Both the position numbers and the translations under genes were made by a program. A DNA stretch of 64,000 nt from Halomonas sp. M20 (lineage in GTDB: Bacteria > Pseudomonadota > Gammaproteobacteria > Pseudomonadales > Halomonadaceae). This document shows positions 1-64,000 of this stretch, piece after piece. Within the stretch, counting starts at the first letter, position 1. The number at the start of each line of letters is the position of its first letter. Location of the stretch: positions 62,001 through 126,000 of the forward strand of contig NZ_JACNMQ010000008.1 in assembly GCF_020622265.1 (NCBI RefSeq). The letters run 5' to 3'. The notes under the pieces are model-generated. The model did no database searches. It saw only the letters and a program-made list of their open reading frames with translations, and was not told the DNA's origin.

Positions 1-701
1 TCCAGATCGTCGGGCTTGCCATCGAAGATGATGCGCCCGAAGCGCATGCCGACGATGCGCTGAGTGAACTCCTTGGCTTCGTTGACGTTGTGAATATTGA
101 TCAGTACGGGCAGGTGCAGCTCACTGGCGAGTCGTTGCAACAACTCCATGATCTGGCGAGATGTGACCGGGTCCAGAGAGGCGGTGGGTTCGTCCGCGAG
201 CAGGATGTCCGGATCCTGCATCAACGCGCGCACGACGCCGACCCGCTGGCGCTCGCCCCCGGAAAGCTCGTCGGCGCGCTTGTTGGCATAATGCGCAATC
301 CCCACCCGCTCCATGAGCTGGAAGGCGCGTTCGATATCTTCCGCCGGGTAACGACGCAGGGCGGCACGCCAGTAGGGGATGTACCCCAGGCGGCCGCACT
401 GCACGTTCTCCATGACCGTCAGCCGATCGACCAGATTGAAGCCCTGAAAGATCATGCCGATACGTCGGCGAGCCTTGCGCAACCCTTCGCCGCGCAGTGT
501 AGTGAGCTCGAGGTCGTTTAGCGCGATACTGCCCGAGGTTGGTTCGACCAGGCGATTGATACAGCGTAGCAACGTACTCTTGCCGGCCCCCGAGGCGCCG
601 ATTATCGAAACGACGGATTCTCCCGGCACTTCCAGATCGAGCTCCTTGAGTACGGGCTCGCCATTACCGTAGCGCTTGACCAGGCGGTTGATGCGAAGCA
701 T
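1..701 (-). CDS. phnC: Phosphonate/phosphite ABC transporter ATPase PhnC (3' end cut off)
   Basis: This is the cytoplasmic ATPase that would power import of phosphonate, phosphite or phosphate esters. About 233 codons are visible and the gene runs off the left edge. The Walker A motif GASGAGKST lies at residues 35-43, the ABC signature LSGGERQRV near residue 150, and Walker [14 protein letters not shown] follows. The start is the ATG ending at 701, preceded by TAAGGA. It lies downstream of phnD on the same strand after a 225-base gap that contains inverted repeats such as CCGCCAT/ATGGCGG near 820. A permease (phnE) would be expected beyond the window edge. The family is clear; the exact substrate is not. 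Confidence 0.9.
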
Positions 702-926
702 GGGGGATCCTTAGCGTTTATTTCCAAACGTCTTGTAATGATGGATCCCGGGGGCAAGGCAAAGCGAGGGTCTTTTGCCATGGCCGGGAAAAGCTCCATG
801 CAATCCCGGTATTTCCGCCATCCATGGCGGTCAGATAGCAAAAGTAGCGCCCAAGGACGGGTTTACAGCGCCCTCGCAATGCCTTGCTGCCGGAGAAGTC
901 CGTCTTGCTTATCGGGTTTTGTCCTT

Positions 927-1949
927 TTATTCGATATTCTCGCGGGTGTAACTGATCCCGTTCGCTTCCTGAATATCCCGGATGACCTCCCAGTCTTCCT
1001 TGTAGCTGATGGGTACGAATTGTGTGACGCCGGTGAACTCTTCACCCAAGGCCGTCCCTTGCATGTCGAAGCTCATGAAGGCGTCCTTGATCTTCTCGGC
1101 AAGCTCCGGTTCGAGGTTGTGTGCGTAGGTATAGGAAGTGGTCGGGAAGCGCTTGGACTCGAATACGATCTTGACCTCTTCGGGATCATAGAGCCCTCGA
1201 TCCGCCATGCGATCGACCACTTCCGAGGCCACCGGAGCGGCATCGTAGTCTCCGGCCACCACGCCGAGCATCGACTGGTCGTGGGAGCCGGAATAGACCA
1301 CCTCGTAGTCCTCACCGGGCACGATGCCCTGTTTGGGAAACAGCGCGCGTGGCGCCTGATTGCCAGAATTGGAGGTGGGGGAGGTGTGGGCCACGCGCTT
1401 GCCCTTGAGATCCTTTAGTTCGTCGATCCCGCTGTCCTTGCGGGTGTAGACCTGCAGCGTATAGCCGAAGTTGCCGTCCTCGGAGCCCATGATGGCAAAG
1501 GGCACTGCGCCGGCCAGGTTGACTGCGAAGGGCGTCGGGCCGGTGGAGAAACCTGCGATATGGATGCGATTGCTGCGCATGGCTTCGATTTCCGCGGAGT
1601 TGGATTGCACCGCGAAGAAGCGCACGTCCTTGCCGGTCTTTTCGGATAGGTGTTCGATGAACGGCTCCCAGATATCGGCATAGATCGCCGGATCCTCGAC
1701 CGGAGTGTAAGCGAAGATCAGCGTATCCGGATCGAGTAGCTTCGAGGGGTCGCTTGGTGTATCCGCGACAAGATCGTTATTTGCGTCGCAGTACATGGGA
1801 GCCAAGGCGCCTTGGTTGGAGCACTCCTGGGCGGCCATGACACTGGCGGAGGGGACCAGCAACGCGGTAATGGCGGTGCCTAGTATCATCTGTTGAATAC
1901 GCTGGACGTTGACGCGAAGCCGAGCTGGATCAAGTGCTTTTGTCGACAT
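927..1949 (-). CDS. phnD: Phosphate/phosphite/phosphonate ABC transporter periplasmic binding protein PhnD
   Basis: This 340-residue protein is the predicted periplasmic receptor that delivers phosphonate-type ligands to the PhnC-powered permease. The N-terminus has a basic stretch followed by a hydrophobic signal segment (about residues 18-40). The mature part shows the PhnD-like FAYTPVEDPAIYADIWEPF and the later segments AEIEAMRSNRIHIAGFSTGP and GKRVAHTSPTSNSGNQAPR, typical of the type II binding fold. The start is the ATG ending at 1949, with AAGGAG upstream. It is the first gene of the visible phnD-phnC unit, which is divergent from the HAD gene. Ligand choice among phosphonate, phosphite and phosphate cannot be read from sequence. 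Confidence 0.85.
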   Translation of the reverse strand: MSTKALDPARLRVNVQRIQQMILGTAITALLVPSASVMAAQECSNQGALAPMYCDANNDLVADTPSDPSKLLDPDTLIFAYTPVEDPAIYADIWEPFIEHLSEKTGKDVRFFAVQSNSAEIEAMRSNRIHIAGFSTGPTPFAVNLAGAVPFAIMGSEDGNFGYTLQVYTRKDSGIDELKDLKGKRVAHTSPTSNSGNQAPRALFPKQGIVPGEDYEVVYSGSHDQSMLGVVAGDYDAAPVASEVVDRMADRGLYDPEEVKIVFESKRFPTTSYTYAHNLEPELAEKIKDAFMSFDMQGTALGEEFTGVTQFVPISYKEDWEVIRDIQEANGISYTRENIE

Positions 1950-2123
1950 TGCGAGAGCTCCTTATCCCTTATTGAGATTATTATCGGACCGAGCCAATAC
2001 GGTATACATAGATGAGAGTAGATAGCAATCCAAGTGGCTTCAATTAGCATAAGGGCGTATGGCCGTTTTCCGGTCAATCCAATAAGTGTTCATTGCAACG
2101 CGTAAACAGAGGAAGAAAATCCT

Positions 2124-2933
2124 ATGCGCAGCTTTGCCGATGCAGATTTTGATCTGCTGGCACACGTCGATGTCGTACTCACGGATGTTGACGATACATT
2201 GACTCGTCACGGCAAGCTGGCACCGGGAACGCTTGACGCCATGGCGGAACTGATGGCGGCGGGAATTCGAGTGATTCCCGTCACCGGTGGCTGTGCCGGC
2301 TGGTGTGATCATATCGTGCGGGCCTGGCCGGTCAGTGCAGTCATTGGCGAAAGTGGGGCGTTTCGTTTTCGCCTGAATGCACACGGCCGGCTCGAGCAGC
2401 GTTTCATTCGCCCGCTGAATGAATTGCAAGCGGAGCAGCGCCAGTTATTGAGGATCGCAGAACAAGCGCTGCAGCAAGTGCCTGAGGCGCGGCTCGCCGC
2501 GGATCAGCCGTATCGCCTGGTCGACGTTGCGGTCGATCATGCTCAGGACATAGGGCCCTTGAGCAGTGAGCAGGTCGCGGCATTGATCGCACGGTTTCAC
2601 GAGGCCGGGGCGAGCGCCCGGGCCAGCTCGATCCATGTCAATGCCTGGTTCGGCGATCACGACAAGGCGGCCATGGCGGGGCGTTTACTTGAAGAGGACC
2701 TGGGCTTGAATACGAGGGACCGAGCCCGGCGCGTTCTGTTCATCGGCGATGCGCCCAATGACGAGCCGCTTTTTCGTGATGTTTCCTTGAGCGTCGGGGT
2801 CGCCAATATCACGCCGCATCTTGCCAGGCTGGTCCATACGCCGCGCTGGCTATGCAGGGCTAGTCATGGTGAAGGCTTCGTTGAAATGGCAACAGGCTTA
2901 TTGGCGGCGCGCATGCGACCTTTTAATGAATGA
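2124..2933 (+). CDS. HAD-superfamily phosphatase (Cof/IIB-like), substrate unknown
   Basis: A 269-residue haloacid-dehalogenase-type hydrolase, probably a cytoplasmic phosphatase. The nucleophile motif is D21-V-D-D-T25, the motif II region is VIPVTGG near residue 58, and the acidic motif IGDAPNDEPLF near residue 211 is typical of class IIB enzymes such as sugar-phosphate phosphatases. AGAGGAAG precedes the ATG. It is divergent from phnD with about 170 bases between them, and is followed by opgB after 97 bases. The neighbourhood suggests phosphorus metabolism, but no substrate can be assigned. Mannosyl-3-phosphoglycerate or sucrose phosphatase-like activities are possible alternatives. Confidence 0.8.
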   Translation: MRSFADADFDLLAHVDVVLTDVDDTLTRHGKLAPGTLDAMAELMAAGIRVIPVTGGCAGWCDHIVRAWPVSAVIGESGAFRFRLNAHGRLEQRFIRPLNELQAEQRQLLRIAEQALQQVPEARLAADQPYRLVDVAVDHAQDIGPLSSEQVAALIARFHEAGASARASSIHVNAWFGDHDKAAMAGRLLEEDLGLNTRDRARRVLFIGDAPNDEPLFRDVSLSVGVANITPHLARLVHTPRWLCRASHGEGFVEMATGLLAARMRPFNE

Positions 2934-2974
2934 TGCTGGCGCTGGATGTGTCATTCTATAAACAAGTCACAACG

Positions 2975-2992
2975 GTGACAGATTGGTGACCG
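2975..2992 (-). promoter_or_regulatory. PHO-box-like direct repeat
   Basis: Read on the minus strand, this site is CGGTCAC-CAAT-CTGTCAC, two 7-mers spaced 11 bases apart. The E. coli PhoB box consensus is CTGTCAT-(AT-rich 4)-CTGTCAC. It lies about 40 bases upstream of the opgB-like gene but points away from it. On the plus strand, the nearby GTCAC-AACG-GTGAC also forms a small inverted repeat. This is a candidate only. Confidence 0.3.
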
Positions 2993-3030
2993 AATGAAAT
3001 ACTCCGGTCGAGAAGCATGGGCCTGCACGA

Positions 3031-5031
3031 ATGAAAAAACAATCATCGCTACTCAAGAAGCGGCTTGGGAAATACCTGCCGATAGCGGCACTGATCATAG
3101 TCGTAGGCGGTTTTCTGGTTCATAGTTACTGGCCGGTACTGGCGCCCGATCGCTTTCCACGTCTTTTTGCTGCAATAACCCCCGAGACCATTCTCGAAAC
3201 ACTGGTTACTTGGCATGCACTCGGCGTGGTGATCGTGCTTGGGTTGCTGATATTGATCGTTTTGACCCCCTCGGCCTGGGCCATTGCGCTGGGCATGCTT
3301 GGCTTCATCTATACGCTTTTCTGGGGCCTCTGGCGGGTGGCGGACATGATGACCGGCGTGGGCATCAATCAATCCGTCGTCTTTCATTTCTTCAGTGGTA
3401 CCGAGGGCGCGGACTACACCCAGTTCCTACGGGAGATCATCGTATTCACGGCGTACGTGAGCCTAGCGCTGCTGTTTGTTTTACTTCCCCTGGTCAAGAC
3501 ATGGCGGCAGCGCCGGCGGAGCGTTGATCGGGTTTCGCCTGTACGACATGACATCAAGTACGGCACGATGGTATCGCTAACGCTTGGCTGTCTCCTGGTA
3601 AGCATTGGCTGGCTGGCCTCACCCTGGCATCAAAACATCGTCGCCTTGACCCATACCTACTCAACGCTAGACAGCGATCAGGAACGGCGGCTCGAAGCGT
3701 TGTACAACACCGATCGGCGCTCTCTCAGCCGCGACAAGAATCTCGTCGTGCTCTATCTGGAAAGCATCGAGTCGACTTATTTCGACGAATCTATTTTTCC
3801 CGACCTCTTGCCAAGATTGCGCGCCCAGCGCAACGAATCCGCCTACTTTTCAGGCATCGAGCAAACCCCCGGTGCCGGCTGGACGATCGCGGGACTCGTG
3901 AATACCCAGTGCGGTTTACCCTTGGTAACTCCGGGAGCGGGGGCCAACGAGATGGGCAAGGTAGCTCACTTCCTGCCCAAGGCAAAATGCTTCGCGGAGT
4001 ATCTCGACGAAAACGGCTTCGACACGGTTTACATGGGTGGCTCTTCATCGGAGTTTGCCGGGAAGGGGCGCTTTCTGGAGCAGCACGGGTTCAAGACCGT
4101 GCGGGATAAGCACTATTTCAAGGAGTGGCAGCAGAGCAAAGGCAAGTTTGCAGTCTGGGGCGCATACGATGATGAAGTGTTGGAAAGCACCTATTCGGAA
4201 TTCGTCGAACTCTCGAAAAAAGAAACACCCTTTGCGCTTTTTGCACTCACCATGGATACCCACCATCCTCATGGTCATATCTCGCCCAGCTGCAAGGAGG
4301 TTCGCTATCGGGACGGCGAGATAAATACGCTCAATGCCTTGCGCTGCGCGGATCGTCTGGTATCCCGTTTCATCGATCGCGTTCGCAGCTCACCTTATTA
4401 CGAGAACACGCGTCTGGTCGTGCTATCCGATCATCTGGCCATGATCAACGATGCTCAAGAGATGATCGAAAAAGCGGATAAGCGAGAGAATCTGCTGATG
4501 GTGTTCGATAGTGACGTAGCACACGGAGAGCGGCGAGTGCAGGGCACCATGCTCGATGTCGGGGCCACTCTCATGAGTCTGATGGGTGCAGACAAGACCG
4601 CTCTGGGGTTCGGACGTTCGCTGTTCGAGAAGGATTCAACCGGTACGCCGGCTTATACCAGGGATTACTACATCAGCGGCGATGTTACCCAGTATCTGAG
4701 TTTTGCCCGAGGGTTGTGGGGCATGCCGACGGTCCAGGGGGAGATCAGGAGTAACGGTCAAGGCGTTCTTGTGGGTGACAATCGGCTCGAGGCGCCTTTC
4801 TTTTCGGTACTCGACGATAAGAACAAGGTCGTGGAGCTCTATTTTCAGAACTTTGCCGAGCACATCGAAAGTCTGAAGGAAGGAGCTCGTTATCTGTATG
4901 CCCTTGAATGCGAAGAGGCCCGCAGTGCCGATGTGGGTATCTGCCTGGTGTCGGGATTGAAAGGTGCTGGGGAGCGTGTGTTTTCCTCGTCGGAATTGCT
5001 CAATGGCATATTGGCTACCGACATTCTGTGA
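3031..5031 (+). CDS. OpgB/MdoB-like phosphoglycerol transferase (sulfatase/LTA-synthase fold)
   Basis: This inner-membrane enzyme is predicted to move phosphoglycerol from phosphatidylglycerol onto periplasmic glucans, as E. coli OpgB does. Hydrophobic membrane segments lie near residues 17-37, 63-80, 82-100, 133-155 and 178-196, followed by a periplasmic alkaline-phosphatase-like domain. LYLESIES supplies metal ligand E244, and PGAGWTIAG supplies the likely catalytic T285, matching the LESxE and YTIAG segments of OpgB. LSDH near residue 470 is a further metal site. It is 666 residues against about 763 in E. coli OpgB. I see no other glucan genes (opgG/opgH) here, so the acceptor is unproven. 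A strong palindromic terminator follows. Confidence 0.75.
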   Translation: MKKQSSLLKKRLGKYLPIAALIIVVGGFLVHSYWPVLAPDRFPRLFAAITPETILETLVTWHALGVVIVLGLLILIVLTPSAWAIALGMLGFIYTLFWGLWRVADMMTGVGINQSVVFHFFSGTEGADYTQFLREIIVFTAYVSLALLFVLLPLVKTWRQRRRSVDRVSPVRHDIKYGTMVSLTLGCLLVSIGWLASPWHQNIVALTHTYSTLDSDQERRLEALYNTDRRSLSRDKNLVVLYLESIESTYFDESIFPDLLPRLRAQRNESAYFSGIEQTPGAGWTIAGLVNTQCGLPLVTPGAGANEMGKVAHFLPKAKCFAEYLDENGFDTVYMGGSSSEFAGKGRFLEQHGFKTVRDKHYFKEWQQSKGKFAVWGAYDDEVLESTYSEFVELSKKETPFALFALTMDTHHPHGHISPSCKEVRYRDGEINTLNALRCADRLVSRFIDRVRSSPYYENTRLVVLSDHLAMINDAQEMIEKADKRENLLMVFDSDVAHGERRVQGTMLDVGATLMSLMGADKTALGFGRSLFEKDSTGTPAYTRDYYISGDVTQYLSFARGLWGMPTVQGEIRSNGQGVLVGDNRLEAPFFSVLDDKNKVVELYFQNFAEHIESLKEGARYLYALECEEARSADVGICLVSGLKGAGERVFSSSELLNGILATDIL

Positions 5032-5092
5032 GCAAAAAGCCCAGTGCTGAATGATTTCGTTGTCAGTTGATGAAAGATAACAAGCAATAAAA

Positions 5093-5120
5093 AACGAGGA
5101 TCGGCTAGCCGATCCTCGTT
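5093..5120. terminator. Bidirectional Rho-independent terminator
   Basis: A near-perfect palindrome pairs ACGAGGATCGGC with GCCGATCCTCGT. It is flanked by an A-run on the left, which reads as a T-run on the minus strand, and by GTTTCATT on the right. It sits between the convergent opgB-like and DUF3618 genes and should stop transcription from both. Confidence 0.85.
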
Positions 5121-5191
5121 TCATTGGCGCTACATCAACAATACTCTTAAACGATTATTCTGATGAAAGCGCTACATCAGAGAAGAAGCTT

Positions 5192-6439
5192 TCAGGCACC
5201 ACGCGTCGGGGTATTACCCGAATTGATGTCCGTTCTTGAAAGATCCTGCTCCGTTGGTTTGCCCGTACTGGATGATGTCGAGGATGAACTGCCCGGTGTT
5301 CCGGTTCCGGTAGTCCCCGTGCTTCCTGGAGTTCCTGATGTCGACGCAGTCCGAGACGAAGTGCCAGTAGTGCCCGTCGTGGATGAAGAGCCTGTAGTGG
5401 ACGAGCTGCCATGGCTGCTCGACGAGCCTGCAGTCGTACCCCGAGAATCAGGCGCTTCAGGAGCATCCTGCTTCGCTTTCTGGGCTTTTTCTTCAACCTT
5501 GGACTGAGCCTTGTCTGCTTGTTTCTGGCCTTCCTCGGCGGCGCGATCGACCAACCTGTCCCGAGTGTCTCCCAGCTGCTCGTCCTCGAAGCGTGTAGAA
5601 GGCAGCAGGCTGCCGATGGCGGCACCAATGGCAACGCCTAGAGCCGCAGTCGCCAAAGGATGTTCCTGAATGAATTGCGTCGTTTGCTGGCCGGCGCTCT
5701 GAGCGCGATAAGAGGCACCGCGCATGGCAGAGCGTGAACCGCTTTTCATTCGTGAGGTACCATCACGCATACTGCTCGACATGCTCTGAGCGCGGCCTTT
5801 TACGCTACTGGACATGTCTTGAGCACGCTCCTTCACGCTGCTCGACATGTTTTGTGCCTTTTCCTTGGCACCACTCATACGTCCCTTGCCTTGGCGGTCG
5901 TCGTGATCCGAATCTCCGACGGTGCCCGTCGTATACGCTGCCGGCGGCACGCGCGTAGTCGTGGCCCCCGAAGTCGTGCCGGTGGTTGGCGGAACGCTGG
6001 TGGAAGAGGGTACGGAAGTCGTTGGCGGCACTCGGGTGGAGTCGCTCGGTAGACCTGCCGTAGTGGCGGATGACGTGCCGGTCGGTGCCGGACGAGTCGT
6101 CATGGGGTAGTGGCGGCTGTCTTCGTAACCATACATGTCGACGTCGTCACGATCACGACGGGAATACTTGCTGGGGTTACGCTGAGCCATGATCAGCCAG
6201 CCCAGGCCGACCCCGGTAAGCACGAAAGGAACCGGGTTGTTCTTGATGGTCTCGCTCAGATTGGAGGCAAATTCATTGGCCCCGCCACCGCGCACATAGT
6301 CCATCGTAGTATCGATCAATCGCCGAGGTGAGATCCTGTCCTCGAGTTCGTGCAGCGTGCGATCCAGTCTTTCACGATTCTCTTCGATATCGGCTTCGAT
6401 CTCTTCCGGCTTGCGGGTATCCTGATTATTATCGCTCAT
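5192..6439 (-). CDS. DUF3618-domain membrane protein with LEA-like repeats and Ser/Thr-rich tail
   Basis: A 415-residue protein. Residues 10-60 match the DUF3618 pattern (PEEIEADIEENRERLDRTLHE), followed by a hydrophobic segment near 68-86. Residues 115-175 are Pro/Thr/Ser-rich. Three 11-residue repeats of the form AQxMSSSVKxR occur at about 195-227. A second hydrophobic helix, HPLATAALGVAIGAAIGSLL (near 260-279), resembles the C-terminal anchor of ElaB/YqjD proteins, and a low-complexity Ser/Thr/Gly tail begins near residue 335. It overlaps the YqjE-like gene by 11 bases and has AAGGAG before its ATG. It is the last gene of the operon. Function is unknown; the operon suggests envelope stress or stationary-phase physiology. 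Confidence 0.75.
   Translation of the reverse strand: MSDNNQDTRKPEEIEADIEENRERLDRTLHELEDRISPRRLIDTTMDYVRGGGANEFASNLSETIKNNPVPFVLTGVGLGWLIMAQRNPSKYSRRDRDDVDMYGYEDSRHYPMTTRPAPTGTSSATTAGLPSDSTRVPPTTSVPSSTSVPPTTGTTSGATTTRVPPAAYTTGTVGDSDHDDRQGKGRMSGAKEKAQNMSSSVKERAQDMSSSVKGRAQSMSSSMRDGTSRMKSGSRSAMRGASYRAQSAGQQTTQFIQEHPLATAALGVAIGAAIGSLLPSTRFEDEQLGDTRDRLVDRAAEEGQKQADKAQSKVEEKAQKAKQDAPEAPDSRGTTAGSSSSHGSSSTTGSSSTTGTTGTSSRTASTSGTPGSTGTTGTGTPGSSSSTSSSTGKPTEQDLSRTDINSGNTPTRGA
5759..5857 (-). repeat. Three tandem 33-bp coding repeats (11-residue units)
   Basis: The DNA encodes AQNMSSSVKER, AQDMSSSVKGR and AQSMSSSMRDG back to back. The 11-residue period and amphipathic, Ala/Lys/Arg-containing pattern resemble the 11-mer repeats of group 3 LEA proteins. 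The copies are very similar at DNA level, suggesting recent internal duplication. Confidence 0.7.
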
Positions 6440-6872
6440 TTTTCAGCTGCTCCTTAGCCTCGACTTTGTGATGTTGAGCCATTTCCTTGTCTCTCTGAAC
6501 GCTGGAAATAGTGCGCTGGGGCATCAGGTTCGTGGCCTTGAGCTTTTTCTTGCCAGTTTGCAACATGATGAACCCGACAATGAGGACGATCACGCCAACG
6601 ATCAGAGCTGAAAGCCAAGGGGTTTCCAGTACCGTATCCAGCCCAAAGACTGCAGCTGCCAGCAGTACCAGAAAGCCACACATGAGTACCGCGCCCGCGG
6701 CTGCTATCGAGCCGACACCGGTACCGATCTGGGAAACCTTTTCACCCATCTCAGCTTTGGCAAGATCGACTTCGTTACGCACCAATGACGTTACTTCGTT
6801 CGTCAAACTTGATATCAAGGCGCCAAAGGACGAGGAACTTTCTCTCGTCGTGTTTCTGTTGTCTGTATCCAT
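6429..6872 (-). CDS. YqjE-like 'phage holin family' membrane protein
   Basis: A 147-residue inner-membrane protein with an N-terminal amphipathic region (SLTNEVTSLVRNEVDLAKAE) and two hydrophobic segments at about residues 53-77 and 84-105, followed by a basic tail. This is the layout of the Phage_holin_3_6/YqjE family, which is chromosomal and not tied to phage lysis. GGGAGG lies 8 bases before the ATG. It is the middle gene of three; the same pairing with an anchored YqjD-like protein is found in E. coli yqjD-yqjE. Molecular function is unknown. Confidence 0.75.
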   Translation of the reverse strand: MDTDNRNTTRESSSSFGALISSLTNEVTSLVRNEVDLAKAEMGEKVSQIGTGVGSIAAAGAVLMCGFLVLLAAAVFGLDTVLETPWLSALIVGVIVLIVGFIMLQTGKKKLKATNLMPQRTISSVQRDKEMAQHHKVEAKEQLKNER

Positions 6873-6948
6873 GCTATTAGCCTCCCTGGCTAGTTGCGTT
6901 GATTTTTTTCACTTGAAATTTCTGTATTAGAAACACGAGTTTCAAGTC

Positions 6949-7566
6949 TCAGTAAGGCCTTGAGCCCAGTGAGTCGCTTGATGTACCCGCCGTCGTGCTG
7001 CCAACGCCTGACGTGGACGTAGTAGACCCAAGTGAAGACGAGCCTGTAGTAGACCCACGCGAGGAAGAACCAGAGTAGGAGGTGTTCGATGAACTGTTTT
7101 GCTGGGAACTATTCAAAAAGCGTGCCAGGAAAAAGCCGGCTGCAATTGCGCCGCCCAGGAATACAGCGGGTTGACGACGGCTATAGTCCTGTACCTGATG
7201 CATCAGGCCATCCAGGTTCTGTTCGCGCAATCGCTGAGAGATGCTATCCGTAGCCCTGGCGATGTTGTTTGCATAGCCAGAAAAGGACGTTTGATCCTGT
7301 TCATCGAACTCTTTAGCCATTTTACGGAAAGCAGACGATAGTCCTTCCGCCTGGTTAGCAGCGTTCTCTTTCTGCTGGTCGAACATGCCCTCTGCTTGCT
7401 TGCGAGCCGCATCCTTGACTTCACCGGCAGTCTGCCGAGCCTTGTTCTTGGCTTCTTCAGTGTGGCGGGAGTTTCCAGCAACATTTGAGGAGGAGCTCAT
7501 GTTACCGGAGGATTGAGAGCCCGTAGAAGGTGAGTTCGAGGTATTGGAATTTTCCGGATCGATCAT
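6949..7566 (-). CDS. YqjD/nutrient-deprivation-type anchored stress protein
   Basis: A protein of about 205 residues and first gene of the operon. After a Ser/Asn-rich N-terminus, residues 37-80 form a charged amphipathic helix rich in Ala, Lys, Glu and Gln (NKARQTAGEVKDAARKQAEG) with an 11-residue LEA-like period. Next come a helical region and the anchor QPAVFLGGAIAAGFFLARFL, similar to the YqjD/ElaB C-terminal membrane segment, then a Ser/Gly/Thr tail. I prefer the second ATG (ending at 7566): the AGGGAG motif lies 8 bases before it but only 2 before the first ATG at 7572. Role unknown; YqjD-type proteins tether ribosomes to the membrane in stationary phase, which may not apply here. Confidence 0.65.
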   Translation of the reverse strand: MIDPENSNTSNSPSTGSQSSGNMSSSSNVAGNSRHTEEAKNKARQTAGEVKDAARKQAEGMFDQQKENAANQAEGLSSAFRKMAKEFDEQDQTSFSGYANNIARATDSISQRLREQNLDGLMHQVQDYSRRQPAVFLGGAIAAGFFLARFLNSSQQNSSSNTSYSGSSSRGSTTGSSSLGSTTSTSGVGSTTAGTSSDSLGSRPY

Positions 7567-7572
7567 GCGCAT

Positions 7573-7943
7573 ATCTCCCTATTTAACCCAGATTAATATT
7601 ACGAAGAAAACAAGGAGCTTCCAGCTGCCTCTTCATTGTTTTCGGTTCGCCAAGGTAAATGTAGTGTATCGGCGCGCGGTGTCAACCCTCAATTGAGTGG
7701 TAGCTTTTTTACAATATCTCAGGAATGTTCTGGCGTGAAGTCGAAAGCTTTGAACAGATACTTAATCCAGCGCCTCAAATATTAAATTGTTATTTTTTGT
7801 TAAATAATAACGAGGGTAATATAAATAGTAGCTTTAGACCAAGTAGCGAGATAATCGTCAGATGTTCTTCATCATGGGTTATTGGAGGTAGAAGTTATCT
7901 TCTTTTAAGGTTTTGAATTTATGCAGTTCCATGAGGAATTCCA
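7573..7943. other. Intergenic region, AT-rich, with divergent promoters
   Basis: A 371-base spacer between two divergent transcription units. The left part carries the leader and promoter of the yqjD-like operon. The right part, about 7690-7935, is much richer in A/T than its surroundings and includes an imperfect inverted repeat, GTTATT...AATAAC, near 7789-7811. I see no convincing gene; the one short open frame (7725-7916) has no ribosome site and no recognisable protein. The last bases hold the GAGG ribosome site of pncC. Confidence 0.6.
7658..7685 (-). promoter_or_regulatory. Sigma-70-type promoter of the yqjD-like operon
   Basis: On the minus strand a consensus -35 TTGACA (7680-7685) is followed, after 16 bases, by TACATT (7658-7663) as -10. 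It lies about 90 bases upstream of the first gene of the three-gene operon. Confidence 0.6.
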
Positions 7944-8450
7944 ATGTCATTTCTGGAAAACGTTACGCAATATCTCATAGAGCATGAGTTAAAGTTGGCT
8001 ACAGCGGAATCTTGCACTGCGGGGTTGATGGTTTCGGAACTGGCCAGAATACCGGGTAGTGGCCAGGCGATTGACTGCGGACTGGGAGTCTACTCGCCTG
8101 AAGCAAAAAATCGCTATCTTGGCGTACGTTACGCCACTATCGACAACTTCGGGCTTACCAGCGAGGAAACCTCAAGAGAAATGGCGCTTGGGGCGCTTGA
8201 TAACAACCACGCCGATCTCGCCATTGCTAACACGGGTATTGCTGGCCCTCAGCCTCAAGGAGACATTCCCGTAGGAACAGTATGTTTTGCTTGGGCTTTT
8301 CGTCATGCGGAAAAGAAATATCTGTACTCCGAGACTCGTCGCTTCAATGGGGATCGAAACGACGTGCGCCTTGCCGCAGCCCATCATGCGCTCGAGCGTG
8401 TTCTTTACTACCATCAGGCAGTACTTGAAGGAAAGGCGCCGCCCTTGTGA
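7944..8450 (+). CDS. pncC: Nicotinamide-nucleotide amidohydrolase PncC (CinA C-terminal family)
   Basis: A 168-residue single-domain CinA C-terminal protein, the length of E. coli PncC. The family deamidates NMN to nicotinate mononucleotide, recycling the NMN released by DNA ligase. Visible motifs are TAESCTAGLMVSELARIPGS (residues 19-38), where the serine of ESCT is the catalytic residue in the family, and NTGIAGPQPQGDIPVGTV. The ATG has GAGG 8 bases upstream. It is followed after 60 bases by nadE on the same strand, which makes NAD from the downstream product of this pathway, so the pair forms a logical NAD-recycling unit. Confidence 0.85.
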   Translation: MSFLENVTQYLIEHELKLATAESCTAGLMVSELARIPGSGQAIDCGLGVYSPEAKNRYLGVRYATIDNFGLTSEETSREMALGALDNNHADLAIANTGIAGPQPQGDIPVGTVCFAWAFRHAEKKYLYSETRRFNGDRNDVRLAAAHHALERVLYYHQAVLEGKAPPL

Positions 8451-8510
8451 CCCTGTCACGTCGCTGACGGAAGAGCGCAAAGGATGAGTGCAAAGAGAAA
8501 GGAGGCACAA

Positions 8511-9341
8511 ATGAGTGATGATAATAAGGAAGCGATGCAAAGACGCATCATCGAGGCGCTTGGCGTACAAGCATCGATTGACCCGCAGCAGGAAGTTCAG
8601 CGTCGTTGCGAGTTTCTGTGCGAACGCATGATCGCTACTGGCCAGCATGGCCTGGTGTTGGGAATAAGTGGTGGCGTCGATTCAACGGTAGCAGGGCGAC
8701 TAGCGCAAATGGCAGTCGAAAAGGCTCGCGAAAAGGGAGTGGATGCGCGCTTTTATGCGCAGCGTCTCCCTTATGGTGAGCAGCATGATGAAGATGAAGC
8801 ACAAGCTGCTATCGATTTCATCGTTCCGGACGAGATCCTGACGACGAACATCAAGCAGGCCACGGATGCCATGATCGATGATCTGGAAAAAGGTGGCCTC
8901 ACCTTCAAGGATGAGCATCATCGGGACTTTGTGCTTGGCAATATCAAGGCACGTCAGCGCATGATCGCCCAATACGCCGTGGCGGGAGCCGCTGGCGCGT
9001 TAGTCGTGGGTACCGATCAGGCCGCAGAAGGGGTGATGGGGTTTTTCACCAAATATGGCGACGGAGCCTGTGATCTGGCGCCGTTGACCGGCTTGACCAA
9101 GGAGCAGGTGCGTGAACTAGGACGTACCTTGAAAGCACCGTCGGATCTCATTGAGAAAGTGCCTACGGCGGATCTTGAATCTCTCAAGCCGCAACTTACC
9201 GACGAAGATGCCCTTGGAGTGAGCTACGAGAATATCGATCGTTTTTTACAAGGCCAAAGGGTGAACGAGGAGGCTTACCAGACCATAGTCGAGGCGTATC
9301 AGCGTACCGCGCATAAGAGAGAGCTTCCTGCCGCCCCCTAA
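8511..9341 (+). CDS. nadE: Ammonia-dependent NAD+ synthetase
   Basis: This enzyme converts nicotinate adenine dinucleotide to NAD+ using ATP and ammonia. The 276-residue length fits the single-domain ammonia-using type; no glutaminase domain is present. The ATP-pyrophosphatase loop GISGGVDSTVAG is near residue 44, and VVGTDQAAEGVMGFFTKYGD carries the conserved substrate-site region. The ATG at 8511 is chosen over an in-frame ATG at 8484 because GGAGG (8501-8505) sits 5 bases before it. A clear terminator follows. It probably shares a transcript with pncC. Confidence 0.93.
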   Translation: MSDDNKEAMQRRIIEALGVQASIDPQQEVQRRCEFLCERMIATGQHGLVLGISGGVDSTVAGRLAQMAVEKAREKGVDARFYAQRLPYGEQHDEDEAQAAIDFIVPDEILTTNIKQATDAMIDDLEKGGLTFKDEHHRDFVLGNIKARQRMIAQYAVAGAAGALVVGTDQAAEGVMGFFTKYGDGACDLAPLTGLTKEQVRELGRTLKAPSDLIEKVPTADLESLKPQLTDEDALGVSYENIDRFLQGQRVNEEAYQTIVEAYQRTAHKRELPAAP

Positions 9342-9360
9342 ACATGCTTGTTTTTTTGAG

Positions 9361-9385
9361 CGCCGGATACCTCTTCCGGCGTTTT
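9361..9385 (+). terminator. Rho-independent terminator of nadE
   Basis: Stem CGCCGGA/TCCGGCG with a 7-base loop is followed by TTTT, 20 bases after the nadE stop codon. Confidence 0.8.
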
Positions 9386-9429
9386 ATCAATCGTCTAATT
9401 GATCACCCAAGCCAAGGAGCCAGCTAACC

Positions 9430-10656
9430 ATGAAAGATATCAATATCATACTGGCCGTTGCCGGTGGTTTGGTATTGCTATTGGGTTTACTGTCGCGTCC
9501 AATCGATCGTTCCTGGTTATCGCCTCCCTTGATAGCCTTTTGTCTGGGGGTAGTGATCGGCCCTCATGCCCTGGGTCTGCTCGATCCCGATGTTTGGGGC
9601 AATAGCCACCATCTGCTCGAAGAGGCAGCCCGATTGACCCTCGGCATCAGCCTCATGGGAATCGCGCTTCGGTTGCCCGCTCGATTCCCCTTGGTGCATT
9701 GGCGTTCCCTATTGATCTTGCTGGGTATCGGTATGCCGATCATGTTTCTGATCAGTGCACTACTGACTCAGTGGACGCTTGGGGTCCCCTTGTTGATAGC
9801 ACTATCGATCGGCGCGAGCATTTGTCCGACGGACCCGGTCATTGCCTCGTCGATCGTGACTGGCGGTGTCGCCAATGACAATCTTCCCGCCGGATTCCGA
9901 CATTTGCTCTCGGTAGAATCTGGCGCAAACGATGGCCTGGCATATCCCTTTGTGTTTCTGCCTATTTTAATACTGACCACGCCCACAGACACGGCCTGGT
10001 TGGAGTGGTTCTTCCAGGTCTGGCTTTGGGAAGTGGGCGGTAGTGTAGTGATAGGTGCCGTAATGGGCTGGTGCTGCGGCGAACTGCTGAAATGGTCCGA
10101 GCACAAGGGGTTGTTCGATCAGCCTTCTTTTTTGGCGATCACCCTGGCACTGACACTGTTGGTACTCGGAGTCGGCAAACTGTTGGGAACGGATAGCATC
10201 CTGGCGGTATTCGCGGCAGGCATTGCCTACGATCAACGAGTGATCGGCAAGGAGCGTAGTGAAGAGGACAACGTTCAGGAGATGGCCAACCTGTTCTTTA
10301 CCATGCCGGTTTTTGCCTTGTTCGGTTTGATGGCTCCCTGGGGCGATTGGCTGACGCTGGGCTGGAGCGGTTTGTTGCTGGTGGTGCTCATACTGCTATT
10401 GCGGCGCTTGCCGGTCATCTTGATGCTGCACAGGTGGCTGCCGCCGGTACGGGAGCGCAATATTGCCTTGGTCATGGGCTGGTTTGGCCCCATTGGCATC
10501 TCGGCACTGTTCTATGGCGTGCTGGCATCGAGTCGTACCGGAGACGATTCGATATGGATCGTGGTTAGCCTGTGTGTATTTGCTTCAGTCGTTGCGCATG
10601 GGATAACCGCAGCACCCTTTGCCAGGCTATATGCGCGCAATCAGGATCGTTGTTGA
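9430..10656 (+). CDS. Cation/proton antiporter (CPA1, NhaP-like)
   Basis: A 408-residue polytopic inner-membrane protein with about a dozen hydrophobic segments and no cytoplasmic regulatory domain. The core signature SICPTDPVIASSIVTGG near residue 134 and LSVESGANDGLAYPFVFLPI near residue 160 match the paired TDP and ESGxND motifs that carry the ion-binding acidic residues in CPA1 exchangers. AAGGAG precedes the ATG. It is monocistronic by position. It probably expels Na+ or K+ in exchange for protons, useful in salt or alkaline conditions; ion choice cannot be read from sequence. Confidence 0.85.
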   Translation: MKDINIILAVAGGLVLLLGLLSRPIDRSWLSPPLIAFCLGVVIGPHALGLLDPDVWGNSHHLLEEAARLTLGISLMGIALRLPARFPLVHWRSLLILLGIGMPIMFLISALLTQWTLGVPLLIALSIGASICPTDPVIASSIVTGGVANDNLPAGFRHLLSVESGANDGLAYPFVFLPILILTTPTDTAWLEWFFQVWLWEVGGSVVIGAVMGWCCGELLKWSEHKGLFDQPSFLAITLALTLLVLGVGKLLGTDSILAVFAAGIAYDQRVIGKERSEEDNVQEMANLFFTMPVFALFGLMAPWGDWLTLGWSGLLLVVLILLLRRLPVILMLHRWLPPVRERNIALVMGWFGPIGISALFYGVLASSRTGDDSIWIVVSLCVFASVVAHGITAAPFARLYARNQDRC

Positions 10657-10720
10657 GGCTGCTTTCAAGCGTATGAGCATGAGTAGAAGGGACGTGCGGC
10701 AGCACCGTAATGAACTTAAC

Positions 10721-10746
10721 AAAAAAACGCCGGGCTGGGCCCGGCG
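10721..10746 (-). terminator. Rho-independent terminator of the chemoreceptor gene
   Basis: A perfect 8-bp stem CGCCGGGC/GCCCGGCG with loop TGG is followed on the minus strand by seven T residues, 20 bases after the chemoreceptor stop codon. Confidence 0.9.
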
Positions 10747-10766
10747 TGCTTGTCGCTGAACGATGC

Positions 10767-12485
10767 CTAGAACTCTTCCCACTCCAGTTCATCGGCTTTT
10801 GCTGCTGCGCGTTTCGCCGTTGGTTGCTTCTCGGCGGCAGATTTCTGCGTGAGGGTACCAGAAGATGGAATGGCTCGGGGTTCGTTAACCGTAGCCGGAG
10901 GCTGGCTTGTATTTGCCGTGCCATCGGGAAGACGGAAAATCGATACGGCGGTTTCGAGTTGCGCGGCCTGCTCCTCGAGAGAGGAGGCGGCCGCAGCGGC
11001 TTCCTCGACCAGCGAGGCGTTCTGCTGAGTCACTTCGTCCATCTGGGTAATGGCCTGGTTGACCTGTTCGATGCCGGAACTTTGTTCCTGAGACGCGCTG
11101 GAGATCTCGTCCATGATGTCGGTCACCCGACGCACGGATTCGACGATGTCCCGCATGGTGCCACCAGCGCTCTCAACCAGAGCCGATCCTTGATCGATCT
11201 GCGCAGCGGAGGTCTCGATCAGTGCCTTGATCTCCTTGGCGGCGTCCGCACTGCGGCTGGCAAGATTGCGCACCTCGGAAGCCACGACCGCAAAGCCACG
11301 GCCCTGCTCGCCGGCCCGGGCTGCTTCCACGGATGCATTCAGCGCCAGAATGTTGGTCTGGAAAGCGATGGAGTCGATGACGCTGATGATGTCGGTAACC
11401 TGTTTGGAACTGGCTGTAATACCTTGCATGGTGGTGATGACTTCACCGACAACCTCTCCACCACGGGTAGCGGTAGTGGAGGCCTCTTTGGCTAACGTGC
11501 TGCCCTGACGAGCATTGTCGGCGTTCTGCTTCACCGTGGTGGTCAACTCTTCCATGCTGGCAGCGGTTTCTTGAAGCGCCGCCGCCTGCTCCTCGGTTCG
11601 GGAAGAGAGATCGGTATTGCCGCTAGCGATTTCCCGCGAACCGATATGAATCGAACCGCTGCTGTTGCGAACCGTCGAGACGGTCTTGGTCAATCCGTTC
11701 TGCATGTTGCCCATGGCGGAAAACAACTGTCCGATCTCGTTGCGACCGTAATCCTGGATCTTGTGAGAGAGATCGCCTTGGGCGATGCGCTCGAAGTGCT
11801 GCACGGCTTCCTGAAGAGGCGTAATTACGGTGCGGATCATGCCCATGCGGACCAGCAGGACGATGGCGGCGGCTAGTAGCAAGACAACAAGCTCGGCGAT
11901 TTCGGCGGTATCGGTCTGATTCGCATAGTCCGCCATAAAGGCATTGCCACGTTTGTCGCTATAGTCCATTAGCCCCTGGCTGATTTGGCGAAACTCTTTT
12001 TTCATGGCCTCAACTTTCGGAGCCAGGGCACGAAACGCGCTGATATCGCCTTGCTTCAGGGCATCGTGTTGGCGGCCTAGACCCTCGTTGATGAGTTGGT
12101 CATAAGCCACCTTTATGTCAGCTTCGAATTGGCGGCCCTGCTCGGAGTCCTTGGGTGTATTCAGGTAACGGGTAAAAAACGTGTCGGCACGCTCGAATGC
12201 AACCAAAGATTCAGCAAGGGCTTTCCTGGTGGCCTCAGCCTTGCCACTGTCACTGTCATTAATGAATTGCTGCATGTACAACATCGCATCGGCAATATTG
12301 ATTCGGGTGCGATTGATCGGTTTGATCAGGTCCGCATTTAGACGATCAATATTAGTGATGGTGCGCTGACCCTGCTGATTGGTGACGTGGCCCATACCCG
12401 CCACGCCTAGGATCAACAAGGTGAATAGGCAAAGTACGACGGTCAGGCCGCCCTTAACGGAGAGGTTGTGTAAGAACTGTTTCAT
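10767..12485 (-). CDS. Methyl-accepting chemotaxis protein, Tar/Tsr-like, with C-terminal pentapeptide
   Basis: A transmembrane chemoreceptor of 572 residues: TM1 about 12-33, a periplasmic four-helix (TarH/4HB) ligand domain about 34-195, TM2 about 196-216, HAMP about 215-268, and a long cytoplasmic coiled coil. The highly conserved hairpin tip is [20 protein letters not shown] near residue 374. Methylation-helix sequences such as [20 protein letters not shown] are present. The protein ends in EWEEF (568-572), close to the NWETF tether that binds CheR/CheB in high-abundance receptors, after an Ala/Lys-rich linker. Ligand unknown. AAGGAAAA precedes the ATG. Confidence 0.92.
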
Positions 12486-12813
12486 ACGTTTTTCCTTGCA
12501 AGTCTAGCCTGTCGTTCATTCGAAATAAGCGAATCAGCTACAAGAGATCCTAAATAGCGATTGCTACATCGTTTATGGGGAATAAATTTCTTAGAGTTTT
12601 GGAAGCGAGTTCGAGCATCACGCTCATCTTGAGCTCATCGATAGAATCGGATAGGTCGCAATTTTCTTTAATAATAAAGTGATTTTTAGTATTTTTTTGA
12701 TGTTTGTTGTTAATTGCAAAACAGGCGATTATAGGTTGACGAGCCTTCGCAGGCTCATTTGATTCCTGAGTTATTGGCAATGTGCGACGAGGGACACCTT
12801 GAGGGGTTGAGGT
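12486..12813. other. Intergenic region between chemoreceptor and recQ
   Basis: This 328-base spacer lies upstream of the chemoreceptor and downstream of recQ. The central part (about 12655-12725) is strongly AT-rich. A hairpin GAGCCT-TCGC-AGGCTC at 12741-12756 may terminate recQ transcription, although it lacks a good T-run. An open frame on the minus strand (12550-12780) lacks recognisable sequence and ribosome site, so I do not call a gene. Confidence 0.5.
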
Positions 12814-14796
12814 TTAGGTCGACTTGACGTCTACCCAGCGCAGCACCTCGGAATAGGGATAGGCTTCGAGCTGCGCAAAACCGGCAAGGCTCCGCGCTTT
12901 CATCGGAGTGAAGATCGGCATGCTCAGGCCGCATAGGAAATGCGTCAAACGCTCAGGACCGGGTGGCTGGCCTTCACATAGCGCCTGATGGCGCTGGATG
13001 AATTCGCCGCACAGGACGGTGAAGCTCTTGTCTTCCAGAGCAGGCAACGGCGGGGGAGTGGGAAGTATTGCCACCTGTCCTAGACACACGGAGCAGTGAC
13101 CGCACACTCTTGGTGCCTGTTCGTCACCGAAATAAGCGGCCAAACGATGGCTCAAGCAGGTATCATTCTCGAATAGCGCGAGCATGGCGTGAATGCGCTG
13201 GATCTCGTTGCGCTCCTGATCCGTGAAGTAGGCGTGCAGGTCGGCACTCAGCGTTGCCATATCCCTATGGTCGGCGCGTATCTCATACACGTCCGTCATC
13301 TGCTTGCTTTCAAGCGCAATCCAGCCCTTGTCCTGAAAATAGTCCAGCGCGGTAATGACGCGCTCGCGCCGGGTATCGATATTCTGTTCGATGCCATGCC
13401 GATAGAGCGCCTCGAAATCCAGAGTGCACCAGGTCTTGGCCCTAGGAGCGCAATGCTGGATCGCCTCGACGAACCGGGAACGCTCGCCTTCAAAATGGGA
13501 TGCCAGCGTCTCGGGTTCGATCAGATACTTGAATCGATAGTCCGCGTAATAGGCGTAGCGGGGCGCAATGAGATTGCGCATCTCAAGCTGCACCAGCAGC
13601 GTCTTGAGGGGAAGCGGGCGAATGTTGCTCTGCCGGGATAGGGTGTTGAGCATCAGCTCCCATTGATTTTCGCCACGACGGGTGACCGCGGCGATCTCTT
13701 CGAGCACTGTGGTAATGCCTGAAGGCTCCGGGGTATCGCCATAGACGAAGTTTTCCAGCACATTGAGACTGTCCCGGTTGGCCAGTACCAGACACTCCGA
13801 TGGGTCACCGTCCCGCCCGGCGCGGCCGATTTCCTGACTGTAGTTTTCGATGGATTTGGGCAGATCGAAATGCACCACGTTGCGAATGTTGCTCTTGTCG
13901 ATACCCATGCCGAAGGCAATGGTTGCAACGATGCAGGGAATCTCGCCAGCCATGAAGCGCTGCTGAAGATGGTCGCGCTGTTCATGGGGCAAGCCTGCGT
14001 GGTAGGCCTGAGCGACAAGGCCTTGCCGTTGCAGATACGCTGCGACCTGCTGCGCGGTTTTCTGCAGGGTGACGTAGACGATGCTGGGCTGCGGCGTATC
14101 GTTTTTAAGCCGGGGTAATAGCCATTTGGCCAGGTGTGTGAGCTTGTCACTGCTTGCCACCGGTTCGACCAGCAGATTGAGGTTAGGTCGGTAGAAACCG
14201 GTGGTAACCACATGCTCCGGGGCAATGTCGAAGCGCCTTCGCATATCCGCAATGACGTTGGGTGTGGCAGTGGCGGTCAGCAGCAGCGCTTGAGGAATAC
14301 CGAACTGTCGCTGGTAATCCGGCAGCTTGAGATAGTCCGGGCGAAAGTTGTGGCCCCATTCGGAAATGCAATGGGCTTCGTCGACCACCAACAGCGAGAT
14401 CGGCACCTGGGCAATGAAGCGTCGAAAACGCTCGTTCTTCAAACGCTCCACGGAGATCATCAGGATCTTGATCTCGCCGCCTTTGATACCGTTCATTACG
14501 GCGCTGGCCTCATCCCGCGTCTGGGCAGAATCGATGCTGGCGGCAGGAATTCCATGGCGTTGCAGAAAGGCCAACTGATCCTGCATCAAGGCAAGCAAGG
14601 GCGAGACCACCAGGGTCAAATTCGCAAGATGCTGTGCCGGCAGCTGGTAGCATAGCGACTTGCCGGAGCCGGTGGGAAAGATGGCCGCGGCGGATTGGCC
14701 GGCCACCACGGCGGAAATCACCGCTTCCTGCCCTGGGCGAAAGTCGCCGTAACCGAAGGTCTGCTGCAGGGTCTTGTGAATGGCCTGATCGATCAT
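12814..14796 (-). CDS. recQ: RecQ-family ATP-dependent DNA helicase
   Basis: A 3'-5' DNA helicase for recombination and fork repair. Domains from the chosen start: helicase core with GYGDFRPGQEAV (Q-like motif), Walker A FPTGSGKSLCYQLPA and DEAH box VVDEAHCISEWGHNFRPDY; a second RecA domain with IVATIAFGMGIDKSNIR and QEIGRAGRDGDPS; then the RecQ zinc site with Cys in CLSHRL and CGHCSVC. The region after the zinc site is about 85 residues and does not look like a typical HRDC domain, so nucleic-acid binding may differ from E. coli RecQ. I choose the Met ending at 14796 because homology begins right after it; a longer frame from 14892 seems to be leader. Divergent from cysQ. Confidence 0.87.
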   Translation of the reverse strand: MIDQAIHKTLQQTFGYGDFRPGQEAVISAVVAGQSAAAIFPTGSGKSLCYQLPAQHLANLTLVVSPLLALMQDQLAFLQRHGIPAASIDSAQTRDEASAVMNGIKGGEIKILMISVERLKNERFRRFIAQVPISLLVVDEAHCISEWGHNFRPDYLKLPDYQRQFGIPQALLLTATATPNVIADMRRRFDIAPEHVVTTGFYRPNLNLLVEPVASSDKLTHLAKWLLPRLKNDTPQPSIVYVTLQKTAQQVAAYLQRQGLVAQAYHAGLPHEQRDHLQQRFMAGEIPCIVATIAFGMGIDKSNIRNVVHFDLPKSIENYSQEIGRAGRDGDPSECLVLANRDSLNVLENFVYGDTPEPSGITTVLEEIAAVTRRGENQWELMLNTLSRQSNIRPLPLKTLLVQLEMRNLIAPRYAYYADYRFKYLIEPETLASHFEGERSRFVEAIQHCAPRAKTWCTLDFEALYRHGIEQNIDTRRERVITALDYFQDKGWIALESKQMTDVYEIRADHRDMATLSADLHAYFTDQERNEIQRIHAMLALFENDTCLSHRLAAYFGDEQAPRVCGHCSVCLGQVAILPTPPPLPALEDKSFTVLCGEFIQRHQALCEGQPPGPERLTHFLCGLSMPIFTPMKARSLAGFAQLEAYPYSEVLRWVDVKST

Positions 14797-14952
14797 GTTC
14801 GGGATAATCTCGCTGACGCTTGCTTGATAAGAGCGCAACAACCATAGCACGCCCGAGATAGTGCGGCGCGGGTCGCGTAGACTGGGCCACATGGCAAAAT
14901 GACAAGCCCGGGTGACGGCTCAGGCAACCGATTCAGATAACAGGATGAAACG

Positions 14953-15780
14953 ATGCAAACCCTCGATGAACAGCAACGCCAGCGACTGCTACACGGTGTC
15001 GATGAAATCGGCCATCAGGTAATGGACGTTTATCGTCGGGATTTCGACGTCGAAACCAAGGCGGACAACAGCCCCTTGACCGAAGCCGATCTGCTCGCCA
15101 ATCGGCTGTTGACTGCACTATTGCAGGAGGTGCTGCCTGATACCCCGGTGCTGTCCGAAGAAGCGAAGCAGGCAAGCTATGACGTTCGCCGCCACTGGAC
15201 TCGCTACTGGTTGATCGATCCCATCGATGGCACCAAGGAGTTCGTCAAGCGCAGCGATGAATTCACCATCAACGTGGCACTTATCGAAAATGGCGTGCCG
15301 GTCTTTGGCATCGTGCAGGCGCCGGCGTTGCAGCAGACCTGGTGGGGGCAGTCCGGGGTAGGGGCGTTCAAGCGCTCCGGTGGCGAAAGCCATGATATTC
15401 AAGCCAGGGTGCTACCCAGCCCTGAACAGACGCGATGGAAGATCGTTGGCAGCCGCTCCCATGGCGCTGCCGCCTTCGAGGCATTCTGCCGTGAGTTGCC
15501 GAGCCACGAGCGGGTCAGCATGGGCAGTTCCTTGAAGCTGTGTCTGGTCGCCGAGGGTGTGGCGGATCTCTATCCGCGTCTGGCGCCCACCTGCGAGTGG
15601 GATACTGCCGCCGCCCACGGCGTGGTGCTGGCAGCAGGCGGCGATGTGCTGGATGCCAGGACGTTGGAACCCTTGCGCTATAACCGTAAAGAGAGCCTGA
15701 AAAATCCCTTTTTCATTGTCTGTAAGGGGTCGGACGAGCGCTGGGTGAAAGCGCTCAAGAACGCGGTATCCCTGATATGA
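14953..15780 (+). CDS. cysQ: 3'(2'),5'-bisphosphate nucleotidase CysQ
   Basis: CysQ removes the 3' phosphate of PAP (and PAPS), the by-product of sulfotransferases and of PAPS reductase, preventing its toxic build-up. The 275-residue protein has the Mg2+ site of the inositol-monophosphatase superfamily: PVLSEEA (Glu ligand) and LIDPIDGTKEFVKRSDEFT, with the C-terminal segment CEWDTAAAHGVVLAAGG. AGGATG lies before the ATG. Its position 6-10 kb from a SulP transporter and a PAPS-type sulfotransferase is suggestive, though not one operon. Confidence 0.9.
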   Translation: MQTLDEQQRQRLLHGVDEIGHQVMDVYRRDFDVETKADNSPLTEADLLANRLLTALLQEVLPDTPVLSEEAKQASYDVRRHWTRYWLIDPIDGTKEFVKRSDEFTINVALIENGVPVFGIVQAPALQQTWWGQSGVGAFKRSGGESHDIQARVLPSPEQTRWKIVGSRSHGAAAFEAFCRELPSHERVSMGSSLKLCLVAEGVADLYPRLAPTCEWDTAAAHGVVLAAGGDVLDARTLEPLRYNRKESLKNPFFIVCKGSDERWVKALKNAVSLI

Positions 15781-15987
15781 ATATAGCGACGAGTGCTTTA
15801 CACGCCTGTTTCGTAACTAGAGTTTGTGAGCGATAACGCAGATCTTTGTATCATTAGGTAATGAATCTGCGCACTCATGCAGTCACGGGGACAAACTACA
15901 GGATACAAGAGCCGTATTTTGATGGATTGAAGAGGCTTGTAACGGCGCACACTGTTGGGTTCAAGCAAACCGTTTATCGAGCCGCCA

Positions 15988-16392
15988 ATGTTCGCCAAAA
16001 CCCCCGTGGCGTATTCCCTGCGATATTATGAAAAGACGCTGCTCAGCGCCAACCGCTTTCTGGGTCTACCCAACCCGGTTTGGGGGGCGATCATTACATT
16101 CATGATCACCCTCACAGGCTGGTTCGCCAGCGGGGTCGAGTTGTCGCGCTTCATTTCCGAGTACGCGGGGCATCTGGCAGTTCTGGCGCTTGTCATCTGG
16201 GGCGTACTGAAGTGCATCACCCCGAGCCGACGCCAGCTGAAGCTCGCGGCTCGGTCGGAGCACCAGGCGGAGGTCTTGAGGGTCGCCGAGCTTTATGGCA
16301 TCGATCCTACCAGCGTGCGCTTCGTCGATAGCGAGGAAGAGCGCCGCATGATCGAAAGCGGAGCGATGCCGTTTACCACTAAACTGCCTTGA
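15988..16392 (+). CDS. Small membrane protein of unknown function
   Basis: About 134 residues. Two hydrophobic segments (near residues 31-48, AIITFMITLTGWFASG, and 60-77, AGHLAVLALVIWGVLKCI) precede a basic, then acidic cytoplasmic-looking tail with HQAEVLRVAELYGIDPTSVR. I start at the ATG at 15988; a TTG at 15955 would add 11 residues. No strong ribosome site is visible for either. It is convergent with phoX, 14 bases apart. I recognise no family. Confidence 0.5.
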   Translation: MFAKTPVAYSLRYYEKTLLSANRFLGLPNPVWGAIITFMITLTGWFASGVELSRFISEYAGHLAVLALVIWGVLKCITPSRRQLKLAARSEHQAEVLRVAELYGIDPTSVRFVDSEEERRMIESGAMPFTTKLP

Positions 16393-16406
16393 GAATTATC
16401 CGGCGT

Positions 16407-18449
16407 TCACACGCCAATCTCGCCGTTGTCTTCTCGCTGGATCACTATCGTCGATGAGCGTGGCCGCACGTTGCTTCCCCCCGGTGCTGCCTGAGTGGCG
16501 TCAGTGTCATAGGGCCAGTTGCCCGGATGCTGTACGTTGATGAATAACGAGGTGTGATCCGGCGTCATGGCGAAGCCGGTGATCTCGCAGTCGTTGGGCC
16601 CTACCAGAAAACGCTTGAGCAGTTCTTGGCTGCGCTCGTCGATCGTCGTCGCGTAGCCCTCACGACTGGTTACCTGGGAAGGAATGACCGCGAGCATCTG
16701 GTCGTTGGTGTAGTCGGCGACGGCGTTATCGCTGTTGTCGGTCTGAATCCAGAGGATGCCGCGAGGATCGAACATCAGACCGTCCGGACTTGCGAACTGA
16801 TTGTCTTGGGTGAGTGCCGAGCGGTTGATGGTGTCCGGTGCCTTGGCGCTGGCGCCGAATACGAAGATCGTCCAGCGGAAACTGTTGTCGCCAGTCTCGC
16901 GCCAGCGAATGATCTGACCGTTTTCGTTGCGTGGGCGCGGGTTGGGGGCGCTGAGCTGATCGATCTCGCGTTTGTCGTTATTGGTCAGTGTCATATAGAC
17001 GTCGCCGCTGGCGGGATCCACGTTGCCCCATTCCGGCCGGTCCATAGGCGTGGCGCCCACTAGATCGGCGGCCCGGGCGGTGTTGAGGATGATCTCCGGC
17101 AGTTCGCCCAATTCCTTGCCCAGGGTGCTGTAATTCTGCTGGGTGGGCGCCTCGGGGGTCAGGGGTAGCCACTGGCCGCTGCCGTCGTCGTTGAAGCAGG
17201 CGACATACAATGTGCCCTTGTCCATGTACTTGGCGCCGGTGGCCAGTCGATCTTTCGGATTGGCATCGGCAGGGTCCCAGTTGGCCTTGGAAACGAATTT
17301 ATAGATGTACTCGAAGCGTGCGTCATGGCCGGAGTAGAACACCACCGGCTTGCCCGGTTCGAGCTTGCCTGGCCAGCAGCCTTCGTGGCGGAAGCGACCC
17401 AGGGCGGTGCGCTTGACGGCGCGGCGCTTCACATCGAAAGGATCGATCTCGACGATGTAGCCGAAGGTGCTGGCCTCGTTGCGATAGTCCTGAGTAGCGT
17501 CATCGCCACGCGGAGTCAGATCGAAGCGGGCGAATTCGCTCTCTCGCTCGCTGGCGTCTTGGGCGGCGGTTTCCCAGCCATAACGGGACTCCTCCGTGGG
17601 CATCCCCAGGCGCTGCTGATCCGCCGGCAGTGTCTCGGCACGATTGATGAAAATATCGGGCCAGTTCTCTTCGCAGGTTAGATAAGTACCCCAGGGCGTG
17701 TAGCCGTTGCCGCAGTTATTGTTCGTCCCCCGGGCCTGGGTACCATCCTTTGAAAAGGCAGTCTTGACGTGGTCGGTGCCGGCCATGGGGCCGGCGAGAT
17801 CCATGACCGTCGCGCTGGTATAACGGCGGTTGAGCGGGTCGTCGCTGAGGACGTGCCACTGGCCGTTCTCCTTGACAATGCGCACCGCGCTGATGCCATG
17901 GGCGTTGATTTCCTTGCGTACCTCGTCCGCCGGACGCTTGCCCATCTCGTTACGGGTAGCCCCGTTGGGGTGCAAGGCGTCCTGATCGATGTATTCGTTA
18001 TTGACCAGAAGCAGCCCGTCGTCGGAGCGCCCGTCGATGGCGAAGAAGTGCATGCCGTCGTGGTGCATGCCCACGGCATTGGCCTGGTCCTGTGCACTGT
18101 TACTACCGTCACTCTTCCAGGCGCTGGCTTGCCTATTCAAGGGCGTACCCCAGGGCGCGAGTATCGTCGCGGTATAGCCCTTGGGGACGACCACCGCGTC
18201 GGTCTTCGAGCCTGGTACAGGCTCGAAACGTAATTTGATGTTGCGCGCTGCGGCAGACGGGGAGGGTCGTGTCGGGTCGTTGACTGGGGAATCCGCCTGG
18301 ACCAACCCCAGGTTGCCGAACAGAGTCGAGGCGGCCAGGGCCAGGCCGCCTCGCATGACATGGCGCCGCGACCAATTGCGTTCGAGGATGGAAGAAAATG
18401 GCTCGTTGTCACTCGAGTTGTAGCTGGGTTCGTTGTCGAATTCGCTCAT
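16407..18449 (-). CDS. PhoX-family (DUF839) Tat-exported phosphatase
   Basis: A 680-residue secreted protein of the PhoX family, Ca2+/Fe-dependent alkaline phosphatases that free phosphate from phosphoesters in the periplasm. The Tat signal is at residues 27-50 (SRRHVMRGG, then a hydrophobic run ending near LVQADS). Family segments include GNGYTPWGTYLTCEENWPD, AVKRTALGRFRHEGCW, VVFYSGHDARFEYIYKFVS and, near the C-terminus, ASPDGLMFDPRGILWIQTDN. AAGGAG stands before the ATG. Together with phnCD in this window it suggests phosphate-scavenging ability, though no PHO box was found upstream. Some DUF839 proteins may not be phosphatases. Confidence 0.85.
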   Translation of the reverse strand: MSEFDNEPSYNSSDNEPFSSILERNWSRRHVMRGGLALAASTLFGNLGLVQADSPVNDPTRPSPSAAARNIKLRFEPVPGSKTDAVVVPKGYTATILAPWGTPLNRQASAWKSDGSNSAQDQANAVGMHHDGMHFFAIDGRSDDGLLLVNNEYIDQDALHPNGATRNEMGKRPADEVRKEINAHGISAVRIVKENGQWHVLSDDPLNRRYTSATVMDLAGPMAGTDHVKTAFSKDGTQARGTNNNCGNGYTPWGTYLTCEENWPDIFINRAETLPADQQRLGMPTEESRYGWETAAQDASERESEFARFDLTPRGDDATQDYRNEASTFGYIVEIDPFDVKRRAVKRTALGRFRHEGCWPGKLEPGKPVVFYSGHDARFEYIYKFVSKANWDPADANPKDRLATGAKYMDKGTLYVACFNDDGSGQWLPLTPEAPTQQNYSTLGKELGELPEIILNTARAADLVGATPMDRPEWGNVDPASGDVYMTLTNNDKREIDQLSAPNPRPRNENGQIIRWRETGDNSFRWTIFVFGASAKAPDTINRSALTQDNQFASPDGLMFDPRGILWIQTDNSDNAVADYTNDQMLAVIPSQVTSREGYATTIDERSQELLKRFLVGPNDCEITGFAMTPDHTSLFINVQHPGNWPYDTDATQAAPGGSNVRPRSSTIVIQREDNGEIGV

Positions 18450-18553
18450 GTCCTCTCCTTGAGGTGTGATTTTACAGGCTTTTCGAGCCGATCAGACCAT
18501 GACCTTAGAGAGCGAGAATGACGATATGGAGACGTCGACATGACAAGTTGATG

Positions 18554-19915
18554 TCAGTTGTCGGGTAAACCGAGACGCGATTGCGCCAAACGCCGGCGCG
18601 CCTCAAGCTTGTCGCTGATGGTCACGTTGTAAGGGCGGGCTTCGACCAGGCTGCGAAGCTCCGGGGGCAGCCGCGAGATGGCGTCGAGGCTCCTCTCGCG
18701 CGCTGCGTCGAGAGAGGCCAGGTTCGCATCCTGAAATTCACCCTGGAGCACGATAGGCTGCAACAGGGCAGTGCCGGGGGCTTGTTCATCCCGCAGGGTC
18801 AAGTGATCGCAGCGGTAGCTGCCGTCTTCGCGCTGTTCCCGGTAGATCTGCTTGCGACCGGGCAGGGAATGCTTGCCGGGAGAGTGCTTCAGGCGCGGCT
18901 CGCCGGCATATTCCGTCAGCTTGTAGGCAAGCTCCAGAGAAGGGGCATCGCTGGAAGCCCCTAGCGACGTGCCGACGCCGAAACCGTCGATGGGCGCGCC
19001 GTTGACCACCAGTTCGCGGATGCTGTGTTCGTTCAACCCGCCGCTGACGATGATCTTGATGTTCTGGTGACCCGCGTCGTCGAGTAGCTGTCGGCAGGTC
19101 TTGGCCAGCTGTTCCAGATCCCCGGAATCGAGCCGGATGGCGCCAATGTTCAAGTCGGGATCGCGAGCCATGCGCGCAATCAACCCCTTGACCGCCGAAA
19201 TGGTGTCATAGGTATCCACCAGCAGCGTGGTGCCAGGGTAGCGGCGTGCAAAGGCAATCAGCGCCTCCTCTTCGTCGTCGTGGGCCTGAATATAGCTGTG
19301 CGCCATGGTGCCTTGAGCGGATAGGCCGTGGGTCACGGCACCCAGCACATTGCTGGTGCCGGCAAGGCCTGCAATACGATAGGCGCGAACACCGCGTACC
19401 GCCGCGTCGATGCCGTGCATGCGGCGCATGCCGAAATCCACCACCCCGCGCCCTTGGGCGGCATTGACCAGTCGGGTGGCCTTGGAGGCCAGTACCGTTT
19501 CCAGATGCACGTAGTTCATCAGCAGACTTTCCAGCAGCTGCGCTTCGATAAGGGGCGCCTCGATCTCAAGCAGGGGTTCCTGGGGGAACAGCGGTGTCCC
19601 TTCCTGAACCGCATGGATATCACCGCTGAAACGAAAACCGGCCAGCCATTCGAGAAAGTCGTCATCGAAAAGCCCCAGGCCGCGCAGCTTGCCGATCTGT
19701 TCTGCACCGAAACGCAGCTGGGTGACCAGCTGCGCCACATGCTGTTGCCCGCAGGCCAGCATGTAATTGCGCCCTTGTGGCAGGGTGCGAAAAAACAGGC
19801 TGAAGGTCGCCGTGTCGTTCATGTTTTCGGCCCAATAGGCCTGAATCATGGTCAGCTCGTAGAGATCGACCAGCAAACCAAGATCTTCTGTCTGTACCAG
19901 TGCTTCTTGGGGCAT
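18554..19915 (-). CDS. pncB: Nicotinate phosphoribosyltransferase
   Basis: This enzyme makes nicotinate mononucleotide from nicotinate, PRPP and ATP in the NAD salvage route. The 453-residue protein has YELTMIQAYWAENMNDTATF at the N-terminus, VVDFGMRRMHG with the family's RR pair, GTSNVLGAVTHGLSAQGTMA and GAIRLDSGDLEQLAKTCRQL, and ends the barrel with DGFGVGTSLGASSDAPSLEL. AAGGAG lies before the ATG. It is 59 bases upstream-to-downstream from the SulP gene on the same strand and may share its transcript. It complements pncC, nadE and nudC elsewhere in the window. Confidence 0.9.
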   Translation of the reverse strand: MPQEALVQTEDLGLLVDLYELTMIQAYWAENMNDTATFSLFFRTLPQGRNYMLACGQQHVAQLVTQLRFGAEQIGKLRGLGLFDDDFLEWLAGFRFSGDIHAVQEGTPLFPQEPLLEIEAPLIEAQLLESLLMNYVHLETVLASKATRLVNAAQGRGVVDFGMRRMHGIDAAVRGVRAYRIAGLAGTSNVLGAVTHGLSAQGTMAHSYIQAHDDEEEALIAFARRYPGTTLLVDTYDTISAVKGLIARMARDPDLNIGAIRLDSGDLEQLAKTCRQLLDDAGHQNIKIIVSGGLNEHSIRELVVNGAPIDGFGVGTSLGASSDAPSLELAYKLTEYAGEPRLKHSPGKHSLPGRKQIYREQREDGSYRCDHLTLRDEQAPGTALLQPIVLQGEFQDANLASLDAARERSLDAISRLPPELRSLVEARPYNVTISDKLEARRRLAQSRLGLPDN

Positions 19916-19973
19916 CGGGGGAGTGCTCCTTGCGAGTGATGCGTCGTCCGTCTAAAGCTTAGCGTGTTATTTG

Positions 19974-21686
19974 TCAGCGCTCATGCTGGGTCAACTCCTT
20001 CCAAGCTGAATAGGTGCTCAGAAAGACACGCCCGGTCAGGGATTCGATGAGATCGGAGTATTGCAGACGGTCCATCACTGGCCCCTTGACCTCCGCCAGA
20101 TGCAGGGTGACCTGGGAGTCCTTGAGACGCGAGTTGATCGCCTTGAGGCTTTCCAGCGCCGAGGCGTCGATGAGGTTGACCGCGGAGCAGATCAATACCA
20201 CGTGATCGATGCCGGGGCGGGTGGCGATCAGATCGTAAAGGGTATCTTCCAGATAGCGGGCGTTGGCGAAATAAAGGCTTTCATCAATGCGTAGAAGCGC
20301 CACTTGCGCGCTGGTTTCAACCTGGTGACGAGCCAGGTTGCGAAAATGCTCGGTGCCAGGTACGCGGCCTACCAGGGCGCTATGGGGGCGGCTGGTGCGA
20401 TAAAGAAATAGCGCAATCGACAGGGCGACACCAGCGAGGATACCAATTTCCACCCCCTCCAGCAGGGTCAATACCAGGGTGGCCAGCAGGGCGGCGAAGT
20501 CGCTGCGGGAGTAGCGCCAGGTATGGCGCAGGGCATCAATGTCCACCAGGGTCAGGATCGATACCGTGATGACCGCGGCCAGGGTGGCAATGGGTAGAAA
20601 TTCGATGAGCGGTGTAAAGAAAAGCGTTACCAGGGTGATGCCCAGCGCTGCCACGACACCCGCGATGGGCGTGCGGGCGCCGGCATCGAAATTGATCACG
20701 GTACGTGACAATCCTCCGGTGACCGGCATGCCGCCGGTGAAAGCGGCGGCGAGATTGGAAGCGCCCAGGCCGATCAATTCCTGATCCGGAGAGATGCGTT
20801 CGCGTCGTTTGGCCGCCAGCATCTGGCCCATGGAAACAGACTCCACGAACCCCACCACGCTGATCAACAACGCCGGCACCCATAGTTGGCGCCAGAGGGA
20901 TGCGTCAAAGGTAGGTAACGTCAAGGGCGGTAAACCGCTGGGTATCTCGCCCACCACGGCCACCCCCATCGAGCTGAGATCGAAGTGCCAGCAGGCAAGC
21001 GTTGTCAACGCCACCGCATAGACCGGGCCTGCTCGGGTGATCAGGTTGGCGGGTTTGCTCGGCATCCCCACTCTGGCCAGAAGGGTGCCTCCATGGCGTC
21101 GCAGTACGATCAAGAGCGTCAGCGTAGCGGCACTGACGGCAATGGTAGGCAAATTGATGTCACTCAGATGCGGGATCAGGCTGCCGATCAGCTTGGGTAG
21201 GGTGAAACCCGACGAGTCGATACCCAGCAAATGGGCCAGCTGGCTGGCGGCGATCAAAAGGCCCGAAGCGGTAAGAAAGCCGGAGATCACCGGGTGGCTC
21301 AGGAAGTTGGCAAAAAAGCCCAGACGCAGTAATCCCATCACGCTCAACATGAGGCCAGACAGAAACGCCAGAATCAGAGCGGCCTCGACATACTCCGCGG
21401 AACCCGGGGCGGCGATGCCGGAAAGCGCCGCTGCCGTCATCAGGGCCAGGATCGCCACCGGGCCCACCGCCAGCGTGCGGCTCGAGCCGAATACCGCATA
21501 GAGCAACAGCGGCAGAATACTGGCGTACAGGCCCACCACGGCGGGCAAACCTGCCAGGAGCGCGTAGGCCAAGGACTGGGGAATGACCATGACCATCACG
21601 ATCAGGCCCGCGATCACGTCGTAAGTGAACAGACTGCGTTGATAATACGGTAGCCAGGTAACAATAGGCAGGTAGCGCTTGAGCAT
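19974..21686 (-). CDS. SulP-family inorganic anion transporter with STAS domain
   Basis: A 570-residue inner-membrane transporter. The N-terminal membrane domain begins with the family signature DVIAGLIVMVMVIPQSLAYA and GLPAVVGLYASILPLLLYAV, and has about 12-14 segments. GMPVTGGLSRTVINFDAGAR is the conserved core loop. The C-terminal 110 residues form a STAS domain (VALLRIDESLYFANARYLED and VNLIDASALESLKAINSRLK). Many SulP members carry sulfate, but bicarbonate and other anions are also known. It is divergent from the sulfotransferase module with 237 bases between starts, which supports, without proving, a sulfate role. Confidence 0.88.
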   Translation of the reverse strand: MLKRYLPIVTWLPYYQRSLFTYDVIAGLIVMVMVIPQSLAYALLAGLPAVVGLYASILPLLLYAVFGSSRTLAVGPVAILALMTAAALSGIAAPGSAEYVEAALILAFLSGLMLSVMGLLRLGFFANFLSHPVISGFLTASGLLIAASQLAHLLGIDSSGFTLPKLIGSLIPHLSDINLPTIAVSAATLTLLIVLRRHGGTLLARVGMPSKPANLITRAGPVYAVALTTLACWHFDLSSMGVAVVGEIPSGLPPLTLPTFDASLWRQLWVPALLISVVGFVESVSMGQMLAAKRRERISPDQELIGLGASNLAAAFTGGMPVTGGLSRTVINFDAGARTPIAGVVAALGITLVTLFFTPLIEFLPIATLAAVITVSILTLVDIDALRHTWRYSRSDFAALLATLVLTLLEGVEIGILAGVALSIALFLYRTSRPHSALVGRVPGTEHFRNLARHQVETSAQVALLRIDESLYFANARYLEDTLYDLIATRPGIDHVVLICSAVNLIDASALESLKAINSRLKDSQVTLHLAEVKGPVMDRLQYSDLIESLTGRVFLSTYSAWKELTQHER

Positions 21687-21923
21687 CTACTTCTCACGAC
21701 GAGAGTGACGAGGGAACATCCATTTTTCCAGGCATGATGAGGGGTTGGCCCAAGGGGTGCAAGAAGCCGTCCAGGTTCTCCGCTGCTACAAGAAAGCGTT
21801 GAATGTTTATTGTATCGACGTTCGCGCTTTCCACAGGATTGTTTATGCTGTCTTGAAAAGAACGGCGTTTGTAAATGCAGTGGGACACTGAAGGCCTTTT
21901 TAGGGCTTTTTCAGGAAAAGAGT

Positions 21924-23270
21924 ATGCACAATTCGGATCGCCTTGGCTTGGCCATGTTCTTCATGGCCATTGCCTTGCTGGCATTCATTGGCGGCGCTTA
22001 TATCGCACTAGCCAAAGTGTTCCCTTACGATTATCTCAACAATGCCTACCAGGCAGGCAGAGCGCTTCTCGTTCAGCGCTCGATAGACGACCCTTACACC
22101 GAGACCGACCTCTGGCGACCGGCGCGTACCGATGAGCGCGGCGTCACCATCAACGATCCCGAGCAGGCGTATCAAGGCTACACCCTTTACACCTCCGGAG
22201 ACGGCACCTACGCGCAACTCATCGACATGAAGGGCGATGTGGCCCATCGCTGGGAGTTGCCCTTTAGCGAGGTGTGGCAGGAAACACCCAGTGGTCGGAC
22301 GCCTCGCCCCGACGATCTGATGTACTGGCGCAAGGCACGCATGCTGCCCAACGGCGATCTCATCGCCATCTACATTGCCGCCAATGACTCCCCCTGGGGA
22401 TACGGGCTGGTCAAGATCGATCGCGATTCCCAGCTGCTCTGGAGCTACAAGGCGCATGTGCATCACGATCTGGATATCGCCGCGGATGGGCGCATCGTCA
22501 CCTTGACCCATGATTTCACCGACGAGGAGATCAAAAAATTTCCTCAATTGCCTTCCCCTTGGCTCAACGACTATATGGTGGAACTCGACGGTGACAGTGG
22601 TGACGAGCTGAGCAAGACATCATTGCTCCATGCGTTTTTCGACTCTCCCTATGCGGGGATGCTGTATGCAACGCCGCATTTCGGCATTGCGGATCCGATG
22701 CATACCAATAGCGTCGAGTATCTCGAGCAGGCCCAGGCGGAGGCCTTTGCGCCGGCTGAAGGCAAGGCCGGGCAGGTCATCCTGTCGTTTCGCCATCCTG
22801 GCGCAATCGCATTGGTCGATCCCGAATCCAGCAAGATGAACTGGGCGATTCGCGGGTCATGGATGGGCCAGCACTATGCCCGGGTGCTGGAAAACGGCAA
22901 CTTCACCTTGTTCGACAATCTGGCCAACTATGAAAAAGGGAATCGATCTCGAATATTGGAAGTGAACCCACAGAGCAATGCCATTGTCTGGTATTACACT
23001 GGAAACGATGAGCATCCCTTCGATAGTGGCTTGCGCGGTGCAATCGAAACCTTGCCCAACGACAATCGCCTGATCACCGAATCGGATGGCGGCCGGTTGT
23101 TCGAGGTCACGCCCGCAGGCGACATCGTCTGGGAGTTCATCAATCCAGTGCGAGGGGGTGACAAGGATCAGTTCATCCCGGTGGTCTCATCGGCCCAGCG
23201 CATCGCTCCTGAACAACTCGGCGCGGATTTTCGTGCCGTTATCGATACCAACAGGAGAACTTCATCATGA
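21924..23270 (+). CDS. Arylsulfotransferase (ASST)-like membrane-anchored beta-propeller protein
   Basis: About 448 residues. A single N-terminal membrane anchor (GLAMFFMAIALLAFIGGAYI) leads to a periplasmic domain with repeated propeller blades: QLIDMKGDVAHRWELP, LVKIDRDSQLLWSYKAHVHH, ILEVNPQSNAIVWYYTG and LFEVTPAGDIVWEFINPV. This is the pattern of the arylsulfotransferase family. Candidate active-site histidines occur in AHVHHDLDIA and LTHDF. The ATG at 21924 with AGGAAAAG upstream is preferred over a longer frame from 21810. It is first in a co-directional module and overlaps the next gene. Whether it transfers sulfate or only shares the fold is unknown. Confidence 0.7.
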   Translation: MHNSDRLGLAMFFMAIALLAFIGGAYIALAKVFPYDYLNNAYQAGRALLVQRSIDDPYTETDLWRPARTDERGVTINDPEQAYQGYTLYTSGDGTYAQLIDMKGDVAHRWELPFSEVWQETPSGRTPRPDDLMYWRKARMLPNGDLIAIYIAANDSPWGYGLVKIDRDSQLLWSYKAHVHHDLDIAADGRIVTLTHDFTDEEIKKFPQLPSPWLNDYMVELDGDSGDELSKTSLLHAFFDSPYAGMLYATPHFGIADPMHTNSVEYLEQAQAEAFAPAEGKAGQVILSFRHPGAIALVDPESSKMNWAIRGSWMGQHYARVLENGNFTLFDNLANYEKGNRSRILEVNPQSNAIVWYYTGNDEHPFDSGLRGAIETLPNDNRLITESDGGRLFEVTPAGDIVWEFINPVRGGDKDQFIPVVSSAQRIAPEQLGADFRAVIDTNRRTSS

Positions 23271-23599
23271 TGCGTTCAAACAAAGTAGTTGTTACGTCCT
23301 TGATATTGACGGCAAGCGTCGTCTTTCCCTTCGCCGCTCAAGCCTATGTGGGCCCTGGTGCGGGGCTGAGTCTATTGAGCGCCCTATGGGGCATCATTGC
23401 CGCGATCGGAATCGCCTTGTTCTTCGTTCTGATGTGGCCGATACGACGCATGATACGACGGCGTAAGGAGCGCTTAGCCTCATCGCTCCCGCAATCGACA
23501 CCCACTACACCATCCCCGCAACCCCAGGTCCAACAGAACCAGCGTGAGGCAAGCCCAACAAGACACTCGTCGGATTCTGTTCCGCCTCCATCGTCCTGA
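23267..23599 (+). CDS. Small exported membrane protein with YVGPGAG motif
   Basis: A 110-residue protein overlapping the previous gene by 4 bases (ATGATG at the TGA). A signal sequence (TSLILTASVVFPFAAQA) is followed directly by YVGPGAGLSLLSALWG, a second hydrophobic helix (IAAIGIALFFVLMWPI), a basic cluster RRMIRRRKER and a Pro/Ser/Gln-rich tail. The YVGPGAG start of the mature protein resembles small proteins I have seen next to sulfatase-like and sulfotransferase genes, but I know no assigned function. AGGAG lies 9 bases upstream. Tight coupling suggests it works with the ASST-like protein. Confidence 0.65.
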   Translation: MMRSNKVVVTSLILTASVVFPFAAQAYVGPGAGLSLLSALWGIIAAIGIALFFVLMWPIRRMIRRRKERLASSLPQSTPTTPSPQPQVQQNQREASPTRHSSDSVPPPSS

Positions 23600-23716
23600 T
23601 TCGTCGCGAGCCGGTGGGTCGTCAAGCCTTCCTCCCGCCGGCTTGTTTGCCTTCATGACTACACGAATGCACGTATAGGTTCACGGACGCTAGATACGCT
23701 GGCTATAGGAGGTTGC

Positions 23717-24463
23717 ATGGGATTGCTCGATCTTCCCGCACCGGTGTTTGCGGCACTGGATGATGGCATGGCCTGGGTGTTGCCGCCGACGCCACGACTG
23801 GCGCTGTGGGCCGCGATCGCGGGAACCTGCACGCTGCTTCTTTATCGGGCGCTTTCGCCTCAGGCGCGCATCGGCCGGGCCAAGCGTACGGCGCGTGAGG
23901 CTAGACAGCGGTTGAATCGCTTCGATGGTGAGTTTGCCGATGCAGGACCGCTGATCAAGGAACAGTTTGTTGCGGCTTTCAAGCATCTTGGCCTGGTACT
24001 GCCTTCCACGCTGCTTTCCATCCTGCCGCTGCTGGCGCTGCTGGTATGGATCGAGACCGCCTATGGCTATACCTATCCCGCCCCAGGGAATACGCCAACC
24101 CTAACGACGGTGCCGGGTGAATTTCAAAGCGACTGGATCGGCGAGGGTAAGCCGCCCGAGCAGAACGGTGAGCGATCGCCCTTGCGTCATATTCTAGTGC
24201 GCGACGATGAGGGTGTGATAACTGAAGTGGTGCTGACCGCGCCGGTACCGGTAATTGCTCAACGACAGTGGTGGAACTGGCTGGTTGCCAACCCATTGGG
24301 TTATCTGCCTGAGAATAGCGCGCTGCGGCGTATCGAAATCGCGCTTCCACAGCAGACATATCTGCCGTTCGGACCACCTTGGGTGCGCTCCTGGATGGTG
24401 ATCTTCTTTCCAGTGATGTTGATCGTATCGTTGCTGGTCTATCGATGGGCACGTATAGAATGA
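23717..24463 (+). CDS. Three-segment membrane protein, possibly Oxa1/EMC3-like architecture
   Basis: A 248-residue protein of no family I can name securely. Layout: hydrophobic segment about 28-47, a basic helical stretch RIGRAKRTAREARQRLNRF (about 53-71), a second segment HLGLVLPSTLLSILPLLALL (about 94-113), roughly 100 polar residues likely periplasmic, and a C-terminal segment (about 225-242). The order TM, basic coiled coil, TM, loop, TM resembles the DUF106/EMC3/TMCO1 branch of the Oxa1 insertase superfamily; this is inference from layout only. AGGAGG lies 5 bases before the ATG. It overlaps the sulfotransferase start (ATGA), implying translational coupling. Confidence 0.6.
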   Translation: MGLLDLPAPVFAALDDGMAWVLPPTPRLALWAAIAGTCTLLLYRALSPQARIGRAKRTAREARQRLNRFDGEFADAGPLIKEQFVAAFKHLGLVLPSTLLSILPLLALLVWIETAYGYTYPAPGNTPTLTTVPGEFQSDWIGEGKPPEQNGERSPLRHILVRDDEGVITEVVLTAPVPVIAQRQWWNWLVANPLGYLPENSALRRIEIALPQQTYLPFGPPWVRSWMVIFFPVMLIVSLLVYRWARIE

Positions 24464-25575
24464 GCAGCCATAAGAGTGACGATGACTTTTCAGTTCCCAC
24501 CTGGATGCATGTACTGGGCGGTTGGGTAAACCGACATCCGCGCACCTGGATTCGCCTGGGGAACATGGAAACGCGACTGGTTCAAGAAATGATCGAGGAC
24601 ATACGGGTGGATCGTCCACTCTATGTTGCCGGGCTGGCGCGTTCCGGGACCACGGTGCTCCTTGAGCGTCTGGCCGAGCACCCTGAGGTAGGCACCCATC
24701 GCTATGTGGACTTTCCACTGCTCCATACGCCGTACTGGTGGAACCGGTGGCTTTCTCTGGTGCCGCGGGGTAAGGAAGTTGCTCAGGAGCGTGCCCATAA
24801 GGACGGTATCGCCGTCACGTCCCAGAGCCCCGAGGCCTTCGAGGAAATGCTTTGGATGACCTTTTTTCCTCATGCTCACGATCCGTCGAAAAGCTCGATT
24901 CTTGGGCGCGATGCACAGCATCCGGCATTCGAGCGCTTCTACGACGATCATATCCGCAAGCTACTGGCCATTCACAAGCGAAAGCGCTACGCAGCCAAGG
25001 GCAACTATAATCTGGCACGACTGGGTTATCTGCATCGTCTTTACCCCGATGCTCGCTTTCTGCTGGCAATTCGTTCGCCGGTCGGACACATTGCCTCGCT
25101 GATGAAACAGCAGGCGCTTTTCGCCTGCGGCGAAGCCCATAATCCCCGTGCACTGGAGCACATGCGCCGAGTAGGGCACTTCGAGTTCGGTCTTGACCGC
25201 CGTGCCATCAATGTGGGCGATGACGCGCTTGCCAGCAAGATCGAAACGCTCTGGCGTGAAGGGTACGAGGTGGAAGGATGGGCGCGTTACTGGGCAGAAC
25301 TCTATCGCCATGTGGCTGACACGCTAGAGGCGGCTCCCTCTCTACGCGAGGCTTGCCTGGTTCTGCGCTATGAGGATCTATGCAATCAACCGATGCAGAC
25401 CCTGACGAAGGTTTACGCCCACTGTCAGCTTGACGTCGATCCATCGGCACTCGCGCAGGCGGCGGCGGGGCTACATTTTCCCACCTACTACCAACCGCGC
25501 TTCAGTGACCAGGAGATGACGATGATCAAGGACATGACAAAGGAGACGGCTGCACGCTTTGGCTACGACGAATAA
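24460..25575 (+). CDS. PAPS-dependent sulfotransferase family protein
   Basis: A 371-residue protein with the P-loop-like PAPS phosphosulfate-binding motif VAGLARSGTTVLLERLAEHP at about 57-75 and a second conserved element, FLLAIRSPVGHIASLM, near residue 200, where the 3'-phosphate-binding Arg and Ser lie. The C-terminal LVLRYEDLCNQP segment is also typical. It has no signal or membrane segment, so it should act in the cytoplasm on an unknown acceptor such as a lipid, glycan or small molecule. The ATG at 24460 overlaps the stop of the previous gene. CysQ in this window could clear its PAP by-product. Confidence 0.8.
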   Translation: MSSHKSDDDFSVPTWMHVLGGWVNRHPRTWIRLGNMETRLVQEMIEDIRVDRPLYVAGLARSGTTVLLERLAEHPEVGTHRYVDFPLLHTPYWWNRWLSLVPRGKEVAQERAHKDGIAVTSQSPEAFEEMLWMTFFPHAHDPSKSSILGRDAQHPAFERFYDDHIRKLLAIHKRKRYAAKGNYNLARLGYLHRLYPDARFLLAIRSPVGHIASLMKQQALFACGEAHNPRALEHMRRVGHFEFGLDRRAINVGDDALASKIETLWREGYEVEGWARYWAELYRHVADTLEAAPSLREACLVLRYEDLCNQPMQTLTKVYAHCQLDVDPSALAQAAAGLHFPTYYQPRFSDQEMTMIKDMTKETAARFGYDE

Positions 25576-25634
25576 GCGTTATTTACATTCCCAAGATCTA
25601 ATTAAAAATACTTTGTTTTTTGCATAAAACCTGC

Positions 25635-25661
25635 TCAAGGATTCCCCCCCCAAGCCGTTAA
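25635..25661 (+). promoter_or_regulatory. Candidate sigma-28 (FliA) promoter
   Basis: TCAA (25635-25638), exactly 15 bases, then GCCGTTAA (25654-25661) match the FliA pattern TAAA-N15-GCCGATAA with one mismatch in each element. Transcription would start near 25668, leaving a leader of about 130 bases before the unknown gene at 25802. Confidence 0.45.
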
Positions 25662-25700
25662 ATACGGTAACAGATAGTAACTCACTATAAGCCGACACTC

Positions 25701-25719
25701 GCCGTGAATTGTTCACGGC
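25701..25719 (+). other. Perfect leader hairpin
   Basis: An 8-bp perfect stem GCCGTGAA/TTCACGGC with a TTG loop lies between the candidate sigma-28 promoter and the start codon of the unknown gene. It lacks a T-run, so it is more likely a leader structure or an operator palindrome than a terminator. Confidence 0.5.
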
Positions 25720-25801
25720 GCCATAACGACGGACAGGCAAGGGCAAGCCCTGCTGGAGCCGCAACCAAGTGCAAACGGCACCAACGCAGGGGAATGGGAA
25801 T

Positions 25802-26785
25802 ATGTCAAATGGAAGGCCCTTGGCCTTGCTTCAGGAATCGCTATTGGGTAAATCGGCGGCGGAAGTATTGACGCGTGAGGCGTTGACCGCCGAGCTGGAA
25901 GACGCCGGTCGCAATCTGGCGGGACCATTGCACCGATTGACGGATTCCTCGGATGAGTCTGGACGTATCGACGCGAATGCCGCCAATATGCTCCAGCGCA
26001 TGCATGAGCCGTTGATGAGACTTCGCGCCTGGGCATTGATGAGTGAGTCCGATGACGCGGTGACTATCGATCCCGCCGTACTCGAGGATTTCATTCATCT
26101 TGTTGCCATGGCGCGGAGTCTGGCGGAATTTCATGCCACAACCGGCCCGCAGCGCTTGATGCATCTCATTGGTCTGGCTCAAGTACGTACGCGTCTGGAA
26201 GCCCATGTCGGGCTGACGCCGGCTATCGATATCCCCCTGCCAGCCAAGGCCCCGGGGCTGAATATTGTCGAAATTGCCGCCGTGTGTGGTCTCAAGCTGA
26301 CGACCGTACGTAACGCTGTCTCACGCAGAGAGATGCCCTACGCCAAGAATGAAGGTGTCGCCCTCGACGATGTTCTCGATTGGATGGTGCAGCGCAGCGG
26401 GTTCCTCTACTCTCACATCAATGCCACGACTTTGAATCGACGCATCAACGGACGACTCGTCAACGAAGAACTAAAACGTAGCAAAGCGGTGGAGTTCGAA
26501 CGTTGCATCAGTCGTCTGCGTCTTTCATTGTGGCGTATGCGCAAAGGAGAAAGGCGTCTGGCGCTCAATGCCGAAGGCGTCCGTAATTGCGTTCTGCTGC
26601 TGCCGGTCATTGCCCCGGAACTCATTGCGGACTTGGGGCTGGAGCAATTGGAGGATCGAAGCGACGATCCTGCCGCCTCGATGCATCGTGAAGCACTCGG
26701 CCTGTCGTCTGGAGAAACCCTATGGCAGTGCCATGTGCCGACCCTGGGCATACTTGAGAAGCTGCTTGAGCGCTTAAGCCAGTGA
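25802..26785 (+). CDS. Unrecognised protein with helix-turn-helix-like centre
   Basis: About 327 residues, soluble, no signal or membrane segment. The N-terminal 140 residues are largely helical. A central stretch, LNIVEIAAVCGLKLTTVRNA near 160-180, followed by VALDDVLDWM, looks like a DNA-binding helix-turn-helix with an excisionase-type tail. A basic region (RLRLSLWRMRKGERRLALN) follows. The ATG at 25802 is preferred to a GTG at 25769. Upstream lie a candidate flagellar sigma promoter and a hairpin. I recognise no family. It could be a regulator in the motility programme; this is only inference from the promoter. Confidence 0.6.
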   Translation: MSNGRPLALLQESLLGKSAAEVLTREALTAELEDAGRNLAGPLHRLTDSSDESGRIDANAANMLQRMHEPLMRLRAWALMSESDDAVTIDPAVLEDFIHLVAMARSLAEFHATTGPQRLMHLIGLAQVRTRLEAHVGLTPAIDIPLPAKAPGLNIVEIAAVCGLKLTTVRNAVSRREMPYAKNEGVALDDVLDWMVQRSGFLYSHINATTLNRRINGRLVNEELKRSKAVEFERCISRLRLSLWRMRKGERRLALNAEGVRNCVLLLPVIAPELIADLGLEQLEDRSDDPAASMHREALGLSSGETLWQCHVPTLGILEKLLERLSQ

Positions 26786-26810
26786 GAATAGCGCTGATCC
26801 AATTTATGGA

Positions 26811-27728
26811 TCAGCGTGCCGTGGCTGTACTGGTGCGGGAGCGGCCCTGCCAGGCGGCATAGGAATACATCGCCAGGCCGATCCAGATCATCACGAAAGT
26901 GACCAGTTGGATCGGCCTCAGTGGCTCCTCGAAGACCAGCAAGGCTATGAAGAATTGAATGGTAGGGTTGATGTACATCAGAAATCCTATCGTTGCCAGG
27001 CGCAGGCGATGAGTCGCGCCGGCAAAGGCGATCAACGGCAGGGCCGTCACCACGCCGCTGGCCATGAGCAGCAGATTGGCCTGTGCATCACCGATCATGA
27101 AGTGGGAGTAGCCCGCGTTGATGAGCCAGAATAGCGCGATGAGCGCCACGGGCAGCAACAACAGCGTCTCGACGAATAGTCCCGTCACCCCGTCCAGGGG
27201 TACCTGCTTGCGGAACAGACCATAGGTCCCAAAAGAGAGCGCCAGGCATAATGTAATCCAGGGCAGTTCGCCCAATACCACCAGCTGAATGACGATAGCC
27301 AGTGTCGCCAATCCAACCGCCATGCCCTGTAGAAGCCGCATGCGCTCCTTGAGTATCAACATCCCTAGCAGCACATTGACCAGAGGTGTCAGAAAATAGC
27401 CAAGGCTTGCTTGAAAGACATGGCGTGTTTCCACTGCATAGATATAGATGCCCCAGTTCAACGCAATCAATACCGCACAGGCGAGTACTCGTCCCAGGCG
27501 TTGTGGGTGCCTGAGTGCGCCGAGCACCGGTGACCAGCGGCGCAGCACCGTTACCAGCAGGGCCAGAAACAGGCAGGACCAGATCACCCGATGGACGAGC
27601 ACTTCCCAAGCCGGAACCCCCTCGAAAAGCGCAAAGAACAGCGGGAAGCAACCCCACCACAAATAAGCGAAAAGGCCCAGAAGGACGCCACGAGTGACTT
27701 CCTTGTCAGGCTGTAGGGGCAGGCTCAT
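26811..27728 (-). CDS. rarD: EamA-family transporter RarD
   Basis: A 305-residue inner-membrane protein with ten hydrophobic segments in two EamA repeats. RarD hallmarks include GLFAYLWWGCFPLFFALFEG at the N-terminus, VLVHRVIWSCLFL, NWGIYIYAVETRHVFQASLG and YFLTPLVNVLLGML. RarD proteins are annotated as chloramphenicol-sensitivity/metabolite exporters, but natural substrates are unsettled. AGGAGG lies 12 bases before the ATG. The 3' end overlaps a hairpin (CGCTGATCC/GGATCAGCG, 26792-26816) shared with the convergent upstream gene. Confidence 0.88.
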   Translation of the reverse strand: MSLPLQPDKEVTRGVLLGLFAYLWWGCFPLFFALFEGVPAWEVLVHRVIWSCLFLALLVTVLRRWSPVLGALRHPQRLGRVLACAVLIALNWGIYIYAVETRHVFQASLGYFLTPLVNVLLGMLILKERMRLLQGMAVGLATLAIVIQLVVLGELPWITLCLALSFGTYGLFRKQVPLDGVTGLFVETLLLLPVALIALFWLINAGYSHFMIGDAQANLLLMASGVVTALPLIAFAGATHRLRLATIGFLMYINPTIQFFIALLVFEEPLRPIQLVTFVMIWIGLAMYSYAAWQGRSRTSTATAR

Positions 27729-27922
27729 GATCGGTCGTGTCCTCCTTGTTGGTTAACGCGCTAATCTAACACACTCCCCATACGCAATGGACTGTATGTA
27801 TCCGCGATGTTTCTTAATGGGGGGAAGAAGGCATTCAGGCTGCAGACCCTTGCTTACTCAGTTAGTCTTATGGACAGGAAACATGATTTGGATAACGCAT
27901 CCTGCCGCCAAGGAGAATCAGC

Positions 27923-28726
27923 ATGAGTGAATTGCGCACGACTTTGGTGCAGGCGGATCTGCGCTGGGAAGACCCTGAGGCCAACTGTCGGCTGCTTGAT
28001 GAACAGCTCGGCACCCTGGGAGGCGACGATACGGATCTGATCGTATTGCCGGAAATGTTCGCCACCGGGTTCACCATGAACTCCCGGGAGATGGCGGAGC
28101 CCATGGAGCAAAGTTCGAGCGTGGCCTGGCTGCGGGATCAAGCGATCAAGCGCCGCTGTGTGATAACCGGCAGTATCGCGGTCACTGCCGGTGGCGAATA
28201 CTATAATCGCCTGGTCTGGGCGACCCCGGACGGTGAGCTGATTCATTACGACAAACGACATCTGTTTCGCATGGCCGGCGAACATGAACGCTACGGCATG
28301 GGCGATAGCCGCAGAGTGGTCGAACTCAAGGGCTTCCGCATTCTGTTGACGGTCTGCTACGACCTACGTTTTCCCGTCTGGCTGCGACAGCAGCCAAGCG
28401 CAGATGAACATTTCGAGTACGATGCCTTGCTCTGCATTGCCAATTGGCCGGCACCGCGCCGTCAGCCTTGGCGTACTCTGTTACAGGCGAGAGCCATCGA
28501 AAATCTGTGTTATGTCATCGGGGTGAATCGAGTAGGCGAAGACGCCAAGAAGCAGGCCTATGCGGGGGACTCGATGCTCGTGGACTTCAAGGGCGATCCA
28601 TTGATCGACGAGCCTCGGGATCAGCCTTTCATTCGCACAGGCTCTTTCGATCGAGAGTCACTTTCCGAGTTTCGTGATAAATTCCCGGCCTGGATGGATG
28701 CGGATCGTTTTACACTGGAGGTTTGA
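27923..28726 (+). CDS. Omega-amidase YafV-like (carbon-nitrogen hydrolase)
   Basis: A 267-residue nitrilase-superfamily amidase. The catalytic triad is visible: E44 in LPEMFATGF, K111 in HYDKRHLF and C145 in LLTVCYDLRFPVW. The sequence follows YafV-type omega-amidases, which hydrolyse alpha-ketoglutaramate and alpha-ketosuccinamate left by glutamine and asparagine transaminases. Length and the IANWPAPRRQPWRTLLQARA segment agree. It overlaps rsuA by one base (TGATG), so the two are probably co-transcribed. Confidence 0.85.
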   Translation: MSELRTTLVQADLRWEDPEANCRLLDEQLGTLGGDDTDLIVLPEMFATGFTMNSREMAEPMEQSSSVAWLRDQAIKRRCVITGSIAVTAGGEYYNRLVWATPDGELIHYDKRHLFRMAGEHERYGMGDSRRVVELKGFRILLTVCYDLRFPVWLRQQPSADEHFEYDALLCIANWPAPRRQPWRTLLQARAIENLCYVIGVNRVGEDAKKQAYAGDSMLVDFKGDPLIDEPRDQPFIRTGSFDRESLSEFRDKFPAWMDADRFTLEV

Positions 28727-29427
28727 TGCGGCTGGACAAGTTTCTCAGCGAGACCACGGATCTATCCCGCAGCTTGGCCAAGAAGGCCTTGCATCGGGAA
28801 GAGGTCAGCGTGGATGGAGAGATCACCAAGAATCCTGCGACCCAGGTCGATGAATCGAGCGACGTGCGTTGGCAAGGCGAGCCGCTTGAGCTTTCAGGCC
28901 CGCGCTATTTGATGATGCACAAACCATTGGGCATTGAATGCACGACCCGTCCCGGACGCTATCCGATAGTGCAAGAGTTGATCGATCTGCCCAATGTGGA
29001 TCGGTTGCATTCAGTAGGGCGTCTGGATGTAGACACGACCGGACTGGTGCTGCTCACCGACGACGGACAATGGTCGCATCGCGTGACTTCGCCCAAGAAG
29101 CGCTGTGCCAAGGTCTATGTGGCGACGCTTGCCGAACCACTGGAAGGTGAAGCCGGGGAACGAGCCATCAAGGCGTTTGCCAAAGGCGTACAACTCGATG
29201 GTGAGGAGAAGCTAACGCAGCCCGCGGAACTTGCGTTGATGTCTCCTTGGCAAGTACGCCTGACGATCACTGAAGGCAAGTACCATCAGGTGCGCCGCAT
29301 GTTTGCCGCCATCGGCAACCATGTGGAAACGCTGCATCGTGAATCGATCGGTCCTCTGCAGCTCGATCCTGATCTCGAACCGGGAGAGTGTCGGTTCTTG
29401 CGACCGGCTGAAATTGCTGCGTTCTGA
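28726..29427 (+). CDS. rsuA: 16S rRNA pseudouridine-516 synthase RsuA
   Basis: RsuA isomerises U516 in 16S rRNA. The 233-residue protein has an N-terminal S4 RNA-binding domain (MRLDKFLSETTDLSRSLAKK) and the pseudouridine synthase core with D101 in VGRLDVDTTGLVLLTDDG as the catalytic aspartate. GKYHQVRRMFAAIGNHV is the conserved C-terminal motif. I choose the ATG at 28726, with TGGAGG 5 bases upstream, over a TTG three bases earlier. In E. coli rsuA also lies near yejABEF, as here. Confidence 0.92.
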   Translation: MRLDKFLSETTDLSRSLAKKALHREEVSVDGEITKNPATQVDESSDVRWQGEPLELSGPRYLMMHKPLGIECTTRPGRYPIVQELIDLPNVDRLHSVGRLDVDTTGLVLLTDDGQWSHRVTSPKKRCAKVYVATLAEPLEGEAGERAIKAFAKGVQLDGEEKLTQPAELALMSPWQVRLTITEGKYHQVRRMFAAIGNHVETLHRESIGPLQLDPDLEPGECRFLRPAEIAAF

Positions 29428-29532
29428 TTTATACCGTTATCTTGCTTCCTGAAATCAGGTTTCACTCATTCTGTTTCGCCGATACGTGATGTCACCGTAT
29501 GGGGTGCAGTGCAGTTAAAAGGAGAAACGGAC

Positions 29533-30192
29533 ATGACCAAAATAAATAAACAACAGATCGTCGATGCACTGCTCGAATGCCATGGCCGTACTTTCGCCCA
29601 GGAGTTTGGCATTACGCTCCAGCATGATACCCCCGCGCCTTTGTTCAGATTGCTGTGTTTTTCTTTGCTGACCAGTGCACCTCTGAGCGCGAACGCCGCC
29701 ATGCAAGCCTGCAAGGCGCTGGGCAAGGCGGGCTGGACGACCCCGAGCAAGATGTCGAATTCGACCTGGGAGCAGCGCGTTAGAGTGCTCAACGCGAATG
29801 GCTACGCACGCTACGATGAGAAAACCGCCCATCAGCTCGAGGCCATGACCACGCACTTGCAAGAGACCTACGCTGGCGACTTGCGCCAGCTGCGCAGCGC
29901 GGCAGATGGCGATATAAAAAAGGCTCGGAACTTGCTCAAGGAGTTCAAGGGCATCGGTGACGTTGGCGCGGATATCTTTCTACGCGAAGTTCAACAGTGC
30001 TGGGATGAATTTCGTCCCTTTGCCGACAAGATGGCATTGAAATCCAGTGCCAAGCTGAATCTGGGCGACGATGCGGAAAAACTCGCGAAACAAGTCAATT
30101 CAAATGACTTTGCGAGGCTAGTGGCAGCGCTGGTGCGCACACAGCTGGCGAAGGACCATGACCGGGTGCTTGAAGTAGCCGGCGCCAGCTAG
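29533..30192 (+). CDS. Endonuclease III-like helix-hairpin-helix protein, probably non-canonical
   Basis: A 219-residue helical protein with an HhH segment, FKGIGDVGADIFLREVQ (about 138-154), resembling the GxGxxTA hairpin of DNA glycosylases. At the place of the catalytic Lys of endonuclease III (GVGRKTA) it has GIGDVGA, and no C-terminal four-Cys iron-sulfur motif is present, so it may bind DNA without base excision. AAAGGAG lies before the ATG at 29533. Its stop overlaps the convergent yejF end. Function uncertain; a role in DNA binding is inference. Confidence 0.55.
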   Translation: MTKINKQQIVDALLECHGRTFAQEFGITLQHDTPAPLFRLLCFSLLTSAPLSANAAMQACKALGKAGWTTPSKMSNSTWEQRVRVLNANGYARYDEKTAHQLEAMTTHLQETYAGDLRQLRSAADGDIKKARNLLKEFKGIGDVGADIFLREVQQCWDEFRPFADKMALKSSAKLNLGDDAEKLAKQVNSNDFARLVAALVRTQLAKDHDRVLEVAGAS

Positions 30193-31781
30193 TCACTACT
30201 ACTGCCCAAACCCGCCGCCTCGACCAACGCCTTCGTGTACTCACTTCGTGGAGTGCCGAGTACCTGTTCGCATTCGCCTTGCTCCACGACATGACCTTCC
30301 TTGAGCACTATTACCCGATGGGCCATGGCACGCACCACCGCCAGGTCGTGACTGATGAACAGATAGCTCATGCCGCGTTTGGCCTGCAAATCACGCAATA
30401 GCGCAACCAACTGTTTCTGCACGGTGCGGTCCAGTGCCGAAGTGGGTTCGTCGAGTACCAATAAATCCGGTTCGAGGATGATGGCGCGGGCCACGGCGAT
30501 GCGCTGGCGTTGGCCTCCGGAAAATTCGTGGGGGTAGCGGGCAGCACACTCTTCCGGTAAACCCACTTCGCGTAGTGAGGCCAACACTCGCTGCTGAATA
30601 TCGCCGCGATCAAGTTCGGGATGGTGAAAACGCAGGCCCTCGCTGATGATATCCGCCACCGGAAGCCGCGGGGATAAGGAGCCATAGGGGTCCTGGAAGA
30701 CGACCTGCATCTGCCGGCGCTGACGTCTCAAGGCGTTGCCGCTCATGCGATCGAGCCGCTCCCCGTTAAAATCGATTTCACCGCTGGCCGGGGTAAGGCG
30801 CAGCAGGGCCATGGCCAGAGTCGTCTTGCCGGAGCCTGATTCGCCGACGATGCCCAGAGTTTCTCCCTTGCGCAGATAGAGATCGAGAGGCTGAACCGCA
30901 ACAAAAGGACTTGGCCTGCGAGAGAAAAGCCGCTTAGGGCGGGAAAACGCCACCTGGAGTCGTCGGGCTTCCAGCAGCGGCGTGTGGTTGCTGATCGCCG
31001 TGGGCTGTCCTTCCGGCTCCGCGGACAACAGCAGGCGGGTATAGTCGCTGCGGGGTCGGCTGAAAACGTCACTGACGGGGCCGGTTTCCTGAACGCGTCC
31101 GCGATAGAGGACACAGACTCGATCCGCATGACGCCGCACCAGGTTGAGATCGTGGGTGATAAGCAGCATGGCCATGCCGTGACGCTCGCGCAGATCGTCA
31201 AGCAGAGCCAGAATTTCTTGCTGTACCGTAACGTCCAGCGCCGTGGTGGGCTCATCCGCGATCAACAAGCGCGGATTGTTGGCGATGGCCATGGCAATCA
31301 TCACTCGTTGGCGCTGCCCGCCGGAAAGCTGATGCGGCCAGGCATCGAGCAATTCGTCCGGTCGCGGCAGCTTGACCTGAACCAGCAGTTCGCGCACCCG
31401 TTCTCGGGCGGCGCGACCGCTTAGCCCCTGATGTAGCCGCAGGGTCTCGCCGATCTGTTTGACGATGGTATGCAGCGGATTCAAGGAAGTCATCGGCTCC
31501 TGAAAGATGAAGCCGACCTGATTGCCGCGAACGGTGCGCCAGTCACCCTCGCTCAGACGCGCGAGATCGCGCTCTTCCAGGTAGCTTTCGCCGCGTACCT
31601 CGGCGCTTTTCGGTAGCAGGTTGATGGCGCCAAGGGCGCTGACGGATTTGCCGGAGCCGGATTCGCCCACCAGGGCCAGGGTTTCGCCGCGACGTATATG
31701 CAAAGACAAGTCTTCGACCACCGGGGCTCCATCGAAAGCCACCGTGAAATTCTTCAGCGAGAACACCGGTTCAGCGCTCAT
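30189..31781 (-). CDS. yejF: Oligopeptide-type ABC transporter, fused double ATPase YejF
   Basis: A 530-residue protein with two ABC ATPase domains that power the YejABE peptide importer. First domain: Walker [14 protein letters not shown], signature [16 protein letters not shown], Walker [14 protein letters not shown]. Second domain: Walker [16 protein letters not shown], signature [15 protein letters not shown], Walker [14 protein letters not shown]. The start overlaps the end of yejE by 11 bases. In other bacteria YejABEF imports peptides including microcin C. Operon order is yejA-yejB-yejE-yejF. Confidence 0.93.
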
Positions 31782-32877
31782 CCACGGACTCCTTCGTTGT
31801 TGAAATCCGTTCTGGCTTGGCTGTCAGGGCGGCAATGATATGACGCGGGTCGAAGGCATCCCGCAGGCCTTCGCCGATGAATACCAGCAATGAGAGCATC
31901 ACGCTCAGGGTGATGAACGCGGTGACGCCAAGCCAGGGCGCCTGCAGGTTGTTCTTGCCCTGGGCCACCAGCTCGCCCAGGGAGGGTGATCCTGGTGGCA
32001 GGCCAAAGCCAAGGAAGTCCAGCGCGGTCAGGGTGGTGATGGCGCCGGTAAACAGAAAAGGAATGAACGTCAGGGTGGCGACCATGGCATTGGGCAGCAC
32101 GTGGCGCCACATGATCAGCCGCGATGGCAATCCCAGCGCCCGGGCGGCACGCACATATTCGAGATTTCGCGCTCGCAGAAATTCCGCGCGCACGATGTCC
32201 ACCAGTCCCAGCCAGGAGAACAACAGCATGATGCCCAATAGCCACCAGAGGTTGGGCTCGACCAGGCTGGCGAGAATAATGAGCAGAAACAGTACCGGCA
32301 GGCCGGACCAGATCTCCGTCAGGCGCTGGCCGATGAGATCCGTCTTGCCGCCGAAATATCCCTGGATACCGCCGACGAGCACGCCCAGTATCAGCGACCC
32401 CAGCGTCAGCACCAGAGCGAAGACCACGGAAAGCCGAAAGCCGTAGATCACTCGGGCCATCACGTCACGCCCCTGGTCGTCGGTGCCCAGCCAATGACGA
32501 GTGCTGGGGGGCGAGGGGGCGGGTTGCCTCAAGCCGCGATCCAGGGTGTCGTAGGCAAACGGAATCGGTGGCCATAGCATCCAGCCCTGAGCCTCTATCT
32601 CGTCGATGACGAAGGAGTCGCGATAATCCGTGCTGGTAGGCAGGAAACCGCCGAACTCGGTTTCAGGATAATCCACCAGCAACGGCGTATACCATTGATC
32701 CTGATACTTGATCACTAGCGGTTTGTCATTGGCGATCAACTCGGCGCCCAGGCTGAGCACGAACAATAGCGAGAACAACCAGAGGGCGAATCGAGCCCGA
32801 CCATTGGCGCGAAATACCGCCATCCGGCGACGAGTGATCGGCGAGAGCGTGGGTGTGAAGCGTTCGATGAGCGCCAT
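31771..32877 (-). CDS. yejE: Peptide ABC transporter permease YejE
   Basis: A 368-residue inner-membrane permease. It has one early membrane segment (ARFALWLFSLLFVLSLGAEL), a large periplasmic insert that includes LVDYPETEFGGFLPTSTDYR typical of YejE, then five segments with the permease loop EFLRARNLEYVRAARALGLP contacting the ATPase. Its ATG overlaps the yejB stop by one base, consistent with coupled translation. Confidence 0.92.
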   Translation of the reverse strand: MALIERFTPTLSPITRRRMAVFRANGRARFALWLFSLLFVLSLGAELIANDKPLVIKYQDQWYTPLLVDYPETEFGGFLPTSTDYRDSFVIDEIEAQGWMLWPPIPFAYDTLDRGLRQPAPSPPSTRHWLGTDDQGRDVMARVIYGFRLSVVFALVLTLGSLILGVLVGGIQGYFGGKTDLIGQRLTEIWSGLPVLFLLIILASLVEPNLWWLLGIMLLFSWLGLVDIVRAEFLRARNLEYVRAARALGLPSRLIMWRHVLPNAMVATLTFIPFLFTGAITTLTALDFLGFGLPPGSPSLGELVAQGKNNLQAPWLGVTAFITLSVMLSLLVFIGEGLRDAFDPRHIIAALTAKPERISTTKESVDER

Positions 32878-33953
32878 CAGGCCCCCCTCGTTTCAAAATC
32901 GATGCGAGGGTCCACCCAGACATAAGTCAGATCCGAGACCAGTTTCAAGATCAGCCCGACCAGAGTGTAGAGATAGAGAGTACCGAATATGACCGGGTAG
33001 TCACGCTGCATGACCGCCTCGAAGCCTAAAAGCCCCAGGCCGTCGAGAGAGAAGATCACTTCGATGAGCAGCGATCCGGTGAAGAAGATGCTGATCAGCG
33101 TCGTAGGTAAGCCCGCGATGATGATCAGCATGGCGTTACGAAACACATGACCATAGAGTACCTGGCGATCGCTTGCCCCCTTGGCCCGGGCGGTCAATAC
33201 ATATTGCTTGTGAATCTCGTCAAGAAAACTGTTCTTGGTCAGCATGGTCAAGGTGGCGAAGCCACCGATCGCCGCAGCGATCACCGGCAGGGTGATGTGC
33301 CAGAAATAGTCACCGATCTTGCCCCACAGGCTCAACTCATCGAAGTAGGGGGACGTCAGCCCGCGCAGAGGGAAGAGATCGAAATAGCTGCCCCCGGCGA
33401 ACAGTACGATCAGCAGGATGGCGAATAGAAACCCCGGAATGGCATAGCCGACGATGACCAGCCCCGAAGTCCAGATATCGAAACGGGAGCCATGGCGCAG
33501 CGCCTTGCGAATCCCTAGTGGAATCGAGATGAGATAGACCAGCAGGGTGGTCCACAGGCCGAGGGAAATGGACACCGGCAAGCGTTCGATCATCAGATCG
33601 ATGACCGGCCGATTGCGGAAAAAACTAGTGCCGAAATCGAAGGTGGCGTAATTGCCGAGCATGGTGAAAAACCGCACATGTGCGGGTTCGTCGAAGCCGA
33701 ACTGCTCCTCGAGTGCCTTGATGAAGCGTTCATCGACTCCGCGGGCGCCTCGGGATTCGCTGCTACTCGCCGCCGAGTCGCCACCGCCGGAGGACAGGCG
33801 GGTGCTGGCGATGCTGTCGAGGCCTTGGTAGCGGGCAATGATTTGATCGATGGGACCGCCGGGGGCGGCCTGCACGATAACGAAATTGAGCAGCATGATT
33901 CCCAAAAGGGTAGGAATCATCAGCAATAGGCGACGCAGGATATAGGCGGCCAC
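32877..33953 (-). CDS. yejB: Peptide ABC transporter permease YejB
   Basis: A 358-residue permease, partner of YejE. It begins [20 protein letters not shown], the typical DppB/OppB-type first segment, has a periplasmic insert with a Ser/Gly-rich stretch (about residues 50-75), and the cytoplasmic loop [20 protein letters not shown]. The start codon is GTG (33951-33953 on the minus strand), with AAGGA upstream. It lies 24 bases downstream of yejA. Confidence 0.92.
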
Positions 33954-33977
33954 GAGAGCAGATTCCTTGAGCTTGGT

Positions 33978-35816
33978 TCAGCGCTTGCGACTACCGTGCT
34001 GGCGTTGGTTGACCGCATCAGCCCGCTCGGGGGCCACCCACCAGGCGTCTAGATCGATATTGAACTTCGGGGCAGGTTCGGGGTAGCCGTATTTATCCCA
34101 AAGGGCAATGCGAGTCGCAGCGAGATGAAATTGGGGAATGACGTAGAAACCCCAGCGTAGCACGCGATCGAGCGCTTGTGCCGCGGTGTCGAGTTCTTCC
34201 CGAGTATCTGCGCGAATCAGCTTCCCTACCAGTTCGTCGATGACCGGATTCTTGAGCCCAATGAGGTTGCGACTTTGAGGCTGATCCGCAAAATCACTGG
34301 TCCAGAATTCGCGCTGCTCGTTGCCCGGATTGGCTGATTGCGGAAAGCTGCCGACGATCATGTCGAAATCGAAGCCGCGCAGGCGATTGAGATATTGGTT
34401 GACATCGACGATACGAATCTTGCTCTTGATGCCGATGCGTTCGAAATTGCGTATCAACGGCTGGACGATGCGCTCGAACTGGGCGTCATACAGCAGGATT
34501 TCCAGCGTAAAGGGACGGCCGCTTTCACGATTGATCAACTGGCCGTTCTGCACTTCATAACCCGCATCGCGCAGCAGGCCAAGCGCCTTGCGTAGGCGGG
34601 GGCGAATGTCATCGGGTTGCTCGACGGGCAGCGCTTCATCGAAGAGTCGCTCGGGTAGCTGGTCGCGATAAGGCTCGAGTAATTCAAGCTCGGCACCGCT
34701 GGGCTCGCCCCTGGCAGCCATCTCGGAGTTCTCGAAGTAACTTTGGGTGCGCTCATAGGCGCCGTAGAACAGGTTGTCGTTCAGCCAGGGAAAGTCGAAG
34801 GCAAGATTCAGCGCCTCGCGCACCTTTACGTTCTTGAACTTATCACGGCGCAGATTCATCACATAGGCCTGCATGCCTGCCGGCTGCCCGTCGGGTATTT
34901 CCAGCTTCTTGACGAAGCCTTGCTTCAGGGCGGGGAAGTCGTAAGCCGTTGCCCAGTTGCGGGCGCTCGATTCGAACCGCATATCAAGATTACCCGCCTT
35001 GAATGCTTCAAGGGCTACTGTCTGGTCACGATAATAATCGAATATCAGCCGATCAATGTTGTGGCGCCCGCGATTGACCGGAAGATTCTTGCCCCAATAG
35101 TCCTTAACCCGCTCATAAACGATACGTCGTCCTGGCTCAACCTTGGCGATACGATAAGGGCCGGAGCCCAGCAGAGGGTCGAGGGTCGGTGTGGCAAAAT
35201 CGCGATCCTTCCAGAAGTGTTCCGGCAGAATCGGCAATTGGCCCAGAATCAGCGGCAATTCCCGAGAATTTTTCGGGCTGAATTCGAAACGAACGGTATC
35301 GTCATCCAGACGCTGTGCCGAGGTAACATCCGCATAATAGGCGGCATAGAACGGCTGACCCTCATCGCGCAGCAGTCGAAAACTGAACACCACATCGTCG
35401 GCGGTCACTTGTTGGCCGTCGTGAAACCTTGCCTTGGGATTCAGGTCGAACTCCATCCAGCGTCGGTTCGGGTCCAGGCGTACACCCTGGGCGAGAAGCC
35501 CGTACATGCTGAAGGGCTCGTCGGGATTGTTCTCCATCAAGGTGTCGTAAATCTGAGTAAGGCCGTTTGCAGGCGTGCCGGTGACGATGAAGGGGTTGGT
35601 GGAGTCGAAGCTGCCGATGGCGTCACGAGTAAGTTCGCCACTTTTGGGTGCCTCGGGATTGACGTAGGGAAAGTGCGTGAAATCGCTTTTGAGCGCCGGC
35701 TTGTCGTACATGGCGAGACCCTGCACGGTAGGCACTTTGTCGGCGGTCACGGCAAACCCAGATCCAGAAAATGACATGATCGCAACGGTGATAATGGCCT
35801 TACCCATGCGCAACAT
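33978..35816 (-). CDS. yejA: Peptide ABC transporter periplasmic binding protein YejA
   Basis: A solute-binding protein of about 612 residues (family 5, peptide-binding type). A signal sequence (KAIITVAIMSFSGSGFAV) is followed by the YejA-specific opening GLAMYDKPALKSDFTHFPYV and GSFDSTNPFIVTG. FSFRLLRDEG and LGSGPYRIAKVEPGR are family landmarks. The ATG ending at 35816 is preferred over one at 35852 because AAAGGAGT lies just before it. First gene of the yejABEF operon. Confidence 0.9.
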   Translation of the reverse strand: MLRMGKAIITVAIMSFSGSGFAVTADKVPTVQGLAMYDKPALKSDFTHFPYVNPEAPKSGELTRDAIGSFDSTNPFIVTGTPANGLTQIYDTLMENNPDEPFSMYGLLAQGVRLDPNRRWMEFDLNPKARFHDGQQVTADDVVFSFRLLRDEGQPFYAAYYADVTSAQRLDDDTVRFEFSPKNSRELPLILGQLPILPEHFWKDRDFATPTLDPLLGSGPYRIAKVEPGRRIVYERVKDYWGKNLPVNRGRHNIDRLIFDYYRDQTVALEAFKAGNLDMRFESSARNWATAYDFPALKQGFVKKLEIPDGQPAGMQAYVMNLRRDKFKNVKVREALNLAFDFPWLNDNLFYGAYERTQSYFENSEMAARGEPSGAELELLEPYRDQLPERLFDEALPVEQPDDIRPRLRKALGLLRDAGYEVQNGQLINRESGRPFTLEILLYDAQFERIVQPLIRNFERIGIKSKIRIVDVNQYLNRLRGFDFDMIVGSFPQSANPGNEQREFWTSDFADQPQSRNLIGLKNPVIDELVGKLIRADTREELDTAAQALDRVLRWGFYVIPQFHLAATRIALWDKYGYPEPAPKFNIDLDAWWVAPERADAVNQRQHGSRKR

Positions 35817-35861
35817 CGATACTCCTTTCACCATTGCCCAGTGCGGTTTCAATGCACCAAA

Positions 35862-37157
35862 TTACTGTACGTAAAGTGTCAGCTGTTGTCCCGGTTGTAA
35901 ATACTGATCTGCCTCCAGCTTGTTCCAGCGCAAGATATCCAGCGCTGAAACATCGTGGCGGGCGGCGATCCGTGCAAGGCTATCGCCCGCCCGCACTTGA
36001 ACGACACGGGCTTGCTGAGTGTCGTCGGCGCGGTTCTGGGGCGGTATTTGCAGTGTCTGACCTACGCGGATGACATCCCCCCGCAAACCGTTATACCGGC
36101 GCAGTTCGTTGACGGATACCGCGTAGCGCGCCGCCACAAGAGAGAGCGAATCGCCACTGCGCACTCTGTAACGATCACCCCGAGTGAAGGCCTCCCGGCG
36201 CTTGGCCAGCATGGCGACAAGGCTGTTCTTTAGCCTGTGTGGTACCAGCAGTTCCGGCGCTCGGGAAGGCAGCGTGATTTTCTGCAAGAGACCCGGGTTG
36301 AGATCTTCCAACCGCCTGCGGCTGATGCCGGTCAACTCCGCTACCTGAGCCAGATTGATTCGATTCTCGATCGGTACTCGGGCAAAGCCGGGTTGATCTG
36401 GGATGCTGGGCAGGGCGATATCGTAGCGATCGGGATTGGCGATCATGCGCGATAGCGCCAGGAGCTTTGGCACGTAGTTCATGGTCTGACGCGGCAGGTT
36501 GAGGCTCCAGTAATCTCCGGACCGGCCCGCGGCAATGGCCTTGCGGCGGGCGCGATTAACCGTGCCGGCACCGGCATTGTATGCCGCGAGAGAAAGCTCG
36601 ATATCCCCCTTGTACCACTGGTCGGCCTGTTGCTGGATATAGTCCAAGGCCGCCATGGTGGAGGCAATGACATCAAGGCGTCCATCGTAGGCACGGTCTC
36701 GGCGCAGGCCGAGGGCATCGCCGGTGCCGGGCATGAATTGCCACATGCCGGTGGCGCCGCCCACATGACGCGCTGTGGGATCGTAGGCGCTCTCGATGAA
36801 GGGCAGCAAGGCAATCTCGCCGGGCATGTCCCGACGCTCGAGTTCGCTGACGACCCAGTACAGCCATGGGCGCGCGCGCTCGGCGATCGTGGTGATATTG
36901 CCCGGGTAACGCTGGTAATAGTCTACCCATTTCTGAACGCGAGCTTCACGGGCATCGTTTTCCCACTGGAAGTTGTCCCGCATGCGGGTCCAGATATCGC
37001 CTGGAACGAAAGGTTGCAGTACCAGTTCGTTCCAGAAGGGCGCCGTGGGTTGCGAAGCGGGCAGGGCGCTGACCTGGGCGTGGGCTGAAACACCAAGCGC
37101 TAGAAGCATCCCACCTGTCGCTTGGCATACCCGACGGAGCAATACCTGTTTGTTCAT
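35862..37157 (-). CDS. mltD: Lytic murein transglycosylase MltD with two LysM domains
   Basis: This enzyme cleaves peptidoglycan between MurNAc and GlcNAc. After a signal sequence, the SLT domain shows the catalytic Glu in FIESAYDPTARHVGGATGMW and the AALDYIQQQADQWYKGDIEL and SLAAYNAGAGTVNRA segments. Two LysM wall-binding repeats follow: YRVRSGDSLSLVAARYAVSV and VQVRAGDSLARIAARHDVSA. The start ending at 37157 is preferred; a Met at 37196 has no ribosome site. A clear lipobox is not seen, unlike E. coli MltD. It sits beside gloB as in E. coli. Confidence 0.88.
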   Translation of the reverse strand: MNKQVLLRRVCQATGGMLLALGVSAHAQVSALPASQPTAPFWNELVLQPFVPGDIWTRMRDNFQWENDAREARVQKWVDYYQRYPGNITTIAERARPWLYWVVSELERRDMPGEIALLPFIESAYDPTARHVGGATGMWQFMPGTGDALGLRRDRAYDGRLDVIASTMAALDYIQQQADQWYKGDIELSLAAYNAGAGTVNRARRKAIAAGRSGDYWSLNLPRQTMNYVPKLLALSRMIANPDRYDIALPSIPDQPGFARVPIENRINLAQVAELTGISRRRLEDLNPGLLQKITLPSRAPELLVPHRLKNSLVAMLAKRREAFTRGDRYRVRSGDSLSLVAARYAVSVNELRRYNGLRGDVIRVGQTLQIPPQNRADDTQQARVVQVRAGDSLARIAARHDVSALDILRWNKLEADQYLQPGQQLTLYVQ

Positions 37158-37212
37158 TTTGTTTGAATCCTTGCTGGAGCACCCGGCGGCGCCCATGCTT
37201 CAAAATCATTCT

Positions 37213-37980
37213 TCAAAAATTGTCTTTCCAGGCACGTAGTGTCGCGAAGGTGCTTTCGGCGGTGTCGGTGGAGCCGTGAGCACTTGCTGTCGAACGCAAG
37301 GTTTCGCTGTCGACCCGTAAAAACGGATTGATCTGACGCTCGCGGCCAATCGTGCTGGGTAGGGTCGGCCGATCCAGATCCCGCGCGCGCTGACACTCCT
37401 TCATCAATCGATCGCGAATCTTATTATCCGGCTCTGCGGCTTGAGCAAAGCGAAGATTAGCGAGGGTATATTCATGAGCGGCAAAGACCAGCGTGTCTTC
37501 CGACAAGGACGCTAGGCGGGATAGCGACGCCTGCATCTGCTCCGGCGTGCCCTCGAACAGGCGGCCACAGCCGCCACAGAACAGGGTGTCACCGCAAAAT
37601 AGCAAGGACGGCGTACCGGGGCCGAGGAAGGCAATGTGATCCAGAGTGTGTCCCGGTACCGCCATTACCTCGAAGCGTCGCCCGAGAACGCGAAAATCGT
37701 CGCCATCGCTTACGCGTTCCTGAATTTCCTTGATCTGAGGATTATTTGGCCCGATGACCCGAGGCGAGTAGCGTTTTGTGAGTTCGGGTAGTCCACCGGT
37801 ATGATCGTGATGATGATGAGTGATCAAGATCGTGGAAAGGGTGAGGTTTTCCCGCTCGAGATACTGTATGACCGGCTTGGCATCTCCAGGATCCACCACC
37901 GCTACATCCGTTGTGGAGTCTTGACGTAATAGCCATATATAGTTGTCGTTAAAGGCGGGAATCGGTATCACGCTCAGCAT
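37213..37980 (-). CDS. gloB: Hydroxyacylglutathione hydrolase (glyoxalase II)
   Basis: GloB hydrolyses S-D-lactoylglutathione to lactate and glutathione, finishing methylglyoxal detoxification. The 255-residue length is standard. The binuclear metal site is THHHHDHTGG (H55-H60), with VPGHTLDHIAF and LFCGDTLFCGGCGRLFEG supplying other ligands and the family signature, and FAAHEYTLANLRFA near the end. The Met ending at 37980 (GAGGTG upstream) is chosen over a longer frame from 38058. Divergent from the yafS-like gene. Confidence 0.93.
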   Translation of the reverse strand: MLSVIPIPAFNDNYIWLLRQDSTTDVAVVDPGDAKPVIQYLERENLTLSTILITHHHHDHTGGLPELTKRYSPRVIGPNNPQIKEIQERVSDGDDFRVLGRRFEVMAVPGHTLDHIAFLGPGTPSLLFCGDTLFCGGCGRLFEGTPEQMQASLSRLASLSEDTLVFAAHEYTLANLRFAQAAEPDNKIRDRLMKECQRARDLDRPTLPSTIGRERQINPFLRVDSETLRSTASAHGSTDTAESTFATLRAWKDNF

Positions 37981-38106
37981 GAAAGTTTCACCTCGGTCCG
38001 GTTGTCCACGCCCGCTTAGCGCGCCAGTGGATTGGGCTGACGGGAAGGTCGACTGCACAAAATGTGCTTAACATGGGGGCGCGAGCGTTCTGTGTCAAAT
38101 TCTAAT

Positions 38107-38868
38107 ATGACGATATCCTTGGCTCAACTGGTACGTCGAGGTCGCCTCTACTGGTCATCGGCAGCGGGTCGCGCGCACTGGCAAGCCGAGCGCGCCTGTA
38201 TCGGGCCGATCTGTGAGCGCCTGTTCGGGGCTCACAGCCTGCACCTGGGAATGGCGCCGCCTTTGACGGACATGTGTCCGATTCGACATACCTTGACCTG
38301 GTCGCCCACCCGAGAGCTGGCGGAGGACGATGCCTGCCTGGTATGCGATCCGACCCGCTTGCCCTTGCCGGATGACAGCCTCTCGCTAGTGGTGTTGCAT
38401 CACATGCTGGAAGTCGCCCCAGAGCCCCACCGGCTACTGCAGGAAGCAACTCGCGTAATGGCGGACAACGGGTGTCTGGTGATTTTCGGCTGGTTTCCTC
38501 TCGGCCTTGAAGGAATGCATCGAGTATGGCCGCGGAGTCGTACAGGAATGCCACGCTGCGGGCGATGGCGAACCCCAGGACGTTTGGGTGACTGGCTCGC
38601 ATTTGTCGATTTTGAAATCGAGCGAGTAGACTACTGTGGTTTTCGTTTGCCGGGTAGACCGGCGGGCAATGCCAAGCTTGAATCCTTTGGACGACGCTAC
38701 AATTTGCCGCTCAGCGACGCATATATGATTCGTGCCCGGCCCAGGACTCAGCAGGCGCAAATCATCAAACCCCGATTGACTACACCGGCAATGGGAAGGC
38801 CGCTGCTGGGCAATACGCCCCGGATGACCGTCGAGCAGGAGAAAAAACAGGTGAGCGAGGTTGACTGA
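38107..38868 (+). CDS. YafS-like SAM-dependent methyltransferase
   Basis: About 253 residues. Class I methyltransferase features: [20 protein letters not shown] in the place of motif [25 protein letters not shown], and [15 protein letters not shown]. Motif I is weak ([10 protein letters not shown]), as in YafS. The position between gloB and rnhA-dnaQ is the same as yafS in E. coli. The ATG at 38107 is preferred over one at 38062. The substrate is unknown. Confidence 0.78.
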
Positions 38869-39322
38869 CATAGCATTACCCAAGGTGGTTATTCATACCG
38901 ATGGTGCCTGTCGTGGCAACCCGGGCCCGGGTGGCTGGGGCGCATTGCTCAACGCGGGGCGTCATGAAAAAACCCTCAACGGCTTCGAAGCCACGACGAC
39001 CAACAACCGTATGGAGCTGATGGCGGCAATCATGGCGCTACGCGAACTCAAGCGCCCTTGTCAGGTGGAGCTACACACGGACTCCCAGTACCTGCGTAAG
39101 GGCATCACCGAGTGGATACATGGCTGGCAAAAGCGCGGCTGGAAGACCGCCGCCAAGCAGCCGGTCAAGAATGCGGAGCTATGGCGCGAACTGCTCGCCG
39201 AGAGTCAGCGCCATGAGGTTCGTTGGCATTGGGTGAAAGGCCATAGCGGTGATCCGGGCAATGAATGCGCCGACGCGTTGGCCAATGCGGCCATCGATGC
39301 GGCGATGAGCCCGCAAGATTGA
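38861..39322 (+). CDS. rnhA: Ribonuclease HI
   Basis: RNase HI cuts RNA in RNA-DNA hybrids. The 153-residue protein has [20 protein letters not shown] with catalytic D14, [18 protein letters not shown] with catalytic Glu, [19 protein letters not shown] with Asp, and [18 protein letters not shown] with the last catalytic residues. The start appears to be TTG at 38861, overlapping the end of the methyltransferase gene by 8 bases; no ATG is available upstream of the conserved core. Followed by dnaQ. Confidence 0.93.
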
Positions 39323-39383
39323 AGCGTTGTCGCTTCCTGGCACTTCAGGCGTCAACATTCACCACACTTTCAGCGAGAGATTA

Positions 39384-40163
39384 ATGCGCCAGATCATTCT
39401 GGATACCGAAACCACCGGTATCGATCCCAAGGAAGGCCATCGACTTATCGAGATTGGTGCCGTCGAGATGACCAATCGCCGTCTGACCGGCAATACTTAC
39501 CATCAGTACATCAATCCTGAGCGCGAGATCGAAGCGGAAGCCATCGGCATTCATGGCATTACCAACGAACGCGTCGCGGATGAACCCCGGTTTGCCGAGG
39601 TGGCGGATGCCTTCTGGGCATTCATCAAAGGGGCGGAGTTGATCATCCATAACGCGCCCTTCGATGTGGGCTTCATCGATCACGAGTTTGGCATGTTGCA
39701 GGCCAGCCGCGATGAACCTCGATTAGGGCCGGTAGCGGATCATTGCGCCATTCTCGATACGCTCAAGATGGCGCGAGACAAGCATCCTGGGCAGCGCAAC
39801 AGCCTGGATGCGCTGTGCAAACGCTATGAAATCGACAACGGTCACCGCGTGCTGCACGGGGCGTTGCTCGATGCGGAAATATTGGCGGATGTCTACCTGG
39901 CGATGACCGGAGGGCAGACGGCGTTACTGCTAGATGCGGATGCCCAGGCGGGGGCGAACAGCGGCGGTACCAGCGGCATTCGGCGTTTGTCCAACGAGCG
40001 TCCAAGGCTGGCGGTGACACGATTGAGTGAAGCGGAGCTGGATGCGCACCACGCCAAGCTTTCACGCATTCGCGAGGGCGCCGGTGAATGTGCCTGGGAC
40101 ACCTTGGCGGGCTGGGAAGGATCTACGAACGATTCCACGCCTTCCGCATCGGTGGAGTCCTGA
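39384..40163 (+). CDS. dnaQ: DNA polymerase III epsilon subunit (proofreading exonuclease)
   Basis: The 3'-5' proofreading subunit of the replicative polymerase. Exonuclease motifs: ExoI IILDTETTGIDP (D7, E9), ExoII IIHNAPFDVGFIDHEF, and ExoIII HGALLDAEILADVYLAM. The roughly 70 C-terminal residues, joined by a Gly/Ser/Ala-rich linker, should bind the alpha subunit. I use the ATG at 39384 because DnaQ homology begins there; an upstream in-frame start at 39327 gives an unlikely leader. Its stop overlaps the nudC start (TGATG). Confidence 0.93.
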   Translation: MRQIILDTETTGIDPKEGHRLIEIGAVEMTNRRLTGNTYHQYINPEREIEAEAIGIHGITNERVADEPRFAEVADAFWAFIKGAELIIHNAPFDVGFIDHEFGMLQASRDEPRLGPVADHCAILDTLKMARDKHPGQRNSLDALCKRYEIDNGHRVLHGALLDAEILADVYLAMTGGQTALLLDADAQAGANSGGTSGIRRLSNERPRLAVTRLSEAELDAHHAKLSRIREGAGECAWDTLAGWEGSTNDSTPSASVES

Positions 40164-40942
40164 TGTTTCGGCGTGATTTACCCTCTGACGACCAGCAGGG
40201 TGGCCTGCTGATTCGCATCGGCGATCGCAGCACCATTGCCCCTGCCGCAACCTCAACCGGCGAGGATGACATGCTGGATTTCGTCGATACTTGGCCGACC
40301 ATGGCGCAACCGATCGGTTTTTGGGATGAACACCCCATAGCCGTGGTTCACGAGCCCGAGGCAACACAATGGCCTACCGCCAGGGAGTGGCTGGCCCAGT
40401 TGCCCGAGTCGAAGTTCGCCTTGATTTCGACGGCATTGGAAGTGGTGGCCTGGCAGCGGGATCATCGCTTCTGCGGCCGTTGCGGTCATGCCGCTAAACG
40501 GATTGGCGGTGAATTTGCCATGCAGTGCTCGAAATGCGGACTACGCAATTACCCGCGTATCTCACCTTGCATCATTACGCTGGTGACTCACGGTGAAAAT
40601 CTGCTGCTGGCTCGTAGCCCACGCTTCCCACCTGGACGCTATTCCACCCTGGCGGGATTCATAGAGCCTGGCGAGACCGCCGAGGATGCGGTGCATCGTG
40701 AAATATACGAAGAGGTAGGGCTAACGGTGCGCAACCTCAGCTACTATCGCAGTCAGGCCTGGCCGTTTCCTCATTCATTGATGCTGGGGTTCTTTGCCGA
40801 AGCTGCCACCCGCCGCATTCGTATCGATGGCATCGAGATTGCCGACGCGGCTTGGTACACGCCGCGTCGTTTACCGCAATTGCCACCGCCTTATTCGATT
40901 TCCCGGGCGTTAATCGAAACACATCTCAAGCGCTATTCCTGA
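40163..40942 (+). CDS. nudC: NAD(H) diphosphatase NudC
   Basis: NudC splits NADH/NAD+ into NMN(H) and AMP and can remove NAD caps from RNA. The protein of about 259 residues has the four-Cys zinc ribbon (FCGRCGHAAKR and CSKCGLRNYPRISP), the Nudix box GFIEPGETAEDAVHREIYEE, and the NudC-specific SQAWPFPHSLMLGF. The ATG overlaps the dnaQ stop, with GGTGGAG upstream. Its product NMN is the substrate of PncC, encoded earlier in this window. Confidence 0.92.
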   Translation: MFRRDLPSDDQQGGLLIRIGDRSTIAPAATSTGEDDMLDFVDTWPTMAQPIGFWDEHPIAVVHEPEATQWPTAREWLAQLPESKFALISTALEVVAWQRDHRFCGRCGHAAKRIGGEFAMQCSKCGLRNYPRISPCIITLVTHGENLLLARSPRFPPGRYSTLAGFIEPGETAEDAVHREIYEEVGLTVRNLSYYRSQAWPFPHSLMLGFFAEAATRRIRIDGIEIADAAWYTPRRLPQLPPPYSISRALIETHLKRYS

Positions 40943-40947
40943 GGAGT

Positions 40948-41265
40948 TCACTCCTTGGGGAAAAGTTTGCTGAGCTTGGTGGCCAGCATCAGATTGCCGG
41001 TGGCTTTTAACTTACCGGACATGAAGGCATGCATGCCGTCGATCTCACCGCTCATGATGCCTTTCAGTGTGGTGCTATCCGCCGCTAGGGTGACAGAAGG
41101 ATCGTCATGCTCACCGTGATGCACGCCGAGCGTGCCATCTTGAACGTGAAGATAGTAATCCTCGTCGTCGGTGACGTTGAACTGGAAGATATCGTCCATG
41201 TCCTGAGCCGCTTGAGGATCGAAGCGGTTTTTCAAGCGATCCAGGGTAGCGCTGTTATCGGTCAT
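40948..41265 (-). CDS. SCP2 sterol-carrier-domain protein
   Basis: A single-domain protein of 105 residues with the SCP2 pattern: DIFQFNVTDDEDYYLHVQDG, then VTLAADSTTLKGIMSGEIDG, and MHAFMSGKLKATGNLMLATK. The fold binds hydrophobic ligands such as fatty acyl-CoA. It is strongly acidic at the N-terminus, in keeping with a halophile. The Met ending at 41265 is preferred, with AAGAGAA upstream. It is convergent with nudC, 5 bases apart. Physiological ligand unknown. Confidence 0.85.
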   Translation of the reverse strand: MTDNSATLDRLKNRFDPQAAQDMDDIFQFNVTDDEDYYLHVQDGTLGVHHGEHDDPSVTLAADSTTLKGIMSGEIDGMHAFMSGKLKATGNLMLATKLSKLFPKE

Positions 41266-41424
41266 CAAAAATTCTCTTGTCATGAACTGAAAGGGGAACG
41301 CGAATGTGTGACAAACAGTCAGTCTACGTCAAGGGGTGACGGTTGGGCGTCCATCGGTTCACGGCCCTAATGCGTGGTATCGCGGGCATGGAATATTGAA
41401 AAAAGATAAACGGAGAAGGCCTCA

Positions 41425-42465
41425 GTGAAAGAATGGCTAGCGGAATACGGCATGTTTTTGGCGCAGGTGGTCACTCTGGCCCTGATTGTTGGAATATTGA
41501 TTGCATTGATTGGCAAGGCCCGGGGCCACGAGGAGCATAGCCGCCTGCGAATCGAAGAACTCAACAAGCGCTTGCGGAGTCGCCAGCGACGTCTGCGATT
41601 GTCCGGCATGGATCGCAAACGCCGCAAGATGGCTTTGAAACGCTTCAAGAAAGACGACAAAAATGAGATTCGCGCCTCCCACGACAGCGAAAATGAGCCC
41701 TGGAAGCAGACGGTCTGGGTGCTGGATTTCAAGGGGAATATCAAGGCGTCGGCGACATCGCGATTCAGTGAGGAGATTTCTGCGCTGCTGGGGGTGGTTG
41801 ACGAAAACGATGAGGTCGTCGTGCGTCTCGAATCCCCGGGGGGGTTGGTGCATGCCTACGGCCTGGCGGCGGCACAGCTCGATCGCCTGCGTGAAGCAAA
41901 CGTCACCACTACGGTGTGCGTCGACAAGGTGGCGGCCAGCGGTGGCTATCTCATGGCCTGCTGTGCCGATCGCATACGGGCCGCGCCCTTTGCCGTGCTT
42001 GGCTCCATTGGGGTGGTAGCGCAGCTGCCCAACATTCATCGCCTGCTCAAGAAAAACGATATCGACGTCGAGTTGCTCACCGCTGGACGCTACAAGCGTA
42101 CCTTGACGGTGCTGGGAGAGAATACCGAAGAAGGGCGGGAGAAATTTCTCGACGACCTGGAGAGTACCCATGCGCTTTTCAAGCACTATGTCGGCGAACG
42201 GCGCCCTCAGCTCGATATCGAAGCCGTGGCTACCGGCGAAATATGGTACGGCAGCGAAGCGGTAAAAAATGGCCTGATTGATGAAGTGGGCACCAGCGAG
42301 GCATATCTACTCGAACGTATGTCTCAGGCACGAGTGATGACCGTGGCGCTCGAGAAAAAACGTGGTCTGGCCGAGCGTGCAGGGTTGGCGGCCTCAATGG
42401 GTGTGGAGTACGCGCTCCAGCGTGTTTATGAAGTGCTCGAAGCCGGGGGATGGCAGCGGCGCTAA
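41425..42465 (+). CDS. sohB: Inner-membrane signal-peptide-peptidase-like protease SohB
   Basis: A 346-residue serine protease of family S49. One N-terminal membrane segment (FLAQVVTLALIVGILIALIG) precedes a highly charged stretch and the protease domain. The nucleophile Ser is in KVAASGGYLMACCADRIRAA and the general-base Lys in AGRYKRTLTVLGENTEEGRE. LGSIGVVAQLPNIHRLLKK is a SohB marker. The start is GTG at 41425 with GGAGAAGG upstream. It probably degrades signal peptides or membrane fragments. Confidence 0.9.
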   Translation: MKEWLAEYGMFLAQVVTLALIVGILIALIGKARGHEEHSRLRIEELNKRLRSRQRRLRLSGMDRKRRKMALKRFKKDDKNEIRASHDSENEPWKQTVWVLDFKGNIKASATSRFSEEISALLGVVDENDEVVVRLESPGGLVHAYGLAAAQLDRLREANVTTTVCVDKVAASGGYLMACCADRIRAAPFAVLGSIGVVAQLPNIHRLLKKNDIDVELLTAGRYKRTLTVLGENTEEGREKFLDDLESTHALFKHYVGERRPQLDIEAVATGEIWYGSEAVKNGLIDEVGTSEAYLLERMSQARVMTVALEKKRGLAERAGLAASMGVEYALQRVYEVLEAGGWQRR

Positions 42466-42502
42466 ACGTTGCCTCCTCGCTTATGACGCCAAGTGGAAGC
42501 CA

Positions 42503-42817
42503 TCAGGTGTAGAGCTTCGCCAGCGTATCTACCACGGTGCGCGCCTCGTTACCTTGCAATGAGTAGTAGATCGTCTGAGAAGAGCGCCGGGTGTTGACCA
42601 GCCCTTCTCGCCGCAAAATGGCCAGATGCTGAGAGAGGGCGGATTGACTTAACGCCAGGCGTGAGTTCAATTCGGAAACGGAGAGTTCCGTTTCATCGAG
42701 CAGGCACAGTATGCGCAGACGATTTTCATTTGCCATGGCCTTGAGAAGATTGGTCGCGTTGACAACACTGACATCGCCTTTTTCGAGCAGCTGTGCCGCA
42801 GGCTGACGAGTGCTCAT
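42503..42817 (-). CDS. ArsR-family winged-helix regulator
   Basis: About 104 residues with the ArsR fold: LLKAMANENRLRILCLLDET (helix opening), helix-turn-helix ELNSRLALSQSALSQHLAIL, and wing RREGLVNTRRSSQTIYYSL. Only one Cys is present (ILCLL), so neither the ArsR CxC site nor the BigR/SqrR two-Cys redox site can be assigned; it may sense something else. AGGAGAAGC lies before the ATG. It is divergent from prpE across a 407-base region, and could regulate it or itself. Confidence 0.82.
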   Translation of the reverse strand: MSTRQPAAQLLEKGDVSVVNATNLLKAMANENRLRILCLLDETELSVSELNSRLALSQSALSQHLAILRREGLVNTRRSSQTIYYSLQGNEARTVVDTLAKLYT

Positions 42818-43224
42818 GATGCTTCTCCTGGGTATGGCCCGCACTGATGGCGCAAGCCTCATGGTAGGTGCCGGGTTGGCGAACGGTAATAGCCTTACTT
42901 TCTTCCTGATTTAGCAAATCTTCAACAACTTCGAATTACTTGTTCAAACGCGTATTTAACGGTAAATCATCGCCAAGTGTTTGCTTCACTTCAGAGCCTG
43001 ATCTGCATATTGTCGACAATGTTTTGGTGGTCGTGGGTGCCATGAGCGAATTTCATGCGTCTTTCGTCGAAAATTAGCCCATGGTATGAGTTGAAAGCGT
43101 ATCGACATCGCCTAAAGTGTCAACAATCGGTAATCGGAGGGTTATATCGTTTCTGAGCTTGAATATTGATCTTCCTCCGCGCTATCCATCATATGCGCGT
43201 CATTTCCTTTAGAGGCGAGCTTTC
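42818..43224. other. Long regulatory spacer between arsR-type gene and prpE
   Basis: A 407-base divergent intergenic region. It holds a perfect 12-base palindrome at 43009-43020, a related half-site TGTCAACAAT near 43119-43128, and the ribosome site GAGGCGAG before prpE. I find no credible gene. The length suggests regulation of prpE by one or more DNA-binding proteins. Confidence 0.55.
43009..43020. promoter_or_regulatory. Perfect palindrome ATTGTCGACAAT, candidate operator
   Basis: The 12-base sequence is its own reverse complement. Its form fits GntR-type operators; I recall similar ATTGTxxACAAT sites for regulators of malonate/propionate catabolism, but cannot verify this here. It is about 205 bases before the prpE start codon. 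No GntR gene is visible in the window. Confidence 0.4.
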
Positions 43225-45147
43225 ATGCATACCTATCAATCCGAGTTCCAGCAATCGATTCAGCATCCTGAAGCGTTCTGGGCAGAGCAAGCTCAGCGCA
43301 TTCCCTGGTTCAAACCGCCACGGACCATTCTTAGTTACGACGAACAGGATCATGCTCGTTGGTATGGTGACGGCGAGCTGAATATTTGTCATGTGGCACT
43401 GGATCATCACGTCGATTCCGGGCGAGGCGACCAGCCGGCGATTTTCTGGGACTCTCCGGTGTCCGGGCAGCGGCGGCAGTACAGCTACCGTGAGCTGCGC
43501 GATCAGGTAGCGACCTTTGCCGGGGCCCTGGCAGGATTAGGGGTGGAAAAGGGCGATCGAGTGGTCATCTACATGCCTATGGTGCCTGAGGCGCTGATTG
43601 CGATGTATGCCTGCGCACGCCTGGGAGCGATCCATTCCGTGGTGTTCGGCGGCTTCGCCCCCCATGAATTGGCAATGCGCATCGAGGATGCGGAGCCCAA
43701 AGTCCTGGTGGCCGCCTCCTGTGGCATCGAAGTCGATACGGTCATCCCTTACAAGCCCATCGTCGACAAGGCCATCGCCGCTAGCGCGCATAAACCCTCG
43801 GCATGCGTCATTTTGCAAAGACACCTCCAGAGCGAGCAGGCGCTGGCCGAGCTGGGCGATATCGATCATGACTGGCAGGGGCTGATGGAAAACGCCACGC
43901 CAACGGACTGTGTACCGGTCAAGGGCACCGACCCTCTCTATATTCTCTACACTTCCGGCACGACCGGTAAGCCCAAAGGGGTGGTGCGCGATCACGGCGG
44001 CTACGCGGTGGCTCTGCATTACTCTATGGAGTGCGTTTATGGAATGGCGCCAGGCGACGTCTTCTTTTCGGCGTCGGACGTCGGCTGGGTGGTGGGCCAC
44101 TCCTATATCGTCTACGCGCCTTTGATTCTGGGCTGTACCACCGTCGTTTACGAAGGAAAGCCGGTTCGCACGCCAGACGCGGGGGCGTTCTGGCGCCTGA
44201 TTTCGGAGTATGGCGTCAAGGCATTCTTTACCGCGCCGACTGCCTTTCGCGCCGTCAAGAAAGAAGACCCGGACGGCAAGTGGCTGGAGAAGTACGATAT
44301 TTCCTGTCTCAAGACGCTGTTCCTGGCTGGCGAGCGGCTTGATCCGCCAACCTTTCACTGGCTCGACGACTTGCTCGACGTGCCGGTGATCGATCACTGG
44401 TGGCAGACCGAAACCGGCTGGGCCATTGCCGCCAACCTTCAGGGGCTCGAGCCCATGCCGGTCAAACCTGGCTCCGCGACGGTGCCGGTGCCTGGCTACG
44501 ACGTGCAGGTGATCAATCGCCAGGGTGAGCCCGCTGCAGCCCATGAGCAGGGCAGTATCGTCATACGCCAGCCCATGCCGCCGGGGTGCCTCGTGGGTAT
44601 CTGGCGCAATCCAAAGCGTTTTCATCAGGCCTATATGGCGGCAATCCCCGGCTGTTACCTGACCGGCGACGGGGGGTATTTCGACGAAGACGGATATCTG
44701 TTCATCATGGGACGCACCGATGATGTCATCAACGTGGCGGGTCATCGTCTTTCCACCGGCGAGATGGAAGAGGTGCTAGGCTCGCATGAAGCGGTGGCGG
44801 AGTGTGCCGTGATCGGTATTCTCGACGATCTGAAAGGGCAGGTGCCCCTGGGTCTGGTGATTCCTAAGGACGGCTTCGGTGGTGATACGCACGCCCTTGA
44901 AAAAGAGCTGATCGCCCTGGTCCGCACACAGATCGGCCCGGTGGCTGCTCTGAAACAGGTGCTGGTGGTATCGCGGCTGCCCAAGACGCGTTCCGGCAAG
45001 ATACTGCGCAAACTTCTGCGTACCATCGCCGATGGCAAGGAGTTCGGCATGCCGTCTACCATCGACGATCCTACCAGTCTGCAGGAAGTGCACGAGCATA
45101 TGATGGAACGGGAGGTGGGAGCTGCGCATCAGTCAAAGCAGGTCTAA
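43225..45147 (+). CDS. prpE: Propionate-CoA ligase PrpE
   Basis: PrpE activates propionate to propionyl-CoA with ATP. The 640-residue protein belongs to the acetyl-CoA-synthetase family. Motifs: LYILYTSGTTGKPKGVVRDH (A3 phosphate loop), DHWWQTETGWAI (A5), YLTGDGGYFDEDGYLFIMGR (A7) and the acylation-domain Lys in KTRSGKILRKLLRTI (A10). The N-terminus (QSEFQQSIQHPEAFWAEQA) is PrpE/ACSS3-like. It stands alone, without the 2-methylcitrate genes, and is closed by a strong terminator. Confidence 0.88.
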   Translation: MHTYQSEFQQSIQHPEAFWAEQAQRIPWFKPPRTILSYDEQDHARWYGDGELNICHVALDHHVDSGRGDQPAIFWDSPVSGQRRQYSYRELRDQVATFAGALAGLGVEKGDRVVIYMPMVPEALIAMYACARLGAIHSVVFGGFAPHELAMRIEDAEPKVLVAASCGIEVDTVIPYKPIVDKAIAASAHKPSACVILQRHLQSEQALAELGDIDHDWQGLMENATPTDCVPVKGTDPLYILYTSGTTGKPKGVVRDHGGYAVALHYSMECVYGMAPGDVFFSASDVGWVVGHSYIVYAPLILGCTTVVYEGKPVRTPDAGAFWRLISEYGVKAFFTAPTAFRAVKKEDPDGKWLEKYDISCLKTLFLAGERLDPPTFHWLDDLLDVPVIDHWWQTETGWAIAANLQGLEPMPVKPGSATVPVPGYDVQVINRQGEPAAAHEQGSIVIRQPMPPGCLVGIWRNPKRFHQAYMAAIPGCYLTGDGGYFDEDGYLFIMGRTDDVINVAGHRLSTGEMEEVLGSHEAVAECAVIGILDDLKGQVPLGLVIPKDGFGGDTHALEKELIALVRTQIGPVAALKQVLVVSRLPKTRSGKILRKLLRTIADGKEFGMPSTIDDPTSLQEVHEHMMEREVGAAHQSKQV

Positions 45148-45170
45148 GAAACTATTTGTGATCTGCTGTA

Positions 45171-45199
45171 ATTGGGCCCGCTTTCGGCGGGCCCAATTT
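45171..45199 (+). terminator. Rho-independent terminator of prpE
   Basis: Stem TTGGGCCCGC/GCGGGCCCAA with a short TTTCG-type loop is followed by TTT, 24 bases after the prpE stop. It isolates prpE from yhhQ. Confidence 0.85.
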
Positions 45200-45240
45200 G
45201 TGGTTACCATGCACCGCTCAAATCATATCCCATCGATGCG

Positions 45241-45280
45241 CGAGGGTTCCCTCACCCCCTCGGCGGTATAAAAAAAGGAA
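45241..45280 (+). promoter_or_regulatory. Candidate preQ1-I riboswitch before yhhQ
   Basis: P1 stem CGAGGG (45241-45246) pairs with CCCTCG (45257-45262). The loop TTCCCTCACC begins with TTCC (45247-45250), which can pair with GGAA (45277-45280) after an A-rich stretch, giving an H-type pseudoknot like class I preQ1 aptamers; a C precedes the 3' P1 strand as expected. GGAA is also the yhhQ ribosome site, so ligand binding could block translation. The linker between P1 and the A-tract is longer than usual. Confidence 0.45.
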
Positions 45281-45286
45281 TTCACG

Positions 45287-45952
45287 ATGCTGTTGTTGTC
45301 CGAAGGGCAAAAACGTCGCTGCCTGATAGCGCTGGTAGCGTTTCATATTTTCGTGATCGCCGCGAGCAACTATCTGGTGCAGCTGCCCTTCACGATTGCC
45401 GGCTTGCATACCACCTGGGGCGCGTTCAGCTTCCCGTTCATATTTCTAGCCACGGATCTCACCGTCAGGCTCTTCGGCAAGGGGCCGGCACGTGTGATCA
45501 TCGCCCGGGTCATGCTGCCGGCACTGGTGGTTTCCTATGTGCTGTCGGTCATGTTCGAGAAAGGGGAGTTCCGTAGTTTTGCCGCTCTTGGCGACTTCAA
45601 CCTGTTCGTTGCACGTATCGCGCTGGCCAGTTTCATGGCTTACGTGATTGGTCAGCTGCTCGATATCCAGGTGTTCGATCGTCTACGTCGTAGTGCACGA
45701 TGGTGGGTGGCCCCGGCGTTGTCGACGGTATTCGGTAATCTGGCGGATACCTTTGCATTTTTCGCCATTGCCTTTCATCAAGGGCCGGATGCCTTCATGG
45801 CCAGCCACTGGGTGGAGATCGCCTGGGTCGATTACGCAGTCAAATTGGCCATTTCGCTGACACTGTTCTTGCCCATGTATGGCCTGTTGCTGGGATGGTT
45901 GAGCCGGGGGCTGCTACGCTGGGGCGCAAGGCCCTCACCGGAAGGTGTTTGA
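45287..45952 (+). CDS. yhhQ: Queuosine precursor transporter YhhQ (QPTR family)
   Basis: YhhQ imports the 7-deazaguanines preQ0 and preQ1 for queuosine tRNA modification. The 221-residue protein has about six membrane segments. The signature region is IAASNYLVQLPFTIAGLHTT and WGAFSFPFIFLATDLTVRLF, and later FGNLADTFAFFAIAFHQG. A candidate preQ1 riboswitch overlaps its ribosome site, which fits the function. It stands alone between a terminator and an esterase gene. Confidence 0.88.
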   Translation: MLLLSEGQKRRCLIALVAFHIFVIAASNYLVQLPFTIAGLHTTWGAFSFPFIFLATDLTVRLFGKGPARVIIARVMLPALVVSYVLSVMFEKGEFRSFAALGDFNLFVARIALASFMAYVIGQLLDIQVFDRLRRSARWWVAPALSTVFGNLADTFAFFAIAFHQGPDAFMASHWVEIAWVDYAVKLAISLTLFLPMYGLLLGWLSRGLLRWGARPSPEGV

Positions 45953-46014
45953 GATAGAACGTGACAAAGAAATTTGGGCGCGGCTAAAGCACACGGATTG
46001 AAAAGGAAGACATC

Positions 46015-46818
46015 ATGAGCGACTCCGTCGAACTCTACTATCAAGACAGCATCGAGCAAGACAGCAGCGCGCAGGATGGCGTGCCGTTGGTCGTACTACA
46101 TGGCTTGTTCGGCAGTGCGGATAACTGGCGTTCTCATGTCAGGAAATGGCAGCAACAGCGCCGAGTAATCACCGTGGATTTACGTAATCATGGGCGCTCT
46201 CCTCACGCCGACGAGATGAATTATCGTGTAATGGCTCAAGATGTGATAGCGCTGCTTGATACACTCGAGATCGAGCGCTGCGATCTTTTAGGTCACTCCA
46301 TGGGGGGCAAAGTGGCCATCACCGTGGCCCGCCTGGCGCCCGAACGCTTGACTTCGCTGATTGTCGCGGACATCGCGCCCGTCGCCTATGGCCACGATCA
46401 CGACAGCGTCTTTGCCGCCCTTCACCGGGTCGTGGAGGGTGAGCCTACTTCCCGCAAGGAAGCCGACGCATTGATGGCCGAAGCAGTGGAGACACCGGCG
46501 GTGCGTATGTTCCTGGCGACCAATTTGGTACGTGATGGCGACGGCGTGATGCGCCTGCGGGTCGGTCTCGATGAAATCGAAGCGGCTTATGAAAATATTA
46601 TCTCTGAGCCGGCGGGCGAGGGGGCGTATGAAGGCCCGACATTGGTTTTACGTGGAGCAAATTCTGACTACGTCAGCGACAAGTTATTGCCTCAGTTAAA
46701 AGAAGTGCTACCCGAAGCCGAGATCAAGACGCTGGATGCCGGGCATTGGCTGCATGCCGAGGCGCCGGAAGCGTTTCAGCAGGCGGTGAATGGGTTTCTT
46801 GCACGTCGTCTCCTCTGA
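46015..46818 (+). CDS. YbfF-like alpha/beta-hydrolase (esterase)
   Basis: A 267-residue soluble hydrolase. VVLHGLFGSADNWRSHVRKW holds the oxyanion-hole region, LLGHSMGGKVAITVARL the nucleophile Ser elbow, and LDAGHWLHAEAPEAF the catalytic His. The HGLFGSxDNW and DLRNHGRSPH segments are typical of YbfF. E. coli YbfF acts on acyl-CoA and short esters; the true substrate is unknown. AAAAGGAAG lies before the ATG. It is convergent with the fusion nuclease gene, 17 bases away. Confidence 0.85.
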   Translation: MSDSVELYYQDSIEQDSSAQDGVPLVVLHGLFGSADNWRSHVRKWQQQRRVITVDLRNHGRSPHADEMNYRVMAQDVIALLDTLEIERCDLLGHSMGGKVAITVARLAPERLTSLIVADIAPVAYGHDHDSVFAALHRVVEGEPTSRKEADALMAEAVETPAVRMFLATNLVRDGDGVMRLRVGLDEIEAAYENIISEPAGEGAYEGPTLVLRGANSDYVSDKLLPQLKEVLPEAEIKTLDAGHWLHAEAPEAFQQAVNGFLARRLL

Positions 46819-46835
46819 ATTTTCAAGCCAGGGTC

Positions 46836-48227
46836 TCATGCCAATAATGGCCGAACCTCGAGTTGCTCGGGCTGGTTATTCAGAAAGCGGTTGAGAATCT
46901 TGTAGGTATCCACATCGAAACGCGCTTTCTGTGTGGTCAGGGAGGCTAGCTCAGGTTCATCGAGATGCTCCAGGCTTCCCAGATAGCACCAGTGATCGAC
47001 GATATGCCAGACCTGTTTACCGTCCTGAGCGGTTTCGCCAAAAGCGACGCGGCCAGGCCAGGCCCACTGCTGGACTCTGAGTCGCTCAAGGGCTTCTCGA
47101 GCACGGTTAGCATGGGCCTCCAGAGGTTCCTTGCCGCAGCAAGCCCCGGCACAGTGTCCCAGCTGCTGCGCAAAACAGCGGCCCTTGCCGCTGGTCAGGC
47201 CGAGTACCTGGGGGCATAGCTGGTACTCCTCGGCAATCTGACCCAAGGCGTTGCGTGCATCCTTGCGTGCGCGAAACAGCCCATAGAGGGTCAGCTCCCG
47301 GGAAAGATCGAGACTGTCGTCATCGACCAGGCTGGGCGCAAGCTCATCCTCCGGCCAATGCCAGCTGACCAGGCGGCTTTGACGGCGTAATTGCCGGTTA
47401 TGTACCGGCATCAGTTCCTTGATCAATTGCGCCTCGAGCAGTTGAGCGCCTAAATCTCCCGCAGTTTCACGCCACTCCAGATCGTGAATCTGCTGACTCA
47501 AACGCATTTCTCGGTCGTTGCGATGGTCGCTGTTGAAGTGGCTGAGTACCCGGCTGCGCAGATTGACGCTCTTGCCCACGTACAGGATGGCCCGATTCTC
47601 GCCGTAGAATAGATAAACGCCAGGACGTTCCGGCAGGGTTTGCAGTCGAGTCGGATCGAGATGCGCCGGCAGGCTAGACTGACGCAGCTGGGCACGAACC
47701 AGGGCTTCGAGCTGTTCTCCTTCGTGCTGATGCTGCCAATATTGCCAGAGCGCCAGCATTGCCCGGGCATCGCCTTCCGCGCGATGACGGTCGAAGTCTC
47801 CCAGGTCATGGCGTTTGAGTAGTGCGTCGAGATTGTGGTGGCGCTGCTGGGGCGCCAGGCGGCGTGATAGCTTGAGGGTGCAAATCACACTGGTGCTGTA
47901 GTCTAGGCCGGCCCGCTTGAATTCATTGCGCAGAAAGCCGTAATCAAAGCGCGCATTGTGGGCCACTATGGCATCACCGCTGAGCCAGGCGAACAGCTCG
48001 TTGGCCAAGGCCTCGAAGGTGGGGGCGCCATTCACCATGGCATCATCGATACCGGTGATCTGCTGTATGTGCCTTGGGATATCCGTCTGTGGATCGATCA
48101 GCGCGGTAAAGCGTTCGATGATTTGGCCATCGATGACGCGCAGAGCAGCAATTTCGGTAATTCTATCTCGGGTGGTGCGGGTGCCGGTGGTTTCCAGATC
48201 GATAAAAACGAGTGGGCGATCATTCAT
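46836..48227 (-). CDS. DnaQ-like exonuclease fused to a GIY-YIG (UvrC/Cho-like) nuclease
   Basis: A 463-residue two-nuclease fusion. Residues 1-170 are a DEDD exonuclease: FIDLETTGTRTTRDRITEIA (D9, E11), VAHNARFDYGFLRNEF and HRAEGDARAMLAL. Residues about 195-290 are a GIY-YIG domain: RPGVYLFYGENRAILYVGKS and LRSRVLSHF. The remaining C-terminal part contains several Cys (CPQVLGL, CFAQQLGHCAGACCG), as in UvrC/Cho homologues. Such fusions exist in other gammaproteobacteria and probably act in DNA repair; exact role unproven. No helix-hairpin-helix domain is seen. Confidence 0.85.
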   Translation of the reverse strand: MNDRPLVFIDLETTGTRTTRDRITEIAALRVIDGQIIERFTALIDPQTDIPRHIQQITGIDDAMVNGAPTFEALANELFAWLSGDAIVAHNARFDYGFLRNEFKRAGLDYSTSVICTLKLSRRLAPQQRHHNLDALLKRHDLGDFDRHRAEGDARAMLALWQYWQHQHEGEQLEALVRAQLRQSSLPAHLDPTRLQTLPERPGVYLFYGENRAILYVGKSVNLRSRVLSHFNSDHRNDREMRLSQQIHDLEWRETAGDLGAQLLEAQLIKELMPVHNRQLRRQSRLVSWHWPEDELAPSLVDDDSLDLSRELTLYGLFRARKDARNALGQIAEEYQLCPQVLGLTSGKGRCFAQQLGHCAGACCGKEPLEAHANRAREALERLRVQQWAWPGRVAFGETAQDGKQVWHIVDHWCYLGSLEHLDEPELASLTTQKARFDVDTYKILNRFLNNQPEQLEVRPLLA

Positions 48228-48290
48228 AAAAGCGGCGCAATTTCCTTGCCAAGTATGGCGATAATCTTCATGAGCGGGGGCAACGCTCTA

Positions 48291-49457
48291 TCATCCTTGC
48301 GGTGAAGCGTCATTCTGAAGCAGTTCTCCATCGATATCGACCGCAAGTCGTCTGGTCGAGGTTGCCGTTTCGATCAGACCACGGCGCAGTAAATAGGTTT
48401 CAAGCTGCTGATAACGTTGCCGTTGTAATGCGATAGGGCGCAACGCCAGATAGCGCAGCACTTCTGGCCAGGCCCGTGCATTGGCCGGGGTGTCGATCCC
48501 GGGCTCAGCCGTGCGCACCAACTCCCAGCCTTGTTCTGGATGATTGATGAGCCAGAGAGTCGCTTTCTCCACTGCACTGAAAAACCGTTCGATATCCCGT
48601 CGGTGCCGACTCAGTAAGTCCCGGTTAGCGACAACGACTAGTTCGTCATAGGCCGGTAGTTCGCTTTCGTCCACCATGAACTCGTTGACGACTATGCCTT
48701 GCTGAGCCAGCTGACGGCGATCCACATGGCGCATGGTACCGATGACCGCATCGACCTCTTTATTTGTCAGTGCCGCTATCAGAGCAAAATCGACATGCTG
48801 AAGCGTTATGTCACTTAGGCTTGTAGATTGATCCTTGAGCATGGCGTCCAGCCATATTCGGGCTGAGCCTTCATGCACGTAACCGACTGTTTTTCCCTTC
48901 AATTGTGATAGCTGTTCGATACCGGTGTCTTGTCGTGTCAACAGAGTGGCAAGCGGTACCGGCACCAGGGCGCCAACGCGCACTAGTGGTAGACTCCGCT
49001 TGACGAGTAGATGCAGCTGCAGCTGAGAGGTCAGAGCCAACTCGGCTCGCCGGGCAGCGACCAGTTTGGGAGCAACACTCGGGTCCGCAGGCGTGATCAG
49101 GGTAACGTCCAGGTTTTCCTGATCGAACAAGTCACGTTCCCGAGCCACGATCAAAGGGGCGTGATAGGGCGTCACGTACCAATCGAGCACTACCCGCAGA
49201 GACCGTTGAGTGGGCAAGGTCAGGGGGTCCGACACCGTGTCGATGAAAGGGAGTTGCTCTTGAACCTGGGCTCGAACCGGATCACGAATGACAGAAAGGT
49301 CATTCGACAAAGGGGCTTTTAGCTCGATTGAGGCATCATTCACCGTTGCAGAGGCTTCAGGAGTATCGCTGCTATGTACTTGTACAACGGTGACAATTGC
49401 GGCAACCACGACTAGTAATATGACGAGTGCCTGTTTATGGGGCAGTTTCAGCAGCAT
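48291..49457 (-). CDS. Membrane-anchored THI5/NMT1-like substrate-binding protein (orphan)
   Basis: A 388-residue protein. One N-terminal hydrophobic segment (ALVILLVVVAAIVTVVQV), with no clear cleavage site, likely anchors it to the inner membrane. The rest resembles ABC-type THI5/NMT1 binding proteins: LDWYVTPYHAPLIVARE, DVTLITPADPSVAPKLVAAR, LKGKTVGYVHEGSARIWLDA and AVIGTMRHVD. The family binds pyrimidine thiamine precursors, taurine-like sulfonates or similar compounds. No ABC permease or ATPase gene is beside it, so it may serve a distant transporter or work as a sensor. Confidence 0.7.
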   Translation of the reverse strand: MLLKLPHKQALVILLVVVAAIVTVVQVHSSDTPEASATVNDASIELKAPLSNDLSVIRDPVRAQVQEQLPFIDTVSDPLTLPTQRSLRVVLDWYVTPYHAPLIVARERDLFDQENLDVTLITPADPSVAPKLVAARRAELALTSQLQLHLLVKRSLPLVRVGALVPVPLATLLTRQDTGIEQLSQLKGKTVGYVHEGSARIWLDAMLKDQSTSLSDITLQHVDFALIAALTNKEVDAVIGTMRHVDRRQLAQQGIVVNEFMVDESELPAYDELVVVANRDLLSRHRRDIERFFSAVEKATLWLINHPEQGWELVRTAEPGIDTPANARAWPEVLRYLALRPIALQRQRYQQLETYLLRRGLIETATSTRRLAVDIDGELLQNDASPQG

Positions 49458-49654
49458 TGCTTTCTCATCTATTCGATGTTTCCCAAGATCAAACCCGGCG
49501 ATAGTCAGACTAACCTTCAGGTTGCAGCTTGCCTAGCATAGGTGATGCTGGGCTCAATTCCTTAACCTCTTTATGTTTCCAAGTTTGAGATATGTGATGC
49601 ATCTTCGATTTGCCGATATGGCATACTTAGTACCCTTTTTTTCTTGTTGCCGTC

Positions 49655-51364
49655 ATGGATAGTATCAATACTCTTTTTCTGTTTGCTGGTTCGCTGATCG
49701 CGCTTAGTGTGCTGGCTAGTCGTTTGTCCTCCATATTCGGTTTGCCACTTCTGCTTATCTTTCTTGCAGTCGGGATGCTCGCCGGTGAAGACGGCATTTT
49801 AGGTATCGAGTTCGACAGCTACTCCCTGGCGTTTATCATCGGACATCTGGCGCTGGCGATGATTCTGCTCGACGGCGGGCTGCGCACGCGCATGAAGACC
49901 TTCCGCGTCGGGCTCAGGCCGGCACTCTCTCTAGCGACGTTTGGTGTCTTCATTACCAGCGCCGTGGTGGGTGGCATTTCAATGTGGTTCTTTGAGCTGA
50001 GCCTCGCGGAAGGGTTGCTGGTGGGAGCGATCGTGGGCTCCACGGATGCCGCCGCAGTTTTTTCGATGTTGCGAGGTCAGGGGGTCAGTCTCAACGAACG
50101 GGTCAGCGCGACTCTCGAGATCGAATCCGGTACCAACGATCCGATGGCCATATTCCTGACCATTACGCTGGTCGAGATTCTGATGGGTGGCATTGGCGGA
50201 CCGCTCGAGATGCTTTTGATGTTCGGCAAGCAATTTGGTCTAGGGCTGGCAATTGGTGTCGGTGCTGGCTGGCTCTCAGGTCGCTTATTGAGAACCATGG
50301 ACCTGGCTCCGGGTCTTTACTCATTGCTGGCGCTTGCCCTTGGTTTTTTTGTGTTTGGTCTTACCAGTGCGCTGGGAGGCAGCGGGTTCCTGGCAATTTA
50401 TCTGACCGGGTTGATGATCGGTAATCAGCCAGGGCGGCATCTCAACTTTATCCTGCCGGTACACGATGGTCTGGCCTGGCTCAGCCAGATCGGATTGTTC
50501 CTGGTGCTGGGTCTACTGGTGACACCAAGTGAAATGGTCGAGTATGGCGTTCCCGGTGCGTTACTGGCCCTGGTACTGATTTTCATCGCGCGTCCATTGG
50601 CGGTCATACTGGTCATCAAGCCCTTCTTTAGCTTTCGCTGGCGCGAGGTCGCATTCATATCCTGGGTCGGATTGCGCGGCGCGGTTCCTATCGTCCTTGC
50701 CATCTTTCCGGTGGTTGGCGGGGTCGAGAACTCGGCACTCTATTTCAATGTCGCTTTCTTCGTAGTGTTGATATCGCTTCTGATCCAAGGGACGACACTT
50801 CCTGTCATGGCTCGCTGGACAAAGGTTGAGGTGCCGGTCAGCGTTGTGCCCAACCGCCGCGGTCCTCTAGGCATACTGCCGGAAAACGATTTTGAAATGT
50901 TCGTTTACGAGGTCAACAACGAAGCGCTTGAAGATGTACCCATTCGCTTGCTGCGATTCCCTTCCGGCGCTCTTATCTCAGCGCTGTTTCGTCAGCATGT
51001 CATGCTTCATCCCAAAGGCAGCACGCTGTTAAAGCTTGAGGATGTTATCTGTGTCATCGGACGCAGCGAGGATCTTCCGGCACTCAACCGTCTTTTCAAT
51101 GGCGATGCTCGTCTTAAGCGCGAGCGCGCGTTCTTTGGTACCTTTACGCTCGATGGTGCCGCCCTGATGGGCGATGTTGCCAGCGCCTATGGACTCACGC
51201 TGAGCCCGGGTGAGCAGCATATGACTCTGGGGGAGTTCATTTCATTGCGAGTCGGCGGTCACCCGGTAGTCGGTGACGATGTTGGCTGGCATGGTATTCA
51301 TTGGGTCGTCAGTGTCATGGAGGGTAACAAAGTGACCAAGGTAGGGCTCAGGTTGTATCAGTAG
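49655..51364 (+). CDS. K+/H+ antiporter of the NhaP2/CvrA type
   Basis: A 569-residue inner-membrane antiporter with about 12 segments. The core motifs are GSTDAAAVFSMLRGQGVSLN and SATLEIESGTNDPMAIFLTI (TDA and ESGTNDP), and ISWVGLRGAVPIVLAIFP. The cytoplasmic C-terminus carries a TrkA_C-like domain (EVNNEALEDVPIRLLRFPSG, LLKLEDVICVIGRSEDLPAL) and a further end domain, matching E. coli CvrA (578 residues). It would regulate K+ and volume under osmotic change. A terminator follows. Confidence 0.88.
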   Translation: MDSINTLFLFAGSLIALSVLASRLSSIFGLPLLLIFLAVGMLAGEDGILGIEFDSYSLAFIIGHLALAMILLDGGLRTRMKTFRVGLRPALSLATFGVFITSAVVGGISMWFFELSLAEGLLVGAIVGSTDAAAVFSMLRGQGVSLNERVSATLEIESGTNDPMAIFLTITLVEILMGGIGGPLEMLLMFGKQFGLGLAIGVGAGWLSGRLLRTMDLAPGLYSLLALALGFFVFGLTSALGGSGFLAIYLTGLMIGNQPGRHLNFILPVHDGLAWLSQIGLFLVLGLLVTPSEMVEYGVPGALLALVLIFIARPLAVILVIKPFFSFRWREVAFISWVGLRGAVPIVLAIFPVVGGVENSALYFNVAFFVVLISLLIQGTTLPVMARWTKVEVPVSVVPNRRGPLGILPENDFEMFVYEVNNEALEDVPIRLLRFPSGALISALFRQHVMLHPKGSTLLKLEDVICVIGRSEDLPALNRLFNGDARLKRERAFFGTFTLDGAALMGDVASAYGLTLSPGEQHMTLGEFISLRVGGHPVVGDDVGWHGIHWVVSVMEGNKVTKVGLRLYQ

Positions 51365-51393
51365 TCTCGGCGAGTTCCTTATCAAGAGGACGA

Positions 51394-51414
51394 CGGCGCC
51401 CTCGGGCGCCGTTC
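51394..51414 (+). terminator. Terminator of the K+/H+ antiporter gene
   Basis: Stem ACGGCGCC/GGCGCCGT with a tight CTCG loop lies about 30 bases after the stop. The T-run is short (TT-C-T), so strength is moderate; it may also serve the convergent DUF2501 gene. Confidence 0.6.
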
Positions 51415-51433
51415 TGAAGGGATAGAGATACCC

Positions 51434-51883
51434 TTAGCCACCGAGAAACGAAGACATTGCTTTATCGGCGATAGTACCGCAGACCTTTTCGCCCATCTTG
51501 TCTTTGAGGCTGCTCAAGTCGAAGCTCTTGCCTTCTTCCTGACCTTTGAGAATGCCGCTCATGCCTTGCTGGTAACCCTCATCTTCGGACGCTTTCTCAT
51601 GTCCGCCAAGTTTGCCCAGCAATTTATCCTTGGCAGTCTGGGTTACGCTCTTGCTGTACCCCTGTTCCTGACAGTAGCCGAGCACACCTGCCACGTTGCT
51701 CATGCTGCCAAGATCGAAAGAACCCGAAGAGAGCGAACTCAACAAGGAGCCACCGCCGGATGAACCGCCGGACATGAGGCCGCCCGCTTTTTCCTTGACG
51801 CTATCCATGCTCGATGCCGAACTAACAGGTACTAGAGCGACGGCGGCGATTAGCCCCGCGATGCAAGCAAAGTGTTTGTTCAT
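51434..51883 (-). CDS. DUF2501 (YjjA-like) exported protein
   Basis: A 149-residue secreted protein. A signal sequence (CIAGLIAAVALVPVSSAS) is followed by a Ser/Gly-rich linker and the domain NVAGVLGYCQEQGYSKSVTQ, LLGKLGGHEKASEDEGYQQG and KMGEKVCGTIADKAMSSFLG. Two Cys (in GYCQ and KVCG) may form a disulfide. This matches the DUF2501 family of E. coli YjjA. Function unknown; the compartment should be periplasm. Confidence 0.8.
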   Translation of the reverse strand: MNKHFACIAGLIAAVALVPVSSASSMDSVKEKAGGLMSGGSSGGGSLLSSLSSGSFDLGSMSNVAGVLGYCQEQGYSKSVTQTAKDKLLGKLGGHEKASEDEGYQQGMSGILKGQEEGKSFDLSSLKDKMGEKVCGTIADKAMSSFLGG

Positions 51884-52072
51884 ACAAAGAAATCCTTATC
51901 CGAATCGTTAATTGGACTGTTACTTCATGGCGCGGGTTCAGCATGGCGGGTGTAGCGCCCATCTGTAAAGATGAAGCGTCAAGAAAGAAAGCAAGCCAAA
52001 AGATACGTGGGCGTGGAAAAGGAAGGGCGACGAGAATGGAAAGGGAGCTGATCACAGCTCCCTGCCGAGCGG

Positions 52073-52615
52073 TCAGAACTGGTAGCTTACGCCCGCACTG
52101 ATAGCGCTGACTTCATAGTCGGACTTGTCCAGGTAGGACATGTATTCAAGCGTTCCTGAGAAGCGCGGTGAGAAGAAATTGACTTCGCCGCCGACACCGA
52201 AGGAGAATCCGGAGTCGTCGTCGCTCTCGGATCCGTAAGGGGTATCCAATGTACCCTCTACTTGAGCAAAACCGGCCAGTGCATAGATCGAAACGTACTG
52301 AGTAACAGGCAAATGACCAACAGCGTAAGCGCCAAGAAGATGGTCGATCTCTGCCGTTGCATTGGCGTCGTACCCATCGACTGTCACATCATCGTCGGAA
52401 AGCCCTAAACCCACGCGACCCTCGACAGAGAAATAGTCGGTAAGATAGTGCCCTAGACGTCCGACGACCATAGTAGGATCCGCTTCTACATCGTAATCGG
52501 CTTCGTAGCTGACCTTGGCATATTGGAGGCCTGTGTAAGTCGTACCGGTATTATCAGCAAGCGCGGGGCCGGATATGAGTCCAGCTAGAATGAGTACGCC
52601 CATTTTTGATTTCAT
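52073..52615 (-). CDS. Small outer-membrane beta-barrel protein
   Basis: A 180-residue protein with a signal sequence (GVLILAGLISGPALADN) and about eight amphipathic strands such as TYTGLQYAKVSYEADYDVEA, YFSVEGRVGLGLSDDDV and VSIYALAGFAQVEGTLDTPY. It ends in AGVSYQF with the terminal Phe typical of outer-membrane barrels. The loops are very acidic (GSESDDDSGFSFG). Similar OmpA-like 'porin family' proteins act as small barrels; whether it forms a pore is unknown. It is transcribed alone. Confidence 0.8.
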   Translation of the reverse strand: MKSKMGVLILAGLISGPALADNTGTTYTGLQYAKVSYEADYDVEADPTMVVGRLGHYLTDYFSVEGRVGLGLSDDDVTVDGYDANATAEIDHLLGAYAVGHLPVTQYVSIYALAGFAQVEGTLDTPYGSESDDDSGFSFGVGGEVNFFSPRFSGTLEYMSYLDKSDYEVSAISAGVSYQF

Positions 52616-52859
52616 GTTTACGATCTCTGCGATGAGTACGCGATATTGGCCATGCGAGCGGTAGAATTGCCCGTGGCCGCCATGGATATAAAGCAGACTA
52701 ATGATAGCGCTACGAGATCATGCCAAAATGTCGAGAAGGGGCGCTTCATGGCGCTAACTCAATGTTTTACAGGCTTTTAAGGATATTTTGCAGAAGAGGA
52801 AGGGGAGTAAAAGTTAGACAAACAAAAAGCGCCGCAAATTGGGCGCTTGAATTCAAAAG

Positions 52860-52950
52860 TGGCGGAGGGACAGGGATTCGAACCCTGGGTAGGCTATTAA
52901 CCTACGCCGGTTTTCAAGACCGGTGCATTCAACCGCTCTGCCATCCCTCC
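52860..52950 (-). tRNA. serT: tRNA-Ser (anticodon UGA)
   Basis: A 91-base gene with encoded CCA. On the minus strand the acceptor stem GGAGGGA pairs with TCCCTCC, followed by G and CCA. The anticodon loop is CTTGAAA (anticodon TGA) on a CCGGT/ACCGG stem, followed by the long variable arm of class II serine tRNAs (GTAGGTTAATAGCCTAC), and the T loop GGTTCGAATCC. In E. coli serT also lies close to yccA and tusE, as here. Confidence 0.98.
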
Positions 52951-53128
52951 GGCTCACGGCGCTAAATACTACCAATTTTGGCTGATTCGTCAAGAGCTTT
53001 GGCAATCATAAGGTTAAACCTCTTGCTTTCAACTAAGCTGAACGAAAAGGACATTTCGGCATGGCGGCTAACCTCATCCCTGAATCGATGGTTCGCCATG
53101 GATGACTTATTTCAGGAGAAACCAAGAT

Positions 53129-53422
53129 ATGCCAGACAACATCACCCGAGTGCCAGTTGAAAAGGCCCACGGGCTTCAGCTTGCGGATTTGCATGTAGTA
53201 GGTGCGGTCGGGCGCCACGACGACTCTCATCGCTATGTCGAGCTGATGAACGATCCGCAGTACATGCCTGCCAATGGCGCTGCCGGTGTCGGGGAAACAT
53301 CCAGCCTGCTATTGGTCGAGGTCGATGATCCCAACGATCCTGAATGCCTGCGTGACGCGATAGAGACCCTGATGGAACTTGAGTATTTCGAACAGCGCCA
53401 GCATCATTTCAAGCAGTATTAG
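53129..53422 (+). CDS. Small conserved-looking protein of unknown function
   Basis: 97 residues, acidic, soluble. It contains KAHGLQLADLHVVGAVGRHD, NDPQYMPANGAAGVGETSSL and an acidic helical C-terminal half (DPNDPECLRDAIETLMELEY). The ATG at 53129 has CAGGAGA upstream, which supports real translation. I recognise no family. It lies between serT and another small gene, both on the plus strand. Confidence 0.6.
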   Translation: MPDNITRVPVEKAHGLQLADLHVVGAVGRHDDSHRYVELMNDPQYMPANGAAGVGETSSLLLVEVDDPNDPECLRDAIETLMELEYFEQRQHHFKQY

Positions 53423-53548
53423 AGGGTATGTAACCAGGCGGGCGCAGGCGAAGATGGCGACCTCCTGCTCACTCAGCGCCTTGCTTGACATGGCTGCTAT
53501 CATCATCGACGGTTGATTCAATCCACCACGGAAACACAGGAGCACGAC

Positions 53549-53824
53549 ATGGAAATCACGATCCTAAACACCGGTGAAGATAACGATGAGTTTCATGAAT
53601 TGGCAGCAGGCGAGCTAGGCTCGACGATTCGCAAGGCTGGCAAGGACTACATTGGCAGCAAGAACCTTTCGGAAAACCAGCTGCGCGAAATGCAGCAAAA
53701 CGATGAGCAGGCGTTCACGCAGCTGGAAGAAGAGATGACCCGGCACGCCTTGGAAGTCGCTAAAGTTTCTCATAATACGTCAGTGGCGTTGCGTTTGAAT
53801 CTTGACGGCTCCAAGCAGCCCTAA
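53549..53824 (+). CDS. Small acidic protein of unknown function
   Basis: 91 residues, soluble, strongly acidic, mostly helical by eye (LSENQLREMQQNDEQAFTQL). CAGGAG lies before the ATG at 53549, and a clear terminator follows 29 bases after the stop, so it looks like a genuine single-gene unit. I recognise no family. Confidence 0.6.
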   Translation: MEITILNTGEDNDEFHELAAGELGSTIRKAGKDYIGSKNLSENQLREMQQNDEQAFTQLEEEMTRHALEVAKVSHNTSVALRLNLDGSKQP

Positions 53825-53853
53825 GCGCATTTAGGGCACAGTGGGATAGAAGC

Positions 53854-53880
53854 AAAGGGCCTCGCTTGGCGGGGCCCTTT
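53854..53880 (+). terminator. Terminator after the small acidic gene
   Basis: Stem AAAGGGCCTCGC/GCGGGGCCCTTT with a TTG loop (one G-T pair). It ends in TTT but has no longer T-run. Confidence 0.75.
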
Positions 53881-53993
53881 GCCGTGGCCATCGTATTTAT
53901 TCGCAAGCGTTGACCTAGAGGCACTTGCTTAGGGAACGATCTGCCGGCATCCTTGGTCTATTGTTCATATTCCAATCTTTAGGAGCTTACTCC

Positions 53994-54665
53994 ATGGCTT
54001 ATCAGCAGTCGTCGCATGTGACTGAGCGTCAGACTAGCGCGGTCAGTACCAACAAGGTACTGCGCAATACTTATATGCTTCTGGCAATGACGCTGCTTTT
54101 CTCAGCCGTCACTGCAGGAGTCGCCATGGTCATGGGCGTTGGCCAGATGAACATTTTCGTGTTCTTCATTGGCGCCTACGGCCTGATGTTTCTGGTCCAC
54201 AAGACTGCCAACTCGGCGATGGGCCTGCTTGCGACCTTCGCTTTCACAGGCTTTATGGGCTTCACCCTGGGGCCGGTACTGAGCCTTTATCTGTCGATAC
54301 CCAATGGGGCGCAGTTGGTGATGACGGCGCTTGCCATGACTGGCGCGACCTTCCTGGGCCTGTCTGCCGTGGCACTGATCACCAAGAAAGACTTCAGCTT
54401 CCTAAGCAACTTCCTGCTGGCGGGCGCCATTGTCTTGGTACTGGCGATGGTCGTGGCGATGATCTTCAATATCACCGCTCTGGCCCTGGCCGTTTCTGCC
54501 GGTTTCGTGCTGTTCTCCTCCGCGGTGATTCTGTACCAGACCAGTGAGATCGTGCATAGAGCCGGCGAGACCAACTATATTCTGGCCGCCATCACGCTTT
54601 ATGTCTCGATCTACAACCTGTTCATCAGCCTGCTATCCATCTTGGGTGTAATGAACAACGATTGA
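53994..54665 (+). CDS. yccA: Bax-inhibitor-1 family protein YccA
   Basis: A 223-residue inner-membrane protein with seven hydrophobic segments. Family features are NTYMLLAMTLLFSAVTAGVA, the run GFTLGPVLSLYLSIPNGAQL and the C-terminal ILYQTSEIVHRAGETNYILA with acidic residues typical of BI-1 channels. E. coli YccA modulates the FtsH protease at the membrane. The ATG at 53994 has TAGGAG upstream. It is near tRNA-Ser(UGA) and tusE, as in E. coli, and is followed by a strong terminator. Confidence 0.9.
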   Translation: MAYQQSSHVTERQTSAVSTNKVLRNTYMLLAMTLLFSAVTAGVAMVMGVGQMNIFVFFIGAYGLMFLVHKTANSAMGLLATFAFTGFMGFTLGPVLSLYLSIPNGAQLVMTALAMTGATFLGLSAVALITKKDFSFLSNFLLAGAIVLVLAMVVAMIFNITALALAVSAGFVLFSSAVILYQTSEIVHRAGETNYILAAITLYVSIYNLFISLLSILGVMNND

Positions 54666-54688
54666 TCGATCGGTGCTGGGTGTTTCAT

Positions 54689-54725
54689 GTGGCCTCGCCT
54701 TTCAAGGCGAGGCCACTTCGTTTTT
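54689..54725 (+). terminator. Rho-independent terminator of yccA
   Basis: A 13-bp stem GTGGCCTCGCCTT/AAGGCGAGGCCAC with a TC loop is followed by TTCGTTTTT. Confidence 0.9.
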
Positions 54726-54757
54726 ATGAATTCGTCTCCACGGAGTAACAGTGTGCC

Positions 54758-55150
54758 ATGCGTTATGCGCTACTCGTCCAGGGCGCCCCGTACAGCCATC
54801 AGGCGGCGCACTCGGCGCTGAGGTTCGCCTCCGCGTTGATCGATCGGGGCCATCGCCTCGAGACGGTATTTTTTTACCATGATGGCGTCTACAACGCCCA
54901 ACGGCTGGCTGCGCCACCTCAAGATGAGCCACATTTGATCGAGGCCTGGCAGCGCTTGCACCATGAACAAGGCACTGCGCTATTGGTCTGTGTTGCGGCG
55001 GCATTGAAGCGCGGTGTGATCGATGAGCGCGAATCGCGTCGTCATGGTATGCAGGGGCATAGTCTCGCTGCCTCTTTTGAGCTCACCGGGGTAGGCCAGC
55101 TTGTCGAAGCCGCAATGACTCATGATCGTCTGGTGACCTTTTCACCCTAG
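54758..55150 (+). CDS. tusD: tRNA 2-thiouridine sulfur-relay subunit TusD
   Basis: The 130-residue TusD receives persulfide sulfur from TusA within the TusBCD complex for s2U34 of tRNAs. The DsrE fold is evident: YALLVQGAPYSHQAAHSALR and the active-site Cys in LLVCVAAALKRGVIDE, matching the Cys of E. coli TusD. The acidic ends and length agree. First of a tusD-tusC-tusB-tusE run, each gene close behind the last. Confidence 0.92.
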   Translation: MRYALLVQGAPYSHQAAHSALRFASALIDRGHRLETVFFYHDGVYNAQRLAAPPQDEPHLIEAWQRLHHEQGTALLVCVAAALKRGVIDERESRRHGMQGHSLAASFELTGVGQLVEAAMTHDRLVTFSP

Positions 55151-55160
55151 GATGAATTGA

Positions 55161-55535
55161 ATGAATAATGCGGATTCGTCTACCGCCATGCTCGTGGTAC
55201 TGCGCCATGCCCCTCATGGCAGTAGCTGGTTACGCGAGGGATTGGATGTGGCATTGGTGGGTGCTGCATTCGGTCAGTCCGTGAGCCTGTTGTTTCTGGG
55301 TGATGGCGTTCAGGCGCTCATCAAGGGGCAGCAAAAAGGAGCGCTGGGGCAGAAAGGAACCCATCCAACCCTGGATATGCTGGCCATGTACGATATCGAC
55401 ACGCTGCTGGTAGACGCCGACTCTCTTGCCCAGCGTGGTTTGGCCGAAGACGACCTGCAGTTGCCCGTGACATTGATCGCCTCTTCCCAACTGCTTCGCG
55501 TATTTTCCCGGCATGCGCCAGTATTCAACTTTTAA
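55161..55535 (+). CDS. tusC: Sulfur-relay subunit TusC (DsrF-like)
   Basis: A 124-residue DsrE-fold subunit of the TusBCD hexamer; it has no catalytic Cys, as expected. Segments VVLRHAPHGSSWLREGLDVA, GQSVSLLFLGDGVQALIKGQ and the YDIDTLLVDADSLAQRGL region follow the TusC pattern. It starts 11 bases after tusD with AGGATG upstream. Confidence 0.88.
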   Translation: MNNADSSTAMLVVLRHAPHGSSWLREGLDVALVGAAFGQSVSLLFLGDGVQALIKGQQKGALGQKGTHPTLDMLAMYDIDTLLVDADSLAQRGLAEDDLQLPVTLIASSQLLRVFSRHAPVFNF

Positions 55536-55615
55536 TTCGGCTACCCATTGCTGGAAGGGGCTTGGCGTATGACAGGGTTCAATGGAACAATCATGGCGCA
55601 GAGAAAGGATCACTG

Positions 55616-55906
55616 ATGTTATTGCATCTACTCAACCGTTCCGTGGCGTCCAGTCATGTATACCGGGACGCACTGCGGGCCATGGATGACGACGACTACC
55701 TGCTATTGATCGAGGATGGTGTCTATGGCGCCGTGGCACCCCTGAACGAACATTTCTCTTCAATTGCCGGTCGCCTGTATGCGCTGCGCGAAGACTTGGC
55801 ATCTCGAGGCCTGGAAGGACGATGCGCCGAACAGGTCATCGTCGTGGACATGGAGGGTTTCGTGCAGCTGACCGAAGAGACTGAACGATCGGTGAGTTGG
55901 TTCTGA
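55616..55906 (+). CDS. tusB: Sulfur-relay subunit TusB (DsrH-like)
   Basis: A 96-residue subunit of TusBCD. It shows the TusB/DsrH pattern MLLHLLNRSVASSHVYRDAL, DYLLLIEDGVYGA and a C-terminal VVDMEGFVQLTEETERSVSW. The ATG at 55616 is preferred; an upstream start at 55562 adds an unlikely leader. Its stop overlaps tusE (TGATG). Confidence 0.88.
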   Translation: MLLHLLNRSVASSHVYRDALRAMDDDDYLLLIEDGVYGAVAPLNEHFSSIAGRLYALREDLASRGLEGRCAEQVIVVDMEGFVQLTEETERSVSWF

Positions 55907-56271
55907 TGACGGTGAAAACGGAGAGAGTAGCGACAGCACGCTGCCTGCGGGTAGAGGGTCGAGAGATCGCGCTGGACCCAGAAGGCTACCTGGTCGATCT
56001 TTCGGACTGGACGCCGGCAGTAGCCGAGGCGATGGCCGGTGAAGAAGGGCGCGTGCTGACCCCTGAGCATTGGGAAGTCATCGACGTGCTGCGTGATTTC
56101 TATGCACGCTTCGAGATGGCGCCGGCCATGCGTGCCCTGGTCAAGGCGGTGGGACAAGCGCTGGGGCCGGAGAAAGGCAGATCCCTGCACCTGATGAAGC
56201 TGTTCCCCGAAAGCCCGGCCAAGGTCGGCGCCAGGCTGGCGGGCCTACCCAAGCCGACCAATTGCCTGTGA
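55906..56271 (+). CDS. tusE: TusE/DsrC sulfur-relay protein
   Basis: A 121-residue DsrC-fold protein that takes persulfide from TusBCD and passes it to MnmA for tRNA thiolation. It has GREIALDPEGYLVDLSDWTP, LTPEHWEVIDVLRDFYARFE and the C-terminal arm GLPKPTNCL with the penultimate Cys essential in the family. It overlaps tusB by one base. The next gene, acpH, continues in the same frame just after the stop. Confidence 0.92.
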   Translation: MTVKTERVATARCLRVEGREIALDPEGYLVDLSDWTPAVAEAMAGEEGRVLTPEHWEVIDVLRDFYARFEMAPAMRALVKAVGQALGPEKGRSLHLMKLFPESPAKVGARLAGLPKPTNCL

Positions 56272-56295
56272 GGTGCTTGCGATGAGGCGTTCGCT

Positions 56296-56856
56296 CTGAA
56301 TTTTCTGGCTCATGCCTGGCTTGCTCGGGGCGGCAACGACGGCTTTCTCTACGGCAATCTGATCGCAGACGGCGTCAAGGGCAGCGATCTTGGCTCCTGG
56401 TCGGAGGATATTGCTGCGGGCATACGTCACCATCGGCGAGTGGATGCAACCGTCGATGCCCATCCCGTAATCTTGGATGCCCGCTCCCGAGCGCCGAGAG
56501 AAGGGCGCCGCTACGTTGGTATTGCCCTGGATCTGGTGTGGGATCATTTTGTTGCTCGCGACAGCATGAACGACAGCGCTAACCAGGCCTTGATTCAGCG
56601 CTGTTATCGGCTACTCGATGAGCGCCCGGCTCCTGCACGGTTGGAGCGCATGATACCAATCCTGGTCGCTCAGGATTGGCTCAACGGCTATGCGGATTTT
56701 GGTTTTACCTGCAGCGCGGTGGCGGGCATAGGACGTCGGTTGTCAGGCCCCAACCGCCTGGCGGAACTCGTGCCATGGCTTGAAGCCGACTACGCGGCCC
56801 TCGAAGAGGGCTTTGTCCGACTGTGGCCGGAGTTGAACCAGCGGCTGGGGGTCTAG
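56296..56856 (+). CDS. acpH: ACP phosphodiesterase AcpH, apparently with CTG start
   Basis: AcpH removes phosphopantetheine from acyl carrier protein. The full protein of 186 residues begins LNFLAHAWLARG, aligning with MNFLAHLHLA of E. coli AcpH (193 residues), and has YGNLIADGVKG, AGIRHHRRVDATVDAHP and LDLVWDHFVARD. No ATG, GTG or TTG lies between the in-frame tusE stop (56269-56271) and this point; CTG at 56296 has GAGG 8 bases upstream. Beginning at the next GTG (56440) would remove the conserved N-terminus. I infer translation from CTG; a sequencing or assembly error (ATG to CTG) is the alternative. Confidence 0.75.
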   Translation: MNFLAHAWLARGGNDGFLYGNLIADGVKGSDLGSWSEDIAAGIRHHRRVDATVDAHPVILDARSRAPREGRRYVGIALDLVWDHFVARDSMNDSANQALIQRCYRLLDERPAPARLERMIPILVAQDWLNGYADFGFTCSAVAGIGRRLSGPNRLAELVPWLEADYAALEEGFVRLWPELNQRLGV

Positions 56857-56879
56857 GTCAGCTAGGTCAGCTAGGTCAG
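56853..56879. repeat. Three tandem copies of CTAGGTCAG at convergent gene ends
   Basis: The 9-base unit is repeated three times without change. The first copy carries the acpH stop TAG, and the third carries the moeA stop (CTA on plus). Because the unit is 9 bases and contains CTAG, each copy gives an in-frame TAG on both strands. Confidence 0.9.
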
Positions 56880-58115
56880 CCACAGGCACTCGATCATATC
56901 GCCTTGCTCGATCGTGCTGTTGGGCGGAATGACCGCCAGAGCGTCCGCCTCGATACAGGATGAGAGCACCGCTGAGTTCTGATCGTCAAAGGCCTGGGCA
57001 ACGATTCCGGCAGTACTGAATTCCAGCATGACGCGCATGTAATGACGACGGGCCTGAGTGGTGGTTGAAAAGCCGCTGCGCGCATACACGGCTGGCAAGC
57101 TGGCCTGGTCGGAGCAACCGAGCAGAGCCCCGATCAATGGACGAAGAAATACCCAGGCACCGACGAAGCCCGAGACCGGGTTGCCGGGCAGGCCGACGAA
57201 ACGAGCCTCGCCATCAACTCCGTTTCCAGCGCCACGAGGTAGCCGGCCCAATGCCAACGGCTTGCCCGGGCGCATGGCCAACCGCCAGAGATCAAGTTGG
57301 CCAAGGCTTTCCAAGGCATGCTTGACGTGATCCTCTTCACCGACACTCACCCCCCCGGTGGAGACCACCACATCCGCCTGTTCCGCAGCCTGGCGCAGTG
57401 TCTGGCAGGTAGCCTCGAAGTCATCCGGTATTGATGCAGCCATGATCACCTCAGCGCCGAAGCGCTCCAGCAGGCGTTTGAGCATGGGACGGTTGGAATT
57501 GTAAATCTGCCCCGGCTTCAGGGGGGTGCCAGGGTCGATGATTTCATCGCCGGTGGAGAGTAGCGCCACCTTTGGCCTGCATCGTACCGCGACTTGGGTA
57601 ACCCCCTGGCCCGCCAGATGCCCCAGTGCCGCAGCCTCCAGCTGGGTGCCTGCAGGCAGCAGCAGGGCGCCGCGCTGGACATCACGACCGCGACGACGAA
57701 TGTTGTCGCCGCTCGGAATATCGGCAGGCATGCGCATGCCGTCGGCGCTTTCCTCGACCTTTTCCTGCATGACGACGCAGTCGGCGCCGGGCGGAATTTC
57801 GCCTCCGGTGAAGATGCGCGCACAGCTGTCGGATGCCAATGGTCGCGGTGCATGCCCGGCGGCGACCCGCTGGGAGACGGGCAGTATTCGACCGGCATCC
57901 GCGGCGCGCAGGGCGTAGCCGTCCATGGCGCTGTTATCCGCTGGCGGAACGTCATGCTGAGCTTCCACGTTGTCCGCCAATATGCGTCCTGCCGCGTCAG
58001 CAGAGGCGATCAGCTCCACATCCACGGGGTTGAGTCCGTCCAGTAGTGCTTCAAGCGCCGCTTCGACGCTTTGCATGCCATCGCTGGTTTTCAGGGCATC
58101 TCCAGTGTCAGCCAT
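56871..58115 (-). CDS. moeA: Molybdopterin molybdenumtransferase MoeA
   Basis: MoeA inserts molybdate into adenylylated molybdopterin. The 414-residue protein has PPADNSAMDGYALRAAD, RIFTGGEIPPGADCVVMQEK, LLSTGDEIIDPGTPLKPGQI, VVSTGGVSVGEEDHVKHAL and VGLPGNPVSGFVGAWVFL, all MoeA landmarks. It overlaps moaB by 8 bases. The cofactor feeds molybdoenzymes such as the formate dehydrogenase encoded 1 kb upstream on the same strand. Confidence 0.93.
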   Translation of the reverse strand: MADTGDALKTSDGMQSVEAALEALLDGLNPVDVELIASADAAGRILADNVEAQHDVPPADNSAMDGYALRAADAGRILPVSQRVAAGHAPRPLASDSCARIFTGGEIPPGADCVVMQEKVEESADGMRMPADIPSGDNIRRRGRDVQRGALLLPAGTQLEAAALGHLAGQGVTQVAVRCRPKVALLSTGDEIIDPGTPLKPGQIYNSNRPMLKRLLERFGAEVIMAASIPDDFEATCQTLRQAAEQADVVVSTGGVSVGEEDHVKHALESLGQLDLWRLAMRPGKPLALGRLPRGAGNGVDGEARFVGLPGNPVSGFVGAWVFLRPLIGALLGCSDQASLPAVYARSGFSTTTQARRHYMRVMLEFSTAGIVAQAFDDQNSAVLSSCIEADALAVIPPNSTIEQGDMIECLWLT

Positions 58116-58638
58116 GCTGCCCCCGCTCGGGAATGATCAGGTTGGCAAAATTACAGGGTTGATGTCGGCTATCAAGCTGCTCCTTGAGAATGCCGTCCCA
58201 GGCAGTGCGGCAAGCACCGGTAGAACCAGGCAGACAGAACACCACGGTGGCATTGGCAAGCCCCCCAAGGCAGCGGCTCTGAATCGTGGAGCTGCCTATT
58301 TCCTGCCAGGAGAGGTGCCGGAACAGCTCGCCAAAGCCTTCGATGGTCTTGTCGAGCAGCACGCTGACCGCTTCGGGGGTGGAGTCACGTCCGGTAAAGC
58401 CGGTGCCACCGGTGGTCAATATCACCTGGATGCGCTCGTCGGCGATCCAGTCGGCGACTACCGCACGAATCCTATAGACGTCGTCGACGACGATGCGTTT
58501 GTCGATGGCGGTATGCCCAGCCTCTTTCAGGCGCTCGACCAAGGCCTGACCGGAGCGATCCGTATCCTCGGTGCGGGTGTCCGAGATCGTCAGTACCGCA
58601 ATGTTGAGGGGGATGAAGGTGTCACGATCGGCACTCAT
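58108..58638 (-). CDS. moaB: Molybdenum cofactor biosynthesis protein MoaB
   Basis: A 176-residue MogA/MoaB-fold protein, which adenylylates or binds molybdopterin. It has IAVLTISDTRTEDTDRSGQA, VILTTGGTGFTGRDSTPEAV and VFCLPGSTGACRTAWDGILK. Length and the RHLSWQEIGSSTIQSRCLGG segment fit MoaB rather than MogA. It overlaps the DUF1244 stop by four bases (ATGA), so all three are probably one operon. Confidence 0.9.
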   Translation of the reverse strand: MSADRDTFIPLNIAVLTISDTRTEDTDRSGQALVERLKEAGHTAIDKRIVVDDVYRIRAVVADWIADERIQVILTTGGTGFTGRDSTPEAVSVLLDKTIEGFGELFRHLSWQEIGSSTIQSRCLGGLANATVVFCLPGSTGACRTAWDGILKEQLDSRHQPCNFANLIIPERGQHG

Positions 58639-58949
58639 GCGTTTTCCTTGGCATCATGGCGTGCCTTCAGCGCGGCTTGCTGTTCTGCTGTCGCGGGCGT
58701 CTGGTACTTTTCCTTCCACTCCTCGTAAGGCATGCCGTAGACGTATTCCCGGGCGCTGTCGTAGTCGAGTTCCGCCCCCCGGTCTTCCGCTGCCGTGACC
58801 ATCCATTTGGACAGGCAGTTGCGACAGAAGTCCGCCAGGATCATCAGGTCGATGTTCTGAGCTTCCTTGTGGGCATCGAGATGATCGAGCAGACGGCGAA
58901 AGGTGGCGGCTTCGATTTCAGTACGGGTAGCATCATCGATATGCTGCAT
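58635..58949 (-). CDS. DUF1244 domain protein
   Basis: A 104-residue protein matching DUF1244: ATFRRLLDHLDAHKEAQNID, LADFCRNCLSKWMVTAAEDR and the end motif DYDSAREYVYGMPYEEWKEK. The FCRNCL pair of Cys is conserved in the family and may bind metal or form a redox pair. Function unknown. It is first gene of the moaB-moeA operon, with GGAGAG before the ATG. Confidence 0.85.
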   Translation of the reverse strand: MQHIDDATRTEIEAATFRRLLDHLDAHKEAQNIDLMILADFCRNCLSKWMVTAAEDRGAELDYDSAREYVYGMPYEEWKEKYQTPATAEQQAALKARHDAKENA

Positions 58950-58996
58950 GCTTCGCTCTCCATGTGGCTTGCAATGAGGCGGATATCATAACAAAA

Positions 58997-59029
58997 GACA
59001 CCGCCTCTGTTGTTGAAAGAGGCGGTGTC
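58997..59029 (-). terminator. Rho-independent terminator of the fdh operon
   Basis: A perfect 12-bp stem GACACCGCCTCT/AGAGGCGGTGTC with a 9-base loop is followed on the minus strand by TTTTGTTA, 33 bases after the last fdh gene. Confidence 0.92.
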
Positions 59030-59061
59030 AAAAGAGGGCTGGAACGCCCAGGCGCTACAAT

Positions 59062-60102
59062 TTAGTTGGGACGATGTGCTTTTGCGGTTCCGTCATCCAC
59101 TGCCTTTTTCTGCGGCGCGGTATCGGCTTTATTCATGACTTCTTCATACCAGATGTTGTGGTGTTCCTTGGCCCAGGTTTCGTCGACATAACCGGTCTTC
59201 ATGGCCTCGAAGGCGCCTTCCATACCCAGGGTGCCGATGTAGATATGGCCCAGGGAAACCGCCATCAGTCCCAGGGAGGCAACGGCGTGGAAGACGTTCA
59301 TCCACTGCATGGTGTCGCGGCTCTGGCCGAAGATGGGGAAGTCCATGACCAGGCCGGTGACCACCGCTACCAGTCCCACGCTGGCCAATATCCAGTACCA
59401 GGCCTTCTCGCCGCCGTTGGCGAAGCCGGCGGGCGGGTGCTGCTTGTTGATGATGCCACCACCCTGCTTGAACCAGGTCAGGTCGTGCTTCTTGGGCAGG
59501 TTGATGGACAGCCACTTGGCCAGCACGATGATCAGTACCACGGCGAACAGGGGCCCCAAGTAGTTGTGCACGAACTTGGTGCCGGCGATCATCGGTGCCC
59601 AGAAACCGTCGCCGAACAGCGGCCGGAAGATGAACTTGCCGAACAGCAGGTTCAGTCCGGTCAGGGCCAGCAGGATGAATAGCGTCGCCATGGTCCAATG
59701 CAGGGCGCGCTCCAAGGCCGTCCAGCGCAGCATCAGGCGTCCGGTGCGTGGCTCGTCCAGGGTCTTCTTGCCGAAGATCATGTAGAATACCGCCAGCACG
59801 ACCAGCATGCCGAGGATGGCAATGGCGCCCGCGGGAGAGACCCAGTCGTTGCGTATCTGGCGCCAGGTCTCGCCGCTGGCATTGATCAGGTTGTAGGTGG
59901 AATCAGCCCGGGTGTCGATATAGTCATCGGTGCTGCCGATATCCTGCCAGGTCTCTTGAGAGGCCCCGCCGATGGCCTGCTTGATTTCCGCTTCCGGGTC
60001 GGCGGCCAGGGCGGAGGTGGCAAATACGCAAGCCAGCAGCAACACAAGCGCCAAGCCCATCAGACGCCGATACCACAACAGGGGAGTGAGTGCAGAGGTC
60101 AT
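59062..60102 (-). CDS. Formate dehydrogenase cytochrome b556 gamma subunit
   Basis: A 346-residue membrane anchor that passes electrons from FdhB to quinone. After a signal-like segment (GLALVLLLACVFATSALAAD) and a 65-residue periplasmic stretch, a membrane segment near 92-112 precedes the four-helix cytochrome core. Haem-ligand His candidates lie in ERALHWTMATLFILLALTGL, KFVHNYLGPLFAV and VFHAVASLGLMAVSLGHIYI. The N-terminal extension is typical of Fdh3C-type subunits rather than FdoI. Last gene of the operon. Confidence 0.88.
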   Translation of the reverse strand: MTSALTPLLWYRRLMGLALVLLLACVFATSALAADPEAEIKQAIGGASQETWQDIGSTDDYIDTRADSTYNLINASGETWRQIRNDWVSPAGAIAILGMLVVLAVFYMIFGKKTLDEPRTGRLMLRWTALERALHWTMATLFILLALTGLNLLFGKFIFRPLFGDGFWAPMIAGTKFVHNYLGPLFAVVLIIVLAKWLSINLPKKHDLTWFKQGGGIINKQHPPAGFANGGEKAWYWILASVGLVAVVTGLVMDFPIFGQSRDTMQWMNVFHAVASLGLMAVSLGHIYIGTLGMEGAFEAMKTGYVDETWAKEHHNIWYEEVMNKADTAPQKKAVDDGTAKAHRPN

Positions 60103-60114
60103 GGACTAGCTCCT

Positions 60115-60756
60115 TCAGGCTTGTCGGCTGGCGTCGTAGGCCATGCGATCGAGGTTCAGGGTCGCAGCCGTTTCGCTAGACTGATCGTCCTGCATCGGCT
60201 CCCAGGCGGCAAGCGACTGACCGCGTTTTTCCATGCGCTCGCGGAAGATATCCGTCAGCGCGTCCGTAGGGCCCGCCATCAAGGCCTTTGTAGCGCACAT
60301 TTCCGCGCATAGTGGCAGCTTGCCCTCGGCGATACGGTTGGCGCCGTACTTCTCGTACTCCTCTTCCTTGGTATCGGCAGGGCCGCCGGCACAATAGGTG
60401 CACTTGTCCATCTTGCCGCGTTCGCCAAAAGCGCTCTGCTTGGGAAATTGCGGCGCGCCGAAGGGGCAGGCGTACAGGCAATAGCCACAGCCGATGCAAA
60501 GATCCTTGTCGTGCAGCACGATGCCATCGTCGGTCTTGTAGAAACAGTCGGTCGGGCATACCGCCATGCAGGGCGCATCGTCGCAGTGCATGCAAGCCAC
60601 GGAAATCGACACCTCCGTGGGCTGACCGTCGTCGATGGTGACCAACCGGCGGCGCTGGATGCCCCAGTCCGTTTCGTTGGCGTTCTTGCAGGCGGTGACA
60701 CAGCCGTTGCATTCGATGCAGCGTTCCGCGTCGCATACGAATTTCATCTTGGTCAT
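60115..60756 (-). CDS. Formate dehydrogenase iron-sulfur (beta) subunit
   Basis: A 213-residue protein with four [4Fe-4S] sites: CIECNGCVTACKNAN, CMHCDDAPCMAVCPTDCF, CIGCGYCLYACPFGAPQF and the CTYCAGG/CAEMCATKAL pair. There is no C-terminal membrane helix, as in Fdh3B-type subunits. The ATG ending at 60756 is chosen because GAGGAG precedes it. It lies 12 bases before the gamma gene and downstream of the alpha gene. Confidence 0.92.
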   Translation of the reverse strand: MTKMKFVCDAERCIECNGCVTACKNANETDWGIQRRRLVTIDDGQPTEVSISVACMHCDDAPCMAVCPTDCFYKTDDGIVLHDKDLCIGCGYCLYACPFGAPQFPKQSAFGERGKMDKCTYCAGGPADTKEEEYEKYGANRIAEGKLPLCAEMCATKALMAGPTDALTDIFRERMEKRGQSLAAWEPMQDDQSSETAATLNLDRMAYDASRQA

Positions 60757-60813
60757 AAAAATCTCCTCATTCACCGCGGTTAAGGCCGCGGCGCTCGCTG
60801 ATGTCTTGAAGCA

Positions 60814-63669
60814 TCATGCGTTGGCTTTTTCTATCCGACACAGAGTGACCTTGGTTTCCTGCATCTGGGTGACGCTGTCGTAGCCGTAGGTCGTGGCGGT
60901 GTTGGCGGATTCGCCGAGTACGTAGGGGGCGCTGCCTTCCGGATAACGATCGTGCAGGCTCTCGCCCTGGAACATGCCGCCGAAGTGGAAGGGCATGAAC
61001 ACGACATCCCGGCCTACCCGGGGCGTAACCATTGCCTTGACCCGTACGCGACCCTGTTCGGCGCCCTCGACCCACACCATGTCGTCGTTGGCGATGCCCA
61101 ATTCCTTGGCCATCTCTGGGTTGATCTCGACGAACATTTCCTGCTGCAGTTCCGCGAGCCAGCTCATTGAGCGAGTCTCCTCGCCGCCGCCTTCGTATTC
61201 CACCAGGCGCCCCGAGGTCAGGGTGAGAGGGTAGCGGTCGCTGAAGTCCTCCTCCTGAATGGAGCGATAAAGTGTCGGTAGGCGGTAGAAGGATTGCATG
61301 TCCTCCCAGGTCGGATACTCCTTGACCAGATCTCGACGCGGGGTATAAAGCGGCTCCCGGTGCTTCGGAATGGGGTCGGGAAAAGTCCATACTTCGCAGC
61401 GCGCCTTGGCATTGCCAAAGGGGGCGCAGCCGTGATCGATGACGACCCGCTGGATGCCCCCGGAAAGATCGGTCTTCCAGTTCTTGCCTTCCGCAGCGGT
61501 TTTTTCCTCGTCCGTGAGCTCTTCCCACCAACCAAGCTGCTTGAGCATCTCGGCGGTAAACTCCGGATAGCCATCGTTGAGATCCGAGTCCTTGCTGAAG
61601 ACGCCATCCGCTAACAGGCTCTCGCCGTCGCGTTCGACACCGAAGCGGGCACGAAAGGTCAGACCACCTTCCTTGACCGGCTTGCTCATGTCGTAGAGCA
61701 GCGGGGTACCCGGATGGGCCATCTCGGAATTGCCCCAGCAGGGCCAGGGGAGGCCGTAGTATTCACCCTTGATCGGACCGCTTTCCGCCTGCAGTGTTTC
61801 GAAGCTGAACGTGTGCCAGTTCTGCTGATGCATCTTGAGGCGCTCCGGGCTCTGCCCGGTATAGCCCACGGTCCACATGCCCTTGTTGAACTCTCGGGTG
61901 ATATCCTCGACCAGAGGTTCGCTGCCGTTGACCTGGATGTTCTTGAACATCTGCTCGGCGAAGCCTAGCTTCTTGGCCAGCAGGTACATGATCTCGTGAT
62001 CCGGTAACGCCTCGAACTGCGGCTCGATGACTTTATCGCGCCACTGCAGGCTGCGGCTGGTGTTGGTCACGCTACCGGTGGTCTCGAACTGGGTCGCCGC
62101 AGGCAGCAGATAGACGCCGTCGCTGCGATCGTGCATGACCGCGGCCACGGTAGGGTAAGGGTCGACGATCACCATCAACTCGAGCTGACCCATGGCCTTT
62201 TTCATCTCCACGCCCCGGGTCTGGGAGTTGACCGCATGACCCCAGTAGAACATGCCCTTCAAGCTGGAGCGCTGAGAAATATTTTCTTCTTTTTCAAGAA
62301 CACCGTCGATCCAGCGCGAGACGGTGATCCCATTAGCGTACATGGGCTTGCCGTCGGCATACTCGGTCTGGTCGAAACGGCTCTTGAGCCACTCTTCTTC
62401 CAGATCCCAGATCTTGCCCCAGTGCTGCCAAGCGCCTTCTGAAAGGCCGTAGTAGCCGGGCAGGGAGTGGGACATCAGACCAAGGTCCGTGGCGCCCTGC
62501 ACATTGTCATGACCGCGGAAGATGTTGGCACCGCCGCCGGAAACCCCGATGTTGCCCAGGGCCAGCTCGAGGATGCAGTAGGCGCGGGTGTTGTTGTTGC
62601 CGGTGGTGTGCTGGGTTCCGCCCATGCACCACACGACGCACCCGGGGCGGTTATCCGCGAGGCGTTTGGCAACATCGTACATGTCCTCCTTCGACACGCC
62701 GGTGACCGACTCGACCACCTCCGGCGGGAAGGCGGCAACTTCCTCGCGTACCTTGTCCATGCCATAGACGCGGTTGTCGATGTACTCCTTGTCTTCCCAG
62801 CCGTTGTCGAAGATGTGCCACAGCAGGCCCCATACGTAGGCGACATCCGACCCCGGACGCAGGCGCACGTACTTGTCGGCCTTGGCGGCGGTACGTGTGA
62901 AACGCGGATCGACGACGATGATGTTCGCCCCGCGCTCCTTCGCGATCAAAATGTGCTGCATTGCGATAGGGTGGGCTTCCGTGGGATTGGAGCCGATGAA
63001 GATGATCGACTTGCTGTTGTGCATGTCGTTGAGCGAGTTGGTCATCGCTCCGTAACCCCAGGTATTGGCTACCCCCGCGACCGTGGTGGAGTGGCAGATG
63101 CGCGCCTGGTGATCGGTGTTGTTGGTACCGAACATGGCAGCGAATTTACGCATCAGATAGGCCTGCTCATTGCTGAACTTGGCCGATCCCAGCCAGTAGA
63201 CGCTGTCCGGGCCATATTTGTCCCTCAGCTGGAGTACCTTATCGCCTACTTCTTCGATGGCCTGTTCCCAGGAAAGGCGTTTCCACTGGCCGCCTTCCAG
63301 TTTCATGGGATATTTCAAGCGACGGCTGGAGTGGCCGTGTTCGCGTAGCGATGCGCCTTTAGCACAGTGAGCACCACGGTTGACGGGATGATCGAAGGCC
63401 GGCTCCTGTCCGGTCCAGACGCCTTCCTGAACTTCGGCATAGGTGCCGCAGCCTACGGAGCAGTGGGAGCAGACGGTGCGCTTGACCTCGATCGGCGCAG
63501 TCGAAACCAGGGTTTTTTCCTTGGCATCCGCGCGGCGCATCATGGTGTTGCCCATGAAGCCCGCAGCAGCCAGACCGCCGGTCGTGGCGGCGCTGCGCTG
63601 GAGAAACTGGCGCCGGGAGATGCCCAGTCCCGGTTCGCGAGGCGCGGGGGATTTACGTGTCAGTCGCAT
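60814..63669 (-). CDS. Tat-exported formate dehydrogenase alpha subunit (Cys form)
   Basis: The 951-residue catalytic subunit oxidises formate in the periplasm with a molybdenum or tungsten bis-pterin cofactor. The Tat signal is GISRRQFLQRSAATTGG (R19-R20). The [4Fe-4S] ligands are C67, C70, C74 and C102 (CSHCSVGCG and HCAKGAS). The metal ligand is C192 in RICHSTTVAG, so this is the Cys version rather than selenocysteine. Pterin-binding segments include IIFIGSNPTEAHPIAMQHIL, VVWCMGGTQHTTGNNN and GHDNVQGATDLG. AAGAGGAC lies before the ATG. Molybdenum against tungsten cannot be decided. Confidence 0.93.
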   Translation of the reverse strand: MRLTRKSPAPREPGLGISRRQFLQRSAATTGGLAAAGFMGNTMMRRADAKEKTLVSTAPIEVKRTVCSHCSVGCGTYAEVQEGVWTGQEPAFDHPVNRGAHCAKGASLREHGHSSRRLKYPMKLEGGQWKRLSWEQAIEEVGDKVLQLRDKYGPDSVYWLGSAKFSNEQAYLMRKFAAMFGTNNTDHQARICHSTTVAGVANTWGYGAMTNSLNDMHNSKSIIFIGSNPTEAHPIAMQHILIAKERGANIIVVDPRFTRTAAKADKYVRLRPGSDVAYVWGLLWHIFDNGWEDKEYIDNRVYGMDKVREEVAAFPPEVVESVTGVSKEDMYDVAKRLADNRPGCVVWCMGGTQHTTGNNNTRAYCILELALGNIGVSGGGANIFRGHDNVQGATDLGLMSHSLPGYYGLSEGAWQHWGKIWDLEEEWLKSRFDQTEYADGKPMYANGITVSRWIDGVLEKEENISQRSSLKGMFYWGHAVNSQTRGVEMKKAMGQLELMVIVDPYPTVAAVMHDRSDGVYLLPAATQFETTGSVTNTSRSLQWRDKVIEPQFEALPDHEIMYLLAKKLGFAEQMFKNIQVNGSEPLVEDITREFNKGMWTVGYTGQSPERLKMHQQNWHTFSFETLQAESGPIKGEYYGLPWPCWGNSEMAHPGTPLLYDMSKPVKEGGLTFRARFGVERDGESLLADGVFSKDSDLNDGYPEFTAEMLKQLGWWEELTDEEKTAAEGKNWKTDLSGGIQRVVIDHGCAPFGNAKARCEVWTFPDPIPKHREPLYTPRRDLVKEYPTWEDMQSFYRLPTLYRSIQEEDFSDRYPLTLTSGRLVEYEGGGEETRSMSWLAELQQEMFVEINPEMAKELGIANDDMVWVEGAEQGRVRVKAMVTPRVGRDVVFMPFHFGGMFQGESLHDRYPEGSAPYVLGESANTATTYGYDSVTQMQETKVTLCRIEKANA

Positions 63670-63687
63670 GGGGAGTCCTCTTGTTCT

Positions 63688-63912
63688 TCAATCGCGCAGA
63701 GTGGCGTAAAAGGCACGAACATGATCGGTTTCGTGATACTCCGGGCCGTCCGGATGCAGCGGATGGTCGCCTTCCTTCTCCTGGGCCTGGACGAAGGTGG
63801 CGCTACCAAGGCCCGCGGCAGCGGCCCCGGCCATGGTGCCAAGGCCCAGCACGCGAAGAAAACGACGGCGTCCTGGAGCATGGCTGGCGGGTTTGGTGAT
63901 TGTGTGATTCAT
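63688..63912 (-). CDS. Formate dehydrogenase region Tat-target small protein
   Basis: A 74-residue protein with a twin-arginine signal (GRRRFLRVLGLGTMAGAAAA) and a short mature part, HPDGPEYHETDHVRAFYATL. This is the small Tat-signal protein found just before fdh alpha genes of the Fdh3 type. The Met ending at 63912 has GAGGAAAT upstream. Role unknown; perhaps maturation or export of the dehydrogenase. The operon may continue upstream past the right edge. Confidence 0.8.
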   Translation of the reverse strand: MNHTITKPASHAPGRRRFLRVLGLGTMAGAAAAGLGSATFVQAQEKEGDHPLHPDGPEYHETDHVRAFYATLRD

Positions 63913-64000
63913 GGCAATTTCCTCAGCGCACTTTGTCAATATCGAGAACCAGACGGCAGTGTCGTTCAGGTTCTCGAGGGATCCTGTCGTGATATATCCG

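Follow-up and report, generated by a model that had tools for sequence, protein, structure and literature searches.

Bacteria have been known to possess arylsulfotransferases (ASSTs) for over four decades (PMC13426309). According to a 2026 review, their natural substrates are unidentified, Cpz4 of caprazamycin biosynthesis being the one member whose role is well established, and the ASTs reviewed require aryl sulfates (PMC13426309). Caprazamycin is sulfated in two steps by the PAPS-dependent sulfotransferase Cpz8 and the ASST Cpz4 (Tang et al., 2013, as cited in PMC4257720), and the donor of Cpz4 is described there as a phenolic sulfate made by the PAPS-dependent sulfotransferase (PMC4257720). 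Here, we analysed a window of 64,000 nucleotides from Halomonas sp. M20 (contig NZ_JACNMQ010000008.1), in which four genes on the plus strand bring together an ASST (P0001; 21924..23270; PF14269, E 3.5e-29, and PF05935, E 2.6e-7, over the Pfam cut-offs), a small protein referred to below as the YVGPGAG protein (P0002; 23267..23599), an Oxa1-superfamily-like membrane protein, P3 (P0003; 23717..24463), and a PAPS-type sulfotransferase, ST (P0004; 24460..25575; PF13469, E 3.2e-21). ATGA overlaps join ASST to the YVGPGAG gene (23267-23270) and P3 to ST (24460-24463), and 117 bases separate the YVGPGAG gene from P3. A SulP transporter gene (19974-21686; TIGR00815, over cut-off) lies on the minus strand, and cysQ (14953-15780; TIGR01331, over cut-off) is found 7.9 kb from P3. 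All genes named in a preliminary description of this DNA, and both overlaps, were recovered where it had placed them.

The comparison of gene neighbourhoods which that description had proposed shows that the module genes stay together. ST lies on the strand of P3 and within 3.3 kb of it at all 55 loci found with P3; the YVGPGAG protein family was detected by HMM at 54 of these loci, and ASST is present at 39. P3 and ST adjoin each other or have only the YVGPGAG gene between them, with the exception of L056, where two more genes intervene. Among 58 related genomes, the eight carrying P3 are the same eight that carry ASST (E at most 1.7e-162) and ST (E at most 1.4e-100). The constant company of P3 and ST, together with this co-occurrence, places the module beyond chance. 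SulP adjoins the module at only three loci, all in Halomonas (L009, L010 and L031), and a 26%-identical SulP is adjacent to it at L042; the transporter, which had been counted in, was therefore dropped as a part of the module. The position of cysQ stands as described, and its supposed role in the pathway is left with two loci (L009 and L010) at which the gene was seen; as the flanks viewed were at most 8 kb and cysQ is nearly that far from P3 in the window, its absence elsewhere says little.

More distant ASSTs partly keep the same company. ST occurs within about 4 kb in nine of 16 regions fetched around them (one, L129, being the contig of L022 again), and a further distant ASST sits with ST at L088. 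No ST was found in the other seven regions, so that ASSTs would also do other work. The position of P3 is taken by another membrane protein in L088, L117-L119, L122, L124 and L125, and L116 has no membrane-protein reading frame of at least 80 aa at this place. Kinship of P3 with these replacements found no support from hhalign, either for a pair of 234-249 aa (A7; P 0.015, probability 3%) or for a set of 125-142 aa (A6; P 0.055, probability 1%), and in the PDB both A6 and A7 had matches only at E above 1.

ASST is predicted to have an N-terminal membrane anchor (residues 3-30), similar in sequence to a typical signal-anchor, and a beta-propeller that would lie on the periplasmic side. Its scores of 102.6 bits for PF14269 (cut-off 27) and 30.4 bits for PF05935 (cut-off 24.2) bear out its earlier designation as ASST-like. 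The top Foldseek matches of its AF2 model (pLDDT 90.5) are two Cpz4 structures, 9kf6 and 9kf4 (E 4.3e-17, TM-score 0.55-0.59), and Cpz4 is the nearest solved ASST relative both by profile and by fold. Many other propellers also match the model, at E 9.3e-12 or weaker; EcAST, looked for under what we take to be its PDB entry codes, is absent among the best 50 matches. The first active-site histidine region, HH180-181 (22461..22466, plus strand, like all following features), aligns with a His-Asp of Cpz4, and H181 is kept in all 61 non-gap rows of a 63-row family alignment. In the same alignment, the pair H260-x-N262 (22701..22709), with H260 in 61 and N262 in 60 of 61 rows, has by pattern match the spacing of EcAST His356/Asn358 (numbering given in PMC13426309). 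R290 (22791..22793; arginine in 59 rows, lysine in two) is expected to coordinate the sulfuryl group, and H317 in W-x-x-Q-H (22872..22874; 61 of 61), which aligns with the QHD histidine of Cpz4, is the expected sulfo-histidine nucleophile. This set is kept in distant members too. An ASST alignment (A3) has 37 rows, namely the window and 36 of the 39 loci with ASST, leaving out L038 (partial), L049 (near-duplicate) and L063 (split in two frames). Judged by residues and modelled fold, P0001 is predicted to be a transferase.

The YVGPGAG protein reaches no Pfam or NCBIfam model at cut-off. Its sequence reads as a signal peptide, a conserved mature N-terminal motif, one transmembrane segment and a basic tail. 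Nine residues (Y27, G29, P30, G31, A32, G33, W57, P58 and R60) are invariant in an alignment of 45 of the 52 sequences found by BLAST, the window counted in (A4). A-x-A, a mark of signal-peptide cleavage sites, stands directly before Tyr27 (23345..23347), the expected first residue after cleavage; among 65 family members picked by the family HMM, it immediately precedes this tyrosine in 62, and all 65 have Y-x-G-x-G.

In the AF2 model of P3, DSSP assigns an N-terminal helix (residues 8-19; 23738..23773), a first membrane helix (24-46; 23786..23854), a beta-rich domain (117-225; 24065..24391), expected in the periplasm, and a third membrane helix (226-245; 24392..24451). Between the first helix and the domain, a basic helical hairpin (49-68 and 73 to about 87), expected in the cytoplasm, leads into the second membrane helix, which extends to residue 116 (23861..24064); the orientation was taken from basic residues only. 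In an alignment of 54 rows (A2; the window and 53 of 55 loci, L029 and L049 omitted), Q49 of the hairpin is invariant and K56 nearly so, and the W-W-N-x-L-x-x-N-P-x-G-Y-L motif of the beta-rich domain contributes invariant W185, W186, N192, P193, G195 and L197. P3 was rejected as an ordinary Pfam family member, since it reached no Pfam or NCBIfam model at cut-off. PF01956 matches neither P3 itself nor, over cut-off, anything in the window's own genome, and one of the 54 P3 relatives matches it at E 0.48; we therefore do not class P3 as a PF01956 member. A profile search with P3 among 177,635 sequences returned MJ0480 as its sole match (E 1.2e-5), and a weaker likeness was obtained by hhalign against a 119-aa MJ0480 fragment (probability 60%). 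Foldseek gave no match to the P3 model at E up to 0.001; the best structural match row is 7tut_8, which was taken as TMCO1. The term 'insertase-like', which had been applied to P3 beforehand, has thus gained evidence from the MJ0480 and 7tut_8 matches, and its predicted set of three membrane helices, the first of them followed by a helical hairpin, agrees with the Oxa1 layout as outlined in PMC8675477.

ST scores 77 bits for PF13469 (cut-off 27), and its nearest solved relatives by profile are protein-tyrosine sulfotransferases (E 1.7e-9). We take its L-A-R-S-G-T-T stretch (residues 59-65; 24634..24654) to be the 5'-phosphosulfate loop and the stretch from R205 to S213 (25072..25098) to be the 3'-phosphate motif. 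In an alignment of 37 of 56 STs (A5), L59, A60, R61, G63 and T65 of the former and R205, P207, A212 and S213 of the latter are invariant, so that the presumed PAPS-binding residues, whose retention the preliminary description had singled out for checking, show little or no variation. PAPS itself is made by APS kinase, which the window's own genome encodes; the gene for this enzyme lies directly behind ST at all five Pseudomonadaceae loci.

At 16 of the 55 P3 loci there is no ASST, nor did tblastn (E up to 0.01) detect any remnant of one. In 15 of these genomes that were searched, ASST is present elsewhere in all nine without an AlkP pair and in none of the six with such a pair; the 16th locus, L052, and G047:C296 are one and the same contig of 9,008 bases, and another contig of G047 carries ASST. 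AlkP-superfamily genes stand near ST at six loci (PF00884 and PF01663 in the two scanned), and these two genes seem to stand in for ASST. Enzymes of this superfamily are usually hydrolases or head-group transferases. The Cys/Ser-x-Pro-x-Arg motif by which true sulfatases are known is missing from the sulfatase-like protein of L061 (one protein, by eye). The best match of the L061 AlkP protein in each of the six AlkP-locus genomes is 64-100% identical. On the AlkP side, the pattern is imperfect: L060 has only a short sulfatase-like gene, in L056 this gene lies on the opposite strand, one of the nine ASST genomes (that of L046) holds in addition a relative of the L061 AlkP protein at 42% identity, and four Salinicola genomes among the nine give weak matches to it.

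As to the acceptor, a gene of the MdoG family (PF04349), which serves periplasmic glucan synthesis, lies within about 1.1 kb downstream, in the opposite direction, at 14 of 55 loci (eight Salinicola, five of the Alcanivorax group and Litchfieldella anticariensis; Pfam was run on three of the 14). The P3 proteins of Alcanivorax and Salinicola are sisters, and this neighbourhood may therefore be one shared event. No MdoG gene was found in the window by tblastn; its genome has three, elsewhere. The literature, at the level of titles and abstract openings, yielded no sulfated periplasmic glucan or exopolysaccharide tied to these genera.

We see an even chance that these genes form a self-contained, horizontally moving operon for the two-step sulfation of an envelope component via a carrier. 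ST would move sulfate from PAPS to a phenolic or other aryl carrier in the cytoplasm, giving an activated aryl sulfate; P3, with the membrane-anchored YVGPGAG protein, would deliver the carrier, or else its sulfated head, to the periplasmic face of the membrane; and the anchored ASST would take the sulfate onto His317 and hand it on to an acceptor in the envelope that is probably a glycan. This reading is favoured by the constant company of P3 with ST and the YVGPGAG gene, by the alternation of ASST with AlkP genes, by the APS kinase gene behind ST, by the conserved PAPS and ASST residues, by the nearness of ASST to Cpz4 and by the ST genes beside some of the more distant ASSTs. The likeness of P3 to the Oxa1 superfamily also fits, since members of it are reported to act as lipid scramblases both in vitro and in simulations (PMC10491306). 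The two-enzyme sulfation pathway proposed earlier holds in so far as a periplasm-facing ASST and a PAPS-type ST belong to one conserved module. Its further claim that ST sulfates the lipid or glycan itself gives way to an intermediate carrier, which is more likely in light of the Cpz4 relay, where the PAPS enzyme makes the phenolic donor (PMC4257720). Against the two-step reading, none of the four genes would make such a carrier (in caprazamycin biosynthesis, a type III PKS does so), and the part would fall to a common phenol of the cell. Further points against it are the 16 loci lacking ASST, the regions of distant ASSTs that have no ST, the failure of P3 to reach PF01956 or any Foldseek match at E up to 0.001, its modest hhalign probability, the other membrane proteins in its place, and the report that a putative Haliangium AST uses PAPS itself (PMC13426309). 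It is tempting, if tentative, to go further and suggest a transmembrane sulfuryl relay, in which an aryl-sulfate carrier and a non-YidC branch of Oxa1 proteins bring activated sulfate across the inner membrane to the periplasmic ASST. PAPS would remain cytoplasmic in such a relay and yet feed a periplasmic enzyme that does not depend on PAPS. The boldest version would assign the role of carrier phenol to the invariant mature N-terminal Tyr of the YVGPGAG protein, which the TPST-like ST would sulfate ahead of insertion.

Several other explanations have to be weighed. The task of P3 could be confined to inserting the YVGPGAG protein or the ASST anchor, without any share in moving the carrier, and a freely diffusing phenol sulfate would then serve the relay. 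Oxa1-superfamily proteins are described as inserting membrane proteins (PMC8675477), the helices of P3 match theirs, and a small single-span protein accompanies P3 almost everywhere; we nevertheless find this rather doubtful, because the 109-residue beta-rich domain with its strongly conserved motif lies outside the Oxa1 core as described in that source, and the ASST anchor resembles ones that are quite ordinary. Alternatively, and close to the preliminary version, ST could already sulfate the end product in the cytoplasm, be it a lipid or a lipid-linked glycan; P3 and the YVGPGAG protein could aid its export, and ASST or the AlkP enzymes would do no more than edit or remove the sulfate later on. 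The AlkP genes near ST in six genomes without ASST would fit this, whereas the transferase character of ASST, the missing sulfatase motif in L061 and the phenolic donor that Cpz4 receives from a separate PAPS enzyme (PMC4257720) make it unlikely.

We regard as still less probable a role in detoxification or scavenging, in which ST would conjugate environmental phenols, ASST would shuttle sulfate between external phenols and no envelope product would arise. Several genera with the module are, as we presume, marine or hydrocarbon-associated, and known ASTs are said to act on many phenols (PMC13426309), but P3 and the YVGPGAG protein at nearly all loci, the APS kinase gene behind ST and the way in which ASST and AlkP genes alternate would be left unexplained. 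The view that the genes are chance neighbours with separate functions finds some backing in SulP, indeed mostly a neighbour in the Halomonas lineage; for the module it is refuted, and we give it next to no credence, by one gene set at 55 loci that span several classes with otherwise variable flanking genes, and by its joint presence or absence in the 58 relatives.

On the two-step reading via a carrier, the operon names a likely source of donor for ASST, the PAPS enzyme encoded beside it, and the relay could account for the sulfate supply of enzymes known for decades. The operon further suggests a general route for sulfating envelope molecules outside the cytoplasm, and a bacterial non-YidC Oxa1-type protein that would serve small-molecule or lipid chemistry instead of general protein insertion. 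We found no prior description of the operon or of a bacterial DUF106-like protein at title and abstract-start level in open-licence literature, which is weak evidence of absence.

Compared with known systems, the module resembles that of caprazamycin in that a single gene cluster encodes both an ASST and a PAPS-dependent enzyme. The caprazamycin system belongs to Streptomyces secondary metabolism and has a polyketide carrier, whereas here a four-gene operon of Gram-negative bacteria, with no carrier synthase among its genes, adds a membrane anchor on ASST, an Oxa1-like protein and the YVGPGAG protein. EcAST of uropathogenic E. coli resembles ASST in the periplasmic, PAPS-independent sulfuryl transfer predicted for the latter, in H-x-N spacing and, by pattern, in a similar R/H set; as described in PMC13426309, it stands with the Dsb pair DsbL/DsbI and needs a disulfide, whereas ASST stands with ST, P3 and the YVGPGAG protein. 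ST and its solved relatives TPST1/2 have the R-S-G-T-T loop in common, but their match is confined to brief segments near the cofactor-binding parts and a single C-terminal segment, and ST is expected in the bacterial cytoplasm. Finally, P3 shares its helix and hairpin arrangement with the Oxa1 superfamily (archaeal YidC/DUF106 MJ0480, EMC3, TMCO1 and GET1), but it is bacterial without being YidC-like, and a beta-rich domain between helices 2 and 3 replaces two extra helices.

In the window, whose host genome measures 3.9 Mb, the SulP gene (19974-21686, minus strand) is divergent from four plus-strand genes encoding an arylsulfate sulfotransferase-like protein (ASST, P0001; 21924-23270), the YVGPGAG protein (P0002; 23267-23599), the Oxa1-superfamily-like membrane protein P3 (P0003; 23717-24463) and a PAPS-type sulfotransferase (ST, P0004; 24460-25575). 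ATGA overlaps join ASST to YVGPGAG and P3 to ST, and 117 bases separate YVGPGAG from P3. This confirms the arrangement noticed in the preliminary description, with all four plus-strand genes, both ATGA joints and the divergent SulP in place. SulP, ASST, ST and CysQ are recognised by Pfam and NCBIfam models; no such model exceeds its cut-off for YVGPGAG, and P3 has no Pfam or NCBIfam match whatsoever. An imperfect inverted repeat (AGCCGGTGGG / CCCGCCGGCT), spotted by eye in the YVGPGAG-P3 gap (23600-23716), is absent from the terminator scan output.

Since P3 matches nothing known, it was chosen as search bait. We found it in 8 of 58 related genomes, which include 5 of the 14 within the window's own genus. 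The same eight genomes gave E values of 1.7e-162 or lower for the ASST profile, with weaker matches in one further genome, G053 (9/58 in total), and of 1.4e-100 or lower for ST, which also scored 6.6e-74 in G053 and 1.8e-7 or weaker in seven others (16/58 in total). YVGPGAG reached 3.4e-32 or lower in seven of the eight, the exception being G047, where the contigs are broken; beyond them it scored 6e-17 in G053 and weakly (2.6e-5 or more) in three others (11/58 in total). P3 is rare in a wider sample of the class, with 7 carriers among 274 genomes, own genome counted. A pattern-based scan of GTDB genomes with P3 yielded 55 loci, hosted by Halomonas, Salinicola, Alcanivorax, Pseudomonas, Stutzerimonas, Thalassospira, Parvibaculum, Dongia, a Desulfobacteraceae MAG and others. 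ST lies within 3.3 kb of P3 and on the same strand at all 55, including three loci where it is truncated by the contig end (L036, L052 and L057), while YVGPGAG is present at 54 and ASST at 39. Other neighbours are variable, the next commonest gene cluster occurring at 13 loci.

In the P3 tree, Salinicola, a member of the Halomonadaceae, groups with Alcanivoracaceae (support 99/97), and Pseudomonadaceae are nested inside Halomonadaceae sequences with weaker support (84/88 and 91/88). Moreover, the P3 of Pseudomonas indica is 62% identical to that of the window, as against 52% for Modicisalibacter muralis (L024, taken as the same-genus genome G010). This grouping and this order of identities point to a spread of P3 by horizontal transfer. 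The module is conserved and appears mobile.

Whole-genome searches for ASST covered 15 of the 16 genomes lacking it at the P3 locus; the sixteenth locus, L052, and G047:C296 are one and the same contig, and the ASST of G047 lies on a different one. A full-length ASST was found elsewhere in all nine genomes without a pair of AlkP-superfamily genes (best E 1.2e-179 to 7.5e-79) and in none of the six with such a pair near ST (L042, L056, L059-L062), a comparison in which several genomes are MAGs and the six AlkP-pair genomes are interrelated. One AlkP gene ends immediately ahead of ST or overlaps it at all six loci; the other, sulfatase-like, is a short gene in L060 and lies on the opposite strand in L056. 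Pfam assigned the AlkP genes to PF00884 and PF01663 at the two loci scanned. ST precedes YVGPGAG-P3 at these six loci, and P3 precedes ST at the rest. In one ASST genome there is also a relative of the AlkP protein, at 42% identity. The periplasmic enzyme of the module seems needed yet exchangeable. High-scoring ASST copies occur at remote sites in four Salinicola genomes without ASST at the module, and a second copy, remote from the module, is found in G016 (contig C8; L090:5425-6852), a genome that has ASST at the module as well. At L061:10433-13101, several short reading frames share the repeated translated peptides SIHAPAEGAT and FQSTRPRRAR, which looks like what we take to be a CRISPR array read as protein.

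Across a 63-row alignment extending to distant members, almost every row retains residues H181, H260, N262, R290 and H317 of ASST. The ASST of a Pseudomonas locus (L063:6080-7611), divided between two reading frames perhaps by sequencing error or decay, was excluded from the alignment of ASSTs at the P3 loci. Both PAPS motifs of ST are conserved (37-row alignment), and its nearest PDB relatives are protein-tyrosine sulfotransferases, matching over short stretches. An APS kinase or CysN/C-like fusion lies directly behind ST at all five Pseudomonadaceae loci, and the APS kinase of the window's genome is ~59 kb before the window. Both ASST and ST look active. Among 65 YVGPGAG family members selected by the family HMM, all carry Y-x-G-x-G, and 62 have A-x-A immediately before the Tyr; the mature protein is therefore expected to start at Tyr. 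It should present this N-terminal Tyr at the outer face of the membrane, followed by one membrane helix.

Across the phylum, 17 of 349 genomes hold ASST relatives (E up to 1e-15), and 16 regions from 15 of these were read, own genome and G016 being left out. ST lies within ~4 kb of the distant ASST in nine regions (L116-L119, L122, L124, L125, L129, which is the contig of L022 again, and L130) and is absent from the other seven (L120, L121, L123, L126-L128, L131). YVGPG is present in seven of the nine, and L088 likewise holds ASST, YVGPG and ST. P3's position is occupied by a membrane protein of 234 aa in L117, 249 aa in L118 and 125-142 aa in L088, L119, L122, L124 and L125; layouts are similar by eye, and comparison gave no demonstrable kinship of these proteins with P3. 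L116 has no such frame in that position. In G053 (contig C12; L092:5408-7050), a YVGPGAD protein stands immediately ahead of ASST, and no sulfotransferase was found across the 12-kb region. By reading, the distant ASSTs of L126, L127 and L128 (near 5600-8080) lie without ST beside ABC transporter ATPase/permease-like genes, and perhaps serve the uptake and use of sulfate esters.

The pairing of ST with ASST, together with a P3 whose putative superfamily has members with lipid-scrambling activity in vitro and in simulations (PMC10491306), suggests that the module is a sulfation relay. ST would load an aryl carrier with sulfate, P3 and YVGPGAG would present the loaded carrier outside, and ASST would spend its sulfate on an envelope acceptor. 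The sulfation module that the preliminary description had proposed for SulP and the four genes is supported in part, and is here sharpened into this passage from ST through a carrier to ASST. The carrier may be a membrane phenol, for example a quinone precursor, or, more boldly, the Tyr of YVGPGAG itself. As to the acceptor, an MdoG-family gene stands beside the module at 14 of 55 loci and hints, with low probability, at periplasmic glucans in those lineages. The ASST/ST sets of L122 and L124 lie, by reading, beside polysaccharide-type genes that resemble those for flippases and glycosyltransferases, as would be consistent with a glycan as acceptor.

PMC13426309 gives His252, His356, Asn358, Arg374 and the nucleophile His436 as active residues of EcAST, the ASST of uropathogenic E. 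coli; our ASST has identical H-x-N spacing, judged by pattern rather than computed alignment. As that source also states, the arylsulfate sulfotransferases reported to date, one putative exception aside, depend on aryl sulfates and are unable to use PAPS, and none has a known natural substrate except in the caprazamycin case. There, according to PMC4257720, a triketide pyrone is sulfated by a PAPS-dependent enzyme and then feeds the ASST Cpz4. The nearest solved structures to our ASST are two structures of Cpz4, both by profile (1.5e-7) and by fold (4.3e-17; next 9.3e-12). As a relay, the module would be a novel version of caprazamycin-type sulfation and, if P3 does move the carrier, would include a new kind of membrane step.
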